Source: Balneolaceae bacterium
GTDB lineage: Bacteria; Bacteroidota; Rhodothermia; Balneolales; Balneolaceae
Length of the DNA: 64,000 bases
Direction: 5' to 3'
Assembly: GCA_034521495.1 (NCBI GenBank)
Contig: JAXHMK010000010.1
Span: 186,001 to 250,000 of the forward strand
Shown here: positions 1 to 64,000 of the stretch, one piece after another
How positions within the stretch are numbered: the stretch's first letter is position 1
Layout: every line of letters begins with the position of its first letter
The notes under the pieces: generated by a model
What the model saw: only the letters and a program-made list of their open reading frames with translations
Database searches by the model: none
Told to the model about the DNA's origin: nothing
Program-made: the position numbers and the translations under genes

Positions 1-1
1 T

Positions 2-2452
2 GAGGAATACAGAGGAAAAAATGCATTCGAAATTTTCCATGAAGATGATCATGAAAGGCTCAAAAGAGCACTTCGATCGATTCAGCCCTATGAAAGCACA
101 GATTTGGCACCATTCAGGTATAAAACCGATGAGGGAGAGTGGCGATGGATGGAATCAACAATTACAAATTTGACAGAGAATCCAGCCGTAAATGGATTTG
201 TTACCAATTCCAGGGATGTAACGGATCGTATTGAACAGGAAAGAAAACTGCGTGATATTGTAGAACACAGCACGAACATGTTCTACCAGCATGATACAGA
301 GGGCGTTTTAACATATGTAAGTCCGCAATCCAGTGATTTTTTGGGATATTCACCAGAGGAGGCGATTCGGAAATGGACAGATTTTATTACTGATCATCCG
401 CTCAATAAAAAAGGGGAGCAGATAACTCAGCGGGCTATCGATACAGGCGAAATTCAGGAACCTTACGAATTACAATTAAAAACAGCTGATGGGCGGATTA
501 TATGGGTTGAAGTAAATGAAGCGCCATTGATTAAAGAGGGAAAAGTTCAGGGTATTGTTGGATCACTGACGGATATTACGGAAAGAAAAGCAGCTGAAGA
601 ACTGATTAAAAAGTCAAATGAGAAGTTGAACACGGCCCAGGAGATCGCCAAACTTGGATATTTTGAATTTTATTTTGAATCGGATGAGATCTACTGGTCT
701 GATCAGTCGTACAAGATTTGGGAGTACGACCCCAATGAGATTGAACTCACACTGGATCTTATTTTTGAGAGAATGCATCCTGAGGACAGGGACTATTTTA
801 TTAAGCAGCATGAACAAACCGTGAAAACCGGTAAAACATTAAATCTGGAACACCGAATTCAATTTCCGGATGGAAGAATAAAATGGGTTCGGGTGATTGG
901 TGATTTGAAGAGGTCTTCGGAAGGAAAACCTGTTGCAGTAGAAGGAACCGCACAGGATATTACAGATAAAAAATTAGCCGATCTGGAACTCGAAGAGGCA
1001 TACAATGAGATAGAAACCATTCTTGAAAGTATCGGTGAGGCATTTTTTGCTGTGGATAAAAACTGGACTGTGACCTATTGGAATAATGTAGCCGAAGAGG
1101 TATTGCATAGACCCCGAAAAGAAATTCTCGGAAAAAATCTTTGGGATGTATATGAAGATGCCACGGAACTGGAATTTTATACCCAATATCATAAGGCTGT
1201 AAACGAAAAAATTACCGTACACTTTGAGGAATTTTATCCAACTCTTGGAAAATGGTTTGAAGTAAGTGCATATCCTTCCGAAAATGGATTGTCTGTCTTT
1301 TTCAGAGATATCACAGAGCAAAAGGAAAACCGTGAAAAAATAGAGCGTATTAATGAACGGTTTGAAAAAGTTACGGAAGCCACCAATGATGCGATCTGGG
1401 ATTTTGATGTTATAGATGATAATCTCTATTGGGGCCGGGGATTTGAGACACTTTTTGGATATGACCTGGATGAAATTTCACCGGATATGGAATTTCTCAT
1501 TAGCCTGATTCATCCGGAAGATCGTGAGCGAATTTCCCATAAAATTCAGAATTATATGAAGCCGGGTGGAGAACAGGACTGGTTTGAAGAATATCGATTT
1601 CAAAAAGCCGATGGAACCTATGCCTATGTGATGGACCGCGCCGTATTTATACGTAATAAAAACGGTAAGGTCACTCGTGTTGTAGGTGCCATGACCGACC
1701 TGACCCGTCAAAAAGAGATTGAAGAATCGCTCAAGCAACTCAATATTGAGTTGGAACAACGTGCTGAGGAACTGACTGCCTCGAATGCCGAATTGGAGCA
1801 GTTCGCCTATGTAGCTTCCCACGATCTCCAGGAGCCGCTGCGAATGGTTACCAGTTTCCTCACTCAGCTTGATAAAAAGTACAGTGGACAGCTCGATGAA
1901 AAAGCTAATCAATATATCCATTACGCCGTAGATGGTGCGCAGAGAATGAGGCAGATTATTTTAGATCTGCTGAACTATTCGCGTTTGAACAGAGATCAGC
2001 AGAAGCACGTAGAAACCGATTTGAATGAGATTTTTCAGGAGGTTCAGGCATTAGCACGTTCACGAATTAAAGAAACCGGGGCAACTATTGAATCAGACAG
2101 CTTACCGACCCTCGAAGTAAATCCCGTTGCAATCAAACAGGTACTGCAGAATTTACTGAGCAATGCGCTTAAGTACCAAGAGGGTGATACTACACCCCAA
2201 ATCAATGTGCGTGCGGAGGAGCTGGACACCCACTGGAAGTTTAGTTTTGAGGATAATGGTATTGGTATCAATCCCGAGTTTAAGGATACCATTTTCCAGA
2301 TTTTTCAGCGTCTGCATACCCGGGATCAATATTCGGGAACCGGAATAGGCCTTGCCATCGCCAAAAAGATCATTGAACGGCACGGCGGCGAAATTTGGGT
2401 AGAATCGGAAGAGGGAGAGGGGAGTACCTTCTATTTTACGATTGAGAAATAG
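2..2452 (+). CDS. multi-PAS sensor histidine kinase (5' end outside window)
   Basis: The frame is open from base 2, so the protein begins upstream; the first in-window start codon (TTG at 104) lies inside a PAS fold and is not the true start. About 816 residues are visible. Order: end of one PAS/PAC (to about residue 80), PAS at about 84-192, 210-323, 337-440 and 453-571, then HisKA (592-663) with phosphoacceptor His near residue 607 in ASHDLQEP, and HATPase_c (708-815) with N box NLLSNALKY, G1 DNGIGI and G2 GTGIGLAI. No membrane segment is visible, so a soluble multi-input sensor is likely. The kinase core is closely similar to those at 2798-4153 and 7684-8886. Signal and partner are unknown; no receiver is fused to it. 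Confidence 0.93.
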   Translation, partial: EEYRGKNAFEIFHEDDHERLKRALRSIQPYESTDLAPFRYKTDEGEWRWMESTITNLTENPAVNGFVTNSRDVTDRIEQERKLRDIVEHSTNMFYQHDTEGVLTYVSPQSSDFLGYSPEEAIRKWTDFITDHPLNKKGEQITQRAIDTGEIQEPYELQLKTADGRIIWVEVNEAPLIKEGKVQGIVGSLTDITERKAAEELIKKSNEKLNTAQEIAKLGYFEFYFESDEIYWSDQSYKIWEYDPNEIELTLDLIFERMHPEDRDYFIKQHEQTVKTGKTLNLEHRIQFPDGRIKWVRVIGDLKRSSEGKPVAVEGTAQDITDKKLADLELEEAYNEIETILESIGEAFFAVDKNWTVTYWNNVAEEVLHRPRKEILGKNLWDVYEDATELEFYTQYHKAVNEKITVHFEEFYPTLGKWFEVSAYPSENGLSVFFRDITEQKENREKIERINERFEKVTEATNDAIWDFDVIDDNLYWGRGFETLFGYDLDEISPDMEFLISLIHPEDRERISHKIQNYMKPGGEQDWFEEYRFQKADGTYAYVMDRAVFIRNKNGKVTRVVGAMTDLTRQKEIEESLKQLNIELEQRAEELTASNAELEQFAYVASHDLQEPLRMVTSFLTQLDKKYSGQLDEKANQYIHYAVDGAQRMRQIILDLLNYSRLNRDQQKHVETDLNEIFQEVQALARSRIKETGATIESDSLPTLEVNPVAIKQVLQNLLSNALKYQEGDTTPQINVRAEELDTHWKFSFEDNGIGINPEFKDTIFQIFQRLHTRDQYSGTGIGLAIAKKIIERHGGEIWVESEEGEGSTFYFTIEK

Positions 2453-2467
2453 TTAGGGAAAGATCCG

Positions 2468-2575
2468 AGGCTGTCCAAACAAGGATGTCATTCTGAACTT
2501 GATTCAGAATCTCCTGTCATTAATAAAGGCTGGAGATACCGGATCGGGGTCCGGTATGACAAAATTTGATTTTAT
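2468..2575. repeat. MITE-like repeat, family A, partial copy
   Basis: This begins with AGGCTGTCCAAACAAGGATGTC and carries the same palindromic core (ATTCTGAACTTGATTCAGAAT) and the same GGATCGGGGTCCGGTATGAC end as the full element at 4226-4364, but the right terminal inverted repeat is missing. It starts six to fifteen bases after the kinase stop, inside what looks like half of the AGATCCG hairpin seen after the other two kinases. Confidence 0.7.
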
Positions 2576-2582
2576 ATGCTTT

Positions 2583-2735
2583 TACTTGTTCCGAAGGTCT
2601 CCTTCGGAACACTGTTTTTGGAAGCTCTGCTTCTGATAAAATGGTTGGATTGCTGTTATATTGTTATGACGAGTGAATGGAAGCGGAGCTTCAGACCTGG
2701 CGTACCGAAGGAGGACCTTCGGTACGAGTAAAAGA
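2583..2735. repeat. palindromic intergenic repeat, family F
   Basis: The left half reads TTGTTCCGAAGGTCTCCTTCGGAAC then GAAGCTCTGCTTC; the right half reads GAAGCGGAGCTTC then GTACCGAAGGAGGACCTTCGGTAC and GAGTAAAAG. The halves are inverted copies of each other and each also contains its own short hairpin. Related pieces occur near 4740-4772, 34958-35041 and 38560-38612. No reading frame is plausible here; it occupies most of the gap between the first two kinases. Confidence 0.6.
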
Positions 2736-2797
2736 AATCCCCTTAGAAGGGGGACTTTTAAAACTCTGAGAGCGAAAAAAAATTACGATTTACATCT

Positions 2798-4153
2798 ATG
2801 AACCTATTTAAAAGAATATGGAATTCTTATCGGAGAACTATTATCCGAAACTGCACTGACTTTCAAGCTCCCAGTACGTCATTGGAGTACTGGCAGAACC
2901 GGTTGTTTTCGGCTTCGGTGATATTTTTAATTCCATTAAGTGTTGTTGCCGTTGTGCCGGGAATTTATATGGCATATATCACGGATCTTAAGGGCCTGAT
3001 TGCTGTAGATTTTCTTGCCATATTTACAATACTTGGAATTGCATTCCTTCCGGGTTTAACCGTGTATCATCGAAAATTGATCTTCAATGGAGTTTTGTAT
3101 GTAACATCGGTGACTCTTCTGCTATACCTGGGCACTGTTGGCCCCGGACTGCTCTATTTGCTTGGCATTACCATTTTTATTGTATTAAGCCTGGATAAAA
3201 AATTCGGATACCTGGCCGTTGGCCTAAATACATTGATCTGTATAGTGGTTGGATTTATGCTATATAATGAAATCGGAAATTTTTATATCATGGCAGAGTA
3301 CGGACTGGGAAGCTGGATCGCCGTCTCTTCAAACCTGGTAATACTAAGCGCAATAACAGTTTTACTCATTCCCATTCTTTTTGAGGGACTTCAGAATGCA
3401 CTTGTGGAGGAGAATAAGCTCAAATCTGAACTGGAGATTGAACAGAAAATACTGGGAGAGACCTTAGAAGAGCTAAAATCTAAAAACGATGAATTAGAGA
3501 GATTTGCCTATACAATTTCGCATGACCTGAAGGAGCCGCTGCGGATGGTTCGAAGTTTTATGGGACTGCTCGATAAGAAGTATGCACCTCAACTCGATGA
3601 AAAAGCAAAGAGTTATATTTACTATGCAGTAGACGGCAGCCGCAGGATGACTGAATCTATCGATGATCTTCTGGAGTACTCGCGGATTGGCCGGATGTAT
3701 ACAAATGCGGAGAAGCTGGACCTTAACGAAGTGGTGGAGGATGTTAAAAAGATCTTTTCGGGAGAGCTTGACCGTATGAATGCTGAAATTAATACAGCCA
3801 AACTCCCGGTGATAGAGGGCGTCCCCATTACCCTCAAGATGTTATTTCAAAATTTGATCTCCAATGCACTTAAGTACCAGCCGGAAGGAGGAAAACCCAA
3901 TATTGAAATCGGCTATAAAGAACTCGATTCTCATTGGCAGTTTTTTGTGAAAGACAATGGAATTGGAATTGAGCAGGAGTATAAAGAGGAGATTTTTAGA
4001 ATATTTCGCCGGCTGCATACCAATGACCAATATTCCGGAACCGGGATGGGGCTGGCCATCTGCAAGAAAATTGTAGAACAACACGGTGGTGAAATTTGGG
4101 TCGAATCAGAAGAAGAGGTTGGAAGTACGTTCTTTTTTACGGTTGAGAAATAG
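2798..4153 (+). CDS. membrane sensor histidine kinase
   Basis: A 451-residue kinase with an integral-membrane input region. About six hydrophobic segments lie between residues 38 and 197, followed by a short coiled coil (200-235). HisKA has its phosphoacceptor His at 242 (SHDLKEPLRM); HATPase_c has N352/N356 (NLISNALKY), G1 DNGIGIE at 386-392 and G2 GTGMGLAI. There is no periplasmic loop of any size, so the sensor probably works within the membrane, like MASE or 5TM-type inputs. The kinase core is about as close to those of the neighbouring kinases as recent paralogs would be. No fused receiver is seen; the free regulator at 9272 is one possible partner (inference). Confidence 0.92.
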   Translation: MNLFKRIWNSYRRTIIRNCTDFQAPSTSLEYWQNRLFSASVIFLIPLSVVAVVPGIYMAYITDLKGLIAVDFLAIFTILGIAFLPGLTVYHRKLIFNGVLYVTSVTLLLYLGTVGPGLLYLLGITIFIVLSLDKKFGYLAVGLNTLICIVVGFMLYNEIGNFYIMAEYGLGSWIAVSSNLVILSAITVLLIPILFEGLQNALVEENKLKSELEIEQKILGETLEELKSKNDELERFAYTISHDLKEPLRMVRSFMGLLDKKYAPQLDEKAKSYIYYAVDGSRRMTESIDDLLEYSRIGRMYTNAEKLDLNEVVEDVKKIFSGELDRMNAEINTAKLPVIEGVPITLKMLFQNLISNALKYQPEGGKPNIEIGYKELDSHWQFFVKDNGIGIEQEYKEEIFRIFRRLHTNDQYSGTGMGLAICKKIVEQHGGEIWVESEEEVGSTFFFTVEK

Positions 4154-4160
4154 ATTGGTA

Positions 4161-4195
4161 AGATCCGCGAAGTCTTTGAAAGACTTCGCGGATCT
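4161..4195. repeat. perfect 15-bp inverted repeat, family E hairpin
   Basis: The arms AGATCCGCGAAGTCT and AGACTTCGCGGATCT are separated by a 5-base loop and begin eight bases after the kinase stop. The same hairpin sits at the same distance after the kinase stop at 8886, and the same arms bound a 193-bp element at 23766-23958. A T-run does not follow, so it is a repetitive palindrome that may also end transcription rather than a standard intrinsic terminator. Confidence 0.75.
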
Positions 4196-4225
4196 GGTAA
4201 ACTGAGAACCTGATATATCTTACTT

Positions 4226-4364
4226 GAGGCTGTCCAAAAAGGATGTCATTCTGAACTTGATTCAGAATCTCCAGACTTTAACTATGTATGGAGATACCGG
4301 ATCGGGGTCCGGTATGACAAAATGAGAATATTTGATTTCTCTCACATCCCTTTTGGACAGCCTC
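4226..4364. mobile_element. MITE-like element, family A, with 21-bp terminal inverted repeats
   Basis: The left end GAGGCTGTCCAAAAAGGATG and the right end CATCCCTTTTGGACAGCCTC are inverted copies with one mismatch over 21 bp. Inside lie a palindrome ATTCTGAACTTGATTCAGAAT and a second GGAGATACCGGATC-GGGGTCCGGTATGAC block. It is 139 bp long and non-coding. The length and terminal repeats fit a miniature inverted-repeat element moved in trans; no transposase of a matching family was recognised in the window. Confidence 0.65.
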
Positions 4365-4510
4365 ACTGCCATTGGAAGCTCTGCTTCTGGTAAAACGTTT
4401 ACAGAGTATGGAGTACCGATATGCGATTGGAGATATACGGTCTCAGATATACGATCTGAACTTTTTTTAACGTGAGTTCGAGATAAAGATGAATCAACTG
4501 ATGCCCCCGC

Positions 4511-4679
4511 CTGGCGCAAGTGTTAAGCGAAGCGTCACTTGTGCCACCTTTTCTTTGTAAAAAGCTTGGCACAAGTGACATCCTCGGCTTACTGATTGTA
4601 GAAAGAATTTTCCAGCAAAAGATTATCTAACTTTATTCCAAGTTATACTTTGAAATACCGGATTTAACACTTGCGCCAG
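4511..4679. mobile_element. nested inverted-repeat element, family I
   Basis: The outer arms CTGGCGCAAGTGTTAA (4511-4526) and TTAACACTTGCGCCAG (4664-4679) are perfect inverted repeats. Inner arms GTCACTTGTGCCA (4534-4546) and TGGCACAAGTGAC (4566-4578) are also perfect. The whole 169-bp unit is non-coding and looks like a MITE or a large structured repeat. The rest of the gap to 4958 holds another short hairpin (GGGCTTTAGCC/GGCTAAAGCCC near 4865-4902) and no gene. Confidence 0.6.
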
Positions 4680-4958
4680 TTTGGGGCTTCGATGCCGGTG
4701 TACGTGTCCTTAAGGGGGCAATGGGATGAACTCTTGTGCTTCAGAACCAAGGAGGACCTCCGGTACGAGTAAAAGACCAAATGGAAGATATTTATTACCG
4801 TCTGCTTTTCACGCCGGTAGGCAGATGCCTTTCGCAAGCTGACGGTATTGGAAGGCAGGAAAAAAGGGCTTTAGCCACATTAAGTTTAGGGCTAAAGCCC
4901 TACTAAGGTATCAGATTTTCTGCCGTTGTTTTGTGGTTTATGGAAGGATATTGTTATT

Positions 4959-6056
4959 TCAGACCATTAATCGTTTTGCCCTCACCCCTTCGCCTCCTCT
5001 CACCACGGGAGAGGGCTCTTCCAGCCGCTTGCAGGCTTGCTGATAGGTCGAGGCAGATACCTGGGGTTTCATCTGCCCCACCACCATTGCCGTTTTTAAC
5101 ATCCTGCGGAGTGATCCCAAAAATTCATTGCCTTGACCGGGATACTGATCATTGGCCTGACTGATGGCTTTCAGATGGTGTGCATAACATTTTTGCTGCA
5201 GTGGGTTCACATCATCATAAATATTCAGACAATCACTGATCAAGACTCCTTTATAATCGGTGCCGATCACCTGGTGAAGTTCCTCACGCCCGCGACTTCC
5301 GGCCACTTTATACAGCGTTTGATCGGGATTTGTAAACACCCATAACCAGCTTTTGGGGCTGCCCATATACCAGGAAGTCTCATCGCAGTGCAGATAATCG
5401 GACCCGCGGGCTTGTTCAAGCAACTGCTGATAGGTCTGCTGGCATTTCTGACTCATCCGCCAACACGCATAATGCCATCCGGCCGGGCTGGCCGACAGCC
5501 CACAAACCTGCTTCATGACCGCCTGAGTCTTACGTTTGCTCAATCCATACCCATAGTTGAGTTTCAAAGCAATGGCTTTGGCACGCGGACCCAATTGCAC
5601 TTTCGCCGCTCCCTGCCCATCGGAGGTTTTCAGCGGATGGGTCGATTGAACAGACCCACACTGCGGGCACTGTCCACGATAGGTGGTCAGCTCATATCGG
5701 CGAGGGGTAATCGGTGGAATCTCTTCGATAATTTGTTCGATGGGGTGTACATTCCTTACAGGCCCTCCACAGCTCGGACACCCTTCTAATGGAACCTCAA
5801 TCTGCTCGTCAATACAAGTTGGAGGCTGGCGCCATGTCCCTTCGTGGCCCGCCTTGCGACCCGGTTTGGTCGGTTTGGATACTTTTTTATCCGCTTTCCG
5901 CCGAAAAGGGGCTGCCTGACGATGCCCGCTGCGCTGCAACTGCTCGATCTGTTCGGTAAGGGTGGTGATTTGCTTGTTGAGCTGGTCCACCTGCTCAGTC
6001 AGTTGACTGATCCGCTCGGCCTTTGGGGAGAGGGCGGAAACAGCGGGCTGAGCCAA
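4959..6056 (-). pseudogene. IS66-family transposase, 3' truncated
   Basis: The N-terminal coiled coil (about residues 13-45) is followed by an IS66 zinc-finger region with two CxxC pairs (CPSCGG near 94 and CPQC near 133) and the front of the DDE catalytic domain. The first Asp is in HCDETSW and the second in ISDCLNIYD. IS66 TnpC proteins are usually about 500 residues; here similarity stops near residue 346 and the last 20 residues are read from a dispersed CCCTCACCCCTTCGCC-type palindrome (about 4978-5030). The segment that should carry the third acidic residue is gone, so the protein should be inactive. No TnpA/TnpB partners or intact terminal repeats were found. Confidence 0.85.
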
Positions 6057-6166
6057 GAGAATAGCTTTTTACAATTGCCAGTTCGCTAAACACGTACGAA
6101 GCCAACGGTCATAGATATTATCGATACCTTTGGAAGATTAAAAAATTAAAACCCAATTAGATTAAC

Positions 6167-6466
6167 ATGCCATTTACAGCAATCAGTAAGTTTGAAGTTC
6201 GAAATAATATGGAGGATGAGGTTCGTGAAGCGTTCAAGAACCGTCCTCATTTAGTGGATGATGCCCCGGGTTTTATCGGCCTGCAAGTGCTTTCACCCAA
6301 AGAAAATGATGCAGAATTCTGGCTGATTACCCATTGGGATTCTGAAGAACATTTTCACGATTGGCACGATAATCACAGGAGCGAAGCGCACCAGGGAATT
6401 CCAAAGGGGTTAAAATTGGTTAAAAGAAGTTGGGAACTTACTTTTTATGACCTGATCACTACTTAG
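6167..6466 (+). CDS. antibiotic biosynthesis monooxygenase (ABM) family protein, HmoB/IsdG-like
   Basis: A 99-residue single ABM ferredoxin-like fold. Visible features are the start MPFTAISKFEVRNNMED, a central PGFIGLQVLSP segment, the strand EFWLITHWDSEEHFHDWH and the helix with H-IPKGLKL, which together match heme-degrading monooxygenases and related small oxidases. Family members cleave heme or oxidise quinone-like compounds without a cofactor. Which substrate is used cannot be told from sequence. The gene lies 157 bp upstream of the cobalamin sensor and kinase in the same direction. Its stop codon falls on the edge of a palindromic repeat, so co-transcription with the sensor is uncertain. 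Confidence 0.8.
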   Translation: MPFTAISKFEVRNNMEDEVREAFKNRPHLVDDAPGFIGLQVLSPKENDAEFWLITHWDSEEHFHDWHDNHRSEAHQGIPKGLKLVKRSWELTFYDLITT

Positions 6467-6586
6467 TGTCACTAAGAAAACGACAATCTCTGCGTTCCGC
6501 TTGTTCAAAAAATGCTCATGTACACGTAGTACACTGCGCTTTTTTGACCTTCGCGCGCCTTGATCTTGACGTTTTCTTAGGACACT
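6465..6586. mobile_element. 122-bp inverted-repeat element
   Basis: The left end AGTGTCACTAAGAAAACG (6465-6482) and right end CGTTTTCTTAGGACACT (6570-6586) are inverted repeats with one indel. The centre holds GTACACGTAGTAC and a CGCGCG patch. The element is non-coding and fills the space between the ABM gene and the cobalamin sensor. It resembles other MITE-like units in this window but its terminal sequence is different. Confidence 0.55.
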
Positions 6587-6623
6587 ATGAGTTTTCATAC
6601 AAACACTACTTAAATTGGCTGAT

Positions 6624-7682
6624 ATGAATTCAGATCTTAATTTCGAAATTTTACAGCTCGAATCGAACCGGGAAAAACTGGCGGAGAGGATTACGGATCT
6701 GCACTTTAAGAATAATCCTGACCTGGAAAAACGATACGGTGAAAAAGGCCGGGATTACTGCTACGAAGATGCACTCTATCATCTCAATTACCTGATTGAA
6801 TCACTGCGGATTGAAAGTCCCGATATGTTTAATCACTACCTGCAGTGGTCCTGGCATATGTTAAAGGCCCGCGAAATTCCTAAGAATGATCTGTTGCACA
6901 ACCTGGATTACATGGAAGAAGCCATCAGGCAGGAATTGATGAATGCCGATATGGAAATTTCTATTGAATACATTCGAAAAGGCAAACATTACCTGGAGAA
7001 CCTGAAGCCGGTCGAAAAACATTATCTGAAGACAGAAGAGCCGTTGTATGAAGAAGCCAAAGAATATCTGAACCTGTTATTAGACAGTAAGCGGCAACAA
7101 GCCGGACAATTAATTGATGAACTGGTGAAACAGGATATCCCTGTAAAAGATATTTATGAACACATTTTTCAAACCACACAATACGAGATTGGTGCTCTCT
7201 GGCAGCGAAATGAAATTACCGTAGCCCACGAACATTACTGCACAGCTGCCACTCAGTTAATCATGTCGCGTTTATACCCTCTGATCTTCTCGACCCCTAA
7301 AAAGGGGCAAAGGATGGTAGCCTGTTCGGTTTCCAGCGAACTGCACGAGATTGGCATACGCATGGTTGCTGATTTCTTTGAAATGGACGGATGGGATACC
7401 TATTACATGGGCAGCAATATGCCGGACAATCACCTCATTCAATCCATAAAAGAACACCGGGCGCAGCTTTTGGCCATATCGGTTACTCTGCCCATCCACA
7501 TTCAAAAAGTAACATCGCTGATAGAAAAAATTCGGAATATGCCGGATATGGATGATCTGAAAATTATGGCAGGCGGTTACCCGTTTTCCATAATCCCCGA
7601 TCTTCAAAACCGGATGGGTGCAGATGCCACCGCCGTGAATGCACGAAAAGCGATTGAAACCGCCAATCAGATTGTAAACTGA
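6624..7682 (+). CDS. CarH-like cobalamin-binding sensor without DNA-binding domain
   Basis: 352 residues from the ATG at 6624; a TTG three codons upstream is less likely. Residues 1-140 are an uncharacterised helical N-terminal domain (motif KRYGEKGRDYCYEDALYHL). Residues about 145-225 form the four-helix B12 cap, with W193-x9-E203-H204, the W-x9-EH signature of CarH/LitR photoreceptors. Residues about 230-352 are a B12-binding Rossmann domain with E239-L-H241-E-I-G244, the ExHxxG form of the motif, making H241 the likely lower cobalt ligand. The MerR helix-turn-helix of CarH is absent, and the residue after W193 is Gln, where from memory CarH has the His that binds cobalt after photolysis. 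The stop is one base from the start of the histidine kinase, so this sensor probably feeds that kinase. Light, B12 or redox could be the signal. Confidence 0.88.
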   Translation: MNSDLNFEILQLESNREKLAERITDLHFKNNPDLEKRYGEKGRDYCYEDALYHLNYLIESLRIESPDMFNHYLQWSWHMLKAREIPKNDLLHNLDYMEEAIRQELMNADMEISIEYIRKGKHYLENLKPVEKHYLKTEEPLYEEAKEYLNLLLDSKRQQAGQLIDELVKQDIPVKDIYEHIFQTTQYEIGALWQRNEITVAHEHYCTAATQLIMSRLYPLIFSTPKKGQRMVACSVSSELHEIGIRMVADFFEMDGWDTYYMGSNMPDNHLIQSIKEHRAQLLAISVTLPIHIQKVTSLIEKIRNMPDMDDLKIMAGGYPFSIIPDLQNRMGADATAVNARKAIETANQIVN

Positions 7683-7683
7683 G

Positions 7684-8886
7684 ATGACCGAACTGACTGA
7701 ACATATCAAAAACGGGATTTACCTGAATTGTAATAAAGAGGGGAGAATCACGGATGTATTGTTTGATGATCTCGATTTGGTAGAAAAAGAAAAACTACCG
7801 TTACCATTTGCAGATATTGTTTCGAAAGAAAGCCTGGGAAAAGCCTCCGATTTCTGGGAGGATATTCGAAACCGCGACATTGTATTTGATTACGAATTGT
7901 ATATCAAAACCGGCAATGAACCCATTCCTCTGAAATTCACGGCTGCGTGGTTCCGCAATAAGATCTGGGTAATTGGTGCCATCCGTAATGAGATGATGGA
8001 AAAGATGCTGGATGAGATGATGCTCATCAACAACGAACAGCAGAATCTGATTCGCCAATCTGAGAAGAAACTCAGTGACCTTGAAAAACAGGGAAAACGC
8101 CCGCCGATAGATGCATACGAAGAAATTTCGCAGGTAAATAACGAATTGATCAATGCCCAGCGAAAGCTCATCAAACAGAATGAAGAGATTTTAAGACTGA
8201 ATAATGAGCTGAAGGAAACCAATCAGGAGTTAGAACAATTCGCATATTCGTTATCGCACGATTTAAAAGAGCCTCTCAGGATGATACGATCTTTTATGAG
8301 TCTTCTGGAGAAAAATTATGGGCCCGAGTTGGATGAAAGAGCCAAAGAGTATATCCATTATGCTGCAGATGGTGCGGAAAGAATGAATGGATACATTTCT
8401 GATCTGCTTGAATATTCCCGAATTGGGCGCAAAAATACTACGGTTGAAAAGATCAGCATCCGGAATGTGCTGGATAAAGTTATCAGGTTACATGCATCCC
8501 TTATTGATGAATCAAATGCAGATGTTGAAACAGGTGAAATGCCGACGATAAATTGTCAGCGAGTGCGGATTGAGCAACTGTTTAATAACCTGTTGGGAAA
8601 TGCTCTCAAATACAGGAAACCGAATGTTGATCCAGTTATAAAAATTGAGGCCAGGGAAGAAGATGACGCCTGGTTATTTTCCGTATCAGATAACGGAAAG
8701 GGAATTCCGGAAAATCTGCATTCAGAGATATTCAACTTATTCAGCCGCGGTGAACCCGATAATACTTCCGGATCAGGTATGGGCCTGGCCATTTGTAAAA
8801 AAATTGTAGAACAGCATGATGGGAAAATTTGGGTAGAATCTGAGGAAGGAAAAGGAAGTACGTTCTTTTTTACGATTGGGAAATAG
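7684..8886 (+). CDS. histidine kinase coupled to the cobalamin sensor
   Basis: A 400-residue soluble kinase starting one base after the sensor stop, so the two genes are almost certainly co-transcribed. Residues 1-102 form a PAS-like fold (IVFDYELYIKTG, then LKFTAAWFRNKIWVIGAIRNE) without a full PAC end. A long coiled coil spans about 103-185. HisKA has phosphoacceptor H192 (SHDLKEPLRM); HATPase_c has the N box NNLLGNALKY (301-310), G1 DNGKGIP (336-342) and G2 GSGMGLAI. There is no membrane segment and no receiver. The coiled coil could transmit a change in the B12 protein to the kinase (inference). The partner may be the receiver at 9272. Confidence 0.93.
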   Translation: MTELTEHIKNGIYLNCNKEGRITDVLFDDLDLVEKEKLPLPFADIVSKESLGKASDFWEDIRNRDIVFDYELYIKTGNEPIPLKFTAAWFRNKIWVIGAIRNEMMEKMLDEMMLINNEQQNLIRQSEKKLSDLEKQGKRPPIDAYEEISQVNNELINAQRKLIKQNEEILRLNNELKETNQELEQFAYSLSHDLKEPLRMIRSFMSLLEKNYGPELDERAKEYIHYAADGAERMNGYISDLLEYSRIGRKNTTVEKISIRNVLDKVIRLHASLIDESNADVETGEMPTINCQRVRIEQLFNNLLGNALKYRKPNVDPVIKIEAREEDDAWLFSVSDNGKGIPENLHSEIFNLFSRGEPDNTSGSGMGLAICKKIVEQHDGKIWVESEEGKGSTFFFTIGK

Positions 8887-8893
8887 ATTGGAA

Positions 8894-8928
8894 AGATCCG
8901 CGAAGTCTTTCAGAGACTTCGCGGATCT
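8894..8928. repeat. perfect 15-bp inverted repeat, family E hairpin (second copy)
   Basis: The arms are identical to those at 4161-4195, with a 5-base loop, eight bases after the stop. Kinase end, stop and hairpin are nearly the same at both places, which points to duplication of a kinase 3' end together with the hairpin. The remaining 340 bases to 9271 show no gene; they hold only AT-rich DNA that probably includes the promoter of the response regulator. Confidence 0.75.
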
Positions 8929-9271
8929 CGAACATAGAGAAACCAGCAGACCCCGCCAGATTGCGGACAAACCATCGGCTGGCGATTGCAGTTTTCGCCT
9001 GCCGAATCATTCGAGATCTACACAAAGTCGGTGAGCCGATGTGGGCTCGGCAGCCGATTTCGTTACGTAAATAGAAATTAAAAATGATGATTATTTTCAT
9101 TATTTTTCTGCAAAATAAAAATATACAATTACAGGTTTTGCTGCTTGAGTTATAGATTTGTTAGCGGTGTCTTCCGAACAGCTACTCTAATTAAATGGGG
9201 CAAAAAAAGAAATCATAAAAATAAGGTAGCTGTATTTATATTTCTAAATACATAAAGCAATAAGAACCATT

Positions 9272-9712
9272 ATGAATCCGGAAGAAATACAGATCCTGCT
9301 CGTTGAAGATAACGAAGGAGACATCGTACTGACAAAAGAAGCCTTTGAAGAGGGTAAAATTAAAAACAATATTTCTGTAGTACGAGACGGATGGGAAGCG
9401 ATCCAGTTTCTTGAGCGGAAAGAAGGGTATGAAGGTGTTCAGTTACCGGACCTGGTGCTGCTGGATATCAACCTGCCAAAATTGAATGGTCATAAAGTGC
9501 TCAAACATATCAAAAACCACCCGGATCTGCGTTATATCCCCGTCATAATGCTCACTACATCTTCAGACGAAACGGATGTCATAAAATCGTACGATAATCA
9601 CTCAAATTGCTACATTACCAAGCCTGTTGATATTAATAATTTTCTAAAAGTGATCTCTTCTATTGAGGATTTCTGGATCTCGATTGTTCAGCTTCCTCCA
9701 CATAAAATGTAA
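9272..9712 (+). CDS. single-domain response regulator, Rcp1-like
   Basis: A 146-residue stand-alone receiver. The acidic pair is E12/D13, the phosphoacceptor is D65 in LVLLDINLPK, the switch Thr is T95/T96 and the conserved Lys is K117 in YITKPVD. The length and the long alpha4-beta5 region (KSYDNHSNCYITKP) match Rcp1-type regulators that serve phytochrome-like kinases. With no output domain it should work as a phosphate relay or by protein contact. It sits 11 bases before the large hybrid kinase in the same direction, so the two form an operon. It could accept phosphate from any of the four kinases around it; specificity is unknown. Confidence 0.93.
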   Translation: MNPEEIQILLVEDNEGDIVLTKEAFEEGKIKNNISVVRDGWEAIQFLERKEGYEGVQLPDLVLLDINLPKLNGHKVLKHIKNHPDLRYIPVIMLTTSSDETDVIKSYDNHSNCYITKPVDINNFLKVISSIEDFWISIVQLPPHKM

Positions 9713-9723
9713 CGAGTATTCCA

Positions 9724-12700
9724 ATGACAGCAATGCAAAAAAATCTCCGGATTCTGGTAATTGAAGATAATCCAGGGGATTTTGTGCTTATTCAGGAGTA
9801 TCTGACTGAGGGCATGGAGAGTCCTGAAATTGATCGTGCAGATACATTTTCCGAAGCCAAAAAGAAACTCACCAACTCCACACAGTACGATTCTATTTTG
9901 CTGGACCTTTCTCTGCCCGATGTGAGTGGTGAAGAACTTGTAAAAAAAATTATATCGCTGGCCGGGAATACTCCGGTTGTGGTTCTGACGGGGTTTGAAA
10001 ACCAGGAATTCGGGCTGAAAACACTTTCCTGGGGAGTCTCGGATTATCTTCTGAAAGATGAGAGTAACTCTTTTGTGCTTACCAAGGTTGTAACCTACAG
10101 TATTGAGAGAAACCGAATTCAGAAGACCGTAAAAACATCTGAAAAAAAATACCGCGATTTCTTCAATTTGAGTCCGATTCCCATGTGGGTATATGAACTG
10201 GAAACCCTCCGGTTCTTAGATGTTAACCAGGCAGCCATCGATCAATATGGGTATTCAAGAGAAGAATTTTTGAATATGACCATAGAGGAGATTCGGCCGA
10301 AGGAAGAGATCAGTACTCTTTGGGAAATCATAGAATACACAAAAGAAAATGATCTGTCTGTTTGGGAGGGAGAAGTGAAACATCAAAAAAAAGACAAAAC
10401 AGTCTTCGATGTTCTCATTAAAAGTATTTTAATTGATCATAATGGCAGAGAAGGTGAATTAATCGTTGCCGAAGATATAACCGAACAAAAGTATTACAAT
10501 CATCTTGAAAAGCTGGAGCGCGATATTCTGGAAAAGAATTCGCTGAATGAGTTGAATATAAAAGAGCTGGTTGAGGAATTTGTTTTAGGAATCGAGAATC
10601 TTCATCCCGGAACCCGATGCTCAGTTACAAAAATTGTCAATAACAAGCTGAACGAATTTGCATCTCCGTCACTTCCGGGTGAATTTTTAAAGATGCTGAA
10701 TGGTGTGGAGATTGGTCCGAATGCCGGATCTTGTGGTACGGCCGCATTTCGGAAAGAGCTGGTAATATCGGAAAATATCTTTAAAGACCCATTATGGAAG
10801 AACTATAGATCTCTTGGAGAGAAGTTTAACTTTAGTGCATGTTGGTCTCAACCGGTGTTTAATAATAAGGGAGATGTTGTAGCTACGTTTGCTGTTTATT
10901 ATGAACGTCCAAATAAGCCGTCTGACCTCGAAATAAATACCGTAGAGCGGGCAGCCCACATATTACGTATTCTGTTTGAAGGTCATGAAAAAGAGATAGC
11001 CGAAGAGAAGCTGGCACTCAGCGAGAGCAAATACAAAGCGATTGTACAGGATGGAGCAGAACTGATTGCTATTTTAGATGAGGAGGGAGTGTATAATTAT
11101 GTATCACCAAATACACTCGAAGTGATGGGGATTCCTCCTGATGAATTTATAGGTGAAAATGTATTTCCATATCTGCATGATGATGACAGGGAACGGATTG
11201 AAAAATTACTTGGAACGTTAGATAAAGGTGAAAGAAAACAGATTAAACCTTATCGGTTTAAATTAAAGGATTACAAAGAGTTTTGGATTGAAACAACGGT
11301 AACCAATTTGTTAGACAATCCTTCGATTAATGGATACCTGGCAAATTCGAGGAATGTTACGGAACAGATTGAGAGGGAACACAAATTGAAAGAGCTCTCC
11401 CTGGTTGCTTCAAAGTCAACGGATATTGTTATTATTACAGATGAAGAAGGATATATAACCTGGGTAAATAAAGCCTTTGAAGAACTGACAGAATATATGC
11501 TTGATGAGGCTGTTGGAAGGAAACCGGGGACTTTGCTTCAGGGGCCTGATTCCGATCCCGAAATGGCAGAAAAACTTTCTGAAGCGGTTCATAATCACCA
11601 ATCCATTGACACCACAATTCTGAATTATTCTAAAAGTGGCGATGAATACTGGATCAATATGAGCATTGACCCCATTTTTGATGACGAGGGAAATTGTACT
11701 CATTTCATTGCTATTGAAAGAGATGTAACGAAAGAGATTGAAAAAGAGAAAGAATTGAAAGAGAGCCTGGAACGGTACGATATCGTATCGAAAGCTACCA
11801 GCGATACGATTTGGGATCTGAACCTGGAAAACGACCAGATGGTGTACAACAGCAATATTTACACCATGTTTGGTTATAAAGAACAAGAGGTAAAAAATAT
11901 TGGAAGTTGGTGGAGAGATAAAATTCACCCGGAAGACCTTGAAAAAGTAGAACGTGCACTGGCAAGTGTATTGAAAAAAGGTACAGAACGTTTCCAGATG
12001 GAATACCGCTTTAAAACAGCGGATGACACGTATAAATATATTCTTGACCGCGCCTTTGCTCTTAAAGATGAAGAGGGAAAGCCTGTGCGAATCATCGGGG
12101 CCATGCAGGATATTACCCGGCAGCGCGAGGAGGAAGAGAGGCTTAAACTTTATGAATCAGTGGTAACCAATACACAAGAGGCTGTCGTAATCATGGAAGC
12201 GGAACCTTCTGAACTGCCCGGCAGAAAAATACTATATGTAAATGAAGCTTTTACGGAAATGACGGGGTATGAGAAGGAGGAGGTTTTAGGAAAAACTCCC
12301 AGTTTTCTGAATGGTCCGAAAACCGATCAATCATTGAGAGAGAAACTGCGCCATTCAATGAACAAATATGAAACCGTTGAAGTTGAGTTCATTAATTATA
12401 AGAAGAGCGGAGAAGAGTTCTGGATAAACATCTCGATGGTTCCAGTAACCAATAATAAAGGAAATTACACGCATTGGGTATCAATCGGGAGAGACGTGAC
12501 AGCACGGCGAAATTACGAAGAGGAGATTCAAACCTCACTTGCTGAGAAAGAGATGCTTCTTTCAGAAATTCACCATCGGGTGAAGAATAATTTAGCGGTT
12601 ATTTCGGGTATGATGCAGTTGCAGGCGTTTGAATCGACTAACCCGGAATTACAAGAGAAGCTGTTTGATAGTGTCTTCAGAATTAAAACAATGGCAACCG

Positions 12701-13179
12701 TTCATGAGCTGCTCTATCAAACAAATAGTTTTTCAAATATTGATTTTACCAAAGCACTTACATCATTAGCCAAAAACGTATCAGATACTCTTGAATCGGA
12801 TTCCAATGTGGAGATGAAAATCAACAGTATGCCGATTCGACTGAATATTAACCAGGCTATACCGGTTTCATTGATTGTAAATGAAGTGATTACCAATGCT
12901 TATAAGCATGCATTTGATAAGCAGAAAACAGGTTTGATTGAAATTGATCTGCAGGAAAAAGATGACCAGGTTGAATTGCATATTTCAGATAACGGGGTTG
13001 GCTTGCCAGAACATTTCGATAAAAATGATCTGTCATCTATGGGGCTTAAGCTCATTAATGTACTATCTGAACAAGTTGGTGCAAGCTTTGACTACAATGG
13101 CCTTGAAAGGGGAACTCAGTTTTCGATCTTTTTTGAAAAGGCTGAGATAAAAGGAACCGGTAATGTTCATATGGTTTAA
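9724..13179 (+). CDS. hybrid sensor kinase: REC-PAS-GAF-PAS4-HisKA_2-HATPase
   Basis: 1151 residues. The N-terminal receiver (about 8-125) has D61 in ILLDLSLPD and the Lys in YLLKDES. PAS 1 is about 140-255. GAF is about 275-425 (GSCGTAAFRKELVI, then ACWSQPVFNN). Four more PAS folds follow at about 435-560, 565-680, 690-810 and 815-935. HisKA_2 has EIHHRVKNNLAV with His at 950-951, and the HATPase carries VNEVITNAYKHAF, DNGVGLP and SSMGLKLI. Two of the PAS folds resemble LOV domains (GRKPGTLLQGP and GKTPSFLNGP) but lack the flavin-binding Cys. An N-terminal receiver before a HisKA_2 kinase suggests it is the end point of a relay that could be fed by the upstream kinases. Confidence 0.93.
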   Translation: MTAMQKNLRILVIEDNPGDFVLIQEYLTEGMESPEIDRADTFSEAKKKLTNSTQYDSILLDLSLPDVSGEELVKKIISLAGNTPVVVLTGFENQEFGLKTLSWGVSDYLLKDESNSFVLTKVVTYSIERNRIQKTVKTSEKKYRDFFNLSPIPMWVYELETLRFLDVNQAAIDQYGYSREEFLNMTIEEIRPKEEISTLWEIIEYTKENDLSVWEGEVKHQKKDKTVFDVLIKSILIDHNGREGELIVAEDITEQKYYNHLEKLERDILEKNSLNELNIKELVEEFVLGIENLHPGTRCSVTKIVNNKLNEFASPSLPGEFLKMLNGVEIGPNAGSCGTAAFRKELVISENIFKDPLWKNYRSLGEKFNFSACWSQPVFNNKGDVVATFAVYYERPNKPSDLEINTVERAAHILRILFEGHEKEIAEEKLALSESKYKAIVQDGAELIAILDEEGVYNYVSPNTLEVMGIPPDEFIGENVFPYLHDDDRERIEKLLGTLDKGERKQIKPYRFKLKDYKEFWIETTVTNLLDNPSINGYLANSRNVTEQIEREHKLKELSLVASKSTDIVIITDEEGYITWVNKAFEELTEYMLDEAVGRKPGTLLQGPDSDPEMAEKLSEAVHNHQSIDTTILNYSKSGDEYWINMSIDPIFDDEGNCTHFIAIERDVTKEIEKEKELKESLERYDIVSKATSDTIWDLNLENDQMVYNSNIYTMFGYKEQEVKNIGSWWRDKIHPEDLEKVERALASVLKKGTERFQMEYRFKTADDTYKYILDRAFALKDEEGKPVRIIGAMQDITRQREEEERLKLYESVVTNTQEAVVIMEAEPSELPGRKILYVNEAFTEMTGYEKEEVLGKTPSFLNGPKTDQSLREKLRHSMNKYETVEVEFINYKKSGEEFWINISMVPVTNNKGNYTHWVSIGRDVTARRNYEEEIQTSLAEKEMLLSEIHHRVKNNLAVISGMMQLQAFESTNPELQEKLFDSVFRIKTMATVHELLYQTNSFSNIDFTKALTSLAKNVSDTLESDSNVEMKINSMPIRLNINQAIPVSLIVNEVITNAYKHAFDKQKTGLIEIDLQEKDDQVELHISDNGVGLPEHFDKNDLSSMGLKLINVLSEQVGASFDYNGLERGTQFSIFFEKAEIKGTGNVHMV

Positions 13180-13460
13180 TCTAAAGTGGTTTAATTCCCC
13201 CTTTGAAGGGGGAAGCGAACGAAGAGAGCAGGGGGATGACTATTTGAGTCTTAAATTGATTATATGTTGGTTCTGAAGTATTACACCCCTCCCGGCTAAA
13301 GCCGTACTCCCCTCAAGGGGAGATTCATCATCCCCCATTGCCCTCCCGAAGCCACGGGACAGGCTCCTCGAAGGGGGACACTCACCAATATCCGCATACT
13401 TTATCAAAGAAATTATGGGTTAGTGGATACCTCGTGGGCTCTGCCCCAAGGTAGTTCATT
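13174..13460. repeat. long dispersed repeat, family D, copy 1
   Basis: The unit starts GTTTAATCTAAAGTGGTTTAAT, so it overlaps the stop codon of the hybrid kinase. It contains CCCCCTTTGAAGGGGGAAGCG, then TTCTGAAGTATTACACCCC and CTCCCGGCTAAAGCCGTACTC, and ends ATACCTCGTGGGCTCTGCCCC...TTCATT. The same order and nearly the same bases recur at 62290-62590. It is non-coding, rich in short hairpins, and fills the whole gap to the next gene. Confidence 0.75.
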
Positions 13461-13462
13461 GT

Positions 13463-15331
13463 TCAGTTGCGAACCATTTCTATCAACAAAACCCAATCTT
13501 CGCCTGGTGCTGATGGAACCGGTCCGGGCTCGATTTCCAATCCGCCTTCCACCGAGATTGATTCACCTTCAAATTCACCACTTCTTGGATTAAACCATCG
13601 CAGAGAAATCTCTCCGCTCAGATCACTGAGATCGATGGAACCCGTAGACTCTGATACCGGATAATAAACGGCGTAAATCTCTCCGGGTTTGGCAAAAACC
13701 TGTGCTCCCATTTCGGAGGTAACACCATCACCTTCGCCCACTGTTATCGTAGATTCATTTGATACTAAGTGATCCATCGGCTGCATTTCATGAAAAGGGA
13801 GATTCTCCTGCATAAACGACCTGGCATACCAGGTATAATCCCAAAGTGCATCTGCCTCCGGCTTTTTAAAACTATCCACTTCAAGAAATCCCTCGAGGAT
13901 AAATTCAATCTGACCGCCAGACATATAGGTAGGCCACAATTTTTGTTTTCGCTGAAGATCGGCATCATCTATTGGAATCCAGGAACGATTGTCACCAACA
14001 TCAACAGTAAACTCATCCATCGATGCGGGGATTGGACGGCCGGCTCCTGCTGTAGCGTTGCGAATGGCTTCTGTAACTTGATCAATTCTGCGCTGATTGA
14101 GTTGAACGGATGTAGTGCTGAAACGAGAATCTCCATAGATAAAAGCCAACTCTTCAACCGGATCACCTGCGGTATGAACGGTTATCGGGTGATTGTAGGG
14201 ATCCGTCTGCTGAATATAGGCTGCAAACTCCCGAACCCTTTCAGGCCCTAAATCAAATTTCAGGTTAAATTCTTCGCTTATATTCCATTGAAGAGCAGGG
14301 TGGTGGGCAAAACGAGCTATCATCTCCCTGTAGAATAATTTTCGCTCCGTTCCAAGTTCGCCATTATCAAGTTCGCGTTTGTTGGCCTCTTCAGCCTCAT
14401 TCAAAACAGCATGAAGTGCAATCCCTTTTTCCTGGGCGTATTTTAAAACAGTTTCCCACTGATCAAGTTTGCTAATATCGTAATGCAGGTTATCATTTTC
14501 AGGACTGCCGGAGGGATCAGGATTACCAATCCAGGGAAATACATCCTTGCCATCGCCGCCAATGTTTTGAAGCAAAAAATAGATACTGTTCACATTTTTT
14601 GATGAGAGATAATTTAAAGCACCAATAATTCCCTTGCCATCACCATCTCCCCAATCCGGATCGCCGGGTTGCCAGTCTTCCACATGGGCTGAATAGGTAT
14701 GAAGGGCCGGCAGGCTTTCAAGACCATCGTAATTCTGAGTACTTCTCGTGGTATTATCGAAGCCATCGTAAGCCAGAAAATTCTCAGGACTATCCGCTCC
14801 TCCCTTTATCCAATAATCTCCATCATTAAATTTTAAATAGTGTTCACCAACATATTCCAGCCGGCCCCATTTGTAGAATCCATCGGCTGCGGAATCAGCG
14901 GGAGCCACCTCAAAACTTCCACCTGCACCATCAAAAGATATAGGTTCGCCTGCATCCATTGGATTTACAGCAATTTCTTCACCTTGTAAAAAATGTGCTC
15001 TGTAGAACCACGTTCCCGGTGCATCCGGTGAGAAATGGACTCTCCATATATTTCCTGTACCACTGCCGTTACCATCGCCGGCAAAAAATCCCGGTACAAG
15101 ATATGTATTACCACCTGGGCCAATAAACTCAACTTCAAGACTGTAATCAAGAAAGGGGTTCGGACTACTTTGATGTTCTGAGGCCTGCGGACCTTTAAAA
15201 TCAACTGTGACTTTATTCCATTTTTCAAGGGTTCCGCTAACTTTGCCGCTGGAACCAGTCTGACAGTTTGCAATTACAACAAGAAGAAAAATTAGAAACA
15301 ATAACAGGGAAAAATTCTTGAGAGATTTCAT
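13463..15331 (-). CDS. lipoprotein with DUF5060 and putative glycosidase domain
   Basis: 622 residues. The signal segment at 1-23 ends VVIANC, a lipobox with an unusual Asn at -1, so outer-membrane anchoring is likely. An N-terminal beta-sandwich DUF5060 (about 35-140; VDFKGPQASEH, then WRVHFSPDAPGTW) precedes a TIM-barrel region resembling DUF4038/GH140-type glycosidases, with WIKGGADSPENFLAYDGFDN, the sheet end LQWNISEEFNL (a candidate catalytic Glu) and a C-terminal beta domain that ends near PGEDWVLLIEM. Such proteins act on plant or algal polysaccharides. The substrate cannot be read from sequence. The gene is isolated, transcribed towards the hybrid kinase. Confidence 0.8.
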   Translation of the reverse strand: MKSLKNFSLLLFLIFLLVVIANCQTGSSGKVSGTLEKWNKVTVDFKGPQASEHQSSPNPFLDYSLEVEFIGPGGNTYLVPGFFAGDGNGSGTGNIWRVHFSPDAPGTWFYRAHFLQGEEIAVNPMDAGEPISFDGAGGSFEVAPADSAADGFYKWGRLEYVGEHYLKFNDGDYWIKGGADSPENFLAYDGFDNTTRSTQNYDGLESLPALHTYSAHVEDWQPGDPDWGDGDGKGIIGALNYLSSKNVNSIYFLLQNIGGDGKDVFPWIGNPDPSGSPENDNLHYDISKLDQWETVLKYAQEKGIALHAVLNEAEEANKRELDNGELGTERKLFYREMIARFAHHPALQWNISEEFNLKFDLGPERVREFAAYIQQTDPYNHPITVHTAGDPVEELAFIYGDSRFSTTSVQLNQRRIDQVTEAIRNATAGAGRPIPASMDEFTVDVGDNRSWIPIDDADLQRKQKLWPTYMSGGQIEFILEGFLEVDSFKKPEADALWDYTWYARSFMQENLPFHEMQPMDHLVSNESTITVGEGDGVTSEMGAQVFAKPGEIYAVYYPVSESTGSIDLSDLSGEISLRWFNPRSGEFEGESISVEGGLEIEPGPVPSAPGEDWVLLIEMVRN

Positions 15332-16387
15332 ATTGAGACTGTGTGTTATGTTTAGAGATCAACATATCATAAGAATATAAAGGTTAAAAACAACCCTGAG
15401 TAATGAGAAGTTACCTCTAAAATTATTTCATATGAACTATATGTTATTAATAATCAGATAGTTAACACTTTATATAAATGGAAATATATTTTTTCTTGTT
15501 TCACTGCTCTGCTGTGAAACAGAATGCAGGTAGTGCTCTTCTCCACCCTTTATTGGCTTAAACGGGCAGCAGAGCAGCCCAGACTACCATCTCGGAGCAG
15601 AGCAACGAGACGAGAGTAAGTTGCAGTTCGTTTTGTAGAGGGCTTTGCAAAACCGTGGTTATTGGTCAATCTGAACTCGATTCAGATTCTCCATTCGTCT
15701 TTATAGTCAGTATCTGGAGATCCTGAATCAAGTTCAGGATGACGGTCAGAGTTTTGCAAAGCCTTCTTGTATTAAAAATGGGATAAGTCCTCTTAGTAAT
15801 ATTTAGAAATATGGAATGGTCGAAATTCAACCCGCTATGAAAATGAGGAGAATCGTTTGTCTATCTATTCGCACAAAAATGATGTAAATAGCTTTAATAT
15901 TGAACCCCATTCGGGGTTTCCATTTTGTTTGTTCTTTGTACCCCAACACGCGTACCTGTTTAGCGATCTGACAGAAAAAAAGCCAATCTATTGGCACAGA
16001 ACGTTTTTCGCCCTCACCCCTTCGCCCCTCTCCCCGCGGGAGAGGGGTTGGGGGAGAGGGCGAAACGATGAATGGCCTGGAACAAGGAGTTCGCTCGTAT
16101 TACTGAAAACGTGACGCTTGAAGGACTTTCGCTACGCTCCAGACGCTTCAAGGTCACTTTTCAATCGCTAAACAGATACCCACCCTCCGGTGGATCATGT
16201 TCTTGAATAGTTTTGCCGAACTCTTTATCAGCACCTCAAAATGAAAACCTGCCCTGATTAGTTTAAAGCGGTTATTCAGAATAGATATTTAAGAGATTTA
16301 AGTATTAAAATATCTTAATAATCACTATATTGAAAGTGTTGGCACAAAGAGAGGCAGTTTTAAATCATAAATCAATTCTAAAAAAGG
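15332..16387. other. 1-kb intergenic region built from repeats
   Basis: No gene was found. From left to right it holds AT-rich DNA (promoter of the lipoprotein to the left), a repeat with GCAGCAGAGCAGCCCAGACTACC (about 15500-15625, also present inverted near 46440-46515), a TTTGCAAA element (15637-15767), a pair of arms CTGTTTAGCGAT (about 15957) and ATCGCTAAACAG (about 16168) that enclose a GGGAGAGGGGTTGGGGGAGAGGG hairpin, and a GACGCTTGAAGG/CTTCAAGGTCAC palindrome. An 85-codon frame across 15857-16114 reads straight through these repeats and is rejected. Confidence 0.6.
15637..15767. mobile_element. MITE-like TTTGCAAA element, family B, copy 1
   Basis: About 130 bp with terminal inverted repeats GGCTTTGCAAAAC and GTTTTGCAAAGCC. 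The inside holds two palindromes, ATCTGAACTCGATTCAGAT and ATCCTGAATCAAGTTCAGGAT. Two further copies occur at 22749-22878 (same orientation) and 33229-33358 (inverted), with only a few base differences. Confidence 0.75.
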
Positions 16388-17647
16388 ATGTACAACATGA
16401 GTCAAACCGTTCGAATATTGTTAATTGGGGATGACAGCACTGAAAGGGAAAAAATTTCAGACATATTACAAAAACTCTATAGTAACGGCCGTGTTGACCT
16501 GATTGATAGTTTCAAAAGTCTAAAAGACTATCAAAACCTGAACGATTTCGATATTATCATCTGTGATTTTAACCTGTCAGATTACAATGGTATTGAAGTT
16601 CTCTTTTATGTGAGGGAGCGTGAGCTTCAGTTGCCCTTTATTTTTATATCAGATACAGTATGGGAAGATTCAACAATAGATACTCTGGTGCTGAACGGTG
16701 CATCAGATTATGTATCCACGGATAATCTGAAAGAGCTGGAATTTGTGGTAAGGAGAGAGATTAACCGCTACAATCATGTTCGAAATACGAAATTAAAATT
16801 ACAAGCCACAGAGTATCGTTTTCGTTCGCTGGTTCAGTCAATTAATGGGATTGTTCGGGAAATTGACCTGAAGACACTAAAAAACGTTTATGTGAGTCCA
16901 CAATCGATGAATATTTTGGGCTACCCGGCATCCGACTGGTTAGAAAACAGGCATTTTTGGCTGGAACAGATTCATCCTAAAGATCGCAATGGGTTGATAT
17001 CAAAAGTAAATGAGATGATAATTAAAGGGGGTGATCATACCCTGGAATACAGAATGATTAGCTCTCAGGGGGATGTCGTGTGGATCAGGGACTTGCTAAC
17101 TATACGCGAGGAAAATGGAGAACCGGTTAGTCTTGATGGATTAATGATCGACATCACAAAAGAGAAGGAGATTGAGTACCAGCGCGATTTTGCCATGGAA
17201 AGTGAAAAAAGACGCATGAAGGAACAGAAATGTCTTTGGAATATTACCAATCTTAACGAACAGGATTTTACGATTCCCCAGCTTTTACAGCGGACATTAA
17301 TGCACATTCCAATCGGTTTCCAATTTCCGAAACTGATTGGGGCCCGAATTCAGTATGGAAATGAAGAGTTTTCAACCAGCAATTACGAAGAGACTGACCT
17401 ATCTATATCGTCCCAAAATCTGAAATTGAAAAATGCTGGCCTCGAAATACAGGTTGTTTATTTAAATAGTGAGCCATTCCATAATGGCACAACACCATTT
17501 TTGAGGGATGAAAAACATCTGCTGGATACGATAATTGATATCCTGGCCGTAAAAATTGAAAAAAAACAAAGTGTCGACGATCTGAAGAAGCACGAGCAAC
17601 TGTTGATAAATACCTATGAGCTGGCTCAGCTTGGAAGGACAATTTAG
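16388..17647 (+). CDS. receiver-PAS protein, apparently C-terminally truncated
   Basis: 419 residues. The N-terminal receiver (about 8-125) keeps the acidic pair D15/D16 and phosphoacceptor D60 (IICDFNLSD), but the conserved Lys is T111 (DYVSTDN), so phosphorylation control may be lost. PAS/PAC spans about 140-265 (YVSPQSMNILGYP, then IHPKDRNG). A middle region (about 285-385) has GAF-like spacing. The protein stops at QLLINTYELAQLGRTI, which resembles the opening of another PAS fold, and no kinase domain follows. The stop lies 12 bases from the end of the convergent korB gene. The truncation probably arose by rearrangement. ATG at 16397 is an alternative start, with AAAAAGG nine bases upstream. 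Confidence 0.8.
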   Translation: MYNMSQTVRILLIGDDSTEREKISDILQKLYSNGRVDLIDSFKSLKDYQNLNDFDIIICDFNLSDYNGIEVLFYVRERELQLPFIFISDTVWEDSTIDTLVLNGASDYVSTDNLKELEFVVRREINRYNHVRNTKLKLQATEYRFRSLVQSINGIVREIDLKTLKNVYVSPQSMNILGYPASDWLENRHFWLEQIHPKDRNGLISKVNEMIIKGGDHTLEYRMISSQGDVVWIRDLLTIREENGEPVSLDGLMIDITKEKEIEYQRDFAMESEKRRMKEQKCLWNITNLNEQDFTIPQLLQRTLMHIPIGFQFPKLIGARIQYGNEEFSTSNYEETDLSISSQNLKLKNAGLEIQVVYLNSEPFHNGTTPFLRDEKHLLDTIIDILAVKIEKKQSVDDLKKHEQLLINTYELAQLGRTI

Positions 17648-17659
17648 AGATCATCCATA

Positions 17660-18739
17660 TTATTCAACTGTCCAGGTTTCCGGACCGCGAAGCAGTTCAT
17701 CAAGATCTCCAACACCTTTTCTCTCAATCACTTCGTTTACCTGTGCATTCACGCCATCATCATAAGTAGGACGATCCACAGCAAACAAAACACCAAAGGG
17801 GCGTGGAAAATGATCTTCCGTTTCATCCCGAGGCTGATCAAAGAACCTGGAAAGGAGGTAGGCTTTTGTTTTATCGGTTTCATCATGAACCCAGAGATCG
17901 TCTTTGCTGTATTCTCCATCAGCAATAGATACAATTTCAGGCTTTAAACCATCCAGGCGAATTCCTTTATCATCGTCTTTTCCAAAAACAAGCGGTTCGC
18001 CATCTTCAAGATAGATCGCTTCGCTCGGGCGTGATTTTTTGTCCGTAAAGAGTTCAAATGCTCCATCGTTAAATACAATGCAGTTCTGATAAATCTCCAG
18101 CATGGAAGTACCCTGATGTTCATTTGACCGTTGCAACATCTTTTGAAGGTGTCGTGGATCTCTGTCCATTGTCCGGGCCACAAATGTTCCGTCTGCTCCC
18201 ATACTTAAAGAAAGAGGGTTGAAAGGATGGTCAACAGACCCATATGGTGTGGATTTAAAGACCGAACCTTCCGGTGAAGTTGGTGAATACTGGCCTTTTG
18301 TCAATCCGTAAATCTGGTTATTAAAGAGCAATAAATTTACATTTACATTTCTTCGAAGTAATTGTACGAAATGATTGGCGCCAATGGATAAAGAGTCGCC
18401 ATCACCGGTAATTATCCATACGCTTAGTTCGGGCCGTGAAACTTTTAAACCTGTGGCAATAGCCGGGGCACGACCATGGATGGAATGCATTCCAAATGTA
18501 TCCATATAGTAGGGGAAACGGGCGGCACAACCAATCCCGGAGATAAATACAATATCCTTCTTTTCCACGCCGATTTTCGGCATGGTTTTTTGTACTTGTT
18601 TTAGAATGGTATAGTCACCACAACCCGGGCACCAGCGGACATCCTGGTCTGAAGAAAAATCTTTCCCGGAGTAATTCATCTCCTCCGGATCTCCATTTCC
18701 ATTATTAATATGTTTGTCAATTTCTGTGATGAGTGACAT
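17660..18739 (-). CDS. korB: 2-oxoacid:ferredoxin oxidoreductase, beta subunit
   Basis: 359 residues. It binds thiamine pyrophosphate and one 4Fe-4S cluster. Visible motifs are WCPGCGDYTILKQV (C37, C40), GIGCAARFPYY (C71) and the TPP/Mg motif TGDGDSLSIG (111-120) ending with the FNNQIYGLTKGQYSPTS segment. The subunit catalyses CoA-dependent oxidation of 2-oxoglutarate or a related 2-oxoacid with ferredoxin as electron acceptor, in the reductive or oxidative citric acid cycle. The start overlaps the korA stop by one base (TAATG), so the two are translationally coupled. The four-subunit forms have separate gamma and delta chains; here gamma is fused in KorA. Confidence 0.95.
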   Translation of the reverse strand: MSLITEIDKHINNGNGDPEEMNYSGKDFSSDQDVRWCPGCGDYTILKQVQKTMPKIGVEKKDIVFISGIGCAARFPYYMDTFGMHSIHGRAPAIATGLKVSRPELSVWIITGDGDSLSIGANHFVQLLRRNVNVNLLLFNNQIYGLTKGQYSPTSPEGSVFKSTPYGSVDHPFNPLSLSMGADGTFVARTMDRDPRHLQKMLQRSNEHQGTSMLEIYQNCIVFNDGAFELFTDKKSRPSEAIYLEDGEPLVFGKDDDKGIRLDGLKPEIVSIADGEYSKDDLWVHDETDKTKAYLLSRFFDQPRDETEDHFPRPFGVLFAVDRPTYDDGVNAQVNEVIERKGVGDLDELLRGPETWTVE

Positions 18740-20616
18740 TAAGATTCTCCGTTTGTATTGGATGAAATAGAAATAGCGTCGTTAATTTTTCGTTTTAGTT
18801 CGTCCACAAAGAAAGGCCGCCCCTTCACTTTGCTGATGCCAACAGCGGATATCATAAATTTATCCCGAATCAGCCGAACCAATTGTCCGCTGTTCATTTC
18901 AGGAATAAGAATTTTATCAAAGCTGGAAATAATCTCTTCAAGGTTTTTGGGAAATGGATTCAGGTATTTAATATGAGCATGCGAAATATCCAGTCCCTCG
19001 TCCCGAAGTTCTCCAACCGCTGTTCGGATGGCTCCGTACGTAGAACCCCAGCCCAAAACCAGGATTTCTCCTTCATCATTTCCGCTGTCTATGGTTTGAA
19101 GTGGAATGTTATCAGCAATTTTTTCGACTTTTTCCTGGCGGATCAGTGTCATTTTCTGGTGATTTTCAGGATCGTAGGAGACATCACCGGTCAGATCTTC
19201 TTTTTCGAGTCCGCCAACTCTGTGTTCAATTCCTTTTGTTCCGGGAATGGCCCATCTTCGAACCATCCGATCGTCTCGTTTATAAGGAAGGAACTGATCT
19301 GCTTCATCACCAGTTCTGGCTGGCTCAAAAGAAACATGAATTGATTCCAGATCTTTTTGCCGGGGGAAATTCCAGGGTTCCGAACCATTCGCCAGGTATC
19401 CATCCGATAGGAAAAATACGGGCACCATATGCTCAAGGGCAATTCGGCATGCTTCAAAAGCAGCGTCAAAACAGTCGGCCGGAGTGGAAGGAGCTACGAT
19501 AGCCGCCGGACTTTCTCCGTTTCGGCCATACATCGCCTGCATTAAATCGGCTTGTTCTGTTTTGGTTGGCATCCCTGTTGAGGGACCGGCCCGCTGAATA
19601 TTCAAAATTACGAGTGGGAGTTCCAACATCACTGCCAGCCCGATCGCTTCACCCTTCAGAGCTACTCCGGGACCGGAGCTGCTGGTAACTCCAAGACTTC
19701 CGCCAAAGGCTGCACCGATAGCAGAAGAGACAGCTGCAATCTCGTCTTCAGCCTGGAATGTACTCACACCAAAATTTTTTAATTTGGAGAGTTCATGAAG
19801 CACATCTGAAGCGGGCGTAATGGGGTAGGAGCCAAAAAAGAGGGGTAAGTTGCCTTGTCTTGTAGCTGAAACCAACCCTAAAACAGTGGCTTTATTTCCG
19901 GTGATACTCCGATACTCACCGGGGCCAATTTCTGCTTTGTGGACAGTATATTTTTCAGAAAATATCTCTGCCGTTTCGCCAAAGTGATAGCCTTCTTTCA
20001 GTACTTTTATATTGCCAGCGGCAATTTCGGGCTTGTCGGCGAATTTCTCTTCAAGAAACGATATGGTTGATTCAAGAGGCCGGTTGTACATCCAGTAGAG
20101 CAGGCCCAGGACAAACATATTTTTCGACCGTTCAACTTCTTTGTAGGATAGATCCGTATCGGATAAACTTTCCTTAGTAATTTTAGAAATATCAATTTCA
20201 TGAACGGTATATTCGCTCAGAGTACCGTCTTCAAGCGGATTATTTTCTTCGCCGTATTTAGAAAGATTAAGATTTTTTTTATCAAAACCTGCAGTATTGA
20301 CGATAACCGTTCCGCCTTTTTTTAACATCGAAAGGTTGGCTTTTAAGGCTGCGGAATTCATCGCCACAAGAACATCACAGGCATCGCCGGGTGTTAATAT
20401 CTCCTTGCTTCCAAAATGTAGTTGAAAAGAGGATACACCGGGAACAGTACCAGCCGGAGCACGAATTTCAGCCGGAAACTCGGGCAGGGTTCGCAGATCA
20501 TTTCCTTCAAGTGCGGTAGTATTTGTGAATAGAGAACCGGTGAGTTGCATGCCATCGCCGGAATCGCCGGCAAAACGGATGATTACCTGTTCACGTACAA
20601 GATTTTGTACATCCAT
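18739..20616 (-). CDS. korA: 2-oxoacid:ferredoxin oxidoreductase, fused gamma-alpha subunit
   Basis: 625 residues. The gamma domain (about 12-205) opens with FAGDSGDGMQLTGSLF. The alpha domain (about 240-610) carries YPITP at 264-268, the substrate-side motif of the family, then SSGPGVALKGEAIGLAVM and the RAGPSTGMPTKTEQADL segment. It pairs with KorB to give an alpha-beta type enzyme. The specific 2-oxoacid is not certain: 2-oxoglutarate is usual for this arrangement in Bacteroidota, but branched-chain 2-oxoacids are also possible. The upstream 90 bases to corA hold no gene. No ferredoxin gene lies next to it. Confidence 0.95.
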   Translation of the reverse strand: MDVQNLVREQVIIRFAGDSGDGMQLTGSLFTNTTALEGNDLRTLPEFPAEIRAPAGTVPGVSSFQLHFGSKEILTPGDACDVLVAMNSAALKANLSMLKKGGTVIVNTAGFDKKNLNLSKYGEENNPLEDGTLSEYTVHEIDISKITKESLSDTDLSYKEVERSKNMFVLGLLYWMYNRPLESTISFLEEKFADKPEIAAGNIKVLKEGYHFGETAEIFSEKYTVHKAEIGPGEYRSITGNKATVLGLVSATRQGNLPLFFGSYPITPASDVLHELSKLKNFGVSTFQAEDEIAAVSSAIGAAFGGSLGVTSSSGPGVALKGEAIGLAVMLELPLVILNIQRAGPSTGMPTKTEQADLMQAMYGRNGESPAAIVAPSTPADCFDAAFEACRIALEHMVPVFFLSDGYLANGSEPWNFPRQKDLESIHVSFEPARTGDEADQFLPYKRDDRMVRRWAIPGTKGIEHRVGGLEKEDLTGDVSYDPENHQKMTLIRQEKVEKIADNIPLQTIDSGNDEGEILVLGWGSTYGAIRTAVGELRDEGLDISHAHIKYLNPFPKNLEEIISSFDKILIPEMNSGQLVRLIRDKFMISAVGISKVKGRPFFVDELKRKINDAISISSNTNGES

Positions 20617-20708
20617 TAGAGTATGTTACGGTATTGAATAGGTAGCATTAAGATAATAACGGATTCGTGTATCCGAAATATATTGAGAAATAAAATACTA
20701 TGCAGTCT

Positions 20709-21851
20709 TTAAAGCCATCCTTTTCTTTTAAAATAGAATCCCATAAGAATCGAAAGAATTATCATAACCACCCATGTTGCAGGGTATCCATAATACCAGT
20801 TTAATTCCGGCATATTTAAAGGGCTTGTTTCGGGGTTAAAATTCATCCCGTAAATGCCGGCTACAAACGTTAGTGGCATAAAGATAGTGGCTATAATCGT
20901 CAGAACTTTCATCACCTCGTTCATGCGATTGCTGAGCCCGGACATGTACATATCGTAGAGGCCAAACACCATCTCCCTGTTGGTTTCAATGATATCAATC
21001 ACCTGGATCAAATGATCATAAACATCCCTGATAAAGACTTTTACTTCCTCGGAAATAAGAGGAGATTCATCCCGAATGAGCGAGTTCAAACCATCACGAA
21101 GAGACCAAACCGACTTTCTGAAATGCACCAGGTTTCGTCGCATCGCATGAATTTTTTGCAGATGTTTCTCTTCCGGTTCTTCAAGAATCATCTCCTCTAA
21201 CTCTTCAATGGTCTCGCCGATCAAATCCAGGGCGTGATAATAGTGATCGACTATAGTATCGATAAGGGCATATGCAAGATAATCGGGGCCAAGCTTCCTG
21301 AGCCGGGTGCCTTCCATTTCCAGCCGTTTAATGATCGGATCGAAAACGGGGTCATCACTCTCCTGGAATGACAGTACATAGTTCTTTCCTAATACAATAC
21401 TGATCTGTTCTGTCTGCAGATTCGGTGAGTTTCCGTTTTCATTTCTGCTTGTAATCATTCGCATAACTACAAAAACAGCATCGTCATACTCCTCAATTTT
21501 AGGGCGCTGAGACATGTTTACGATATCTTCCTGGATCAGCGGATGAAGTTCAAAATAATCCCAGACTGTTCGGAGTTTTTCAACATCATGCAGTCCCTGA
21601 ATCTGGATCCATGTTTTTGATTCAGACTGCAGGTAAGACTCTGAAGATTCAATTTTATTAATTGGGATGACATCATGATGTTGTTCATCAAAATCATGAA
21701 CAGTCATCTTAACTTCATCCAGTTTTTGTACTCCTGTATAAACGGCTGTACCAGGTTTTTGTCCCGGCGGTTTATGGTAGGAGCGTTTAAATGGATTTTG
21801 AACGATGGTACTTTGAAGTTTTCTGGCTACATTTTTTGCCCGTTCTTTCAT
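20709..21851 (-). CDS. corA: CorA-family magnesium/cobalt transporter
   Basis: 380 residues. A long cytoplasmic alpha/beta funnel (about 60-310) leads to two C-terminal membrane helices. The pore signature GMN is at 335-337, preceded by the first helix (TIIATIFMPLTFVAGIY) and followed by MPELNWYYGYPATW before the second helix (VVMIILSILMGFYF). The basic end KRKGWL is normal for the family. The N-terminus is somewhat longer than E. coli CorA and is basic (KERAKNVARKLQ). It imports Mg2+, and may carry Co2+ or Ni2+. It is transcribed in the same direction as korAB but 90 bases separate them. Confidence 0.93.
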   Translation of the reverse strand: MKERAKNVARKLQSTIVQNPFKRSYHKPPGQKPGTAVYTGVQKLDEVKMTVHDFDEQHHDVIPINKIESSESYLQSESKTWIQIQGLHDVEKLRTVWDYFELHPLIQEDIVNMSQRPKIEEYDDAVFVVMRMITSRNENGNSPNLQTEQISIVLGKNYVLSFQESDDPVFDPIIKRLEMEGTRLRKLGPDYLAYALIDTIVDHYYHALDLIGETIEELEEMILEEPEEKHLQKIHAMRRNLVHFRKSVWSLRDGLNSLIRDESPLISEEVKVFIRDVYDHLIQVIDIIETNREMVFGLYDMYMSGLSNRMNEVMKVLTIIATIFMPLTFVAGIYGMNFNPETSPLNMPELNWYYGYPATWVVMIILSILMGFYFKRKGWL

Positions 21852-21880
21852 AGACTATTTTATTAGATTAGCTAAATGAT

Positions 21881-22594
21881 CTATTCTTTTAAACAACGAA
21901 CAGATCGTCCAAACGCCTTATTTCCCGCAAATGTATTGCTTCCCTCACCGATTGTTAGTACCTCTCCGCGTTTGTTACTGAATTGATCGGAGGCCCAGTA
22001 ATTCCCGGATTCACCGCGAAGTTGCAACGAACCATCGAATGATTGCAGGTTTCCGGCAGCATGAAGTTTTAACTTGCTGTTAAATGCAGATGTCCTGTTC
22101 CCGTCGCCCATACCGCCTTTGTCAATAGGTGCCGACATGAAAGCACGAAGTTCTTCAACTGTCGGCAATCTCCAGGAATCTCCCAAAAGAATCCGGCAAG
22201 GATCATTTTCAATTCTCCATCCCGAATCCTCTATAATTTCATTTGTAGTCCAACTGGGTGTTAAATTCGATCCGTTGTGATAAAAAGCTTGTTTCCGGTT
22301 GAATTGAAAATACCAGCCTGCACTGTCATTGCTGTCGTCAACTGAGTTTTCAGGCGGTGCTGATGCCCCCAAATTTACGGCAAGCCAGATCTTATCTCCT
22401 CCGGGCCCGTTCCAGTTTGCCTGTACCGTTGGATAGGTGCGCTCATTATAAAGTGTTGCGTTTGAAGGTGTAACACCCTGAACATAACTATGGGATACAA
22501 GTTTTGGGCCATCATAATCTCCCAAAAACCATGAGCAGGAAGCGAATACAAAGAGCCCAAAGCCAATAAAAAGTGCATTAAATAATCGTTGCAT
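21881..22594 (-). CDS. FISUMP-type lipoprotein
   Basis: 237 residues with a lipoprotein signal ending FVFASC (lipidated C20). The C-terminal half matches the Fibrobacter succinogenes major paralogous (FISUMP) or SUMF1-like C-type lectin fold: GDSWRLPTVEELRAFM, then the strand with GNYWASDQF and the ending GRSVRCLKE. The N-terminal segment is unlike known domains. These cell-surface lipoproteins are common in Bacteroidota and their role is unknown. It is 30 bases from corA in the same direction. Confidence 0.75.
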   Translation of the reverse strand: MQRLFNALFIGFGLFVFASCSWFLGDYDGPKLVSHSYVQGVTPSNATLYNERTYPTVQANWNGPGGDKIWLAVNLGASAPPENSVDDSNDSAGWYFQFNRKQAFYHNGSNLTPSWTTNEIIEDSGWRIENDPCRILLGDSWRLPTVEELRAFMSAPIDKGGMGDGNRTSAFNSKLKLHAAGNLQSFDGSLQLRGESGNYWASDQFSNKRGEVLTIGEGSNTFAGNKAFGRSVRCLKE

Positions 22595-23137
22595 ACGTAC
22601 TATCAGAAACTATTCTAAAAATTTCTTTAAAATAGGCAGATCGCAGGTGAAATCACAGATTCCTGAAAATATTCATACATCTGTGCAAAACGTATAAAAT
22701 CCCTTTCAGGGGTTTGAGTTTTCCCTCTAATAAATATCTTCTTATAAGAGGGCTTTGCAAAACCGTGGTTACTGGTCAATCTGAACTCGATTCAGATTCT
22801 CCATTCGTTTTTATAGCCTGTATCTGGAGATCCTGAATCAAGTTCAGGATGACGGTCAGAGTTTTGCAAAGCCTTCTATAAAGATGTAGAAGACAGATCT
22901 GTTCTCTTTTTTAAATGTTTTGGACAGTTTTGCTCTGTTATAATTCTTATTCTGTCTATTAACGCATTTACCGGTTATCCTAAAAGTGTCCTTGAAGCGT
23001 CTGAAGCAAGCGTCACGTCTTCTTATAGCAAATACCCAAAAAGGACGCTTCCCGCGATCGATCACTTTGGGGAAGGACCTTTAACCGGTAAGCGGAAATT
23101 TGTGTAAAACGGTGATAAGTAATAAAATTGATTCAGT
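22595..23137. other. repeat-rich gap between the FISUMP lipoprotein and paiB
   Basis: No gene was found. It contains family B element copy 2 (22749-22878) and a run with CTTGAAGCGTCTGAAGCAAGCGTCACG near 22990-23020, a GAAGCGTC palindrome family also seen near 16117-16160 and 30484-30595, ending in a TTTACCGGTTATCC...GGACCTTTAACCGGTAAGCGG inverted pair (about 22967-23095). A 69-codon frame on the minus strand inside these repeats is rejected. Confidence 0.55.
22749..22878. mobile_element. MITE-like TTTGCAAA element, family B, copy 2
   Basis: Nearly identical to the copy at 15637-15767 and in the same orientation, with the same terminal GGCTTTGCAAAAC/GTTTTGCAAAGCC arms and internal palindromes. 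It differs at only a few bases in the visible text. Confidence 0.75.
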
Positions 23138-23761
23138 ATGTATCAGAAAAAAAATTATATAGAAGAAGATGATTCAGCTATTTTTGATTTTATAAATGAG
23201 CATCCGTTTGCCACATTTGTACTGAAAGGAGATCGATTACTGGGGACACATATCCCGGTTTTAACTGAAGGAGATTCCAACCAATTCAGGCTATTTGGGC
23301 ATATTTCGAATCATTTTAACGAACAAAAAGAATATTTGACCGATGATGCAGAAGCATTGCTGATATTTCATGGGCCAAACGCCTACATCTCATCATCCTG
23401 GTATGAAAAGAAAAGCATTAGTACGTGGGATTATTCAGCAGTTCATGTGAACGCCCGAATTAAAGTACAAACAGATCAGGAGCTTGAGAGATCACTGGAA
23501 AAATTGGTCCATCATTTTGAAAAGAATCAGGAAAAACCTCTCTATTACGATAAGATTCCCGAAAAAAAGATTGAGAATCAGTTCCCTCATATCACCGGAT
23601 TCTGGGCTGATCCGTTTCATATCGAGGCGGTTGCAAAACTACACCAGGGATATAAGAAGGAAGATGTTGAATCCACAATCAGGCATTTGGAAAAACAGGA
23701 TGCCCCTGAAGCCCAACGATTAGCTGAATTGATGAGAAAGGAGCATAAGAAATCCGGTTAA
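23138..23761 (+). CDS. FMN-binding PaiB-like protein
   Basis: 207 residues of the PaiB / FMN-binding split-barrel family. Visible family features are the N-terminal HPFATFV segment, then THIPVL, GHISNHFNEQ, IFHGPNAYISSSWY and STWDYSAVHV, and the C-terminal GFWADPFHIEAVAKLHQGYKKED. In Bacillus PaiB was described as a negative transcriptional regulator of degradative enzymes, but the fold binds flavin and a role as an oxidoreductase or in pyridine-nucleotide chemistry is equally likely. It stands alone between repeat-rich gaps. Confidence 0.88.
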   Translation: MYQKKNYIEEDDSAIFDFINEHPFATFVLKGDRLLGTHIPVLTEGDSNQFRLFGHISNHFNEQKEYLTDDAEALLIFHGPNAYISSSWYEKKSISTWDYSAVHVNARIKVQTDQELERSLEKLVHHFEKNQEKPLYYDKIPEKKIENQFPHITGFWADPFHIEAVAKLHQGYKKEDVESTIRHLEKQDAPEAQRLAELMRKEHKKSG

Positions 23762-23765
23762 CCTC

Positions 23766-23958
23766 AGATCCGCGAAGTTTCTGTACATGTTTAGCGGTTT
23801 GAGTCAAACAACCTGACAGAGCACCGCGCTTTTCGGTTCCTGTCAGAGTTGTGGGATAAGGCATTCCCCTCAAAAACCGACCCACGCGACTCTGGCAGGA
23901 GCTATCGCACTCTGCCAGGACGCTAAACAGATACAAGTTTCTAAAACTTCGCGGATCT
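23766..23958. mobile_element. nested element bounded by family E arms
   Basis: The outer arms AGATCCGCGAAGTTT (23766-23780) and AAACTTCGCGGATCT (23944-23958) match the hairpin arms after the kinases at 4161 and 8894 apart from the last bases. Here the loop is about 160 bp and holds a second inverted pair, TGTTTAGCG (about 23789) and CGCTAAACA (about 23921), around GACAGAGCACCGCGC...CTCTGGCAGG. So one repeat sits inside another. Confidence 0.65.
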
Positions 23959-24044
23959 TCAAGATATCATCACTTCTCCGACTTTCTTTTCCTATTTTTC
24001 AGATATCCATACAAAAATTCATCTTAACTATTACTTGTAACATT

Positions 24045-26342
24045 ATGCGTACCAATTGGCTTTCTCTGTTTCTCGTACTTTGTCTCTTACCTTTATTCTC
24101 AAATGCCCAACCACATCCTGACCAAGTCTATGAACCGGACTTTCTCCCATTTTCAGTTTGGTACAGCGGGGGCGATGCACGGGCTCCGATGCTTTCTGAG
24201 ATTACTCCGGAATCAGAGGAACAATGGCGGGAAGATCTCCAACAGATTAAAGATTTGGGGTTCAATACCGTGCGGACTTGGGTAGAATGGCAGCGGGTTG
24301 AGCCGAGAGAAGGGGAGTATCATTTTGAAAATTTGCGTTTGCTGATGAGGCTGGCGGATGAGGTGGGTCTGAAAGTTTTTATCCAGGTGTATGCGGATTC
24401 AGCTCCTGAGTGGCTTGGGAGGCAATATTCGGATGCAAAGTTTACAACTCAGAGCGGTGTTCAAGTAGAACCCCAAGCGGCCCCGGGGTATTGTGTGGAT
24501 CATGCCGGAGTGCATGAGGCGATGATGAATTTTTATACAGAGACTGCCAAAGTTGCCAACGAATACGACAACTTTTACGGCTGGGATCTGTGGAGTGAAC
24601 CGCACATCATCAACTGGTCGAATATTGATTATGTTCAGAATGCACAGTTCTGTTACTGCAGTTATACACAGGAGAGATTTCGAAACTGGCTGAGGGATAA
24701 ATACGATTCGCTGGAACATTTGAATACTGCATGGCATCGAAGTTTTAACTCATGGAATCAGGTCAGCCCTCCGCGATTCAGCACCATTTTGAGCTATACA
24801 GATTACATTGACTGGAAGACATTTATTTATGAGAAATTACAGCAGGATCTGGCGGATCGATACAATGCAGTTCGCCGGGCCGATATGACCAATGTAATTA
24901 CCTCTCATGCAGCTGTTTCGTCGATTATCATTTCGCCGCATATGGGATTAGGTGCTACGGACGATTTCCTGATGGCTGATGCTGTGGATTATTACGGAGT
25001 GTCGATCTATCCGAAACACAATCACCCTGAACGGCACTGGCCGGCCTGGCGTGTGATGAACATGATGGATTTCTCCCGAAGTGCCAATATCGACAATAAT
25101 GGCTGGTATGTTGGTGAGATGCAAGCCGGGAAAGGGACAATTGCACTGCTTGTTGGTGATCCTGTGACGCCTGGCGATCACAACGTTTGGGCGTGGACAG
25201 CGATCTCAAAAGGAGCCAGGGGAGTGAATATTTATGCCTATCACCCGATGTCATCCGGGTATGAATCGGGCGGATACGGATTGATCAACCAGGATGGCAG
25301 CCTGACGGATAGAGCTTATAATGTTGGTGAAATTGCTCAAACCGTAACGGAGAACATGGATCTGTTTTTGAAATCCAAACCGGTTCCCGCGGAAGTAGCG
25401 ATTGTGTATAATCCTCTGTCTCAGATGGTGGGCGGTGCACAGCGTCGATCCGATTATCCCGGAGGACATCATGATTCTTTGATCGGATACTACCGCGTGT
25501 TTGCTGAGAATAACATACCGGTTGATTTTATCCATCGACAGGATCTGGCAAATAAAGATCTTTCACAGTATAAACTGGTAATTTTACCCTGGTCAATGAT
25601 GCTGACCGATGATGCTTCTGACGGGCTTAAACAGTTTGTAGAGGAGGGCGGTTATGCTGTAGCTGAGGCTCGAACGGCGTGGAATGATGAAAGAGGATAT
25701 GCCTCCGAACGAATTCCGGGAATGGGACTGGCCGAAGTGTTCGGCGTGTACGAAGACCAGGTTTGGATGCGCGAAGAGGATCTGGATTTCCCGGTGATCG
25801 ATCGGCAGCATCCAGCAACTCAACTACTTCAGGCCGGACGAAATCTGACCGGAACTCTCTATGGAAGTAGCTTTAAACCCTATTCAGGATCAGAAATCCA
25901 GATCCTTGGTACGTTTGGCATGACAGGAAAACCGGCCATCACCGTTCACAAATATGGGGAAGGCGAAGCGATGATGATTGGAACCTTCTTAGGATTAGCG
26001 AACTATCCGGATCTCAAAGAAGGAAACTCATCATTTATAAAAGGACTGGCGGATTGGGCTGACGTTGAACGAAAAGTCACAAGTTCTCACGACGGCAGCG
26101 ACTCTGCTATTGTGGATATCCAACTCCAGGAAAATGAGGGTGGCTATTTGCTGTTTGCCATCAATCATGCTGAAACGGAAGAAGTGGTGAGTATTTTCTT
26201 ACAGGTTGATGAGGACGGAAGTTATTCTTTGATAGAGCTTACCCACGAGAAAGAATCAACTCTGGAAGCGGAAGATGGAGTTTTGGTGATTGAGACAAAT
26301 CTGCCTGGACGAGATGCGAGAGTTTGGGAAATAGAGAAATAA
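24045..26342 (+). CDS. secreted GH42-type beta-galactosidase
   Basis: 765 residues with a signal peptide (1-21, ends SNAQP). The TIM barrel (about 30-400) matches glycoside hydrolase family 42: FNTVRTWVEWQRVEPREGEY, then the acid/base region WDLWSEPH (E185) and the nucleophile region GWYVGEMQAG (E358). The Glu before the acid/base in typical GH42 is an Asn; here it is Ser (SEPH). Middle and C-terminal domains follow (about 410-680, trimerisation-like, then a beta-sandwich). It should release galactose or a similar sugar from oligosaccharides outside or in the periplasm. It is transcribed alone. Confidence 0.88.
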   Translation: MRTNWLSLFLVLCLLPLFSNAQPHPDQVYEPDFLPFSVWYSGGDARAPMLSEITPESEEQWREDLQQIKDLGFNTVRTWVEWQRVEPREGEYHFENLRLLMRLADEVGLKVFIQVYADSAPEWLGRQYSDAKFTTQSGVQVEPQAAPGYCVDHAGVHEAMMNFYTETAKVANEYDNFYGWDLWSEPHIINWSNIDYVQNAQFCYCSYTQERFRNWLRDKYDSLEHLNTAWHRSFNSWNQVSPPRFSTILSYTDYIDWKTFIYEKLQQDLADRYNAVRRADMTNVITSHAAVSSIIISPHMGLGATDDFLMADAVDYYGVSIYPKHNHPERHWPAWRVMNMMDFSRSANIDNNGWYVGEMQAGKGTIALLVGDPVTPGDHNVWAWTAISKGARGVNIYAYHPMSSGYESGGYGLINQDGSLTDRAYNVGEIAQTVTENMDLFLKSKPVPAEVAIVYNPLSQMVGGAQRRSDYPGGHHDSLIGYYRVFAENNIPVDFIHRQDLANKDLSQYKLVILPWSMMLTDDASDGLKQFVEEGGYAVAEARTAWNDERGYASERIPGMGLAEVFGVYEDQVWMREEDLDFPVIDRQHPATQLLQAGRNLTGTLYGSSFKPYSGSEIQILGTFGMTGKPAITVHKYGEGEAMMIGTFLGLANYPDLKEGNSSFIKGLADWADVERKVTSSHDGSDSAIVDIQLQENEGGYLLFAINHAETEEVVSIFLQVDEDGSYSLIELTHEKESTLEAEDGVLVIETNLPGRDARVWEIEK

Positions 26343-26587
26343 TTCTACCTTTGAGTGGAGTCTACGATTTATCGGTGGGGGTGTAATTCCTCTTGGCTAC
26401 TCGACTCCAGGAATATTTTCTCACAGATTTGCTTAAATGAATAACAGAGTTTCGCTGATCAGTGAGATTTATTGAAGGAGTTTTAAGAGCTTTTAAAATA
26501 GACTATAGCCTGAACAATTATCCAATGATTTTTCACAGATTAGATTTACAGATTCATAAGGGGAGATTTTAACGATTAAATCATAAA

Positions 26588-26989
26588 CTATTTTTGCAGT
26601 AATTCCCAGAATCCTCTTGGTGAGATAATCTTGAGCTTTGAAACGTTTTTTGAGATATCCAAAAGGTCTTTATCACCTGTAACTAATATATCAGCTTTTG
26701 CCTTTATAGCTGATTCCAATACCCATCGGTCATCTTCATCTCTGACATGTATCCGGGAAGGTTCGTCCGGGATCGGTTCTATATAATGTTTGCGAAGAAA
26801 TTGAATAACAGCGGCAACTTTATTTTCAGGAACATTAAGCTTTTTGGTCAGCACTCGTTGTAGTTCTTGCAGTACAAATTCACCCGTCATTAATTGGTGA
26901 TCTGCAAGGATTACTTTAAGCAGATCCGCACAAAGTCCTCTTGCCGTGAAAGCGCTGACCAGAACATTTGTGTCAGCAAAAATCTTCAT
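26588..26989 (-). CDS. PIN-domain toxin, VapC-like
   Basis: 133 residues. A PIN nuclease fold with acidic residues at D6 (FADTNVL), the Glu in LQELQRVL, the DEDD cluster in VRDEDDRW and D in LVTGDKDLL, which together would bind Mg2+ for RNA cleavage. It belongs to the COG1569-like putative PIN family. Its ATG overlaps the TGA of the upstream antitoxin by four bases, the usual toxin-antitoxin arrangement. Targets are likely to be tRNA or rRNA (inference). Confidence 0.88.
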   Translation of the reverse strand: MKIFADTNVLVSAFTARGLCADLLKVILADHQLMTGEFVLQELQRVLTKKLNVPENKVAAVIQFLRKHYIEPIPDEPSRIHVRDEDDRWVLESAIKAKADILVTGDKDLLDISKNVSKLKIISPRGFWELLQK

Positions 26990-27204
26990 GTGATTTCACT
27001 AAAAACATCTTCATCTGTCAGCCATCCCTGTGCTTCGCCATAGGGTAGAAGTTCTTTTCGCAACTGCTGAAATGATTCGATGTTTAATTGTCGTTTTAAA
27101 GCCTGTCTGACCAACTCACTTTTAGACCGGCCGGATCGTCTTGCTGATTCTTCAAGAAGTTGTTCTAACTCTTTGTCAATTCTAATTGTGAGAGTTGTAT
27201 CCAT
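26986..27204 (-). CDS. ribbon-helix-helix (CopG/RHH) antitoxin
   Basis: 72 residues. The N-terminal RHH fold (MDTTLTIRIDKELEQLLEE, then SGRSKSELVRQALKR) should bind operator DNA as a dimer; the acidic C-terminus (WLTDEDVFSEIT) should neutralise the PIN toxin. It is the first gene of the pair. A near-palindrome TTGCAATGTAATACAA lies 23-40 bases upstream and is a candidate operator. Confidence 0.88.
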   Translation of the reverse strand: MDTTLTIRIDKELEQLLEESARRSGRSKSELVRQALKRQLNIESFQQLRKELLPYGEAQGWLTDEDVFSEIT

Positions 27205-27227
27205 AGCAATATTTTTACTTTACTGTG

Positions 27228-27243
27228 TTGCAATGTAATACAA
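27228..27243. promoter_or_regulatory. candidate RHH operator upstream of the antitoxin
   Basis: The 16-base near-palindrome TTGCAATGTAATACAA sits 24 bases before the antitoxin start, where an RHH repressor would autoregulate the pair. Match to a palindrome is partial, so this is a weak call. Confidence 0.3.
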
Positions 27244-27506
27244 TTAAAACGATGGGACAATTATAATCGTATGTTGATTGAGCAATTCGGTCTCGATTCT
27301 GATAACAGGAGAGTAAAACACATTGCTGTCATCGAGACCAATTCCCTGTGCAAGATATTTGAATTTTGGAGCTTAGATAATATTCTACACTCGTGGGAGG
27401 TGTGTTCACGTATTCGAAGCAAACCACCCCACGCTAATCTACTAAAAGCAGTTTAACTTTACCCACCCAAAAGGGAAAATTAAAAACTCTGCGAGAAGAA
27501 ATCAGG
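27244..27506. other. non-coding gap with a weak inverted repeat
   Basis: Together with the operator this is a 302-base gap. Arms AATTCGGTCTCGAT (about 27284-27297) and ATCGAGACCAATT (27331-27343) form an imperfect inverted repeat. No gene or other signal is visible; the 61-codon frame at 27271 has no recognisable protein character. Confidence 0.4.
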
Positions 27507-28859
27507 CTATTCCCGAATAAGCCCACCCGGATAAGAAATCACACTTTCGTACCCATTTTTTCCAACGGAGGAAACGCCAAACAGGTAGTTGTCAATGACG
27601 ATTCCTTCCAGAGTAAATTCACTGACATCTCCAACAAATCTTGAATTCGTCCAGAGCGGTTCCGTCGTCATGCGCCAGTAGATTTTGTACCCTTGCACCA
27701 AGTCACTGTCCGGGTTTTCCCAGCGGAGAGTTGTGGAGGGCTGAACGGCACCGCCAATTTCTACATTTTGTGGGGCAGGCGGTGCTTTCGCTAACGATGC
27801 CAGCGCAACCGCATTGACCGCCGTCAGTTTTTTGGCGTATTCAAAGTTCACTTCTTCGATCATATCTCCATACTCAATACCGTTTTCTGTTCGAATATCC
27901 TGGTGCTGTTCGGTGTAATCTTCGTGGGCTTCCATGATTCGCACACCCGCAAAACCTGCTTCGTTGAATGGCCGGTGATGTCCGCCGCGTCCAAACCGGT
28001 CCAGTCGATAAATAAGCATCGGATTCATCTCCGGCATATAGGCTTCTGTCGTTTCATAAATATACCGCGCAAGCTGACGAGAAATGCCGTCATTCTCTCC
28101 GCCATAAAATCGTTTCAGTTGGAGTTCTCTTTCCGTAGCCTGGGCGGAATAGGGTTCTGAAAAAATTCGAAATGTCCGATTGTCAATCACACCGTCCACT
28201 CCTTCGATATTCCCGATCATATCATTGTTCAGCACACCAATAATCTCCCAGCCTTCCTCGACAGCTTTTTCTGCGAGGAATCGTCCACCGTACAATCCTT
28301 GCTCTTCGCCGGAGAGTCCCGCAAAAATGATGCTGCTACCAAACTCATACTGCGAAAGAACACGTGCGGCCTCAATCGTTCCGGCCATTCCCGAGGCATT
28401 ATCATTGGCTCCGGGAGCATCGATCGTTTCATCCATCACATCTGAGGCTCGGCTGTCAATATCCCCGCTCATAATCACATATCGATTCGGATGCTTGGTG
28501 CCTCTCAAAATCGCGTATTCGTTTACTACCCAGGTATCCTCATCAATTCGGGTTGTTGAATCACCTTCGACAAGTGTTCGTTGTTCATACACTTCCAGGC
28601 AGCCGTTGCATTCAGCACTGATCGATTCAAATTCCTCTTTAATCCACCGCCGCGCCGCGCCAATTCCTCGCGTGGCTGATGTAGTATCTGACATTGTATG
28701 CCGAGTTCCGAATCCGGCCAGAGTTCGGATGTCTGCTTCGATCCGATCTGCACTGACCGAGTCGATGATTGCGTACATTTGAGGATCATCGGGCATCTCC
28801 TGTGCGTTTGCAATGACAGTGAAAAGGAGGGCGCATGCAAAGAGTAAAAGTTGTTTCAT
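27507..28859 (-). CDS. secreted M28-family zinc peptidase with FN3 domain
   Basis: 450 residues with a signal peptide (1-19, VIANAQ). The M28 core (about 40-350) shows GDIDSR (132-137) where most members have GHxD, then GANDNASG (D153), SGEEQG (E185, E186) and NNDM (D213), and a late His in MEAHEDYTEQH. The first ligand His is therefore Asp here, which is known in some members but should be checked. An FN3 domain follows (about 365-450; APPAPQNVEIGG to SVGKNGYES). It is an exported aminopeptidase or carboxypeptidase. It sits between two toxin-antitoxin pairs. Confidence 0.87.
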   Translation of the reverse strand: MKQLLLFACALLFTVIANAQEMPDDPQMYAIIDSVSADRIEADIRTLAGFGTRHTMSDTTSATRGIGAARRWIKEEFESISAECNGCLEVYEQRTLVEGDSTTRIDEDTWVVNEYAILRGTKHPNRYVIMSGDIDSRASDVMDETIDAPGANDNASGMAGTIEAARVLSQYEFGSSIIFAGLSGEEQGLYGGRFLAEKAVEEGWEIIGVLNNDMIGNIEGVDGVIDNRTFRIFSEPYSAQATERELQLKRFYGGENDGISRQLARYIYETTEAYMPEMNPMLIYRLDRFGRGGHHRPFNEAGFAGVRIMEAHEDYTEQHQDIRTENGIEYGDMIEEVNFEYAKKLTAVNAVALASLAKAPPAPQNVEIGGAVQPSTTLRWENPDSDLVQGYKIYWRMTTEPLWTNSRFVGDVSEFTLEGIVIDNYLFGVSSVGKNGYESVISYPGGLIRE

Positions 28860-28918
28860 AAGAGGTTTTGGTTATTGGTTGTATGAATTTATCGGCGGAA
28901 ACTTTTTAAAAGATGGCG

Positions 28919-29224
28919 TTATTTCAACTGCTGACTTGATTCAGGTGGGTTTTGCCGAACGTGCCACACGGTTTGAATATAAACAGCATTTTCTTCTTGC
29001 CGAACTCTGTAGATGATTCGATAGTTGCCATAAATAATTTCTCTCAGTGTTGGCTCATCATACTCTGGAACTACGCGACCAGAATCTGGCTGATCGATCA
29101 ATTGATCTGTCCTTTCAATCAATTTCAGCGCCCAACTCTCGGCGGTTTTATAATCATCCCGGGCAATATAATCGACAAACTTGTTCAGCTTTCTAACAGC
29201 TTGATTCGTCCAGATTACTTCCAC
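28919..29224 (-). CDS. RelE/ParE-type toxin
   Basis: 101 residues, GTG start. The fold shows the N-terminal MEVIWTNQAVRKLNKFVDYI helix hairpin, then GRVVPEY, REIIYGNYRIIYRV and YIQTVWHVRQ, typical of the RelE/ParE superfamily. It could cleave mRNA on ribosomes or poison gyrase; the sequence does not decide. The GTG lies within the last ten bases of the antitoxin, so the two are translationally coupled. Confidence 0.88.
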   Translation of the reverse strand: MEVIWTNQAVRKLNKFVDYIARDDYKTAESWALKLIERTDQLIDQPDSGRVVPEYDEPTLREIIYGNYRIIYRVRQEENAVYIQTVWHVRQNPPESSQQLK

Positions 29225-29508
29225 TTGGCGAGATTTTCTTTAATCTGCTTTTTTGCTTCTTCATTTGAAACAATTTCTCCCCGTGCTATTTGTCGCTCAG
29301 CCTCAATCAATTCCTCCATCAAATCAATTTTGTCGATCATGCGCTGATATTCTGATACATCAACCAAAACAGCGGCACTTTTGCCGTGCTGTGTTAACAC
29401 AATGGACCGCTTTTGCTTTTTAATGCGCTCGATAAAATCCGCAGCATGTTTTCTAAATTCGGAAAGAGGTTGGATATCTTGGTCTAATTCTATTCGTGCA
29501 TTGGGCAT
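29215..29508 (-). CDS. Phd/YefM-family antitoxin
   Basis: 97 residues. The N-terminal Phd/YefM fold (QPLSEFRKHAADFIERIKKQ, then IVLTQHGKSAAVLVDVSEYQ) binds DNA; the C-terminal helix (EAERQIARGEIVSNEEAKKQ) wraps the toxin. It overlaps the toxin by ten bases and comes first. The upstream AT-rich stretch (29509-29600) probably holds its autoregulated promoter. Confidence 0.88.
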   Translation of the reverse strand: MPNARIELDQDIQPLSEFRKHAADFIERIKKQKRSIVLTQHGKSAAVLVDVSEYQRMIDKIDLMEELIEAERQIARGEIVSNEEAKKQIKENLAKWK

Positions 29509-29782
29509 AATCAGTACATTAAAATTACTTTATTGTGTATTGAAAATATACAAAATTAATACAAACCGAGTTTAGAAAAGGGGATGTGGTTCGAGTGTAT
29601 ATACGCAAATGGATTTATGAATCGATAAATTTCGATTAAAAAACGAAAGTCTGATTTGAACCTTTCTCACAGTCATATTCATAGGCTGATATTTATTTAT
29701 TCCGATTTCTCATACAACCGAAGAGTATTAGAATGGCTGTTCTCCAGAAAGAAAAGTGAACGCTGTCGTTGATTCCCTTTTC

Positions 29783-30196
29783 TCATTTAGCCCAGTAATC
29801 CACCACCATCACATCTTCAAGATGAGGCTGTAATATCTCACCAAACTCTTTATGAGCCGGATGAGGCAGGTAGGTAGCTCGTCCCTCTTCGCTGTCAAAT
29901 GTGAGAAGAAAACAGTGAGTAAACCCTTTATTCAATCCTTCAGGGCTATTATTCAGTCCCCATTCAAAATCTTTAATCGTCTCTATCTTTGAGGGCAATG
30001 CTAAAAAAGCTTCTTCAACCTCTTTAATATCAGCTTCGGTCGCTGAATCTTTAAACTTAAATAGTACCACGTGGCGTAATTGCTCAGACATTTCTTGTAC
30101 TTCGTTGTTATTGGGAGTGTTGTTTTCAGCCGTATCTGAATTTGAACAGCTTGTAAATAATAGGAATGAGAAGAGTATCAGGAATATATATTTCAT
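29783..30196 (-). CDS. Dabb-domain lipoprotein
   Basis: 137 residues. A lipoprotein signal ends FTSC (C17), followed by a low-complexity Asn-rich linker and a Dabb (stress-responsive A/B barrel) domain from about residue 38: LRHVVLFKFKDSATEADI, then PEGLNKGFTHCFLLTFDSEEG and YLPHPAHKEF. The fold forms dimers and occurs in small oxidoreductases and stress proteins. The role of the lipidated form is unknown. Confidence 0.87.
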   Translation of the reverse strand: MKYIFLILFSFLLFTSCSNSDTAENNTPNNNEVQEMSEQLRHVVLFKFKDSATEADIKEVEEAFLALPSKIETIKDFEWGLNNSPEGLNKGFTHCFLLTFDSEEGRATYLPHPAHKEFGEILQPHLEDVMVVDYWAK

Positions 30197-30609
30197 GCTT
30201 GAATACTTTTATTTTAGTTAGTTTCGAAGAGAAATAACAATAATTTTGGAGAATTAGAAAATCGCTTATCTATTTTAATTTCAAAGTTGTTCAGATTATC
30301 AATTATATACAAGAGGGCTTTGCATTACTGCCCGTCTGCACGCTGTATGTGCGGGCTGACGGGTTGGGGACACCCATCAGCCGGTAAAAACAACCGACAG
30401 ATGGGTATTTCAAAGCCTCCCACAAGATTAAAATGGTGTTTATATCCACTTATGACCTTAACTTTTTATCCGGTTATGTAAAGAAGTGACCTTGAAGCGT
30501 CTGGAGCGTAGCGGAAGTCCTTCAAGCGTCAAGCCATTACCAGCAAAAGAACGCTTCAAAAACCTAATGGACGCTTGAAGGTTCTTAAACCGAAAAATGC
30601 GTTAATATC
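30197..30609. other. intergenic region with repeats
   Basis: No gene was found. It holds the family C element (30312-30422) and a palindrome with GACCTTGAAGCGTCTGGAGC...GACGCTTGAAGG (about 30484-30590) of the GAAGCGTC family. A 64-codon frame at 30287 is read from the family C element. Confidence 0.55.
30312..30422. mobile_element. MITE-like element, family C, copy 1
   Basis: A 110-bp unit running from GGGCTTTGCATTACTGCCC to GGGTATTTCAAAGCCTCC. It contains two stem-loops: CCCGTCTGCACGCTGTATGTGCGGGCTGACGGG and ACCCATCAGCCGG...CCGACAGATGGGT. The second copy (39526-39637) differs at a handful of bases at most, and both are in the same orientation. Confidence 0.75.
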
Positions 30610-31438
30610 TTAATCATTCTTTTTAAGAGGCGTCTTCAACATTCCGCCAACGGTCTGATCTTTCTCATCATCGTACTCATCCAGTCCCAATTCAATCTCT
30701 TCCGGTTTTTCTCTGAGGCGGAAAGTTTTGGCGATACGATCCCAAAACGAGAAGAGTGAGCTATAGTTGGAATCGGTCTCCGGTTGCCAGCGGGAGTGGT
30801 GAACGCGATGCATATCCGGTGTAACGATAATCGCACGCAGCATTCGGTCTATGTTGTGAGACAGGCCAATATTTGCATGGTGGAATTGAACGACCGTAAA
30901 CATCACAATTTCGTAGAGAACCAGCTCCCAGAAGTAGATGCCAAACAGGGCAATAATTGCGATTCTGAAGAGCTCCAGAGAAGAAGATTTCTCCAAAATG
31001 AAACCGGCTGGCGGTGGTGACGTCCATCTTATTATCGGTGTGGTGGACTTTATGAAATCTCCAGAAAAACGGCACTTCATGATTGATGCGATGCCAGGTG
31101 TACATCCAGGCATCAAACAGTAAGATAGCGCCAATGGCATGAGCCCAGGTGGGGAGAGCCAACAGATCCTGCAGCCAGTGCATCAATCCAAAGCGGGCTT
31201 CATCAGCCCAAACCGAAACGGCCAGCCAAAGTGTAGCGAAGATCAGGCTTCCGATCAGTGCATTGATGATCCCCATAACCAAATTTCGAAAAACATGCTT
31301 CCCGCGATCTTTCCCTCTTCCTTTAAAAAATTCATAAAACGGGTGAAACGATTCCCAGGCAAAGAGAAGAACCAGCACGCCGAGCATGGCGATGACCTGT
31401 GTTTGTTCTAATGAGGCGATGAGTGCATCCATGGGCAT
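30610..31438 (-). pseudogene. sterol desaturase/fatty acid hydroxylase family protein, frameshifted
   Basis: The N-terminal part (start 31438) reads a membrane di-iron hydroxylase with HRINHE, HKVHHT and FHFGEI; the C-terminal part reads on in another frame with SSSLELFRIAIIALFGIYFW, HHANIGLSH and HRVHHS. The frames join at a TTCTTCTCT run near 30975-30990, where a shift of one base (or of two) restores the expected alignment. The full protein would be about 275 residues, with all four His clusters. It may be a genuine mutation in a CT-rich slippery tract or a sequencing error. Its product would hydroxylate or desaturate lipids. Confidence 0.85.
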
Positions 31439-31546
31439 AATTGAATTACATGATATGGTTACCCTGTAAACTACACAGAATTAGAAATAGTTTACTATTT
31501 AAGCTGGATATAGAATTAAGAAGAAAATACTCTCTTCGAAGGATTG

Positions 31547-32299
31547 TTATACCTGCTTTTGTTTAAAAGCATCTTTTACAACATCGGCAAACGAACCCTG
31601 ATCTTCCAAAATATCTTCCGGTTGTAAAACCTCCAGTTTTCGTGATCCGCGATAAAAAAAGTAAAGGCTGATTGCCATAACGGTATGAGCCAGATCAAGA
31701 TGATTAAACCATGTGTGCAGGCCAATTTCAGATGTATAAAAAAAGGCGGCCAGTGTGGCAAAAATAACGGATAGAAAGATAATACGGCTTCCCTCGTTTC
31801 GGGATTTCCAATACACCCAAAAATGGAGTGGGAGCACAATCAAACCTAAACCGTATGCAGAGTGAACCTGGATGAAGAAAAAGTTGAGAGTGTAGAATGA
31901 TATAACGGCAAAGGTGAGAAGCTCAATGATGTTCGCCACACCTAAAAACTTCGCAAACTTCTTGTTGATGATAGGGGCTGCATGCATGATGGACGCGCGT
32001 TCGATTGACATTACCGAAAGCATACTGATGAGCCAACCGGGGAGTTTCCATGAGAGCCCAACAGCATATTGAAAAGCATGCCCCAAAAATCCACCCAAAA
32101 AAGTTGCCAGCGCCATGATGATAAAATAGTAGCGCATCAGCCGGTGCACTTTCCCTTGTTTATCGAGTTTTACGAGCTTTATAAATGCATAGACGCAAAC
32201 GGCGGTAATCCAAAGGTCGGTAAACGTAACCATCGGTTCCATGACGGTAACGCCGAAGATCTCGATGGATGGCTGAGTGGGTGTAGTAGATGTCTGCAT
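31547..32299 (-). CDS. multipass membrane protein, function unknown
   Basis: 250 residues from the ATG at 32299; an upstream TTG at 32338 is less likely. About seven hydrophobic helices are visible. Polar residues within or between helices include LGHAFQ, MHAAP and HLDLAH near the end (FNHLDLAHTVMAIS), a His/Asp pattern that recalls the CREST superfamily of membrane hydrolases such as alkaline ceramidase, but this is only a pattern resemblance. The C-terminus is soluble and charged. The gene is transcribed upstream of the desaturase remnant in the same direction, 109 bases apart, so a lipid-related role for both would be coherent (inference). Confidence 0.75.
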   Translation of the reverse strand: MQTSTTPTQPSIEIFGVTVMEPMVTFTDLWITAVCVYAFIKLVKLDKQGKVHRLMRYYFIIMALATFLGGFLGHAFQYAVGLSWKLPGWLISMLSVMSIERASIMHAAPIINKKFAKFLGVANIIELLTFAVISFYTLNFFFIQVHSAYGLGLIVLPLHFWVYWKSRNEGSRIIFLSVIFATLAAFFYTSEIGLHTWFNHLDLAHTVMAISLYFFYRGSRKLEVLQPEDILEDQGSFADVVKDAFKQKQV

Positions 32300-32593
32300 A
32301 AGTGAAGCTAATACACCAATTTTCAGGGAAAGAAGCAATTAGGAATTGGTTAAGATTCCACTGAAGAACGGAAAATCAAAGAAGATTTTATTATAGAGAG
32401 TAGATTTGAGACTTCTTAAAGAATGAACCCAAACAGTGATTTATAACTACAGCAAAAATGGTTTTCAAGGTGAATACAATATTATGCCTTTGTGAGCTTC
32501 TTTGAAATGGTTTTGAGGAAGATGCTGGTATCCCCAACTTCTGGAGACGTTGGTATGTTGTCGGTTTTTTTTAAAAACTGTATCAAGAGTTTA

Positions 32594-33148
32594 TTAAAGA
32601 TAAGTTTTATCGGATTCTCCTTTAACCGGACCTACAATTTCATCGGTAATCCATCCTCCATAAAATCCACCGGGTTGCGGTCTTACCTTTTTACCATCAA
32701 CAAAACATTGCACTTTTTTAGGGTAAAAACAGAAATATCCTGCAATATCTTTGTAATCATCAAATGGGTCTTGGTATGACCAGGCCGCATTGATAATTTT
32801 ATCCTCATTTAAAAGAATATCCCAATACATAGCTTTTCCTTTCCATTCGCATCGGCTGGTTTTATCTGTTTTTATCAATTTATCGAGATTGACATCCTGG
32901 GGTGGTATATAAAAAGTGGGTGGACTCGCTGTCTCCAACAGACGAATCGTTCTTGAGCTGTTTGCTATAATACTATTATTCCATTTCACAACTACATCTC
33001 TTTTATCAGGGTCAAGAACGGGGGGACGGGGATAATCCCAGACTGATTCCTGACCTTTTTTCGGTTCTACAGCAAAAGATGGACGTTTTTGTCCTCTGTA
33101 TTCCCATTTGTCTCTGTGATTAGCCGCCCAATTGGGTAAATTCTTCAT
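32594..33148 (-). CDS. DUF427 domain-containing protein
   Basis: 184 residues from the ATG at 33148 (MKNLPNW); a TTG 39 bases upstream would add 13 unrelated residues. The DUF427 fold is recognisable: VVVKWNNSIIANSSRTIRLL, then SPPTFYIPPQDVN, SRCEWKGKAMYWD, and the end GWITDEIVGPVKG. The N-terminal helix with DKWEYRGQKRPSFA is common in this subfamily. The function of DUF427 proteins is not known. It is transcribed in the same direction as the acyltransferase upstream but with a repeat between. Confidence 0.85.
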   Translation of the reverse strand: MKNLPNWAANHRDKWEYRGQKRPSFAVEPKKGQESVWDYPRPPVLDPDKRDVVVKWNNSIIANSSRTIRLLETASPPTFYIPPQDVNLDKLIKTDKTSRCEWKGKAMYWDILLNEDKIINAAWSYQDPFDDYKDIAGYFCFYPKKVQCFVDGKKVRPQPGGFYGGWITDEIVGPVKGESDKTYL

Positions 33149-33228
33149 ATTTGATTGATTTTCTGTTGATATGGATTTTTTTAACAAGAAATGAGATCAC
33201 TTCTCTCCCGATAATTATTTAATTACTT

Positions 33229-33358
33229 GAAGGCTTTGCAAAACTCTGACCGTCATCCTGAACTTGATTCAGGATCTCCAGATACTGGCTATAAAGACGA
33301 ATGGAGAATCTGAATCGAGTTCAGATTGACGCATACCCACGGTTTTGCAAAGCCTTCT
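33229..33358. mobile_element. MITE-like TTTGCAAA element, family B, copy 3 (inverted)
   Basis: Inverted relative to copies at 15637 and 22749: it begins AAGGCTTTGCAAAACTCTGACC and ends CCACGGTTTTGCAAAGCCTTC. The internal palindromes are conserved. It occupies the whole gap between two genes. Confidence 0.75.
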
Positions 33359-33367
33359 ACTATTTAT

Positions 33368-34045
33368 TTAAATTTTATCGAATCTGAAAGATTCATCGTG
33401 AGCCTGAGACTCTAATTTTTCTAAAAGACTTTCAAGATTGTCTTCAAATAGAGCTTTCAATTTTGGCCGATCTGTTTCAGAGTTGAACTCTACAGGTTTT
33501 CCAATTTTCAAAAACAGTTCCGGTTTATCATAATTTGCTGTAGTAAAATAAATTCCAATGGGTACCACATCAGCGTCCTGTACACGATTTGCAATCCATG
33601 CAAGACCGTCTCGAAATTGAATATTTTTTGTTGTAAATGGATAAATTTTTCCTTCGGGGTAAATAAAAAGTGATGAATTTTCACGTTTCATCGATTCAGC
33701 CGCATAGCGAAGAGATCGAACCGCTGACCTCGGATTTTCGAGATTGACTGAAAACGCACCAATTCGCTTGAAGAGTCCGTGCTCCCGCATCTGCTTATCC
33801 TCCATCATCGCGCGGGCATTTTGCCGAAACAGTTTTCTGTTGAGCAGGAGGGGAATCAGGCCATCCCACCAGGAGGTGTGATTTAGATAGTAGATCGTTT
33901 TACTGGTTTTTGATGGTTGATATTCCTGGTCTACCCAAACGTTTTTAAATCTTCGCCAGAATAGCGAACGCATGTACAGGTCAAAAATAAAAATGAACCA
34001 ACGTGATTCCTGCGCCGGTATGAATTCGGTTTTGGATTGTTTCAA
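33368..34045 (-). CDS. PlsC-family 1-acyl-glycerol-3-phosphate acyltransferase
   Basis: 225 residues, TTG start. The catalytic NHTSWWD (N55, H56, D61) is the HX4D acyltransferase motif; the second block is FIYPEGKI, and RSAVRSLRYAAE gives the glycerol-phosphate-side region. The N-terminal segment SRWFIFIFDLYMRSLFWRRF is part of the family, so the upstream TTG is favoured over the internal ATG. It would transfer an acyl chain to lysophosphatidate or another lipid acceptor at the inner membrane. Confidence 0.87.
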   Translation of the reverse strand: MKQSKTEFIPAQESRWFIFIFDLYMRSLFWRRFKNVWVDQEYQPSKTSKTIYYLNHTSWWDGLIPLLLNRKLFRQNARAMMEDKQMREHGLFKRIGAFSVNLENPRSAVRSLRYAAESMKRENSSLFIYPEGKIYPFTTKNIQFRDGLAWIANRVQDADVVPIGIYFTTANYDKPELFLKIGKPVEFNSETDRPKLKALFEDNLESLLEKLESQAHDESFRFDKI

Positions 34046-34216
34046 AAGTTAAATATCTGTTAAGATCTAAATGAGTTTTGTCATTCCGGCCTTGAGCCGC
34101 TCATTTTTTGAACGCGAAAGCGAAATCGCCAATTGTGAAGAAGTTAGGGGATTCTGAAACAAGTTCAGAATGACTTAAAATCTTATATTTGGTACAAAGT
34201 CATCTTAAAATAAAAC

Positions 34217-34849
34217 ATGAAATTGATAAACAGAGAAATAGCAGAATATACAGAATCGTTCACATCCAAAGAGTCAAAAACACTAAAAGAGCTGGTTCGG
34301 GTTTCTGAAAAAGAACTGGAATTCATCGATATGCTCAGTGGCCCTCAGGTGGGAAAATTATTGAATATGTTGGTTCAAATTTCTGGTGCGAAACGAATTC
34401 TGGAAGTCGGAACATTCACCGGGTATTCGGCGATTTGGATGGCTGATGCTCTTCCAGACGATGGCACATTAATCACTCTTGAGATGAATGAACGATATCG
34501 GGATATCTCAAAACCATTCTTTGAACGGGAATCCTATCAAAATAAGATTAAACAGAAGATGGGAAATGCTCTGGAAGTGATTCCAACACTCTCAGGGAAA
34601 TTTGATTTGATCTTCCTTGATGCTGATAAAATCAGTTACCCGACTTATTACGAAATGCTCAAACCAAAACTGAGATCGGGTGGAATTCTTGTAATTGATA
34701 ATGTGCTTTGGGATGGCTATGTGCTACGGCCTTCATCTGAAAAATCCAGAGCTATTCACAAACTGAATAAAATGGTTCGGGATGATAAAGATGTGGAACA
34801 GGTGATGATTCCGGTGCGAGATGGAATTACGATTGTGAGGAAGAAGTAG
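34217..34849 (+). CDS. class I SAM-dependent O-methyltransferase
   Basis: 210 residues of the Methyltransf_3 (COMT-like) family. Motif I is ILEVGTFTGYSAIWMADALP, followed by LITLEMNE, the DLIFLDADK metal-binding segment (Asp residues near 138-140) and the IDNVLWDGYV loop (residues about 165-174). The family uses a divalent metal to methylate catechols or other ortho-diphenols. The substrate is unknown. The gene stands alone, divergent from the acyltransferase with a palindromic repeat between. Confidence 0.9.
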   Translation: MKLINREIAEYTESFTSKESKTLKELVRVSEKELEFIDMLSGPQVGKLLNMLVQISGAKRILEVGTFTGYSAIWMADALPDDGTLITLEMNERYRDISKPFFERESYQNKIKQKMGNALEVIPTLSGKFDLIFLDADKISYPTYYEMLKPKLRSGGILVIDNVLWDGYVLRPSSEKSRAIHKLNKMVRDDKDVEQVMIPVRDGITIVRKK

Positions 34850-34957
34850 AGCCACGAAAACACGAAATCAGAAAAATTTCAGTGATTTCTTGGCAAATGG
34901 AAAGGTTCGAAAAACTCACTGCCAGAATCGTTGAGTTAATTTTTGTGAATTTCACTG

Positions 34958-35041
34958 AATGGAAGCGGAGCTTCCGATAATTCATTGCGAAGGAGACCTT
35001 CGCAACGAGTAAAGGAAAAAATGAAAAGAAGCAGAGCTTCA
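34958..35041. repeat. family F palindromic repeat (part)
   Basis: It reads TGAATGGAAGCGGAGCTTCC, then GCGAAGGAGACCTTCGC and CGAGTAAAG...GAAGCAGAGCTTC, the same modules as at 2583-2735. It sits just before the end of the convergent rRNA methyltransferase. A further fragment is at 38560-38612. Confidence 0.5.
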
Positions 35042-35048
35042 TGACTTG

Positions 35049-36206
35049 TTATTTCTTCGATCCCTTATACAGCTCATACTCCAACAAACGGCACTCAATT
35101 GTGGAATTGAAAAATGTGGTTCTTGAAGAGGCTCTGAGTCCAACTTTTTTGGTGAGTTTGTTATTGGCCGTGAAGACATATCCCATCTTACCGGGACATT
35201 TAGACTTCAGGAAATCACCGATACCTTTGTAGAGAGAAATATGATCATCTGGTGAGCCGATTCGTTCTCCATACGGAGGATTGAATACAACAACTCCCTC
35301 GCCATCGGGGACCGGAGTTTCTGAAAAGTCACAGGTTTGAAAGTCGATCATATGATCCACGCCGGCCGTCTGAGCATTTTTCTTTGCGCCGATAATGGCA
35401 TTGGGATCGTTATCGGTCGCTATAAATTTTCCTTCAATATCTTTCTCTACACCGCGCCTGGCTTCATCCCTAACAGATTGGTAGTATTCCTCATTAAACC
35501 CACGGATATGCATAAACCCGAAATTATTTCTCAGTGAGGCGGGTGCCCTGCGGGTCGCTTGCATTACGGCTTCAATAGCAAGAGTTCCGCTCCCTGTCAT
35601 AGGGTTGATAAAATGTTGTCCAGGCTTCCATTTTGTTGAATTGATGATGGCCGCAGCCAGAGTTTCCTGCATTGGTGCGAAGGCACCGGATCCCCGGTAA
35701 TTTCTGCGTGAGAGTGACTCCCCGGATGTATCAATAAAAATTCTTGCAATCTTCTTATCCCAATAGAGAAATAAAACTGTTTTTTGGAGATCCGAACCGC
35801 TGTCAGGACGCTGATCTTTTTTAAACCGGATTCGATCGGCTACGGCATCCTTCACCATAAGATTTGCGTATTGGTCATTCTCAATAGTAGGGTGATCTAC
35901 TCTTGAAGTGACGGAGAAAAATCCATCTTCATCAATCCAATCTTCCCAGTGCATCTTCTTGATCCAGACTTTCAATTGGTCGGGTGATTGAATTCTTTTT
36001 TCATCCATGAGAAAATGCACGCGGTGAGCCGTTCGAAGCCAAAAATTCAGATAGATACAATCATTAAGAGAGGCCTCAATTTCAACTCCGGTTTCACGTG
36101 TTTCAGATACTTTAAAACCATGTTCTTCAATCTCTTCTTTTAACAGGGGAGAGAGTCCAAGCGGACAAGTTATACTAACGGTACTTTTCTTTGTAAAATC
36201 TGCCAT
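35049..36206 (-). CDS. THUMP-domain rRNA (guanine-N2) methyltransferase
   Basis: 385 residues. A THUMP domain (about 20-160) ends in the linker SLSRRNYRGSGAFAPMQETL, which is diagnostic for RlmL/TrmN-like N2-guanine methyltransferases. The Rossmann part has motif I around FINPMTGSGTLAIEAV and the catalytic VVFNPPYGERIG. It belongs to the RlmL-N group of 23S rRNA m2G methyltransferases (or a tRNA m2G homologue). It lacks the second RlmK-type domain. Start at 36206 gives the natural N-terminus. Confidence 0.92.
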   Translation of the reverse strand: MADFTKKSTVSITCPLGLSPLLKEEIEEHGFKVSETRETGVEIEASLNDCIYLNFWLRTAHRVHFLMDEKRIQSPDQLKVWIKKMHWEDWIDEDGFFSVTSRVDHPTIENDQYANLMVKDAVADRIRFKKDQRPDSGSDLQKTVLFLYWDKKIARIFIDTSGESLSRRNYRGSGAFAPMQETLAAAIINSTKWKPGQHFINPMTGSGTLAIEAVMQATRRAPASLRNNFGFMHIRGFNEEYYQSVRDEARRGVEKDIEGKFIATDNDPNAIIGAKKNAQTAGVDHMIDFQTCDFSETPVPDGEGVVVFNPPYGERIGSPDDHISLYKGIGDFLKSKCPGKMGYVFTANNKLTKKVGLRASSRTTFFNSTIECRLLEYELYKGSKK

Positions 36207-36367
36207 AAATTTCTAAGAGGATTCTGTTGTAAGAGAATCAATATTTTGTGTTGTAATCGTCATGCTGAACTTGAGTCAGCCTCTCCATTCTTGATACTTG
36301 TTGGAGGAAATGAATATTCTTAGATAAATTCGAAATGTTTTTAATTGAGTTTATCAATTGTTATCAG

Positions 36368-36402
36368 AAAAAAATAGGCCGACTACTTAACAGCAGTCGG
36401 CC
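36368..36402 (-). terminator. intrinsic terminator of the SlyD-like gene
   Basis: On the minus strand the stem GGCCGACT / AGTCGGCC is followed by a T-rich run (TATTTTTTT). It lies about 25 bases after the stop codon of the FKBP gene. The plus strand also has a weaker T-rich tail, so bidirectional action is possible. Confidence 0.75.
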
Positions 36403-36427
36403 GATATTACTTTTAATTTTATATGAA

Positions 36428-36856
36428 TTAAGCTACTTCAAGTAAATCAATCTCAAACGTCAGGTTTTTACCTGCAAGCGGATGATTGGCATCGAGTACC
36501 AGTTCTTCATCTTTTACTTCGGTAATTCTAACAGGAATAGGCTGACCATTTTGTTGATTAACTTGTAGCTGCATTCCAATTTCCGGTTCAACATCATCAG
36601 GAAGTTGATCTTTGGGTACATTTATAACCAGATCTTCACGAACTTCTCCATATGCTTCATCACTGGGGATGTCAACCTTGGTTGAGTCTCCTTCACTCAT
36701 CCCGATTACTGCTTTTTCAAAGCCGGGTATAAGCTGACCTTCACCCAGTTGAAATTCAAGAGGTTCTCGTTCTTGTGATGTATCGAACACTTCACCGTTC
36801 TCAAGTGTGCCGGTATAGTGAACTTTAACGGTATCTCCGTCTTTTGCTTTAGACAA
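36428..36856 (-). CDS. FKBP-type peptidyl-prolyl isomerase, SlyD-like
   Basis: 142 residues, TTG start preceded by GAGGA. The FKBP core is split by an IF (insert-in-flap) domain, which places it in the SlyD group: VKVHYTGTLENGEVFDTS, then FQLGEGQLIPGFEKAVIGM, and the IF segment with AYGEVREDLVINVPKDQLP, finishing ANHPLAGKNLTFEIDLLEV. It lacks the His/Cys-rich metal tail of E. coli SlyD. It accelerates proline isomerisation and acts as a chaperone. Confidence 0.92.
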   Translation of the reverse strand: MSKAKDGDTVKVHYTGTLENGEVFDTSQEREPLEFQLGEGQLIPGFEKAVIGMSEGDSTKVDIPSDEAYGEVREDLVINVPKDQLPDDVEPEIGMQLQVNQQNGQPIPVRITEVKDEELVLDANHPLAGKNLTFEIDLLEVA

Positions 36857-36953
36857 AATTTTCCTCGTATTTTTATTATCAATTTAACGTAATTAAAGAT
36901 AACCTTTTTTTTACACAATCGAGAATTGAAACCCTCTATACAGCGCATGAGCC

Positions 36954-37364
36954 ATGTCTATTGAACAAATCATAAATTCAACAAAAACAATTGCTATCAT
37001 AGGGTTGTCATCTACTCAGTACAGAACAAGTCATCAAATTGGAAGATATCTTTTTGATGAAGGCTTTACGATTATACCGGTAAATCCCAATGAGGAATCC
37101 GTTTTTGGTTTGAAGAGTTACAAATCGTTGGCAGATCTCCCCAATGATCTTGTGATTGATATAGTTGACATTTTTAGAAACAGCCAGTACACAGCTGACA
37201 TGGTGAGGGAGATTATTGAATGGTCGGAGGATACTGGTCAAAAACCGGTGATATGGACTCAAATAGGAGTGAGTTCAGATGAGGCGAAAAAGATAGCTGA
37301 GGAAAATGACTTCAGGTATATTGAAGATAAATGTCTGATGGTTGAACATCAGCGTGTGGGTTAA
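36954..37364 (+). CDS. CoA-binding domain protein (YccU-like)
   Basis: 136 residues. A Rossmann-like CoA_binding_2 domain: IAIIGLSSTQYRTSHQIGRYL, then IIPVNPNEESVFGLKSY, VDIVDIFRNSQYT and KPVIWTQIGVSSDEA, ending IEDKCLMVEHQRVG. The fold resembles the CoA-binding domain of succinyl-CoA synthetase. The function is unknown. It is divergent from the FKBP gene and its stop overlaps the convergent membrane gene. Confidence 0.88.
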   Translation: MSIEQIINSTKTIAIIGLSSTQYRTSHQIGRYLFDEGFTIIPVNPNEESVFGLKSYKSLADLPNDLVIDIVDIFRNSQYTADMVREIIEWSEDTGQKPVIWTQIGVSSDEAKKIAEENDFRYIEDKCLMVEHQRVG

Positions 37365-38080
37365 TCTTCCTGATCTAAAAGCCGCTGTTTTCGTTCTTCG
37401 AAATATTCATCCATTTTTGATTTCAGGATTAATTCAATCTCTTTTCGTTCAAGCGGCGGAATGGCCGTGGAAAACTCTTTGATTCGTTCATCGTATTTTT
37501 CCTCCTCTACCAGGTATTCAATACCAAGAACATCTTCGCTGACCCAGTGCCATGCAATCACTTCTTCCCAAAGAATATACCGGTCCAGCAGAAGAACACC
37601 TTTCGAGCGAAACTCCGGGACAACCTTTAATGTCCAGGTAAAGATCCCAAAGCTAATCAAAGAGATACCAGACGTAACGCGGATACCGGTGATTATCGAA
37701 TCAGTTAATACTGCGGTTCTGTAGAGGCCAAAAATAATAATGGCGATTGCTAATAGATTAGGTGCATGGTCAACCCAAAAGGAATGATGTTGGTACAGCA
37801 TCTGCCCGGAGTCTTTACGCAGGTTATAGAGACGCCCTGCATAGCCAAAGAAAAAACCGCCAATAAAAGAATATAAAAACATCATGAACGGAGCGGCAAT
37901 GGATTGAGGAAAGAGGCCGATCATGTAAAGGATCATCAGAATTGTAAATAGCAGAAGAATTGCCAGTGAACCGTTAAGAACTATATTTTTATTTAAACGG
38001 TCGAACTGAAACCATGGCTGAAAGCCCAGGTATCCGCCGCCAATTACTGTAAGAAAGAGAAATAGATTTAAAATCCACAT
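37361..38080 (-). CDS. membrane protein of unknown function
   Basis: 239 residues with five or six hydrophobic segments (about 2-20, 34-52, 60-82, 108-124, 137-152). A cytoplasmic C-terminal part follows: RSKGVLLLDRYILWEEVIAW and a charged helical tail (KSKMDEYFEERKQRLL). The tail's GVLLLDRYILWEEVIAWHW pattern recurs in DUF5673-like proteins, but the match is loose. It overlaps the end of the convergent CoA-binding gene by four bases. Confidence 0.8.
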   Translation of the reverse strand: MWILNLFLFLTVIGGGYLGFQPWFQFDRLNKNIVLNGSLAILLLFTILMILYMIGLFPQSIAAPFMMFLYSFIGGFFFGYAGRLYNLRKDSGQMLYQHHSFWVDHAPNLLAIAIIIFGLYRTAVLTDSIITGIRVTSGISLISFGIFTWTLKVVPEFRSKGVLLLDRYILWEEVIAWHWVSEDVLGIEYLVEEEKYDERIKEFSTAIPPLERKEIELILKSKMDEYFEERKQRLLDQED

Positions 38081-38148
38081 GGTTTGAACGTATTTTTCAA
38101 CATGATATGTTACTAACCCAAATAGCGAATAGCAATCCGATATCTATT

Positions 38149-38496
38149 ATGAATAAAGAACATAAACCAGTTTCTGTTGATATTGCAAATTCCGACCAAA
38201 AACTGACAATTGAATGGGCGGATGGTCACGTTTCTGAATTCCCATTATTTGGACTTCGAAAAAATTGTCCATGTGTAGAATGCAGGGGTGGCCACAGTCA
38301 AATGGGCCAATTTGAACCACAGCTCTTTCTTGTTGAACCGACACGAACTTTTAAAATTGTGTCGGCAGAGCAGGTAGGAAATCATGCTTTAAAAATTACC
38401 TGGGATGATGGACATAATTCCGGAATGTATCGCTGGGAACTACTTCGGCAAATGGACGAATCGGTTCAAAAACTGAAGGAGAGATCTGAGAACTAA
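38149..38496 (+). CDS. DUF971 domain protein
   Basis: 115 residues from the ATG at 38149; an ATG at 38107 would add 14 residues of no family character. The DUF971 (GBBH-like N-terminal) fold is clear: KLTIEWADGHVSEFPLFGLR, then NCPCVECRGGHSQMG with three Cys, and HALKITWDDGHNSGMYRWEL. The Cys residues may bind a metal or Fe-S cluster. Related proteins occur beside Mrp/ApbC Fe-S carriers; no such neighbour is visible here. Confidence 0.88.
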   Translation: MNKEHKPVSVDIANSDQKLTIEWADGHVSEFPLFGLRKNCPCVECRGGHSQMGQFEPQLFLVEPTRTFKIVSAEQVGNHALKITWDDGHNSGMYRWELLRQMDESVQKLKERSEN

Positions 38497-38770
38497 TTAA
38501 ACCAAGAATGAGGTTGCCACGAAAACACAAAACCACTAAAGGATGAAATGGAAATTTTGGTTTACTCGATGCGAAGGTCCTCCTTCGCATCGCACCGTAG
38601 GAAGCTCTGCTTCATTTTAACCTGAGTTCGATTCTTAATCTGTATCAAAGTTCCTCAAAAGTCCCCTCCTTGCGAAGTGAAGGAGGGGAGCCTCTTTTAT
38701 TGATTTTTAGAATCGAACTGAGGTTTTTATTTAATAGAACCCTCTTCAAATCAAAAAACGTTGAAAAATT

Positions 38771-38965
38771 TTACTTCCTCAACAATCCCACTAATCCTGC
38801 AATCGAGGCAGCGGCTCCGCCAATCAGCATCCAAAGTGCCCGGTTGCTTGGTGACCCTGTGAAAAACTCTTCAACCTCGGAACTTATGGATTGATATTCC
38901 TGGTAACCAAAATAGAGGAGTAATAGACCGGCAATAAAAAGACCCGCTGAGATTGCTTTTTTCAT
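38771..38965 (-). CDS. DUF3185-like small membrane protein
   Basis: 64 residues from the ATG at 38965 (MKKAISAGLF). Two membrane helices (about 4-20 and 44-61), joined by a short polar loop QEYQSISSEVEEFFTGSPSN, match DUF3185. The start follows the stop of the gene at 38967 by one base, so the two are one operon. Function unknown. Confidence 0.75.
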   Translation of the reverse strand: MKKAISAGLFIAGLLLLYFGYQEYQSISSEVEEFFTGSPSNRALWMLIGGAAASIAGLVGLLRK

Positions 38966-38966
38966 G

Positions 38967-39362
38967 TTAATCTTGTTCTTGTTCTTCTTTTGATTTGTAA
39001 AAATCTTCACGAGCATCAAGCAGTTTTAAAATGCGTTCCATACTCTTTTTCTTTTCGATGATATCACGTGTATAAAAAATGGTTGATATAATGACAAATA
39101 TCCATGAAGTAATTCCAAGCCATAGACTTATACTATTTCCGGTGTTTCCATAATTAATAAAGTGATAAACGCTGATGATCGAAAAAATAAGTATTGAAAA
39201 AATTACAAATCCTCCCATCAACCTTGCCTGCCGCAGACCTTTTTCAGCGAGCTTGCTATATTTACCCTCTTTCAACCATTTTTTTTCATTATACCGAAAA
39301 TAGTGGTTAAACTGGTTGATCTCCTCCTTGATCATCGCCATAAAAACATCATCTTTCGTCAT
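38967..39362 (-). CDS. small two-helix membrane protein, unknown
   Basis: 131 residues. The first half is a soluble basic helix (NQFNHYFRYNEKKWLKEG); two transmembrane segments follow (about 50-68 and 78-97), and the charged C-terminus (KKKSMERILKLLDAREDFY) looks like a coiled coil. No family is recognised. It precedes the DUF3185-like gene by one base. Confidence 0.75.
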   Translation of the reverse strand: MTKDDVFMAMIKEEINQFNHYFRYNEKKWLKEGKYSKLAEKGLRQARLMGGFVIFSILIFSIISVYHFINYGNTGNSISLWLGITSWIFVIISTIFYTRDIIEKKKSMERILKLLDAREDFYKSKEEQEQD

Positions 39363-39737
39363 GGAACCGGTAATTATTTATTACTGATATCTATTTTGAC
39401 AATACTAATTTGCAAGCTTTGATTCCACAATAATCGATCTATTCCTGTGACAAAAACACAACTATTCATCCATATTGATTTAGACGGGTAATACAGGAAA
39501 AGGTACATCGAGTTATAAAGGCTATAAGAGAGCTTTGCATTACTACCCGTCTGCACGCTGTATGTGCGGGCTGACGGGTTGGGGACACCCATCAGCCGGT
39601 AAAAACAACCGACAGATGGGTATTTCAAAGCCTCCTATAAACGAGATTATACCCTTCGTGTCGACGGTAAACCGGATATACATGGCTCATCGGATCTGTC
39701 TTTTCATGGTGACAAAAACGATATAAATGAAGAGAGA
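39363..39737. other. gap with family C repeat
   Basis: No gene was found. It contains the family C element (39526-39637); the flanks are AT-rich and hold only the promoter region of the small membrane operon on the left. Frames here are read from the element. Confidence 0.55.
39526..39637. mobile_element. MITE-like element, family C, copy 2
   Basis: It runs from GAGAGCTTTGCATTACTACCC to GGGTATTTCAAAGCCTCC and is almost identical to the copy at 30312-30422, including both stem-loops and the GGTAAAAACAACC spacer. Confidence 0.75.
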
Positions 39738-40667
39738 TTAAGCGTCCTGTAGTTGTTCATTTACCCGAATCCAACCCTCTTTGTGATGAACCGGCTTGAA
39801 CAAGTGAGGATGAAGGATTTCAGCCAATATGCGGGTAGAGTCAAAAATTGAAGGGCCGGGCCGATTGAAGTATCGGTTTCCATCAAGAATATAGACCTCG
39901 TTACTTTGTACAGCTTTTAAAGTATTCCAATCTTCATTTTGAGTGAGAAGGTGCATTTCATTCGTTGTTTGTTCAATATTATACCCACATGGCATGATGA
40001 GGATTACATCAGGATTTTCATTCAAAAGATCCTCCCATTGAATCCACGGAGAGTGCTTTCCCGGTTCAGATAAAAGATACTCGGCACCAACAATTTCCAG
40101 TAGTTCGGGAATCCAGTTTCCACCGGTCATCAGTGGATCGATCCACTCAAGGCACACAACCCGTTTTACAGGTTCACCAATCACAGTATTCCGGATGATA
40201 TCCATTCGTAGTTTGAGCTGGCTTACCAACTGTTTTGCCTTTTCTTCAGCTTGCAGCACTTGTCCGATTTTGTAGATCGATTGCGCAATCTCATCGAGAT
40301 TTGTGGGAGAGAGGGATACAACTTCTGTGCCTTTTCCGCAATGTTCCCGTACCGCTGATTTTACATCCTTTAGTGAAACTGCACAAACTTCACAGTGATC
40401 TTGTGTAAATACAATATCCGGATTGATTTCGGCTAATAGATCGGCCTTAACACTAAATATTGAGAGTCCATTTTCGAGCAGCGATTTAATATTTTTATCA
40501 ATTTCGATACTCTTGCCCGTGTTTTTTACAGTAGAATTGGTTAGTACCGGCAGCTCTGTGATCGATTTTGGATAATCACATTCATGTGATCTTCCAACAA
40601 GCTGATCCTCAAAACCCAGTTTACAAATAATTTCGGTAGCACTTGGTAAAAGGGATAAGATTCGCAT
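39738..40667 (-). CDS. cobalamin-binding protein, BtuF-like, without signal peptide
   Basis: 309 residues from the ATG at 40667 (a GTG just before is possible). The fold is the helical-backbone type III periplasmic-binding family: ILSLLPSATEIICKLGFEDQ, then SHECDYP, KADLLAEINPDIVFTQDHCE, and ending ILAEILHPHLF. A domain closure segment with WIDPLMTGGNWIPELL is characteristic of the BtuF/HutB-like group. No signal peptide or lipobox precedes it, so it should stay in the cytoplasm, unlike classical BtuF. It may serve as a cytoplasmic cobalamin or corrinoid carrier. No BtuCD is adjacent. Confidence 0.85.
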   Translation of the reverse strand: MRILSLLPSATEIICKLGFEDQLVGRSHECDYPKSITELPVLTNSTVKNTGKSIEIDKNIKSLLENGLSIFSVKADLLAEINPDIVFTQDHCEVCAVSLKDVKSAVREHCGKGTEVVSLSPTNLDEIAQSIYKIGQVLQAEEKAKQLVSQLKLRMDIIRNTVIGEPVKRVVCLEWIDPLMTGGNWIPELLEIVGAEYLLSEPGKHSPWIQWEDLLNENPDVILIMPCGYNIEQTTNEMHLLTQNEDWNTLKAVQSNEVYILDGNRYFNRPGPSIFDSTRILAEILHPHLFKPVHHKEGWIRVNEQLQDA

Positions 40668-40717
40668 CACAAAAGGCTTACTTCAATTTCGATGTCACAA
40701 TTCAATTTCTTGTAAGA

Positions 40718-42145
40718 TCATTCACTTACGGTAACTGACCCAAGGGAATCTGAAGGTGCAAACGGTTCAAATGGATATCTGTCGGGGGTTACCACCACAC
40801 CCGTTGTTTGTTTGAAGGGAAGATCGGAATCAGCATTGTAGGTTGCTTCAACAAACCAGGCTGTAAATCCATGATCCGGAGAGTCAATCGAAACTGTCAG
40901 ATCTCCATCTTCTGGTATCTGAATATTTTTAGCAAGCCAGATTCTATCAATTACATAGAGCCTGAAATCGCGTGCTTCGGGGTTATGAGCGTTCCAAAGC
41001 CGAAGCTCATCAGGCAGATTATTGGAATCCATCTGGATTTGAAAACCGGTGGTATCTGCACTCCACGAAAATTCAGGAATAGATCTGTTATTGATGATAT
41101 GATTATAAAATGCAATTAAACTTTGTGATGCATCCGTATTTTCTAAACCATGCCCGGCATTTGGAACATATCGAAGATATTTGGGGTCGGGGAGATCGTC
41201 CCAGTAAAACTGCCAGCTGTCAGGCAGGAAAAATTCATCACTGGCGGCGTTCATAATATATTTTGGCATATCCAGGCTGTCTTGATAAGAGAAAGGATCC
41301 ACAAGCTCACGAAGGCGGTCGTACTCTGCAGAATATTGCCACTCCATAATCTTTTCATCTTCATAGTCTTCAATGGCGGGGGACCATTCGCCATATGCCT
41401 GCCAGTGATGCTGAAATGATGGCTCAAGATTTAACAGGTCAATTACAACCGGTGCGATAGCCACCACACGGTCATCAAATATACCGGTTGTCCACGTAGT
41501 CCAGCCCCGTTTAGATGCACCGGATACCACAAAACTGTCAACCGTTGCAGATTGCCGGGTTTGCATGAAATCGGTGATGGTATCCATTGCTCTCTGAGCA
41601 GCCGCAGTCATTGGAAGTCTGCTTAACCATATCGCTTTTTCATCTGTTGCTCCGCCTTCCAGGAATTGACGCCAGCCGTAGGATATAAGTTCATCTTCTT
41701 TTCTTTCATCCATTCTTTCATCATTCAAAAATGTAAGGGGTTGAAAGGGGACGTTATGAAGGTTTGCTGTGACTGAATTTGTAGCGAGTGATGCATTCAA
41801 AACTATTGGGTTGACCGATTCCGGGGCAGGGTCATCCCGGTCACCCCCGCCAATCCAAAGAAATCCTGTTGTGTGATCGACCTGATCGGGTACAACAATT
41901 GTCAGCCAATGCCACCATTCAGATTCATCCACAACATCTTCAGTCAGCCATGTTTGCGAAACCATTCGAATAACGTATGCTTTGTAATTTTCTCCCTCAA
42001 TAGTTTTCTCAAGCTCATAATTGTAAGCCGGATCAACTTCAGAGAGGTATGCTTCAAACGGATTTTCCGGTTTATTTTCCTCGGTGCTGCAGGAAAGAAA
42101 AAGAAAGAATAAACTGAGTATGTAAACTGATTTTAAACGCTTCAT
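40718..42145 (-). CDS. PhoPQ-activated pathogenicity-related (PqaA-type) lipoprotein
   Basis: 475 residues from the ATG at 42145; a TTG at 42172 would add nine. Lipoprotein signal ends FLFLSC (C19). The PqaA alpha/beta hydrolase family features are HWLTIVVPDQVDH, the nucleophile GASKRGW (S211) after a helix, PVVIDLLN, then a PDPKYLRYVPNAGHGL segment that holds a candidate His. It is likely a cell-surface esterase or peptidase-like hydrolase. The substrate is unknown. Confidence 0.87.
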   Translation of the reverse strand: MKRLKSVYILSLFFLFLSCSTEENKPENPFEAYLSEVDPAYNYELEKTIEGENYKAYVIRMVSQTWLTEDVVDESEWWHWLTIVVPDQVDHTTGFLWIGGGDRDDPAPESVNPIVLNASLATNSVTANLHNVPFQPLTFLNDERMDERKEDELISYGWRQFLEGGATDEKAIWLSRLPMTAAAQRAMDTITDFMQTRQSATVDSFVVSGASKRGWTTWTTGIFDDRVVAIAPVVIDLLNLEPSFQHHWQAYGEWSPAIEDYEDEKIMEWQYSAEYDRLRELVDPFSYQDSLDMPKYIMNAASDEFFLPDSWQFYWDDLPDPKYLRYVPNAGHGLENTDASQSLIAFYNHIINNRSIPEFSWSADTTGFQIQMDSNNLPDELRLWNAHNPEARDFRLYVIDRIWLAKNIQIPEDGDLTVSIDSPDHGFTAWFVEATYNADSDLPFKQTTGVVVTPDRYPFEPFAPSDSLGSVTVSE

Positions 42146-42204
42146 AGTCTGTTTTTTTTGAATCTGAATCAATTATGAACTTACATAATTTTTGATTGAG
42201 TTTG

Positions 42205-43152
42205 TCACCACGGCAGATTTTCAAGATCTACATTCCCGCCCGTAAGAATAATTCCAACTTTTTTGCCATTTAAATCTAAATCTCCATCCAATAAGGCCGA
42301 GATTGGAACTGCACAGGAAGGCTCAATAATAATTTTCATGCGTTCCCACACTCGTCTCATATCCCGAACAATTGATTCTTCTGATACGGTAATAATTTCA
42401 TCTATATTTTCTTCTATGATTTGAAAAGTGAGTGAACCCAAAGATGTTCGTAGTCCGTCTGCAATAGTATCAGTTCGTAATACCGGTTGAATCGATCCGG
42501 CTTGAAATGATCTGTAAGCATCATCTGCCAACTTCGGCTCGGCTCCATAAACTTGAATATCAGGATTGATTGCTTGCGAAGCGATGGCCGTACCGCTCAT
42601 CAAACCACCGCCTCCAATCGGTGTAATAATGATATCCAGGTCGGGTACCTCTTCAAGTAACTCTTTTGCTGAGGTTCCCTGACCGGCAATCACATCTGCA
42701 TTGTTGTATGGATGAATAAATGTGGCTCCGGTTTCTGAGATGATTTGATCTGTTGTATCCTGCCGTGATTCTATCGTGGATTCACAGAACACAATTTTTG
42801 CACCATAATCGCGAACAGCATTTACCTTCACTTTTGGAGCATTTTCAGGCATCACAATCGTGGCTTTATACCCATTCATTTTTGATGCCAGGGCAACCGC
42901 CTGTGCATGATTTCCAGAGGAGTGGGTGATTATTCCTTTCTCGCCCTCCTCTGTGGAAAGTTTAGAGATAGCGTTAAACGCTCCCCGGAATTTAAATGCC
43001 CCGACCTTTTGAAAATTTTCACACTTGAAGAAGAGTTCGGCACCGGTCAGATGATTGAAATACGAAGATTGAAGTACAGGCGTTTTGTGAGCATGCCCAA
43101 GAATTCGTTTGGAGGCCTCTTCAACATCTTTGTATACAGGAATATCACTCAT
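42205..43152 (-). CDS. PLP-dependent serine racemase / threonine dehydratase
   Basis: 315 residues, a short form without a regulatory ACT domain. The PLP lysine is K54 in VGAFKFRGAFNAI. Other motifs are SSGNHAQAVALASKMNGYKA, the Gly-rich IGGGGLMSGTAIASQ and the C-terminal ILTGGNVDLENL. It may racemise or dehydrate serine, or dehydrate threonine. Its ATG overlaps the upstream amidohydrolase stop by one base, so the two are co-translated. Confidence 0.9.
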   Translation of the reverse strand: MSDIPVYKDVEEASKRILGHAHKTPVLQSSYFNHLTGAELFFKCENFQKVGAFKFRGAFNAISKLSTEEGEKGIITHSSGNHAQAVALASKMNGYKATIVMPENAPKVKVNAVRDYGAKIVFCESTIESRQDTTDQIISETGATFIHPYNNADVIAGQGTSAKELLEEVPDLDIIITPIGGGGLMSGTAIASQAINPDIQVYGAEPKLADDAYRSFQAGSIQPVLRTDTIADGLRTSLGSLTFQIIEENIDEIITVSEESIVRDMRRVWERMKIIIEPSCAVPISALLDGDLDLNGKKVGIILTGGNVDLENLPW

Positions 43153-44750
43153 CAGTAATCCAGTCCGGGTTGGGTAATTTCGTAATTTATTTTCTCTTTT
43201 GATTCATTTACTATCTCTTCAACATCATCGAGAAGCTGCTGGGCATCGTAAATAATACCGTCTTTTATGGTGTATTTAATTCCTCCAACCCGAACAGCTT
43301 CATTCTCAGCATTCACCCGTACAGCACCGGTTCCATAGAGTACTTTCAGGTTTTTCTGTGGATTTTCATCAACAAGTACTAAGTCAGCCAGTTTGCCAAT
43401 TTCAATGGTTCCGAGTTGATCATCAACTCCCAGGACCTCGGCCGCCTTCAGAGAAGCTGATTGAAAAATTTCAAGTGGGTGAAATCCGGCTTCCCGCATC
43501 AATTCCATCTCACGGATGTATGCAAATCCGTACAGTTTATAAATATAACCCGCATCAGAGCCGAGAGTTACCGTACCGCCACGATTTTTGTATTCATTCA
43601 CAAAATCCATCCACAACCGGTAGTTTTCTTTCCATGCTACTTCCTGCTCGGTACCCCAGTTAAACCAATAGGAGCCATGGGCTTCTCGGTTCGGTTTGTA
43701 AAATTCCCAAAGCGAAGGAAGAGTGTATTTTTCATGCCACTCCGCACGGCGTGCTCTCATCAGATCGCGGCTGGCTTCGTAGATAGTAAAGGTTGGATTG
43801 ATCTCAAAGTTGCGATCCAACAGTGTATTCATTACTTCATTCCAATGGTCACTGCCCGGCTCTGCGGCTTGTTTCCAGAGTTTGCCTGCTTCCTCAAAAC
43901 GGTGTTGTTCGTTGCTGTAATTATAATCCAGCGGGTAATCCTGGATAACCTGATCCGTGAAAAGAGCTTCCGGCAGGCCGTACCAGTGCGTCATCCCTTT
44001 CAGGCCCATTTCGGATGTATCTAAAACATTTGCATAGACCACACGGGTTTGGGCGTGATGAGTCATCGACCCAAGTCCTCGTTTGTTAGCTTCATCCAGT
44101 GCTGTTTCCCAGATTTCCGGACGGGCACCAAAAAATTTGATACCGTCAGCTCCTTGTACATCAATCTTTTGAACCCAGTTTCGTGCCTGTTCGGGAGTGG
44201 TAATCGGTTTTTCAGATCCCATCCCGAAGCCGGCGTATGCAAAAATTCGGGGAGCCGTTATTTCATTATCTGCACTTCTCTGTTTATGGCGAAGTGTCCA
44301 TTCTAAACCATTAAAGGAACCGGGTTCGCGAATAGAGGTAATTCCATGTGCCAACCACAGTTTATAAACATATTCCGGGTTGGTTCCCTGCGCTTGTCCG
44401 CCTGTGTGTGCATGCATATCAAAAAAGCCGGGCAGTACGTACATGCCAGATGCATCGAGTTCCCGGGTGTTGTTATCTGCTTCAGGGCGGTTATCTTCAT
44501 CAATTGGCACGCCGGGATATCCAACAGTTTGAATATCTGTAATTCTGTTTTCAGAGATCACAATATCAACAGGACCAACAGCGGGAGAGCCTGTGCCGTC
44601 AATCATGGTAACACCTCTTATGATAAGCCGATCATAAGGTCCATCGCCTTCAGATCGATTCGGTGCATCGTGCATTTGAGCAGATGTGGTGGAGTAGCTA
44701 AACAGAATCAGCAGGAAAGCAAAACAGAATTTACATTTCATCGAGAACAT
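43152..44750 (-). CDS. secreted metal-dependent amidohydrolase
   Basis: 532 residues with a signal peptide (ends TTSAQ); ATG at 44741 is an alternative start. The amidohydrolase core shows PGFFDMHAHTGG (metal HxH), a long insertion, TLGSDAGYIYKLYGF (Asp and further ligand) and the end with GVDDQLGTIEIGKLADLVLV. The 130-220 region has IKFFGARPEIWE, where a Lys could be carbamylated or the active site differ. Likely a dipeptidase, imidazolonepropionase-like or xenobiotic hydrolase in the periplasm. Co-transcribed with the racemase/dehydratase. Confidence 0.87.
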   Translation of the reverse strand: MFSMKCKFCFAFLLILFSYSTTSAQMHDAPNRSEGDGPYDRLIIRGVTMIDGTGSPAVGPVDIVISENRITDIQTVGYPGVPIDEDNRPEADNNTRELDASGMYVLPGFFDMHAHTGGQAQGTNPEYVYKLWLAHGITSIREPGSFNGLEWTLRHKQRSADNEITAPRIFAYAGFGMGSEKPITTPEQARNWVQKIDVQGADGIKFFGARPEIWETALDEANKRGLGSMTHHAQTRVVYANVLDTSEMGLKGMTHWYGLPEALFTDQVIQDYPLDYNYSNEQHRFEEAGKLWKQAAEPGSDHWNEVMNTLLDRNFEINPTFTIYEASRDLMRARRAEWHEKYTLPSLWEFYKPNREAHGSYWFNWGTEQEVAWKENYRLWMDFVNEYKNRGGTVTLGSDAGYIYKLYGFAYIREMELMREAGFHPLEIFQSASLKAAEVLGVDDQLGTIEIGKLADLVLVDENPQKNLKVLYGTGAVRVNAENEAVRVGGIKYTIKDGIIYDAQQLLDDVEEIVNESKEKINYEITQPGLDY

Positions 44751-44957
44751 TTTTAATCAAATTACTTCGATGATGAATATAACAACACTGCTTCTTTATT
44801 CAGAAATAGCTTTTATTTCTTTTAGTTGATTTTCTAAGACCTGCCTGTAGTCGGGCTGTCGGATTGGTGTTTAATATTACAATACTCCAACGGTCCTTAC
44901 CCAAAAGGCATCGCTTCGCGGGAAGCGTCCTTTAATAAAACCTATAAACGCATTCTT

Positions 44958-46025
44958 TTATTCAATTGTATAGAAGTTATAAAACCCGTTTTCAGGTCGA
45001 TTACCGGTTTCCATCAACGTTGCCCTGCCCCGAACTGAAATAACTTCACCTCCAAGAAAACTCCTGGCCGCACGCCTTGCAAACCATCCCAATTCGCCCA
45101 GTATAGAGAATTTTTCATAATCGTAGGTTCGGGTGAGCCGGATATCAGGTTCCTTTTCCATCTCCAGATCCATGATTCTGGCTATTGAAACATCAAATAC
45201 TTCCGAACTATTCATTCTTGAAATTCTTTTCGTTCCGTTTACAGATAATTTTCCATTCTCTTTTTTGATTCGTAAACCAACTGTATAATTCCGGGCGTTA
45301 TTTTTGGGCAGGAGGTAGTATAGTGTATCCCAGTTTTGACTATTCTGCTGGTGTACAAAACGGTAACCGCTTTGAACGAGATCGGTAGTTGCCCGATCCT
45401 GGTAAGTATGATCCATATATGCAGTTCCTTTTACGGATTTTTCAACATCATTAACTGCTACAGTGCCCCGAACTTCGGCATATGGAATATGCGTGATAAT
45501 TCCAACGTCATCACCCTGGATGTGATAAGTTCCGTCTCCCCATTTTAAACCCCTGTGGATGTTGGAGAAGTCTAATTTCACTTTATAAAAGACATCGTGC
45601 TTTGTGAATTCTACATGTACCTGATGCTCCTTTGGCAATTTCCCTCTGAATAAGATTGTCCGGTTTTCATGAAGTTTAAACAGTTGTTTTTCCCGATCCT
45701 GGATCAGTTCATTGATCGGGTACTCCCTGGATACCTGGTAAAGTTCTCCATCAAGGTTGTAGATGGACATCTGTAAACCACTTACAGGACTCTTAAAACT
45801 CCCGAAATTTGCTACTGAAAAAGCAAGATGAACGATTAATCCATCATTCAGATAAAAATGGTAGTTCCACATCTCGTTATAATGACTCCCTTCAAGTGTT
45901 TTGGCCCAGATCTCATCGTCATCAACCGGTTTTAAATCGCCATTTGGATTGGCAAATTGCGCTGAAACAGGAGAATAGTTCAGGAAAGTTAGGATTAACA
46001 AAATCGGGTAAAACGTTTTCTTCAT
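44958..46025 (-). CDS. secreted AttH/CrtC-like lipocalin-domain protein
   Basis: 355 residues from the ATG at 46025 (MKKTFYPILL), giving a clean signal peptide that ends PVSAQF; an upstream start at 46187 would add 54 residues with no protein character. The fold resembles the carotenoid 1,2-hydratase/AttH/Svf1 beta-barrel: HYNEMWNYHFYLNDG, then WGDGTYHIQGDDVG, GTAYMDHTYQDR and GYRFVHQQNS. Function unknown; homologues bind lipids or hydrate carotenoids. The catalytic residues of CrtC were not checked. Confidence 0.8.
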   Translation of the reverse strand: MKKTFYPILLILTFLNYSPVSAQFANPNGDLKPVDDDEIWAKTLEGSHYNEMWNYHFYLNDGLIVHLAFSVANFGSFKSPVSGLQMSIYNLDGELYQVSREYPINELIQDREKQLFKLHENRTILFRGKLPKEHQVHVEFTKHDVFYKVKLDFSNIHRGLKWGDGTYHIQGDDVGIITHIPYAEVRGTVAVNDVEKSVKGTAYMDHTYQDRATTDLVQSGYRFVHQQNSQNWDTLYYLLPKNNARNYTVGLRIKKENGKLSVNGTKRISRMNSSEVFDVSIARIMDLEMEKEPDIRLTRTYDYEKFSILGELGWFARRAARSFLGGEVISVRGRATLMETGNRPENGFYNFYTIE

Positions 46026-46187
46026 ATAATCTGTGAAATGGGAATGATACTTCAACCTTTGTGTGCCTGTAAATTGAGTTATAGAATGTTTCATAACGGT
46101 TTCGGGGAAAAATAGTTGTCCAGATAAACCTGACTGATTCTGATAAAGGTTGGTATATTTTAGTAATGATAATTGTTTATACAGCAA

Positions 46188-46619
46188 GTGATGAACAACT
46201 GTTCCGTAGCAGAAAGTAGTTGGAAATTAAATAACACAATTATGCGCCTATCTGTTAGTATTTAATAGAGATAAATAAGTAAATAGGGCCATACAAGTAA
46301 TTGATAATATTTTTTTACAAGTGTTAATCATCAGAAAAACATCTGTCCTGTAGATAATTCGAAAATCAATTTCGATAAAATTCTAATGATCATCAATCTA
46401 ATCCTGCTGATGACTTACCCTGTTTTTAATAAAGGACGATTGCAACATGTTCTGGTCCCGGTGCTCTGCTCCGAGGGGTAGTCAGGGCTGCTCTTTTGTT
46501 TGATTTAACGATTAGGATTAAGCGATATAGATATTGGTTAGCCCGTTAATATCTTGATTTGGTATGCTGAAAGAATCTCAAGCTTTACTGAAAATCTATA
46601 TTCCACAATCTACAGCGAA
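46188..46619. other. AT-rich gap before tRNA-Ser
   Basis: No gene was found. Near 46440-46515 there is an inverted copy of the repeat at 15500-15625 (GGTGCTCTGCTCCGAGGGGTAGTC-type). The remainder is AT-rich. Confidence 0.45.
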
Positions 46620-46658
46620 TAAAAAAAGCGTGATCTGCAATTTTGCTAATCACGCTTT
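46620..46658 (-). terminator. intrinsic terminator of tRNA-Ser
   Basis: On the minus strand the stem AAAAGCGTGA / TCACGCTTTT (with loop TTAGCAAAATTGCAGA) is followed by a T-rich run, directly after the encoded CCA of the tRNA. Confidence 0.8.
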
Positions 46659-46750
<92 letters not shown>

Positions 46751-46837
46751 AATTTGTCAAAGACTCCAAAGATAGAGTTTTGTTAATCTACATTCAATGT
46801 GGAAATGATTGAGGACTTACCCCATTTTTGTAAGTGT

Positions 46838-47060
46838 AAACTTATTGCATGTTGTATGTCCTTTTGTCTTGATACAAAAGAACGAAAAAATCAAAGGCTG
46901 TGAATACTTGGCGGCGGACACGAGTTCACCGTGGAATCCTTTCAATGGTCCATCAGGTTTTCAACCCTTAAATTTCGCTCCTCGCCGGTATGAAAGGATT
47001 CTTCTCACGGTTCACTCGTTGTCCTTTTTCCCGCCAACTATTCAAGGTCGGTTATTTTCC
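46838..47060. mobile_element. long imperfect inverted repeat, MITE-like
   Basis: Left arm CTTGGCGGCGGACACGAGTT, then CACCGTGGAATCCTTTCA; right arm TGAAAGGATTCTTCTCACGG, then TTCACTCGTTGTCCTTTTTCCCGCCAA. A short flank TTTTGTCTTGATACAAAAGAACG, itself palindromic, stands to the left. About 220 bp, non-coding. The 102-codon frame crossing it (46809-47117) is rejected. Confidence 0.6.
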
Positions 47061-47245
47061 CAAAATCACCATTTCCACTTGTTAAATGTATTAAACTACT
47101 GTTATTTAATACTTTAGCACACTTAAACTTAAAATTTCGGGGTAACTTCTCGGAATCGATACAGATTTAATGAATTTGCGAAATTGTGCATTGCTGTTAA
47201 ATTAGAGATATCTACGTTTAAAACTCTATATCAGGTATTGACATC

Positions 47246-47992
47246 ATGAAGAACCTCGTATTTCTATCTTTCCTTTTGTTGGCAACATTACTCGGCACCT
47301 GTGCACACGCCCAAACCAACGACACCTATTCCACTCAACAAGGCGATTTGACGGTCCACCCGGTCAACCACGGTTCAATTGCATTTACATTTGATGGCAA
47401 AACCATTTTTGTTGATCCGTTTGGTGGTGCCGAACTCTATTCTGAGTTTGGAGCACCTGACATTATTTTTATCACCCATACCCACGGCGATCACCTGGAC
47501 CCGGAGACGCTCAATGCTCTGAATACCGATAATACAATATTTGTAGTACCCATGGCCGTAGTTGAGCAACTGGACGTACCACATCAAAAAATCGTGGTTA
47601 TCCAAAACGGCAATTCTACACAGGTGATGAGGATTCCGGTTTCAGCAATTCCAATGTACAACCTGCCGGAAGACGATCCTGATTCAAGACATCCAAAGGG
47701 AAGAGGTAATGGATATGTGATCGATTTTGGTGGACAAAAGGTATACATCTCCGGCGATACAGAGGATATTCCCGAGATGAGAGCGCTGGAGGGAATCGAT
47801 ATTGCGTTCGTATGCATGAACCTGCCGTACACGATGGATATAAACCAGGCTGCTGATGCCGTGATTGAATTTCAACCCGCCGTTGTTTATCCATACCACC
47901 ATCGCGGACAGGATATCCGGGAATTCAAAAATTTAGTCGATGCCGCCGGTGTGGATGTAGAAGTGAAATTGCGGGATTGGTATCCGGAGTGA
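47246..47992 (+). CDS. secreted MBL-fold metallohydrolase
   Basis: 248 residues with a signal peptide (ends CAHAQ). The zinc motif HTHGDHLD (H78, H80, D82, H83) and following GDTEDIPEMRAL and PYHHRGQD segments place it in the metallo-beta-lactamase fold, UlaG/YtkL-like subgroup. It may hydrolyse a lactone, phosphodiester or similar compound in the periplasm. The gene is alone. Confidence 0.9.
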   Translation: MKNLVFLSFLLLATLLGTCAHAQTNDTYSTQQGDLTVHPVNHGSIAFTFDGKTIFVDPFGGAELYSEFGAPDIIFITHTHGDHLDPETLNALNTDNTIFVVPMAVVEQLDVPHQKIVVIQNGNSTQVMRIPVSAIPMYNLPEDDPDSRHPKGRGNGYVIDFGGQKVYISGDTEDIPEMRALEGIDIAFVCMNLPYTMDINQAADAVIEFQPAVVYPYHHRGQDIREFKNLVDAAGVDVEVKLRDWYPE

Positions 47993-48223
47993 TGTTGCTT
48001 GAAAATTTAGGTTTATCATTGTGAGCAAAAAGTAAATATCGATTGCATTTGATAATTAGAGTATTACTTGAAATAGAAGCAGATCATCTTAATGATATGA
48101 CCAGATCATGGATAATCTATAATCTCTTTAATGCTGAACTGGTGATATACACAGTGTATCAATAGATCCAACATTGAGAAATTTAAAATTCTATCATAAG
48201 TAATTTCTGCAAATGTTTTCCTT

Positions 48224-48463
48224 ATGATTTCTGAAATTGAATTAAGTAAAAGAGCTTATAACACTCCCGGTCTTCCAAGGTTTTATCTCAAATTCTATAA
48301 TATTGGTAATAAGGGAGCTAAATCATTCGAAGCATCCTGGAGTTTCGATATTGATGCTTTTATTGAACTAATAAGAAGAAATAATGAGGACGAGATATTC
48401 AGAATATTAAGGAGAGAAAATTTTATTTCTATTTCTTCTGAAAACACGACTTTAATACTGTGA
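48224..48463 (+). CDS. small hypothetical protein
   Basis: 79 residues with ordinary composition and a continuous ATG-to-TGA frame, for example ELSKRAYNTPGLPRFYLKFY, then DIDAFIELIRRNNEDEI. No family is recognised. The surrounding 48000-48800 region is AT-rich and has no other gene, so this could be a real but unusual gene or chance. No repeat overlaps it. Confidence 0.4.
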   Translation: MISEIELSKRAYNTPGLPRFYLKFYNIGNKGAKSFEASWSFDIDAFIELIRRNNEDEIFRILRRENFISISSENTTLIL

Positions 48464-48807
48464 TGTAATTGATCGGCAAACTACATATTCAAAAAGTCTT
48501 ATAGTTAATATGAATTAAAGAAACCAGAAAGAATTTTTGACTCATAGTTATCTAAATCTTTATATCTATCTTTAATTAAATACATTCAAGATAATGAAAC
48601 AGAGCAGGTACATTGACTTTGATAATATTGAAATCACTCCTTAACCTATCAATTAACTATAATGACATCAAGGGAAAGATTATAGCAGTAGATTTTTATG
48701 GATTATTTCAGCTCAGAAAATAATTGTACATTTACTACAGAAATATGCTATAGAGAAATCCTCCTAATTCTATCAGTTAAAATTATCTACTCGAAAATTT
48801 TAGTGCT
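48464..48807. other. AT-rich gap, nothing recognised
   Basis: This 344-base stretch has strong AT bias and no convincing frame, palindrome or RNA. It may hold the promoter of the SEC-C gene. Confidence 0.4.
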
Positions 48808-49044
48808 ATGGCCAAAAAACCAAATAGAAACGATCCGTGCCACTGCGGGAGCGGCAAGAAATACAAAAACTGCCACATGAAACAGGACAATTCGGCTATC
48901 ACCTCAAAAGCGGGGATGATTGGATTGGGAATTGCAATTTTGCTGGGGCTCCTGTTTGTGTTTATGCAGCTGCGGGGTGAAAGTGGATCTCAAAACTGTC
49001 CCGATGGAACGGTATGGTCAGAGGCACACGGGCATTGTCATTAA
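48808..49044 (+). CDS. SEC-C motif protein with membrane anchor
   Basis: 78 residues. N-terminal SEC-C zinc motif NDPCHCGSGKKYKNCHMK (C11, C13, C22, H23), as found at the end of SecA. A single hydrophobic helix follows (about 34-53) and a short polar tail with two Cys (SQNCPDGTVW, GHCH). Small SEC-C proteins with a helix are common and of unknown role. The gene lies 42 bases upstream of the glutaminyl cyclase gene. Confidence 0.8.
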   Translation: MAKKPNRNDPCHCGSGKKYKNCHMKQDNSAITSKAGMIGLGIAILLGLLFVFMQLRGESGSQNCPDGTVWSEAHGHCH

Positions 49045-49086
49045 TCCCTTCGTACCTGTTTTTGATATCTGATAGGGCGTTCCGCC

Positions 49087-49911
49087 ATGAATCATCCATT
49101 TCGATATACCAGGAAATCAACTCTCCAGATCCTTACCATTTTGCTGATTTCTGGTTTGAGTGCAATTCTTCTGATGGATGGCTCAGCCCAAGCTCAAGGG
49201 TCTGCTGTTCAGGAGTATGATTGGCGCGTGATTCGAGTTTTCCCCCATGATACAAGCGCATTTACACAAGGCTTGATTTTCAGCGGTGGATATTTGTATG
49301 AAAGCACCGGCAGGAAAGGGAGATCTGGTATCAGGAAAATACACCTGGAAACAGGAGAAGTTGTACAGCAACAGCCACTTGGGGATGAATACTTTGGTGA
49401 AGGGCTCACCAGGTGGAATGATCGGTTGATACAGCTCACCCTCTCGTCAGGTGTTGGGTTTGTGTATGATATCCATTCTTTTGAGAGGCTTCAGACATTC
49501 AAGATCAAAGGAGAAGGCTGGGGGCTTACAAATAGCGATCAGGTGTTGATTATGAGTGACGGATCATCTGTCCTGCGTTTTTTAAGCCCAAAAACATTTC
49601 GGGAGATCCGGCAAATAACCGTCAAAGAAAATGGAAAGCCGATTTCTGAACTAAACGAGTTGGAGATGATCAACGGAAAGATTTTTGCCAACAAACTATT
49701 CAGCGATGAAGTTCTAATGATCGATCCATTCACCGGCGAAGTGAATGGCAGAATTGACCTGGAGAGATTAGTAACCGGTGTTAAAGCCAAACATTCTGTG
49801 AGTGTTTTAAATGGAATTGCGTATGATTCTGAGAACGACCGGATTTTTATTACTGGAAAGTTGTGGCCGAATGTTTATGAAATTGAAATTTGGCGACGGG
49901 ATAGAGATTGA
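49087..49911 (+). CDS. glutaminyl-peptide cyclotransferase
   Basis: 274 residues. A hydrophobic signal segment (about 13-38) precedes a five-bladed beta-propeller of the plant/bacterial glutaminyl cyclase type: RVIRVFPHDTSAFTQGLIF, then YFGEGLTRWNDRLIQLT, MSDGSSVLRFLSP, LNELEMINGKIFANKLFSDE and a final KHSVSVLNGIAYD. It converts N-terminal Gln of peptides to pyroglutamate in the periplasm. Catalytic Glu residues are not identified with certainty. Confidence 0.9.
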   Translation: MNHPFRYTRKSTLQILTILLISGLSAILLMDGSAQAQGSAVQEYDWRVIRVFPHDTSAFTQGLIFSGGYLYESTGRKGRSGIRKIHLETGEVVQQQPLGDEYFGEGLTRWNDRLIQLTLSSGVGFVYDIHSFERLQTFKIKGEGWGLTNSDQVLIMSDGSSVLRFLSPKTFREIRQITVKENGKPISELNELEMINGKIFANKLFSDEVLMIDPFTGEVNGRIDLERLVTGVKAKHSVSVLNGIAYDSENDRIFITGKLWPNVYEIEIWRRDRD

Positions 49912-49951
49912 AACCTATAAATGAGTATACGATATTATTGGGGAATTATGA

Positions 49952-50050
49952 GGATTCCATAGTATTCGAATTAACTCCCGGTGGAGAATTGTATTTCAAT
50001 GGAAAGATTCAAATGCACATGATGTAGCTATCGTGGATTATCATTCATAA
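49952..50050 (+). pseudogene. HigB toxin fossil (C-terminal remnant)
   Basis: After a stop at 49949-49951 the frame reads GFHSIRINSRWRIVFQW, then KDSNAHDVAIVDYHS, ending TAA at 50048-50050. This matches the C-terminus of HigB-type (RelE-fold) toxins, including the conserved SIRIN, RWRIVF and EIVDYH-like segments. The N-terminal two thirds, with the active site front half, is missing. The spacing of 15 bases to HigA is normal for a higBA pair. No starting codon for this piece is visible. Confidence 0.75.
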
Positions 50051-50065
50051 ATACACTTAAAAGTT

Positions 50066-50356
50066 ATGATACCTAAAAACAGAGTAACCACGCATCCCGG
50101 AACAATACTACTCAAGGAATATCTTGAGCCAATGAAACTTACACAGAAAGAACTGGCTGATCATTTGGGAATACCGATTCAACGAGTCAATGAAATTGTT
50201 AGAGGAAAGAGAGGAATATCCCCTGATACAGCTTGGCTATTTTCTGAAGCATTTGACACTTCTCCTGAATTTTGGTTGAATCTTCAGGCTATGTATGATT
50301 TATCATCAAACCGGCCGGATAAGCATGTCAAACCACTCAAGACTGTTGACGCTTAA
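50066..50356 (+). CDS. higA: HigA-family antitoxin, orphan
   Basis: 96 residues. HTH_3 (XRE-like) fold: HPGTILLKEYLEPMKLTQKE, then LADHLGIPIQRVNEIVRGKR, and DTAWLFSEAFDTSPEFWLNLQ as usual for HigA. It represses its own promoter and neutralises HigB. The upstream toxin is reduced to a remnant, so this is an orphan antitoxin that could still regulate DNA. Its end overlaps the convergent oxidoreductase by 20 bases. Confidence 0.88.
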   Translation: MIPKNRVTTHPGTILLKEYLEPMKLTQKELADHLGIPIQRVNEIVRGKRGISPDTAWLFSEAFDTSPEFWLNLQAMYDLSSNRPDKHVKPLKTVDA

Positions 50357-51450
50357 AACGTTCTATTGAAACCAGATCATCAATTTCTTTTCCTTCTAAA
50401 ATATTTTCAACTAACATCTCAGCCATAAACCGCCCCATCAGTAACCCTTTTGATCCAAGGGCACCGATGATGTACAATCCTTTTTTGTCGGGATGAGCAC
50501 CAATCACCGGCTTTCTGTCCTGAACGGTTACACGAACGCCGGACCATTGCTCAACAGCAACACTCTTTTCTACCCAACCCGGCAATGTTTTTTCGAATTT
50601 ACCTTTAAGGTATTTCAGTCCGTCTGGGTCGGTTTTCAGGTGATCAAAATCATGTTCATAAGTGCTGCCAACCGTAATCTGGTTGGGCTGATTTTTCATA
50701 AATGCCATATATCCTAAACTGGATATGGAAGAGTCCAGGGGGAGGGGATCCTCAAATATGAATGTTGCGGTTTGTCCTTTGATGGGGTGTAGATTTAAAA
50801 AATCCCACTCGCCGGACCCTGCCTGGTTGTAACCCGTGGCATCAATCACAACATTTGATTTATACCGAGAGCCGCTATCTATTTCAGCAATCCAATCTTC
50901 CTGATCTTGACGAAGGTGGTAATTCGATTCAAATTCCGTGCCGACGTCTCGTTTCGCCAAATACTTTCCAAATGCCCTCATAAAAAGTGAACCATCAACA
51001 GTCATCGCTTTCTTTACATAAAGTCCACCAAAATGGTTTTCAAAGACCGGAAACTGCTCAGAAAATTTCTCTTTCGGGAACCATTCAATCCAGTCATCCG
51101 GCCAGTTGTATTTTTCAGGGGAGCGCTCAAAGTTATTCGCCAGTTTTTCTGTAAGAGCCGGGCGAATGACTCCATTATTTTCATAGAATCGTTCATCAGT
51201 CTCATCCTGAACTCGTTCCAGAAGATCAGAGATCAAACCAAAACACTCTTTGTGCTTTCCAGGCTTTACGGGCACGCCGGCCAGTAGCAGGATTTACCAA
51301 CATTCCCGGGGAACCGGACGTGCCATCACCGGGCTGGTTTGGGTCGATAATGACACATGTACCTTCCTTTTGCTGTATTGCATCTGCACATGAGAGTCCG
51401 GCAATACCACCTCCGAGAACAATTACATCTACTTGAATGGTATCAGTCAC
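50337..51450 (-). pseudogene. FAD-dependent oxidoreductase (DAO family), frameshifted
   Basis: The N-terminal part (GTG start at 51450) has VIVLGGGIAGLSCADAI, the FAD-binding Rossmann motif, and runs to ATGRRARKAWK; the C-terminal part continues in another frame as HKECFGLISDLLERVQDE and ends EIDDLVSIERFK. The switch is at a single extra G near 51262. The full protein would be about 370 residues, a DAO-type amine or glycine oxidase-like enzyme. Start overlaps the pncA stop by one base, so it was part of the NAD-salvage operon. Confidence 0.87.
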
Positions 51451-52061
51451 TACAGGAGGTTTTCAGACGTTACAATATTTACTCCTTTCTCTTTCATTTC
51501 ATCCCAAGCGGCATCCAGAGAGCCATCCAGGTCAATTCCTTTAACGGCATCTTTCACAATATGCATATTGAACCCCTCGTCAATTCCGTCGAGGATAGAC
51601 CATTTTACACAAAAATCGGTAGCGAGTCCCACAGTATAGAGATCTGTAATTCCTCGCTGCTTTAAATAGCCAGTGAGGCCTGTTGTAGTTTCCTGATCGT
51701 TCTCAAAAAAAGTGGAGTAAGAATCGATCGCTTTACGGAATCCTTTTCGAATCACAACCTGTGTTTTTAAAGTATTCAGTTCGGGGTGAAATTCAGATCC
51801 CATCGATCCCTGTACGCAGTGATCGGGCCATAAAACCTGGGTGCCGTAATCCATCTCAACTGTGTCGTAAGGTTCCTTTCCTTCGTGTGTGGAGGCGAAT
51901 GATGAATGACCCGCGGGATGCCAGTCTTGCGTTTGAATGACGACATCAAATACATTTACCAACTTATTAACGGTCGGTACAATGGTGTCGCCATCGGGAA
52001 CGGCAAGAGATCCGCCGGGACAAAAATCATTTTGAAGATCAACAATCAATAATGCTTTCAT
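51450..52061 (-). CDS. pncA: nicotinamidase
   Basis: 203 residues of the isochorismatase fold. The catalytic Asp is D8 (LLIVDLQNDF), Lys is in VIRKG and Cys in LATDFCVKWS; metal ligands are DWHPAGHSSFA. It hydrolyses nicotinamide to nicotinate. It is four bases after the pncB stop and overlaps the oxidoreductase start by one, giving the order pncB-pncA-oxidoreductase. Confidence 0.95.
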   Translation of the reverse strand: MKALLIVDLQNDFCPGGSLAVPDGDTIVPTVNKLVNVFDVVIQTQDWHPAGHSSFASTHEGKEPYDTVEMDYGTQVLWPDHCVQGSMGSEFHPELNTLKTQVVIRKGFRKAIDSYSTFFENDQETTTGLTGYLKQRGITDLYTVGLATDFCVKWSILDGIDEGFNMHIVKDAVKGIDLDGSLDAAWDEMKEKGVNIVTSENLL

Positions 52062-52065
52062 AATG

Positions 52066-53472
52066 TTACGATTTTAAAAGATTCAAAAGATTATCGCGTG
52101 TTTCCATCAGTCTTGTGCTGATGCCCACTTTGTAGATGTGGGGATTATCAAAACGTTTAAACTCCGGATTGAGTTTACTAAATCGCGATTTTTTGTATTT
52201 GGCAATCTCTTTTATTGAAGGCAGTTCAGTTTTTAGCTCACCGTCTTTAATAACATGAATCAGCAGTTGTTCGTACTCTCTGCTGTTTAAATTACTTTTT
52301 TGAGCAGGGAAGGTAGGATGATGCATCCGTTCCAGGATCGTTTCATTTTCCAGCAAAACAGCATCTCCGTAAAAACTTCCATCGTTATTTAGGTAACGGT
52401 AGATCTTTTTGTGTCCCGGAAGCGTAATTTTTTCGATGTTTTCAGAGATCTTCAACGTGGGATTCCCGCCAATAGAGCTCAGTTTATAAACTCCATCGAG
52501 TGCCGGAGAGTTATCTCCCGTTACAAGTCTTGTTCCTACCCCAAATATATCAATGGGAGCTTTCTGGGTTTTTAAACTGGCAATAACACGCTCATCAAGT
52601 TGATTGGAAGCGGCAATTTTAACATCCTGAAATCCGGCGTCATCCAACATGGTTCGCGCCTGTTTTGAGAAATAAGCAAGATCACCGCTGTCCAGGCGAA
52701 CTCCTTTTAACTCATATCCTTTTTCTCTCAATTCCTGACCAACTTTTATCGCATTGGGTACACCACTTCCGAGCGTATCATATGTATCAACAAGAAGAAT
52801 TGTACTGTCTGGATAGTGTTCGGCGTAGGTTCGAAATGCGGTGAGTTCATCATCAAACGATTGAACCCAGGAGTGCGCCATTGTTCCACCGGCCTGAATA
52901 GAAAATTGTTGTGCTGAGTAAACATTGGAGGTGCCGTCGAATCCGCCAATCATAGCTGCCCGGGTAGCGTGTATACCGGCAAGGCCCTGTGCACGACGTA
53001 ATCCGAAATCGAGTATAGTAGAATCTGTACCGGCTGCAAATCTGATTCGGGAAGCTTTGGTGGCTATCAGAGATTGAAAATTGAGCACATTTAACAGAAG
53101 AGTTTCAATAAGCTGTGTTTCAAGAAGGTTTCCTTCCACAGTTACAACAGGTTCGTTCGGGAAGATAATTTCTCCCTCTTTGACGGACCAAATATTACCT
53201 GTAAACTTAAATTCACTAAGAAAATTAATAAACTCTTTATCGAACCCCTCGCTTTTAAGGTATTCAATCTCTTCCGGGCTAAAACTCATGTTATTGATTG
53301 TGTCAATCAACTCTTTGAGTCCCGCAAAAATTACATATCCACCATTGAATGGATTTTTTCTGAAAAAGTAATCGAAACTGGCACGTCGATTGTGAATACC
53401 GGATAAAAAGTAACCTTGTGCCATGGTTAGTTCATAATAATCCGTGTAAGATGCAGGGCGATCTATATACAT
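52066..53472 (-). CDS. pncB: nicotinate phosphoribosyltransferase
   Basis: 468 residues from the ATG at 53472 (MYIDRPASYTDYYELTMAQG); the region before it is not family-like. Visible motifs are DYYELTMAQGYF, then IHATRAAMIGGF, GTMAHSWVQSFDDE, LLVDTYDT and GVRLDSGDLAY, all typical of type II PRTases. It links nicotinate and PRPP to make nicotinate mononucleotide, the step after PncA. Together they recycle NAD. Confidence 0.95.
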   Translation of the reverse strand: MYIDRPASYTDYYELTMAQGYFLSGIHNRRASFDYFFRKNPFNGGYVIFAGLKELIDTINNMSFSPEEIEYLKSEGFDKEFINFLSEFKFTGNIWSVKEGEIIFPNEPVVTVEGNLLETQLIETLLLNVLNFQSLIATKASRIRFAAGTDSTILDFGLRRAQGLAGIHATRAAMIGGFDGTSNVYSAQQFSIQAGGTMAHSWVQSFDDELTAFRTYAEHYPDSTILLVDTYDTLGSGVPNAIKVGQELREKGYELKGVRLDSGDLAYFSKQARTMLDDAGFQDVKIAASNQLDERVIASLKTQKAPIDIFGVGTRLVTGDNSPALDGVYKLSSIGGNPTLKISENIEKITLPGHKKIYRYLNNDGSFYGDAVLLENETILERMHHPTFPAQKSNLNSREYEQLLIHVIKDGELKTELPSIKEIAKYKKSRFSKLNPEFKRFDNPHIYKVGISTRLMETRDNLLNLLKS

Positions 53473-53639
53473 AAGAATACTTGAGTTAATAATTCCAAAG
53501 GAAAATAATGAATGGAAGAACAACAAACAGGCTTCATGTTGCAGGACAAAATTTATCTCAATAGTCAGAGCTTTAAATAATCGAGCTCAATACAAATATA
53601 TCCTGTAAAGTAAATCTTGTATATTGATATCCTTATATT

Positions 53640-55382
53640 TTGTTGTTTCAAAGAATTAACCTGTCTGGATTGAAGAAGATTGTATTAACCGTATTGTTGG
53701 TTTTTTTAATAGTAATGATAAAAAACTGTGCCACGCCGAGGGGGCCAACGGGTGGAGAACCAGATCAAGAGGGACCAATAATTATTGAAACGGAACCGGC
53801 CAATGGCACAACTAATTTCGATGGTAATGAGGTAACCTTTATCTTCGATCAATTTATTGAACGGAACTCTTTTCGTGATAATGTAAGCGTTGAACCGGAC
53901 CTGGGTATTGAGTTTGAAATCGATTTTGGACGAAAATCAGCTACGGTTGAGTTTTTGTCGCCACTGCCTGAAAACACTACCATTATTATAAAAGTGGGAA
54001 CGGATGTAACGGATACTGACCGAAACGAAATGGATGCACCGTTTGACCTTGCACTGAGCACCGGAGATGTCCTGGATGATGCCACGGTTACGGGCCGGCT
54101 TCTTGGTTCTCAAACAGGAAAAGGCGAGAATGGAAATCGTGTATTTTTATACCCTGAACCGTTTGATCTAACCCAGAGATCGAGATATGTAGCTGAAACC
54201 GATACTTCCGGTCGTTTCCGTTTTGGATATCTCAGTGAGGGTATCTATAAGGCTTTTTGGGTGAATGATTTAAACAGTAACCGGATATGGGAGCAGGGGC
54301 GTGAAAATGCTCAGCCATTTCATGCCGATACATTTGAGCTGGCTCGTGAGGATTCAATTGATATTGGAACGCTCTATATCGACTCGCCCGATACAGTGGC
54401 CCCAAAAATGGATGGAATTGGTTTGCTGTCTCAGGAGAGGTTGCGGCTTCGGGTTTCAGAAGAGGTGATATGGGAAGATAACGGGGAATTTATACTTACA
54501 GATACGCTGGATAATGAATTTACGCGAGCCGTTCCTCTCTATAAATCGGAACAGGATCCCACTGTGGTATTTGCCCAGCCCTTTCAGGTACTGGCGGACA
54601 GCTTGCAGTTTTTGATGCAAGCAAACGGGATAACGGACAATGCCGGGAATCCCCTGAGTATAGATGTGGCTCCATTTATGGGATCGGCCCAGGAAGATAC
54701 GACTGCTCTCCAAACAATATCACATAATTCAGGCAGTGGACTCTTCCCGGATGAAGCTCTTGAAATTACCTACTCAAAATTTATTGATGATGATTCCGTA
54801 GTAGATTCGCTGGTAGTTGTGGAAGGGGATGCCGTAAACGAGAGTTGGGATTCGCTTGAAGTGGACAATCACATATTACGAATTTTACCCCCAAACGGAA
54901 TTTGGGAACCTGGTATTAGCTACGAATTCAGGGTTTGGAATCCATGGATGCAGGAACGAGAGCAGATTGATCCGGATATTTGGCAGAAAAATCAATTGGG
55001 CGGAGTTGAACTAAACCTGGAGAATGGAGATTCAACAGTAACATCACACATCACTTTGACTGACACAGAAGAGAGTATCCGCGTAGATACTACATTTACA
55101 AACTCTGTTTTCCTGGATAATCTTCCTCCACTTGAGTATAAAGCCGTTGTTTACGAAGATAAAAATGGAGACGGCATGTGGAATGTTGGAACAGTTGATC
55201 CTTTCTCTGCTCCTGAACCCTACACTGTACGAACACAAATTCCTGTTCAGGAAGGTTTTACTGCGGAGGTCTCTGTTTCTTATCCTAATAAGGAAACCAC
55301 GAGCAAAGAAGCTGAAAATATCGAATCTGAAGATGAGAACAACGCTGAATCGAACCAAAGTACTGAAAACAACAATCAATAA
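53640..55382 (+). CDS. lipoprotein with Ig-like domains (Big_5 type)
   Basis: 580 residues from TTG at 53640; TTG at 53670 (LKKIVLTVLLVFLI) gives a shorter signal and is just as likely. A signal helix ends VMIKNC, an imperfect lipobox, followed by CATPRGPTGGEPDQEGP, a common Bacteroidota motif after a lipid anchor. One Big_5 Ig-like domain (about 50-125; TNFDGNEVTFIFDQFIERNS) precedes several beta-sandwich segments, including a carboxypeptidase-regulatory-like part (SRYVAETDTSGRFRF). The C-terminus is acidic, Asn-rich and likely disordered. It is a cell-surface protein of unknown role. Confidence 0.8.
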   Translation: MLFQRINLSGLKKIVLTVLLVFLIVMIKNCATPRGPTGGEPDQEGPIIIETEPANGTTNFDGNEVTFIFDQFIERNSFRDNVSVEPDLGIEFEIDFGRKSATVEFLSPLPENTTIIIKVGTDVTDTDRNEMDAPFDLALSTGDVLDDATVTGRLLGSQTGKGENGNRVFLYPEPFDLTQRSRYVAETDTSGRFRFGYLSEGIYKAFWVNDLNSNRIWEQGRENAQPFHADTFELAREDSIDIGTLYIDSPDTVAPKMDGIGLLSQERLRLRVSEEVIWEDNGEFILTDTLDNEFTRAVPLYKSEQDPTVVFAQPFQVLADSLQFLMQANGITDNAGNPLSIDVAPFMGSAQEDTTALQTISHNSGSGLFPDEALEITYSKFIDDDSVVDSLVVVEGDAVNESWDSLEVDNHILRILPPNGIWEPGISYEFRVWNPWMQEREQIDPDIWQKNQLGGVELNLENGDSTVTSHITLTDTEESIRVDTTFTNSVFLDNLPPLEYKAVVYEDKNGDGMWNVGTVDPFSAPEPYTVRTQIPVQEGFTAEVSVSYPNKETTSKEAENIESEDENNAESNQSTENNNQ

Positions 55383-55385
55383 ACT

Positions 55386-56264
55386 ATGACAGACCAGATA
55401 ATTGATTTTATATCAACTCATGAATTGACATTTAAAGTCATATTTATACTTGCAGGAACAATAATCTTGGCAAATATCGTCAGAAGAATCTACAAAAAAC
55501 TTGTAGAACGAAGTGTTGATAACGACGATCATTTAACGACCTACCGTTTTTTAGGAAATTCCATTGCAACGGTAATCTATGTGATTGGTTTCAGTTTTGC
55601 GATCTGGAATATTCCCTTTCTGAAACCGGTGGCTCAATCTGTTGTAGCAGGTGCCGGAATCCTGGCAATAGCCGTTGGTTTTGCATCTCAGCAATCACTC
55701 GGAAATATTATTAGTGGTTTCTTTATTGTGATTTCAAAACCCTATAAAATTAACGACAGAATTACCTTTAGTGACGGTTTGGTAGGTGTGGTAGAGGATA
55801 TTGGGCTACGTCATACAGTAATCAGAAATTTCGAAAATCAACGCATCATTATACCCAACTCTATTATTAGTAATGAGCGGTTGATCAATGCACATTTTGA
55901 GGAGCCAAAAGTGTGTCGTTTTGTTGAGATTGGAATCAGTTATAATTCAGATATCGATCTTGCAAGAAAAATTATGGCTGATGAGATTGAAAAACATCCG
56001 CTTTCAATAGATAACCGAACACCGGAAGAGAAAAAGGAGCATGAGCCCATTGTAAGAATACGTGTGGTTCTGCTTGGAGAGTCATCCGTAAATTTAAGAG
56101 CATGGGCCTGGGCAGAAAATCCACAGGATGGATATTTTCTGTATACAGATGTAATTGAAAGCATAAAAAAACGTTTTGACAAGGAAGGCATTAATATTCC
56201 ATTTCCACAGCGAACGCTCAGTTATTTGGATCAAAAGAAAGAAGAGGTCCCTTCAAAGAATTAA
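55386..56264 (+). CDS. MscS-family mechanosensitive channel
   Basis: 292 residues. Three N-terminal membrane helices (about 12-34, 55-78, 84-105), with the third one Gly/Ala-rich (AVGFASQQSLGNIISGFFIVI). A beta domain follows (INDRITFSDGLVGVVEDIGL to RIIIPNSI) and an alpha/beta C-terminal end. It opens on membrane tension to release solutes. It begins three bases after the lipoprotein stop and may be co-transcribed. Confidence 0.92.
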   Translation: MTDQIIDFISTHELTFKVIFILAGTIILANIVRRIYKKLVERSVDNDDHLTTYRFLGNSIATVIYVIGFSFAIWNIPFLKPVAQSVVAGAGILAIAVGFASQQSLGNIISGFFIVISKPYKINDRITFSDGLVGVVEDIGLRHTVIRNFENQRIIIPNSIISNERLINAHFEEPKVCRFVEIGISYNSDIDLARKIMADEIEKHPLSIDNRTPEEKKEHEPIVRIRVVLLGESSVNLRAWAWAENPQDGYFLYTDVIESIKKRFDKEGINIPFPQRTLSYLDQKKEEVPSKN

Positions 56265-56377
56265 AACATCTGAATATTTCAGACTTTATAATTTAAGTTA
56301 TTTCTTGGGACAGTAAATTAGAATAGTGCTATGTCAAGTATAAAATTTCAGTTTATTGAATGGAGTAATAATTTTCC

Positions 56378-56500
56378 CCTCCTTATGAAGGAGGTGCCGG
56401 GGGTGGTTATTCTCCCCTGGAGGGGAGTACGGCGAAGCCGGGAGGGGTGTACATCCCCCTGCTCACTCCGTTCGCTTTCCCCCTTCAAAGGGGGACTTTT
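56378..56500. repeat. dispersed repeat related to family D, inverted
   Basis: It contains CTCCTTATGAAGGAGG, CTCCCCTGGAGGGGAGTACG, GTACGGCGAAGCCGGGAGGG and CCCCCTTCAAAGGGGG, which are the same modules as in family D copies at 13174 and 62290 but in the opposite orientation and shorter. Non-coding. Confidence 0.6.
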
Positions 56501-56542
56501 TATACCGACATTTGATTCTTGACTCGACAATAGAAAAAAAAT

Positions 56543-59500
56543 ATGTCTGATTCATCGACAACAAGTACAGGAAAAATTCAAAAACAGTCATCTGCAAATG
56601 GTCAGTCTGTAGCTGAGAAGTACCAGGCAACGAATAAAATACGGTTCATAACAGCGGCAAGCTTGTTTGATGGCCATGATGCCAGCATCAATATTATGCG
56701 GCGAATATTACAAGCTACGGGGGCTGAAGTGATTCATTTAGGTCATAATCGTTCGGTTCATGAAATTGTTCAATGTGCCATCCAGGAAGATGCCCAGGGT
56801 ATTGCGGTCAGCTCTTACCAGGGCGGCCACAACGAGTATTTCAAATATATGATCGATCTCTTGCAAGAGAATGGTGCCTCGCATATCAAAGTCTTTGGCG
56901 GCGGTGGTGGTGTGATTTCTGACGATGAGATTGAAGATCTGCATAAGTATGGAGTGACACGAATTTTTTCTGTTGAAGACGGAAGCGAAATGGGATTGCA
57001 GGGGATGATCAATTACATGATAGAAGCCTGTGATTTTGATCCCTGTGAAAATTCAGAGATCAACCCCAAAAAACTGAAGGAAGGGGATTTCAACACCATT
57101 GCCCGGGCTATCACAGCGCTCGAAAATCACAAAGATAATCTGATCTCTTATTCTGATTCTCAATTGAGTATTGACGGTAAAGAGATAGATCCATCAGAAA
57201 AACAGATTCCGATTCTTGGGATTACGGGAACCGGTGGAGCGGGGAAGAGTTCGCTGACCGATGAGATTATCCGACGATTTCTGACTGAGTTTGATGAACT
57301 TACAATCGGTGTTATTTCTATCGATCCATCCAAGGTTCGAACCGGCGGAGCACTTCTCGGTGATCGCATTCGGATGAACAGTATCGATACGAAGCATGTA
57401 TTTATGAGAAGTATGGCTACGCGGGCTTCCAACAGATCGGTCAGTGAGTCTTTAAATTCTGTAATTGAGATGTATAAAACTGCTGGTTTCGATCTGATCA
57501 TTGTTGAGACCAGCGGAATTGGACAGAGCGGAACCGAAATTGTGGATGTTTGCGATATCCCGATCTATGTTATGACGCACGAATATGGAGCCGCTACACA
57601 GCTCGAAAAGATCAATATGCTGGATGCAGCTGAAATAGTTGTACTCAACAAATTTGAGAAAAAGGGGGCCCTGGATGCCCTTCGGGATATCCGAAAACAG
57701 ATGCAGCGAAACAGGGGAGACTGGCATATCAAACCGGAAAAGATGCCTGTTTACCCGACCATTGCTGCACAATTCAATGATGAGGGAATACACAGGCTGT
57801 TTGCCAAAATTGTGGAGCTTACAAATGAGAGATATCCATTGAATTGGTCACCCCGTTTATATACCAACTCCGAACCTGCAGAAGATATTCAAACTCAGGC
57901 CATTATTCCGGGTCGGCGACAGCGATATCTTTCCGAAATCTCTGAAACGATTGAGGATTATCACCAGTGGACAAAAAATCAGGTTGACATTGCAGCAAAA
58001 CTCGACCAGGTGAAAGGAACCTTCAACCAGATTAAAGACTGGAAACCGGATGATGAAGAGAAACTTCTGTCAAGGTTGGAAGAGATGGAGAATCACTGGA
58101 CGGAGCAGTTAGATCCGCTGCCCAAGAAAATATTGGAAGGTTGGGATGAACTTTACAAACAGTATTCCGGCGAAGAGTTTACCGTAAAAATTCGTGGTAA
58201 AGAGATCAAAAATAAACTAAAACGGGAATCCCTCAGTGGTACCAAAGTCCCGAGAATTTCGCTGCCAAAAACTAAGAATCTTGGAGATCGGCTGGAATTT
58301 GCACTCAAAGAAAACCTGCCGGGCTACTTTCCGTTTACGGCCGGGGTTTTTCCATTCAAACGAGAAGGGGAGGACCCTACCCGGATGTTTGCCGGAGAAG
58401 GAACCCCTGAGCGTACCAACCGGCGATTCCACTATGTGAGTGAAGGGATGCCCGCTGCACGACTTTCTACAGCATTCGACTCAGTGACGTTATATGGAGA
58501 AGATCCGGCTCACCGACCGGATATTTATGGCAAAATCGGGAATTCGGGGGTAAGTATCTGTACCCTCGATGATATGAAGAAACTCTATTCAGGCTTTGAA
58601 CTGACCTCACCCAAGACATCCGTTTCAATGACGATTAATGGCCCCGCGCCTATGATTTTGGCGATGTTTATGAATACAGCCATCGATCAGGAAGTGGAGC
58701 GATATTTGAAGGAGCAGGGTGAATGGGAGAGGGTGGAGAAAGAGATTAAAAAATACTTTGAGGAGAATGACCTGCCTCAGCCGAAATATCATGATGAGTT
58801 ACCGGCAACAAATGACGGTTTTGGTTTGGGACTACTTGGCGTAAGCGGCGATCAATTTGTGGAAAATGATACGTATGAACGTATTAAAAATGAAACACTG
58901 CGGGTTGTTCGCGGAACTGTACAGGCTGATATCCTGAAGGAGGATCAGGCTCAAAATACATGCATCTTTTCAACTGAATTTGCCCTGAAAATGATGGGAG
59001 ATGTGCAGAGTTACTTTACCGATCATAAAGTTAGAAATTATTATTCGGTGTCTATTTCCGGGTATCATATTGCAGAGGCGGGTGCAAATCCAATCACTCA
59101 GGCTGCCTTTACTCTTGCCAACGGATTTACCTATGTAGAGTATTATCTCTCACGCGGATTGGATATCGACGATTTTGCTCATAACCTCTCGTTCTTTTTT
59201 AGTAATGGTCTCGATCCCGAATATGCCGTCATTGGCCGGGTTGCACGACGAATTTGGGCTATTGCCATGAAACACAAGTACGATGCAAACGAGCGTTCTC
59301 AAAAACTGAAATATCATATACAAACCAGCGGCCGGTCGCTCCACGCAAAGGAGATTCAATTTAACGATATTCGTACTACACTTCAGGCTCTGATGGCTGT
59401 TTATGATAACTGTAACTCATTGCACACCAATGCTTACGATGAAGCGATTACAACGCCGACAGAAGAATCCGTACGCCGTGCATTAGCTATCCAGTTGATC

Positions 59501-60013
59501 ATTAACAAGGAGCTGGGGTTGACGATGAACGAAAATCCGCTCCAGGGATCGTTTATCATCGAAGAACTGACAGACCTGGTTGAAGAAGCAATACTTACAG
59601 AATTTGACAGGATTACTGAGCGCGGCGGTGTTTTAGGAGCGATGGAGAGCATGTATCAGCGCGGGAAAATACAGGAGGAGAGTTTGCATTACGAATCACT
59701 GAAACACTCCGGTGAGAAACCGATTATTGGAGTGAACACGTTTTTAAGTGATTCGGATTCAGAGGAGGTGGATCGTGAAATGGAGTTGATCCGGTCAACA
59801 AAAGAGGAGAAAGATCAGCAGATTGAGAATTTAGAGGATTTTCAAGAGCGTAACCGCACATCGTCTGATCAAGCTATTCAAAAATTAAAACAAGTGGCAA
59901 GGGAGGATGGAAATATCTTTGGGGAACTGATGGAAACGGTGAAATCCGCCTCTTTGGGACAGATTACACACGCCCTTTACGAAGTTGGCGGGCAGTATCG
60001 CAGAAATATGTAA
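56543..60013 (+). CDS. icmF: fused isobutyryl-CoA mutase (IcmF)
   Basis: 1156 residues. The N-terminal B12 domain (about 32-165) has DGHDASIN (D43, H45), then a MeaB-like G-protein domain (about 200-480) with [12 protein letters not shown] (226-236). The mutase TIM barrel follows (about 580-1130), with [20 protein letters not shown] and [11 protein letters not shown], the IcmF form rather than the Tyr-containing MCM form. It uses adenosylcobalamin to interconvert isobutyryl-CoA and n-butyryl-CoA, with the fused G protein controlling cofactor loading. It is transcribed alone. Confidence 0.95.
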
Positions 60014-60034
60014 GCAGAAATAATTTGGTGGTTG

Positions 60035-60502
60035 TTATCCAAACAACTTGTTCCAGGCGGCAACAAATGCCCATATAAGACCAACGATTACTCCGATCAA
60101 AATGGATATGAGGAATATGAAAAGAATCCAGTTTAGAATTGAACTTTGATTTTCAAGCTGATCGGGATTTTGTTCAAGTTTTTCAAGCAGAATGGCATTC
60201 CTGAGATTTGCTTTCCAGGCCACATCAAAAATATCTCCAAGAACAGGGATCGCACCAATCGTTAAATCCACAAGTATATTTATAAACATTCGGATAAGCA
60301 CCGCTGGTTTTGCACCGAGTTTAGCAGCATAAGCCATAAAATAGATGGAGAGAGAAGCCCCGGCTAAATCACCCACCCCTGATACCAGCCCGATGATGGG
60401 GTCAATTCCTACTTTAATCTTTGTACCGGGAATTGTGAATTGACTATCGAGAAGTTCCGCGAATTTTCGGGATTTAGAATGTTTTGATACGTTTGTTGCC
60501 AA
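60035..60502 (-). CDS. DUF4112 membrane protein
   Basis: 155 residues, TTG start. DUF4112 features: FAELLDSQFTIPGTKIKVGID, then GLVSGVGDLAGASLSIYFM, and IGAIPVLGDIFDVAWKANLRN. A C-terminal transmembrane helix pair follows (about 126-150). Function unknown. It converges on icmF, with 22 bases between the stops. Confidence 0.88.
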   Translation of the reverse strand: MATNVSKHSKSRKFAELLDSQFTIPGTKIKVGIDPIIGLVSGVGDLAGASLSIYFMAYAAKLGAKPAVLIRMFINILVDLTIGAIPVLGDIFDVAWKANLRNAILLEKLEQNPDQLENQSSILNWILFIFLISILIGVIVGLIWAFVAAWNKLFG

Positions 60503-60667
60503 AATATAGACGCTTATGTTGTTTCCTGGAGATTACCTTTCAATGACGAAGATGCAGGTGAGCAAGATAACATTCGGTGGGTTAATGTTACCGGTTTTTT
60601 AGGAAGAGTCTAAAAGTACCGACCTGTTTTTAAAAAAGAATCGAATTGTATAAAGATGGAAAGCAAC

Positions 60668-60703
60668 ATGCATACTCAAAACTATAAGGAAATGAGTATG
60701 CAT
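60668..60703 (-). terminator. hairpin after the TPR gene
   Basis: Perfect 11-base arms ATGCATACTCA and TGAGTATGCAT with a 14-base loop lie 22 bases after the TPR stop. No strong T-run follows on the minus strand, so termination is likely but not certain. Confidence 0.45.
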
Positions 60704-60724
60704 TCGTTAAATTTTAAAAATTTG

Positions 60725-61417
60725 TTACCCGGCAGGAGTGGACTGAGTAATGAGGCCTTTTAATTTTTCGGCCTGAGCTAATTGCTGACTATTAGGATAG
60801 TCGTTTATAACAGTTTCAATGTGAGTAAGAGCTTGATCATAATTGCCGGCTTCTCTGTGTGCCTCCGCAGCTTTAAAAAGATTGTATGGAGTGGTTGAAC
60901 TGTTCTCATCCCAGGTTGCAGCTTTTTCGAACTGAACTGCTGCCTCATCGAATCTTTCCAGTTCTACTAAAATATTAGCATGCATTGAGATAGGGGCAAC
61001 ACCTAAAATTCCTTCAGGCAGATCGTATTCTTGTATATATGTTAATGACTCTTCATAATTACCTAACTCAAACTCAGATATTGCAGCATAGTAATGAGCT
61101 AAATTTCCGGCATCAGTTCCACTGTAATTCTCCGCAATTTGAACAAATCCCAGCGTAAATTCTTCCTCGTTGCCATACAATGCTTCCTGAAAGTTTCCTT
61201 GCAGCAGTTCCTGCTCAGCAATTCCCAGTAAATTTGTAGCTTCTACTTCCTGGTTGCCGGTGTAGATTACATATGCTATTGACAGCCCAATGGCCAATAA
61301 CAGTCCGATACCTCCACCAATAACGGCTGCTTTATTATTTTCATAGAAGTGCATGAATCTCGAAGAATATTCAATCAGAATATCCTGTTCGAGTTCTTCT
61401 TTTTTTAGCTTACTCAT
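60725..61417 (-). CDS. membrane-anchored TPR protein, YfgM-like
   Basis: 230 residues. A short cytoplasmic N-terminus (KKEELEQDILIEYSSRFM) leads to one membrane helix (about 33-55), followed by a periplasmic TPR region (about 70-225), in which repeats such as AHYYAAISEFELGNYEESLT and AEAHREAGNYDQALTHIETV are visible. The architecture matches YfgM/TPR_21 proteins that help outer-membrane protein folding. The gene stands alone. Confidence 0.85.
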   Translation of the reverse strand: MSKLKKEELEQDILIEYSSRFMHFYENNKAAVIGGGIGLLLAIGLSIAYVIYTGNQEVEATNLLGIAEQELLQGNFQEALYGNEEEFTLGFVQIAENYSGTDAGNLAHYYAAISEFELGNYEESLTYIQEYDLPEGILGVAPISMHANILVELERFDEAAVQFEKAATWDENSSTTPYNLFKAAEAHREAGNYDQALTHIETVINDYPNSQQLAQAEKLKGLITQSTPAG

Positions 61418-61624
61418 AATTTCTTTTTGTTTAAATAGATGCCCAATTTGGTTTTCAGTCGAGCTTTTTGAAGAGTGTCAAAGTTAAAATTAGTTGATGA
61501 TTATACCAAGTAAAAAGAGAGTGGAGATTACATATTTGAATCGCCAAGAGTCATCCGATGAGTGACCAAACTTGAAACAAGGATATTACTATTCAGACTC
61601 ATTGGATGACTCCTCATATTTAAA

Positions 61625-62269
61625 TCACTGATCAAACCGGTTTAAATCAAAATCCTCAAAATTGTCGATAACAAAGTCAGCCGGGGAGAGATCTTGGTTC
61701 CCAGAATTAGTATTTCTATATCCTACACACTTCATATTGGCAGCTTTTGCAGCCCGTACTCCATTGTTGGAATCTTCAATCACAAGACAATTTTCGGGAG
61801 GAGTGTCAGCCATTTCGGCGGCTTTTTCAAAAATTTCCGGGTGTGGTTTTGAGGTATCCAAATCTGCACCGCTGATTCTCAATTCAAAATAGTCCAGCAG
61901 ATCAAATATGTTAAGCACCAGCTCTATGTTTCTCATTTCAGATGACGATGCCAATACCAATTTTATATTCTCAGAATGCAGTTTATCAATGAGTTCAACA
62001 ACTCCTTCAATAGGATCATCATCAAAAGAGTTAGAGATAATATCGATATACCGGTTTTGTTCTTTTATGGTCATCTCATCAGGATCGATCTCAAGCTGAT
62101 ACTCCTCCTTCACGCAATGCCAGAGATCGGATCGGCCCACATATTTTGCATGTTCGTCGTGAGTTAATTCTATTCCCACCTCTTTAAAAAGCTGTTTCTC
62201 AACCTGCATATAGATCGGTTCACTGTCTATGATGACTCCATCCATATCAAAAATAACTGTAGAAATCAT
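61625..62269 (-). CDS. HAD-superfamily phosphatase, beta-phosphoglucomutase-like
   Basis: 214 residues of HAD subfamily IA. D8 and D10 are the nucleophile and acid/base (VIFDMDGVIIDSEP). Others are the Ser in LVLASSSEMRN, Lys in SKPHPEIFEKAAE and the DSNNGVRAAKAA acidic segment. It may dephosphorylate a sugar phosphate or act as a phosphomutase. The specific substrate is unknown. Confidence 0.92.
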   Translation of the reverse strand: MISTVIFDMDGVIIDSEPIYMQVEKQLFKEVGIELTHDEHAKYVGRSDLWHCVKEEYQLEIDPDEMTIKEQNRYIDIISNSFDDDPIEGVVELIDKLHSENIKLVLASSSEMRNIELVLNIFDLLDYFELRISGADLDTSKPHPEIFEKAAEMADTPPENCLVIEDSNNGVRAAKAANMKCVGYRNTNSGNQDLSPADFVIDNFEDFDLNRFDQ

Positions 62270-62289
62270 GATTCGTTTCCTTCCATATT

Positions 62290-62590
62290 GTTTAATCTAA
62301 AGTGGTTTAATTTCCCGACCCTCTGGGTCGGAAAAAAGATAAAAGTCCCCCTTTGAAGGGGGAAGCGAACGGAGTGAGCTGGGGGATGACTATCTGAGTT
62401 TTGTATTGACTAAGTCTTGGTTCTGAAGTATTACACCCCTCCCGGCTAAAGCCGTACTCCCCTCGAGGGGAGATTGATCATCCCCCATTGCCCCCTTCAA
62501 AGGGGGACACTTTACAATAAGTGCATAGATTTTAAAAAAATTTGGATTATAAGTTGATACCTCGTGAGCTCTGCCCCGTGGGAGTTCATT
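62290..62590. repeat. long dispersed repeat, family D, copy 2
   Basis: It begins GTTTAATCTAAAGTGGTTTAAT and ends GTGGGAGTTCATTC. It follows copy 1 (13174-13460) closely, with an extra CCCGACCCTCTGGGTCGG hairpin near 62312. Non-coding. With it, the gap to the ABC ATPase at 62697 is explained, apart from about 100 AT-rich bases. Confidence 0.75.
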
Positions 62591-62696
62591 CTTTGTTTTG
62601 GAGTTTGTCGATCAGTCATCTAATGAGTGAGTCAGCTATAAAGGAAAATCCTATCGGATACGCTCATCGAATAGATTTACAAAAATAAAACCTGCT

Positions 62697-63386
62697 CTAA
62701 ACCCTGTTCAATGTCCCATTTTGAAGGGAGTAAACGATATCACAGCGTGTAGCGATCTCCTTTTCGTGGGTTATGAGAACGATGGACAGATCTTCCATCT
62801 CCCGAAGTTGAAAAAGCAGGCTGAGGATCGATTCTGTATTTTTTTCGTCGAGATTTCCCGTTGGTTCATCAGCCAGAATGATAGAGGGATGATTAGTCAG
62901 TGCCCTAGCCATTGATACTCTTTGCTGTTCTCCTCCGGATAACTGAGAGGGCCTGTGGTTCAGCCGATCACTCATCCCAAATCGATCAAGCAATTCTGTG
63001 GCTCTTTCTTCCGCTTTGGAGAAAGGAGTGTCCTTGATCAGTGCGGGCATCATTACATTTTCCATAGCGGTAAATTCCGGCAGCAAATGATGAAACTGGA
63101 ATACAAATCCCACATTTTTATTTCGAAGTTCGGCAAGTTGATCCTTTTTAAATTGATAAATCGATTTTCCATGCCAAAACACATCGCCGGATGTGGGGTG
63201 ATCGAGGCCTCCAAGAATATGAAGGAGTGTACTTTTGCCGCTGCCACTGGATCCGACGATCGAAATGATGTCGGCTTTTTTAATCTGCAGATCTACACCC
63301 TGTAAAATTCGTAAAACGCCATCTCCGGATTCAGACGGAAATTCCTTGTGAATGTCGGAGCCCTGGAGTACAAAATTTTCACTCAT
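62697..63386 (-). CDS. ABC transporter ATP-binding protein, LolD-like
   Basis: 229 residues, one nucleotide-binding domain. Walker A GSSGSGKST (45-53), Q-loop in VGFVFQFHHLLPEFTA, signature LSGGEQQRVSMARAL, Walker B IILADEPTGNLD and switch His VLITHEKE. The short family with an FQFHHLLPEFTA Q-loop is the LolD/MacB/FtsE group, so a lipoprotein-release or membrane-expulsion role is likely. The permease partner is not in the window. The start follows the YmdB-like stop by one base. Confidence 0.9.
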   Translation of the reverse strand: MSENFVLQGSDIHKEFPSESGDGVLRILQGVDLQIKKADIISIVGSSGSGKSTLLHILGGLDHPTSGDVFWHGKSIYQFKKDQLAELRNKNVGFVFQFHHLLPEFTAMENVMMPALIKDTPFSKAEERATELLDRFGMSDRLNHRPSQLSGGEQQRVSMARALTNHPSIILADEPTGNLDEKNTESILSLLFQLREMEDLSIVLITHEKEIATRCDIVYSLQNGTLNRV

Positions 63387-63387
63387 C

Positions 63388-64000
63388 TCAATCCGCTTTA
63401 TTCTGAAATTCCGGGTAAATCACCGATTCAACAGAGGTACACTTTCCTGTTTCTGTGTTAATATCCACAACAACACCGCACATCCGGTTGTCGTTTTTGG
63501 CAATTTTATAACGTTGTGGTGTTCCAAGCGTGAATCGCCGGATGGAGGTATCTTTGTCCATACCAATGACCGAATCAAAAGGCCCGGTCATGCCCACGTC
63601 TGTGATATATCCGGTGCCATTCGGCAGGATCCTGGCATCATTCGTAGGCGTATGTGTATGTGTTCCAACCACAGCAGAAACTTCGCCATCCACCGTCCAG
63701 GCATAAGCCATTTTTTCAGCTGTGGCTTCGGCATGAAAATCAACAAAAATAAGATTGGTTTCCTTTTTGATACGTTCGAGAGCCCATTCTGAGGTAGAAA
63801 AAGGATCGTCAATATCAGCCATAAACGTTCGACCCTGGAGATTTAAAACGCCCAACTTTAAACCGGTTTTACCGATATCGTAAATGCCGTATCCATATCC
63901 TGCATTTCCTTTTGGGAAGTTCAGTGGTCGAAGAAGGTGATCGTCTGTCTTCATGTAGGAAAAGATCTTCCACTTGTCGAACGAGTGGTTTCCGCCTGTG
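63388..64000 (-). CDS. YmdB-like metallophosphoesterase (5' end outside window)
   Basis: At least 204 residues are visible; the start lies beyond base 64000. The open frame continues upstream of an internal ATG as TGGNHSFDKWKIFSYMKTDD, including the metal-binding GNH motif of TIGR00282/YmdB phosphoesterases. Further motifs are FVDFHAEATAEKMAYAW, VVGTHTHTPTNDARIL and GMTGPFDSVIG. This type of enzyme hydrolyses cyclic nucleotides or RNA 2',3'-cyclic phosphates. It precedes the LolD-like gene by one base, so the two form an operon. Confidence 0.92.
   Translation of the reverse strand, partial: TGGNHSFDKWKIFSYMKTDDHLLRPLNFPKGNAGYGYGIYDIGKTGLKLGVLNLQGRTFMADIDDPFSTSEWALERIKKETNLIFVDFHAEATAEKMAYAWTVDGEVSAVVGTHTHTPTNDARILPNGTGYITDVGMTGPFDSVIGMDKDTSIRRFTLGTPQRYKIAKNDNRMCGVVVDINTETGKCTSVESVIYPEFQNKAD

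Follow-up and report, generated by a model that had tools for sequence, protein, structure and literature searches.

A photocobilin-type sensor with a dedicated histidine kinase and a linked IsdG-type gene in a Balneolaceae genome

Introduction

In phytochrome-type two-component sensors, light perceived through a bilin is relayed to a histidine kinase; for the photoreceptors that combine B12 with bilin, the output demonstrated to date is, to our knowledge, a fused diguanylate cyclase. A family of such proteins, the photoglobin-B12 proteins, was described by Schneider et al. in 2022, as cited in PMC10979010 and PMC10151467. Studies of the photocobilin SasPcob demonstrated that adenosylcobalamin and biliverdin lie in contact within the protein, that either pigment can drive cleavage of the Co-C bond, and that the adenosyl pocket rearranges (PMC10979010). 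The bilin, which is flipped relative to its orientation in phycobiliproteins, is contacted by Asp270 and Trp296, the latter touching both ring D and the corrin, and regulation of the photocobilin’s partner occurs through protein contact (PMC10979010). The light state of SasPcob is water- or hydroxide-ligated (PMC11796333, PMC10979010).

The DNA analysed here (‘the window’) is a stretch of 64,000 nucleotides from the genome of a Balneolaceae bacterium. An original prediction drew attention to a sensor gene and a histidine kinase gene within it, and described the former as a CarH-type B12 photosensor. The analysis reported below indicates that the sensor belongs to the photocobilin family, that its kinase partner is a dedicated one, and that the unit extends further upstream than was first described.

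Organization of the locus

The unit starts before the sensor, at a gene for a 99-residue IsdG/MhuD-type protein (6167-6466, forward strand; Pfam ABM, 5e-15), and continues on the same strand with the 352-residue sensor (6624-7682), in which a bilin-type globin precedes a B12 domain, and the 400-residue histidine kinase (7684-8886). None of the three reading frames is disrupted. A MITE-like interspersed repeat of 135 bp (6466-6600) separates the ABM gene from the sensor gene; it has a terminal inverted repeat at 6472-6486/6566-6580 and approximately ten near-full copies elsewhere in the genome that are 76-92% identical; the gap between the two genes is correspondingly 148 bp here, versus 2-22 bp in most close relatives.

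A putative transposase gene, of IS66 type by appearance, occupies 4959-6056 on the minus strand, some 110 bp upstream of the ABM gene, and the corresponding stretch in two relatives (L030 and L031) holds kinase genes. The flanks of the module (104-4153 and 9272-13179) form a dense signalling cluster of multi-PAS kinases, a MASE11 kinase, a single receiver and a hybrid kinase, which is partly retained in L028 and L030. The receiver, which is Rcp1-like, and the hybrid kinase at 9272-13179 had been put forward as a possible output of the sensor; among the relatives read, both were found again only in the close relative L028, where they lie past another kinase gene, and they were set aside as a conserved output.

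The B12-binding part of the sensor

The sensor contains the motifs W193-x9-E203-H204, E239-L-H241-E-I-G244 and G263-x3-P267. Pfam places a B12-binding_2 four-helix domain at residues 146-217 (1.4e-14; 7059-7274, with W193 at 7200-7202, then Q194, and E203-H204 at 7230-7235), and a B12-binding Rossmann domain at residues 232-340 (5.4e-18; 7317-7643, with the putative lower-ligand His241 at 7344-7346). A MerR or other DNA-binding domain was not found in the sensor by Pfam. When 90 relatives were compared, W193 was conserved in all 90, E203 and H241 in 89 each and H204 in 88, and the search patterns that gathered those relatives included H241 and neither W193 nor EH; the B12 motifs of the sensor are not chance matches. 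To this extent the original prediction, of a CarH-type photosensor domain freed of its DNA-binding domain and carrying these signatures, was borne out. In the published four-part signature (GxxW, EH, GxxH, GxxxP), Ser238 replaces the Gly of GxxH.

Gln194 occupies the position of CarH His132, and the second cobalt-binding His is thus absent. The suggestion that a stable bis-His form might not arise with this substitution agrees with our reading, in which a bis-His light state is not expected. The residue is not the anomaly it had been taken for, because SasPcob likewise has Gln at that position (PMC11796333); the 90 relatives include 68 with Gln there and 8 with His. CarH also proved not to be the closest described system. 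The solved structures nearest to the whole sensor were those of photocobilins (8J2W/8J2X and 8J2Y), ahead of CarH, and a search with the full-length sensor model (pLDDT 93.9) matched its B12 part to photocobilin 8j2w with a Z-score of 26.4, compared with approximately 20 for CarH. NCBIfam models for CarH and for methyltransferase corrinoid proteins matched the B12 part far below their cut-offs, and were not used for naming it.

The N-terminal globin

The N-terminal domain (residues 1-125; 6624-6998) had appeared to be unnamed, since a single-sequence Pfam search with it gives only a weak Phycobilisome match (0.044). Profile and fold searches ruled out that it is novel, and together identify it, at the level of sequence and model, as a phycobiliprotein-type bilin-binding globin. 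A profile built from 61 such N-terminal domains retrieved the bilin domain of SasPcob (1.2e-7) and phycocyanin CpcA (4e-7), followed by allophycocyanins, and 48 of the 61 domains matched PF00502 (Phycobilisome) at E-values up to 1, the best being 2.5e-11. In the structure search with the whole sensor, the N-terminal region weakly matched the C-terminal bilin domain of each photocobilin. The list of matches to the full-length model was filled by B12 domains, and the globin was therefore modelled and searched separately: the resulting AlphaFold model (pLDDT 93.0) matched smURFP (Z 16.9, 2.0 A over 123 residues), residues 225-346 of SasPcob (Z 16.8, 2.4 A over 122 residues) and allophycocyanins (Z approximately 16). 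The Foldseek E-values for the model were only about 2e-3, and the assignment is for that reason based on profile, fold and residues jointly.

In the profile alignment, for which the SasPcob residue numbering was anchored on Trp61, Asp49 of the sensor corresponds to SasPcob Asp270 and Trp75 (6846-6848) to Trp296. Trp75 is retained in 89 of 90 relatives, Asp49 in 78 of the 88 scored and Cys46 in 40 of the 87 scored. Cys46 stands at the position of the phycobiliprotein Cys that binds bilin covalently, and the tetrapeptide C46-Y-E-D49 (6759-6770) aligns with the Cys84-x-x-Asp87 bilin site; it has the Cys and Asp of the phycobiliprotein CXRD motif with Glu in place of Arg, and the relatives display CxQD, CxED and SxRD at the same place. 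Because a bilin-type globin precedes the B12 domain, the sensor is a photocobilin (photoglobin-B12 protein) with its globin first, and belongs, that order included, to the family already described.

It might still be argued, as was first proposed, that the protein is a CarH-like photosensor that uses B12 only and has an unrelated N-terminal domain. The B12 motifs and the missing MerR domain are as such a protein would have them, AbDPcob shows that the globin of a photocobilin can be largely bilin-free (PMC10979010), and a second pair in the same genome (L002/L026) has His in place of the bilin Asp, as AbPcob does. The domain in the window, however, resembles bilin globins in profile and in fold alike, with Cys46, Asp49 and Trp75 all present, and we regard a B12-only sensor here as decidedly improbable. 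The second sensor-kinase pair (L026:8165-10470; G000 contig C9) has a sensor 38% identical to that of the window, in which Asp49 is replaced by His and Cys46 by Asn, and it is accompanied by no ABM gene; it is possibly a B12-only version of the system.

The kinase partner

The kinase gene begins one base after the sensor gene ends, and its product contains HisKA (residues 183-248), with the phospho-acceptor His192 (8257-8259), and HATPase_c (residues 293-398), as identified by Pfam. By hydropathy it has no membrane segment (maximum 19-residue mean 0.64), in agreement with the soluble histidine kinase that had been predicted. The pairing that the prediction had postulated does recur. In 86 of 90 relatives the sensor is followed directly by a kinase-type reading frame of the same strand, and in 77 of those 86 the two are within 40 bp of each other; HATPase_c is found in 79 of the 86 downstream frames, HisKA in 74 and GGDEF in 4, and His192 is almost invariant across the paired kinases. 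In one further relative (L080) sensor and kinase are joined in a single chain of 866 residues, and two of the other three that have no downstream kinase (L044 and L045) do not carry the full B12 signature.

The paired kinases share an N-terminal domain of approximately 105 residues, closed by an NNE coiled-coil motif that is present in 82 of 86; in the window the domain and the opening of the coiled coil, with NNE at residues 116-118, span 7684-8037. Sequence searches of Pfam and the PDB returned nothing for the domain. When 117 genomes of the order were searched with its profile, it turned up 15 times, on every occasion directly after a sensor that had already been located. The kinase pairing is therefore real and dedicated, and we infer that the N-terminal domain serves as a docking domain for the sensor.

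Several additional arrangements were noted among the relatives. The verrucomicrobial L080 encodes two divergent sensor-kinase fusions (1455-5300 and 5983-8583) of 1281 and 866 residues, the longer of which, as read from its sequence, ends with kinase, receiver, receiver and HPt domains. In Adhaeribacter (L067, L068 and L069) the gene that follows the sensor encodes a protein of 164-173 residues that matches the N-terminal part of the kinase and has no catalytic part; these short proteins could be free docking proteins. The kinase N-terminal domain looks PAS-like, by eye only.

Distribution, and the question of light

Relatives of the sensor-kinase pair are distributed over many phyla, from Lokiarchaeota to Paenibacillus, and many of them come from anaerobic or sediment groups (Lokiarchaeota, Anaerolineae and Syntrophaceae) in which both light and O2-dependent synthesis of bilin are doubtful. 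Three Lokiarchaeota metagenome-assembled genomes (L111, L113 and L099, putative bins) carry full sensor-kinase pairs with intact adenosyl-pocket residues; light sensing in Asgard archaeal hosts would be unexpected.

Because homologues occur in mostly anaerobic lineages, the main rival to a light sensor is a module that senses adenosylcobalamin, or the alkylation or redox state of cobalamin, with heme or some other tetrapyrrole bound by the globin as co-signal and cofactor status reported by the kinase. Such a role would account for intact W, EH and H motifs in lineages (Lokiarchaeota, Anaerolineae, Caloramator and Syntrophaceae) that mostly live without oxygen and frequently in the dark, and it accords with the absence of canonical heme oxygenase from most sensor genomes. 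Against it, the W-x9-EH motif is where the adenosyl group is gated and photolysis takes place in CarH and photocobilins, and it is kept in 88-90 of 90 relatives, the bilin-pocket Asp and Trp are retained even in the anaerobic groups, and different heme-opening enzymes recur beside the sensor gene. A cofactor-status sensor is consequently judged unlikely, although it deserves to be kept in view as a reading of the module; a light-responsive photocobilin is preferred. A DNA-photolyase neighbour was considered as a recurring marker of light and rejected, as it was found only in L094.

The IsdG-type gene and the supply of bilin

The closest PDB matches of the ABM protein are MhuD (2e-13 to 2e-12) and HmoB, with IsdI and IsdG weaker, and its matches to NCBIfam heme-degrading models fall below their cut-offs. 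Its gene is the sole PF03992 match in the genome. Of the 86 relatives scored, 33 have the same gene as the immediate upstream neighbour of the sensor, and they represent ten phyla when the window’s own order is counted. A survey of 117 genomes of the order found this ABM type ten times: eight complete copies beside a sensor, one remnant and one at a contig end. The remnant, in G065, is internally deleted and adjoins a sensor. At L034:5975-6148, an ABM gene with an in-frame internal deletion of approximately 40 residues was observed directly upstream of an intact sensor.

The presence of the ABM gene goes with that of Cys46, being found with 24 of 39 Cys-bearing sensors and 9 of 49 others (Fisher p 5e-5). 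A likelihood-ratio test for correlated evolution of the two gave p 2e-5 on one midpoint-rooted quick tree, whose weakness that value inherits, and an independent-pairs test restricted to well-supported branches had too few of them.

In MhuD numbering, Ser7, Arg26, Trp57, Trp66 and His75 are present in all 33 proteins. The Asn-Trp-His catalytic triad of the IsdG family is thus incomplete, with Trp66 and His75 kept and Asn7 replaced by Ser in 33 of 33. Asn7 is a member of that triad, and the N7A substitution reduces the activity of MhuD (PMC6018153); the gene might accordingly accompany a photocobilin-type sensor without being its source of bilin, the Ser7 protein being catalytically dead and acting as a heme or bilin chaperone or as a second sensory subunit. 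Genetic linkage demands a functional tie and not enzymatic activity, and would be satisfied by either role. On the other side, the axial His75, the ruffling Trp66, Arg26 and Trp57 are kept in 33 of 33, the gene is the only one of its kind in a genome without canonical heme oxygenase, and canonical heme-opening enzymes hold the neighbouring position in other lineages. A non-enzymatic ABM protein has an appreciable chance of being correct, somewhat short of even; an ABM protein that makes or delivers bilin is the reading favoured here.

Neither a canonical heme oxygenase nor a phytochrome (PHY domain) was found in the window’s genome, and the idea that it encodes either was rejected; 23 other genomes of the order likewise yielded no canonical heme oxygenase. 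A cobalamin adenosyltransferase is encoded in the genome. Of 50 other sensor genomes, 41 are without canonical heme oxygenase, and many of these are without the ABM gene as well. Heme oxygenase is present in 2 of 23 genomes with ABM and 7 of 27 without it, which gives a trend only, and the notion that ABM replaces heme oxygenase across the 50 genomes was not retained.

Other heme-opening enzymes were found in the vicinity of sensor genes. Four relatives (L082, L089, L090 and L096) have a divergent canonical heme oxygenase (PF01126) beside the sensor. In two Bacteroidota (L106:2708-3991 and L120:4469-5761), a ChuW/HutW-like radical SAM protein, below the equivalog cut-off and of a family that we take to open heme anaerobically, is encoded directly upstream of the sensor; the radical SAM gene upstream of the sensor in L121 was rejected as ChuW-like, being HemW. 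That three unrelated kinds of heme-opening enzyme occur beside one sensor family is the best hint so far of a linear tetrapyrrole in the globin, and of a tie between the ABM protein and it; it is no proof that the Ser7 form is active.

A proposed mechanism

We propose that the locus encodes a self-contained module, in which a photocobilin-type sensor with adenosylcobalamin and bilin passes light to its dedicated kinase and the ABM protein makes or delivers the bilin; this reading of the whole is probably correct. What the analysis itself shows is the architecture, the residue conservation, the fold and the genetic linkage of the parts. By analogy with characterised photocobilins, the C-terminal domain of the sensor would bind adenosylcobalamin, with His241 as its lower ligand and with Trp193 and Glu203-His204 holding the adenosyl group, and in the N-terminal globin Asp49 and Trp75 would surround a linear tetrapyrrole, which may be attached covalently to Cys46. 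Absorption of light by either pigment would break the Co-C bond, upon which the four-helix region would shift and no bis-His state would be formed. The altered sensor dimer may then act, by protein contact, on the kinase’s private N-terminal domain and its NNE coiled coil, and from there on HisKA, so that autophosphorylation of the kinase would change. The upstream IsdG-type protein may bind heme via His75 and Trp66 and make or deliver the bilin; it is linkage and homology that suggest this supply, and on which any view of the sign of the kinase’s regulation would draw.

Several observations weigh against this scheme: (i) the ABM protein is without the catalytic Asn; (ii) Cys46 is Thr in SasPcob, where moreover the bilin is flipped relative to phycobiliproteins; (iii) a repeat splits the operon; (iv) a transposase-like gene lies upstream of the operon in the window’s genome; (v) many relatives belong to the anaerobic or sediment groups named above; (vi) most of the other sensor genomes have no canonical heme oxygenase, and many of those have no ABM gene either; and (vii) the link between Cys46 and the ABM gene is not secured when the comparison is confined to well-supported branches. 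A more specific version is rather speculative and, as a whole, improbable: that the IsdG proteins of the Ser7 clade convert heme to a bilin other than biliverdin (such as a mycobilin-like formyl-oxo-bilin) which is bound at Cys46 of the sensor, that heme oxygenase or an anaerobic ChuW-type radical SAM enzyme substitutes for them elsewhere, and that the kinase docks to such sensors through a new, private N-terminal domain.

If the proposed module is real, a dedicated kinase partner with an unnamed domain would make B12/bilin receptors a widespread two-component input, from Lokiarchaeota to Paenibacillus, and the recurrence of the module across many phyla would suggest that light-sensing pigments are made and used in an unusual manner. 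The linked Ser7 IsdG-type gene offers a directly testable source of bilin for organisms without heme oxygenase. It may also point to a physiological role for IsdG-type bilins, what becomes of these in bacteria having been described as largely unknown (PMC6018153). The literature searched contained no account of the strict kinase partnership, the private kinase domain or the invariant-Ser7 IsdG-type gene, part of which may be covered by the neighbourhood section of the 2022 photoglobin paper.

Comparison with known systems

The photocobilins SasPcob (8J2W/8J2X) and AbDPcob (8J2Y) likewise combine a phycobiliprotein-like globin with a CarH-type B12 domain (PMC10979010), and they have W-x9-EH, E/DxH and the equivalents of Asp270 and Trp296 in common with the window’s sensor, as well as, in SasPcob, the Gln at the His132 position. 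Regulation of a partner through protein contact, established for photocobilins, would by analogy apply here too. SasPcob has its B12 domain first and its globin last, and the sensor in the window is reversed; its membership in the family stands nonetheless, because the B12 domain sits at either end among photocobilins (PMC10979010). The systems differ further in the Cys that the sensor has at the covalent bilin site, where SasPcob has Thr, in an output that is a separate and dedicated histidine kinase, and in the presence of an IsdG-type gene in the operon.

With CarH/LitR (5C8D-5C8F) the sensor shares the four-helix and Rossmann B12 domain, the adenosyl-pocket residues and the lower His, and differs from them in having no MerR domain, Gln for the second cobalt His, an additional globin and a kinase as its output. 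The ABM protein shares its fold, axial His75 and Trp66 with the IsdG family (MhuD, IsdG/I, HmoB and HmuQ), MhuD being the closest solved structure, and is set apart by an invariant Ser for the catalytic Asn7, by scores below the NCBIfam equivalog cut-offs, and by its linkage to a photoreceptor in place of heme uptake.

In the BBAG-2 clusters (PMC10151467), genes for a bilin globin and a B12-binding protein are likewise linked to one for a heme-opening enzyme, but there globin and B12 protein are not joined in one chain, and heme opening falls to a canonical heme oxygenase, in both of which respects the window differs. Compared with phytochrome systems, finally, the window’s predicted pigments are a pair, bilin and cobalamin, and its sensor and kinase are separate proteins.
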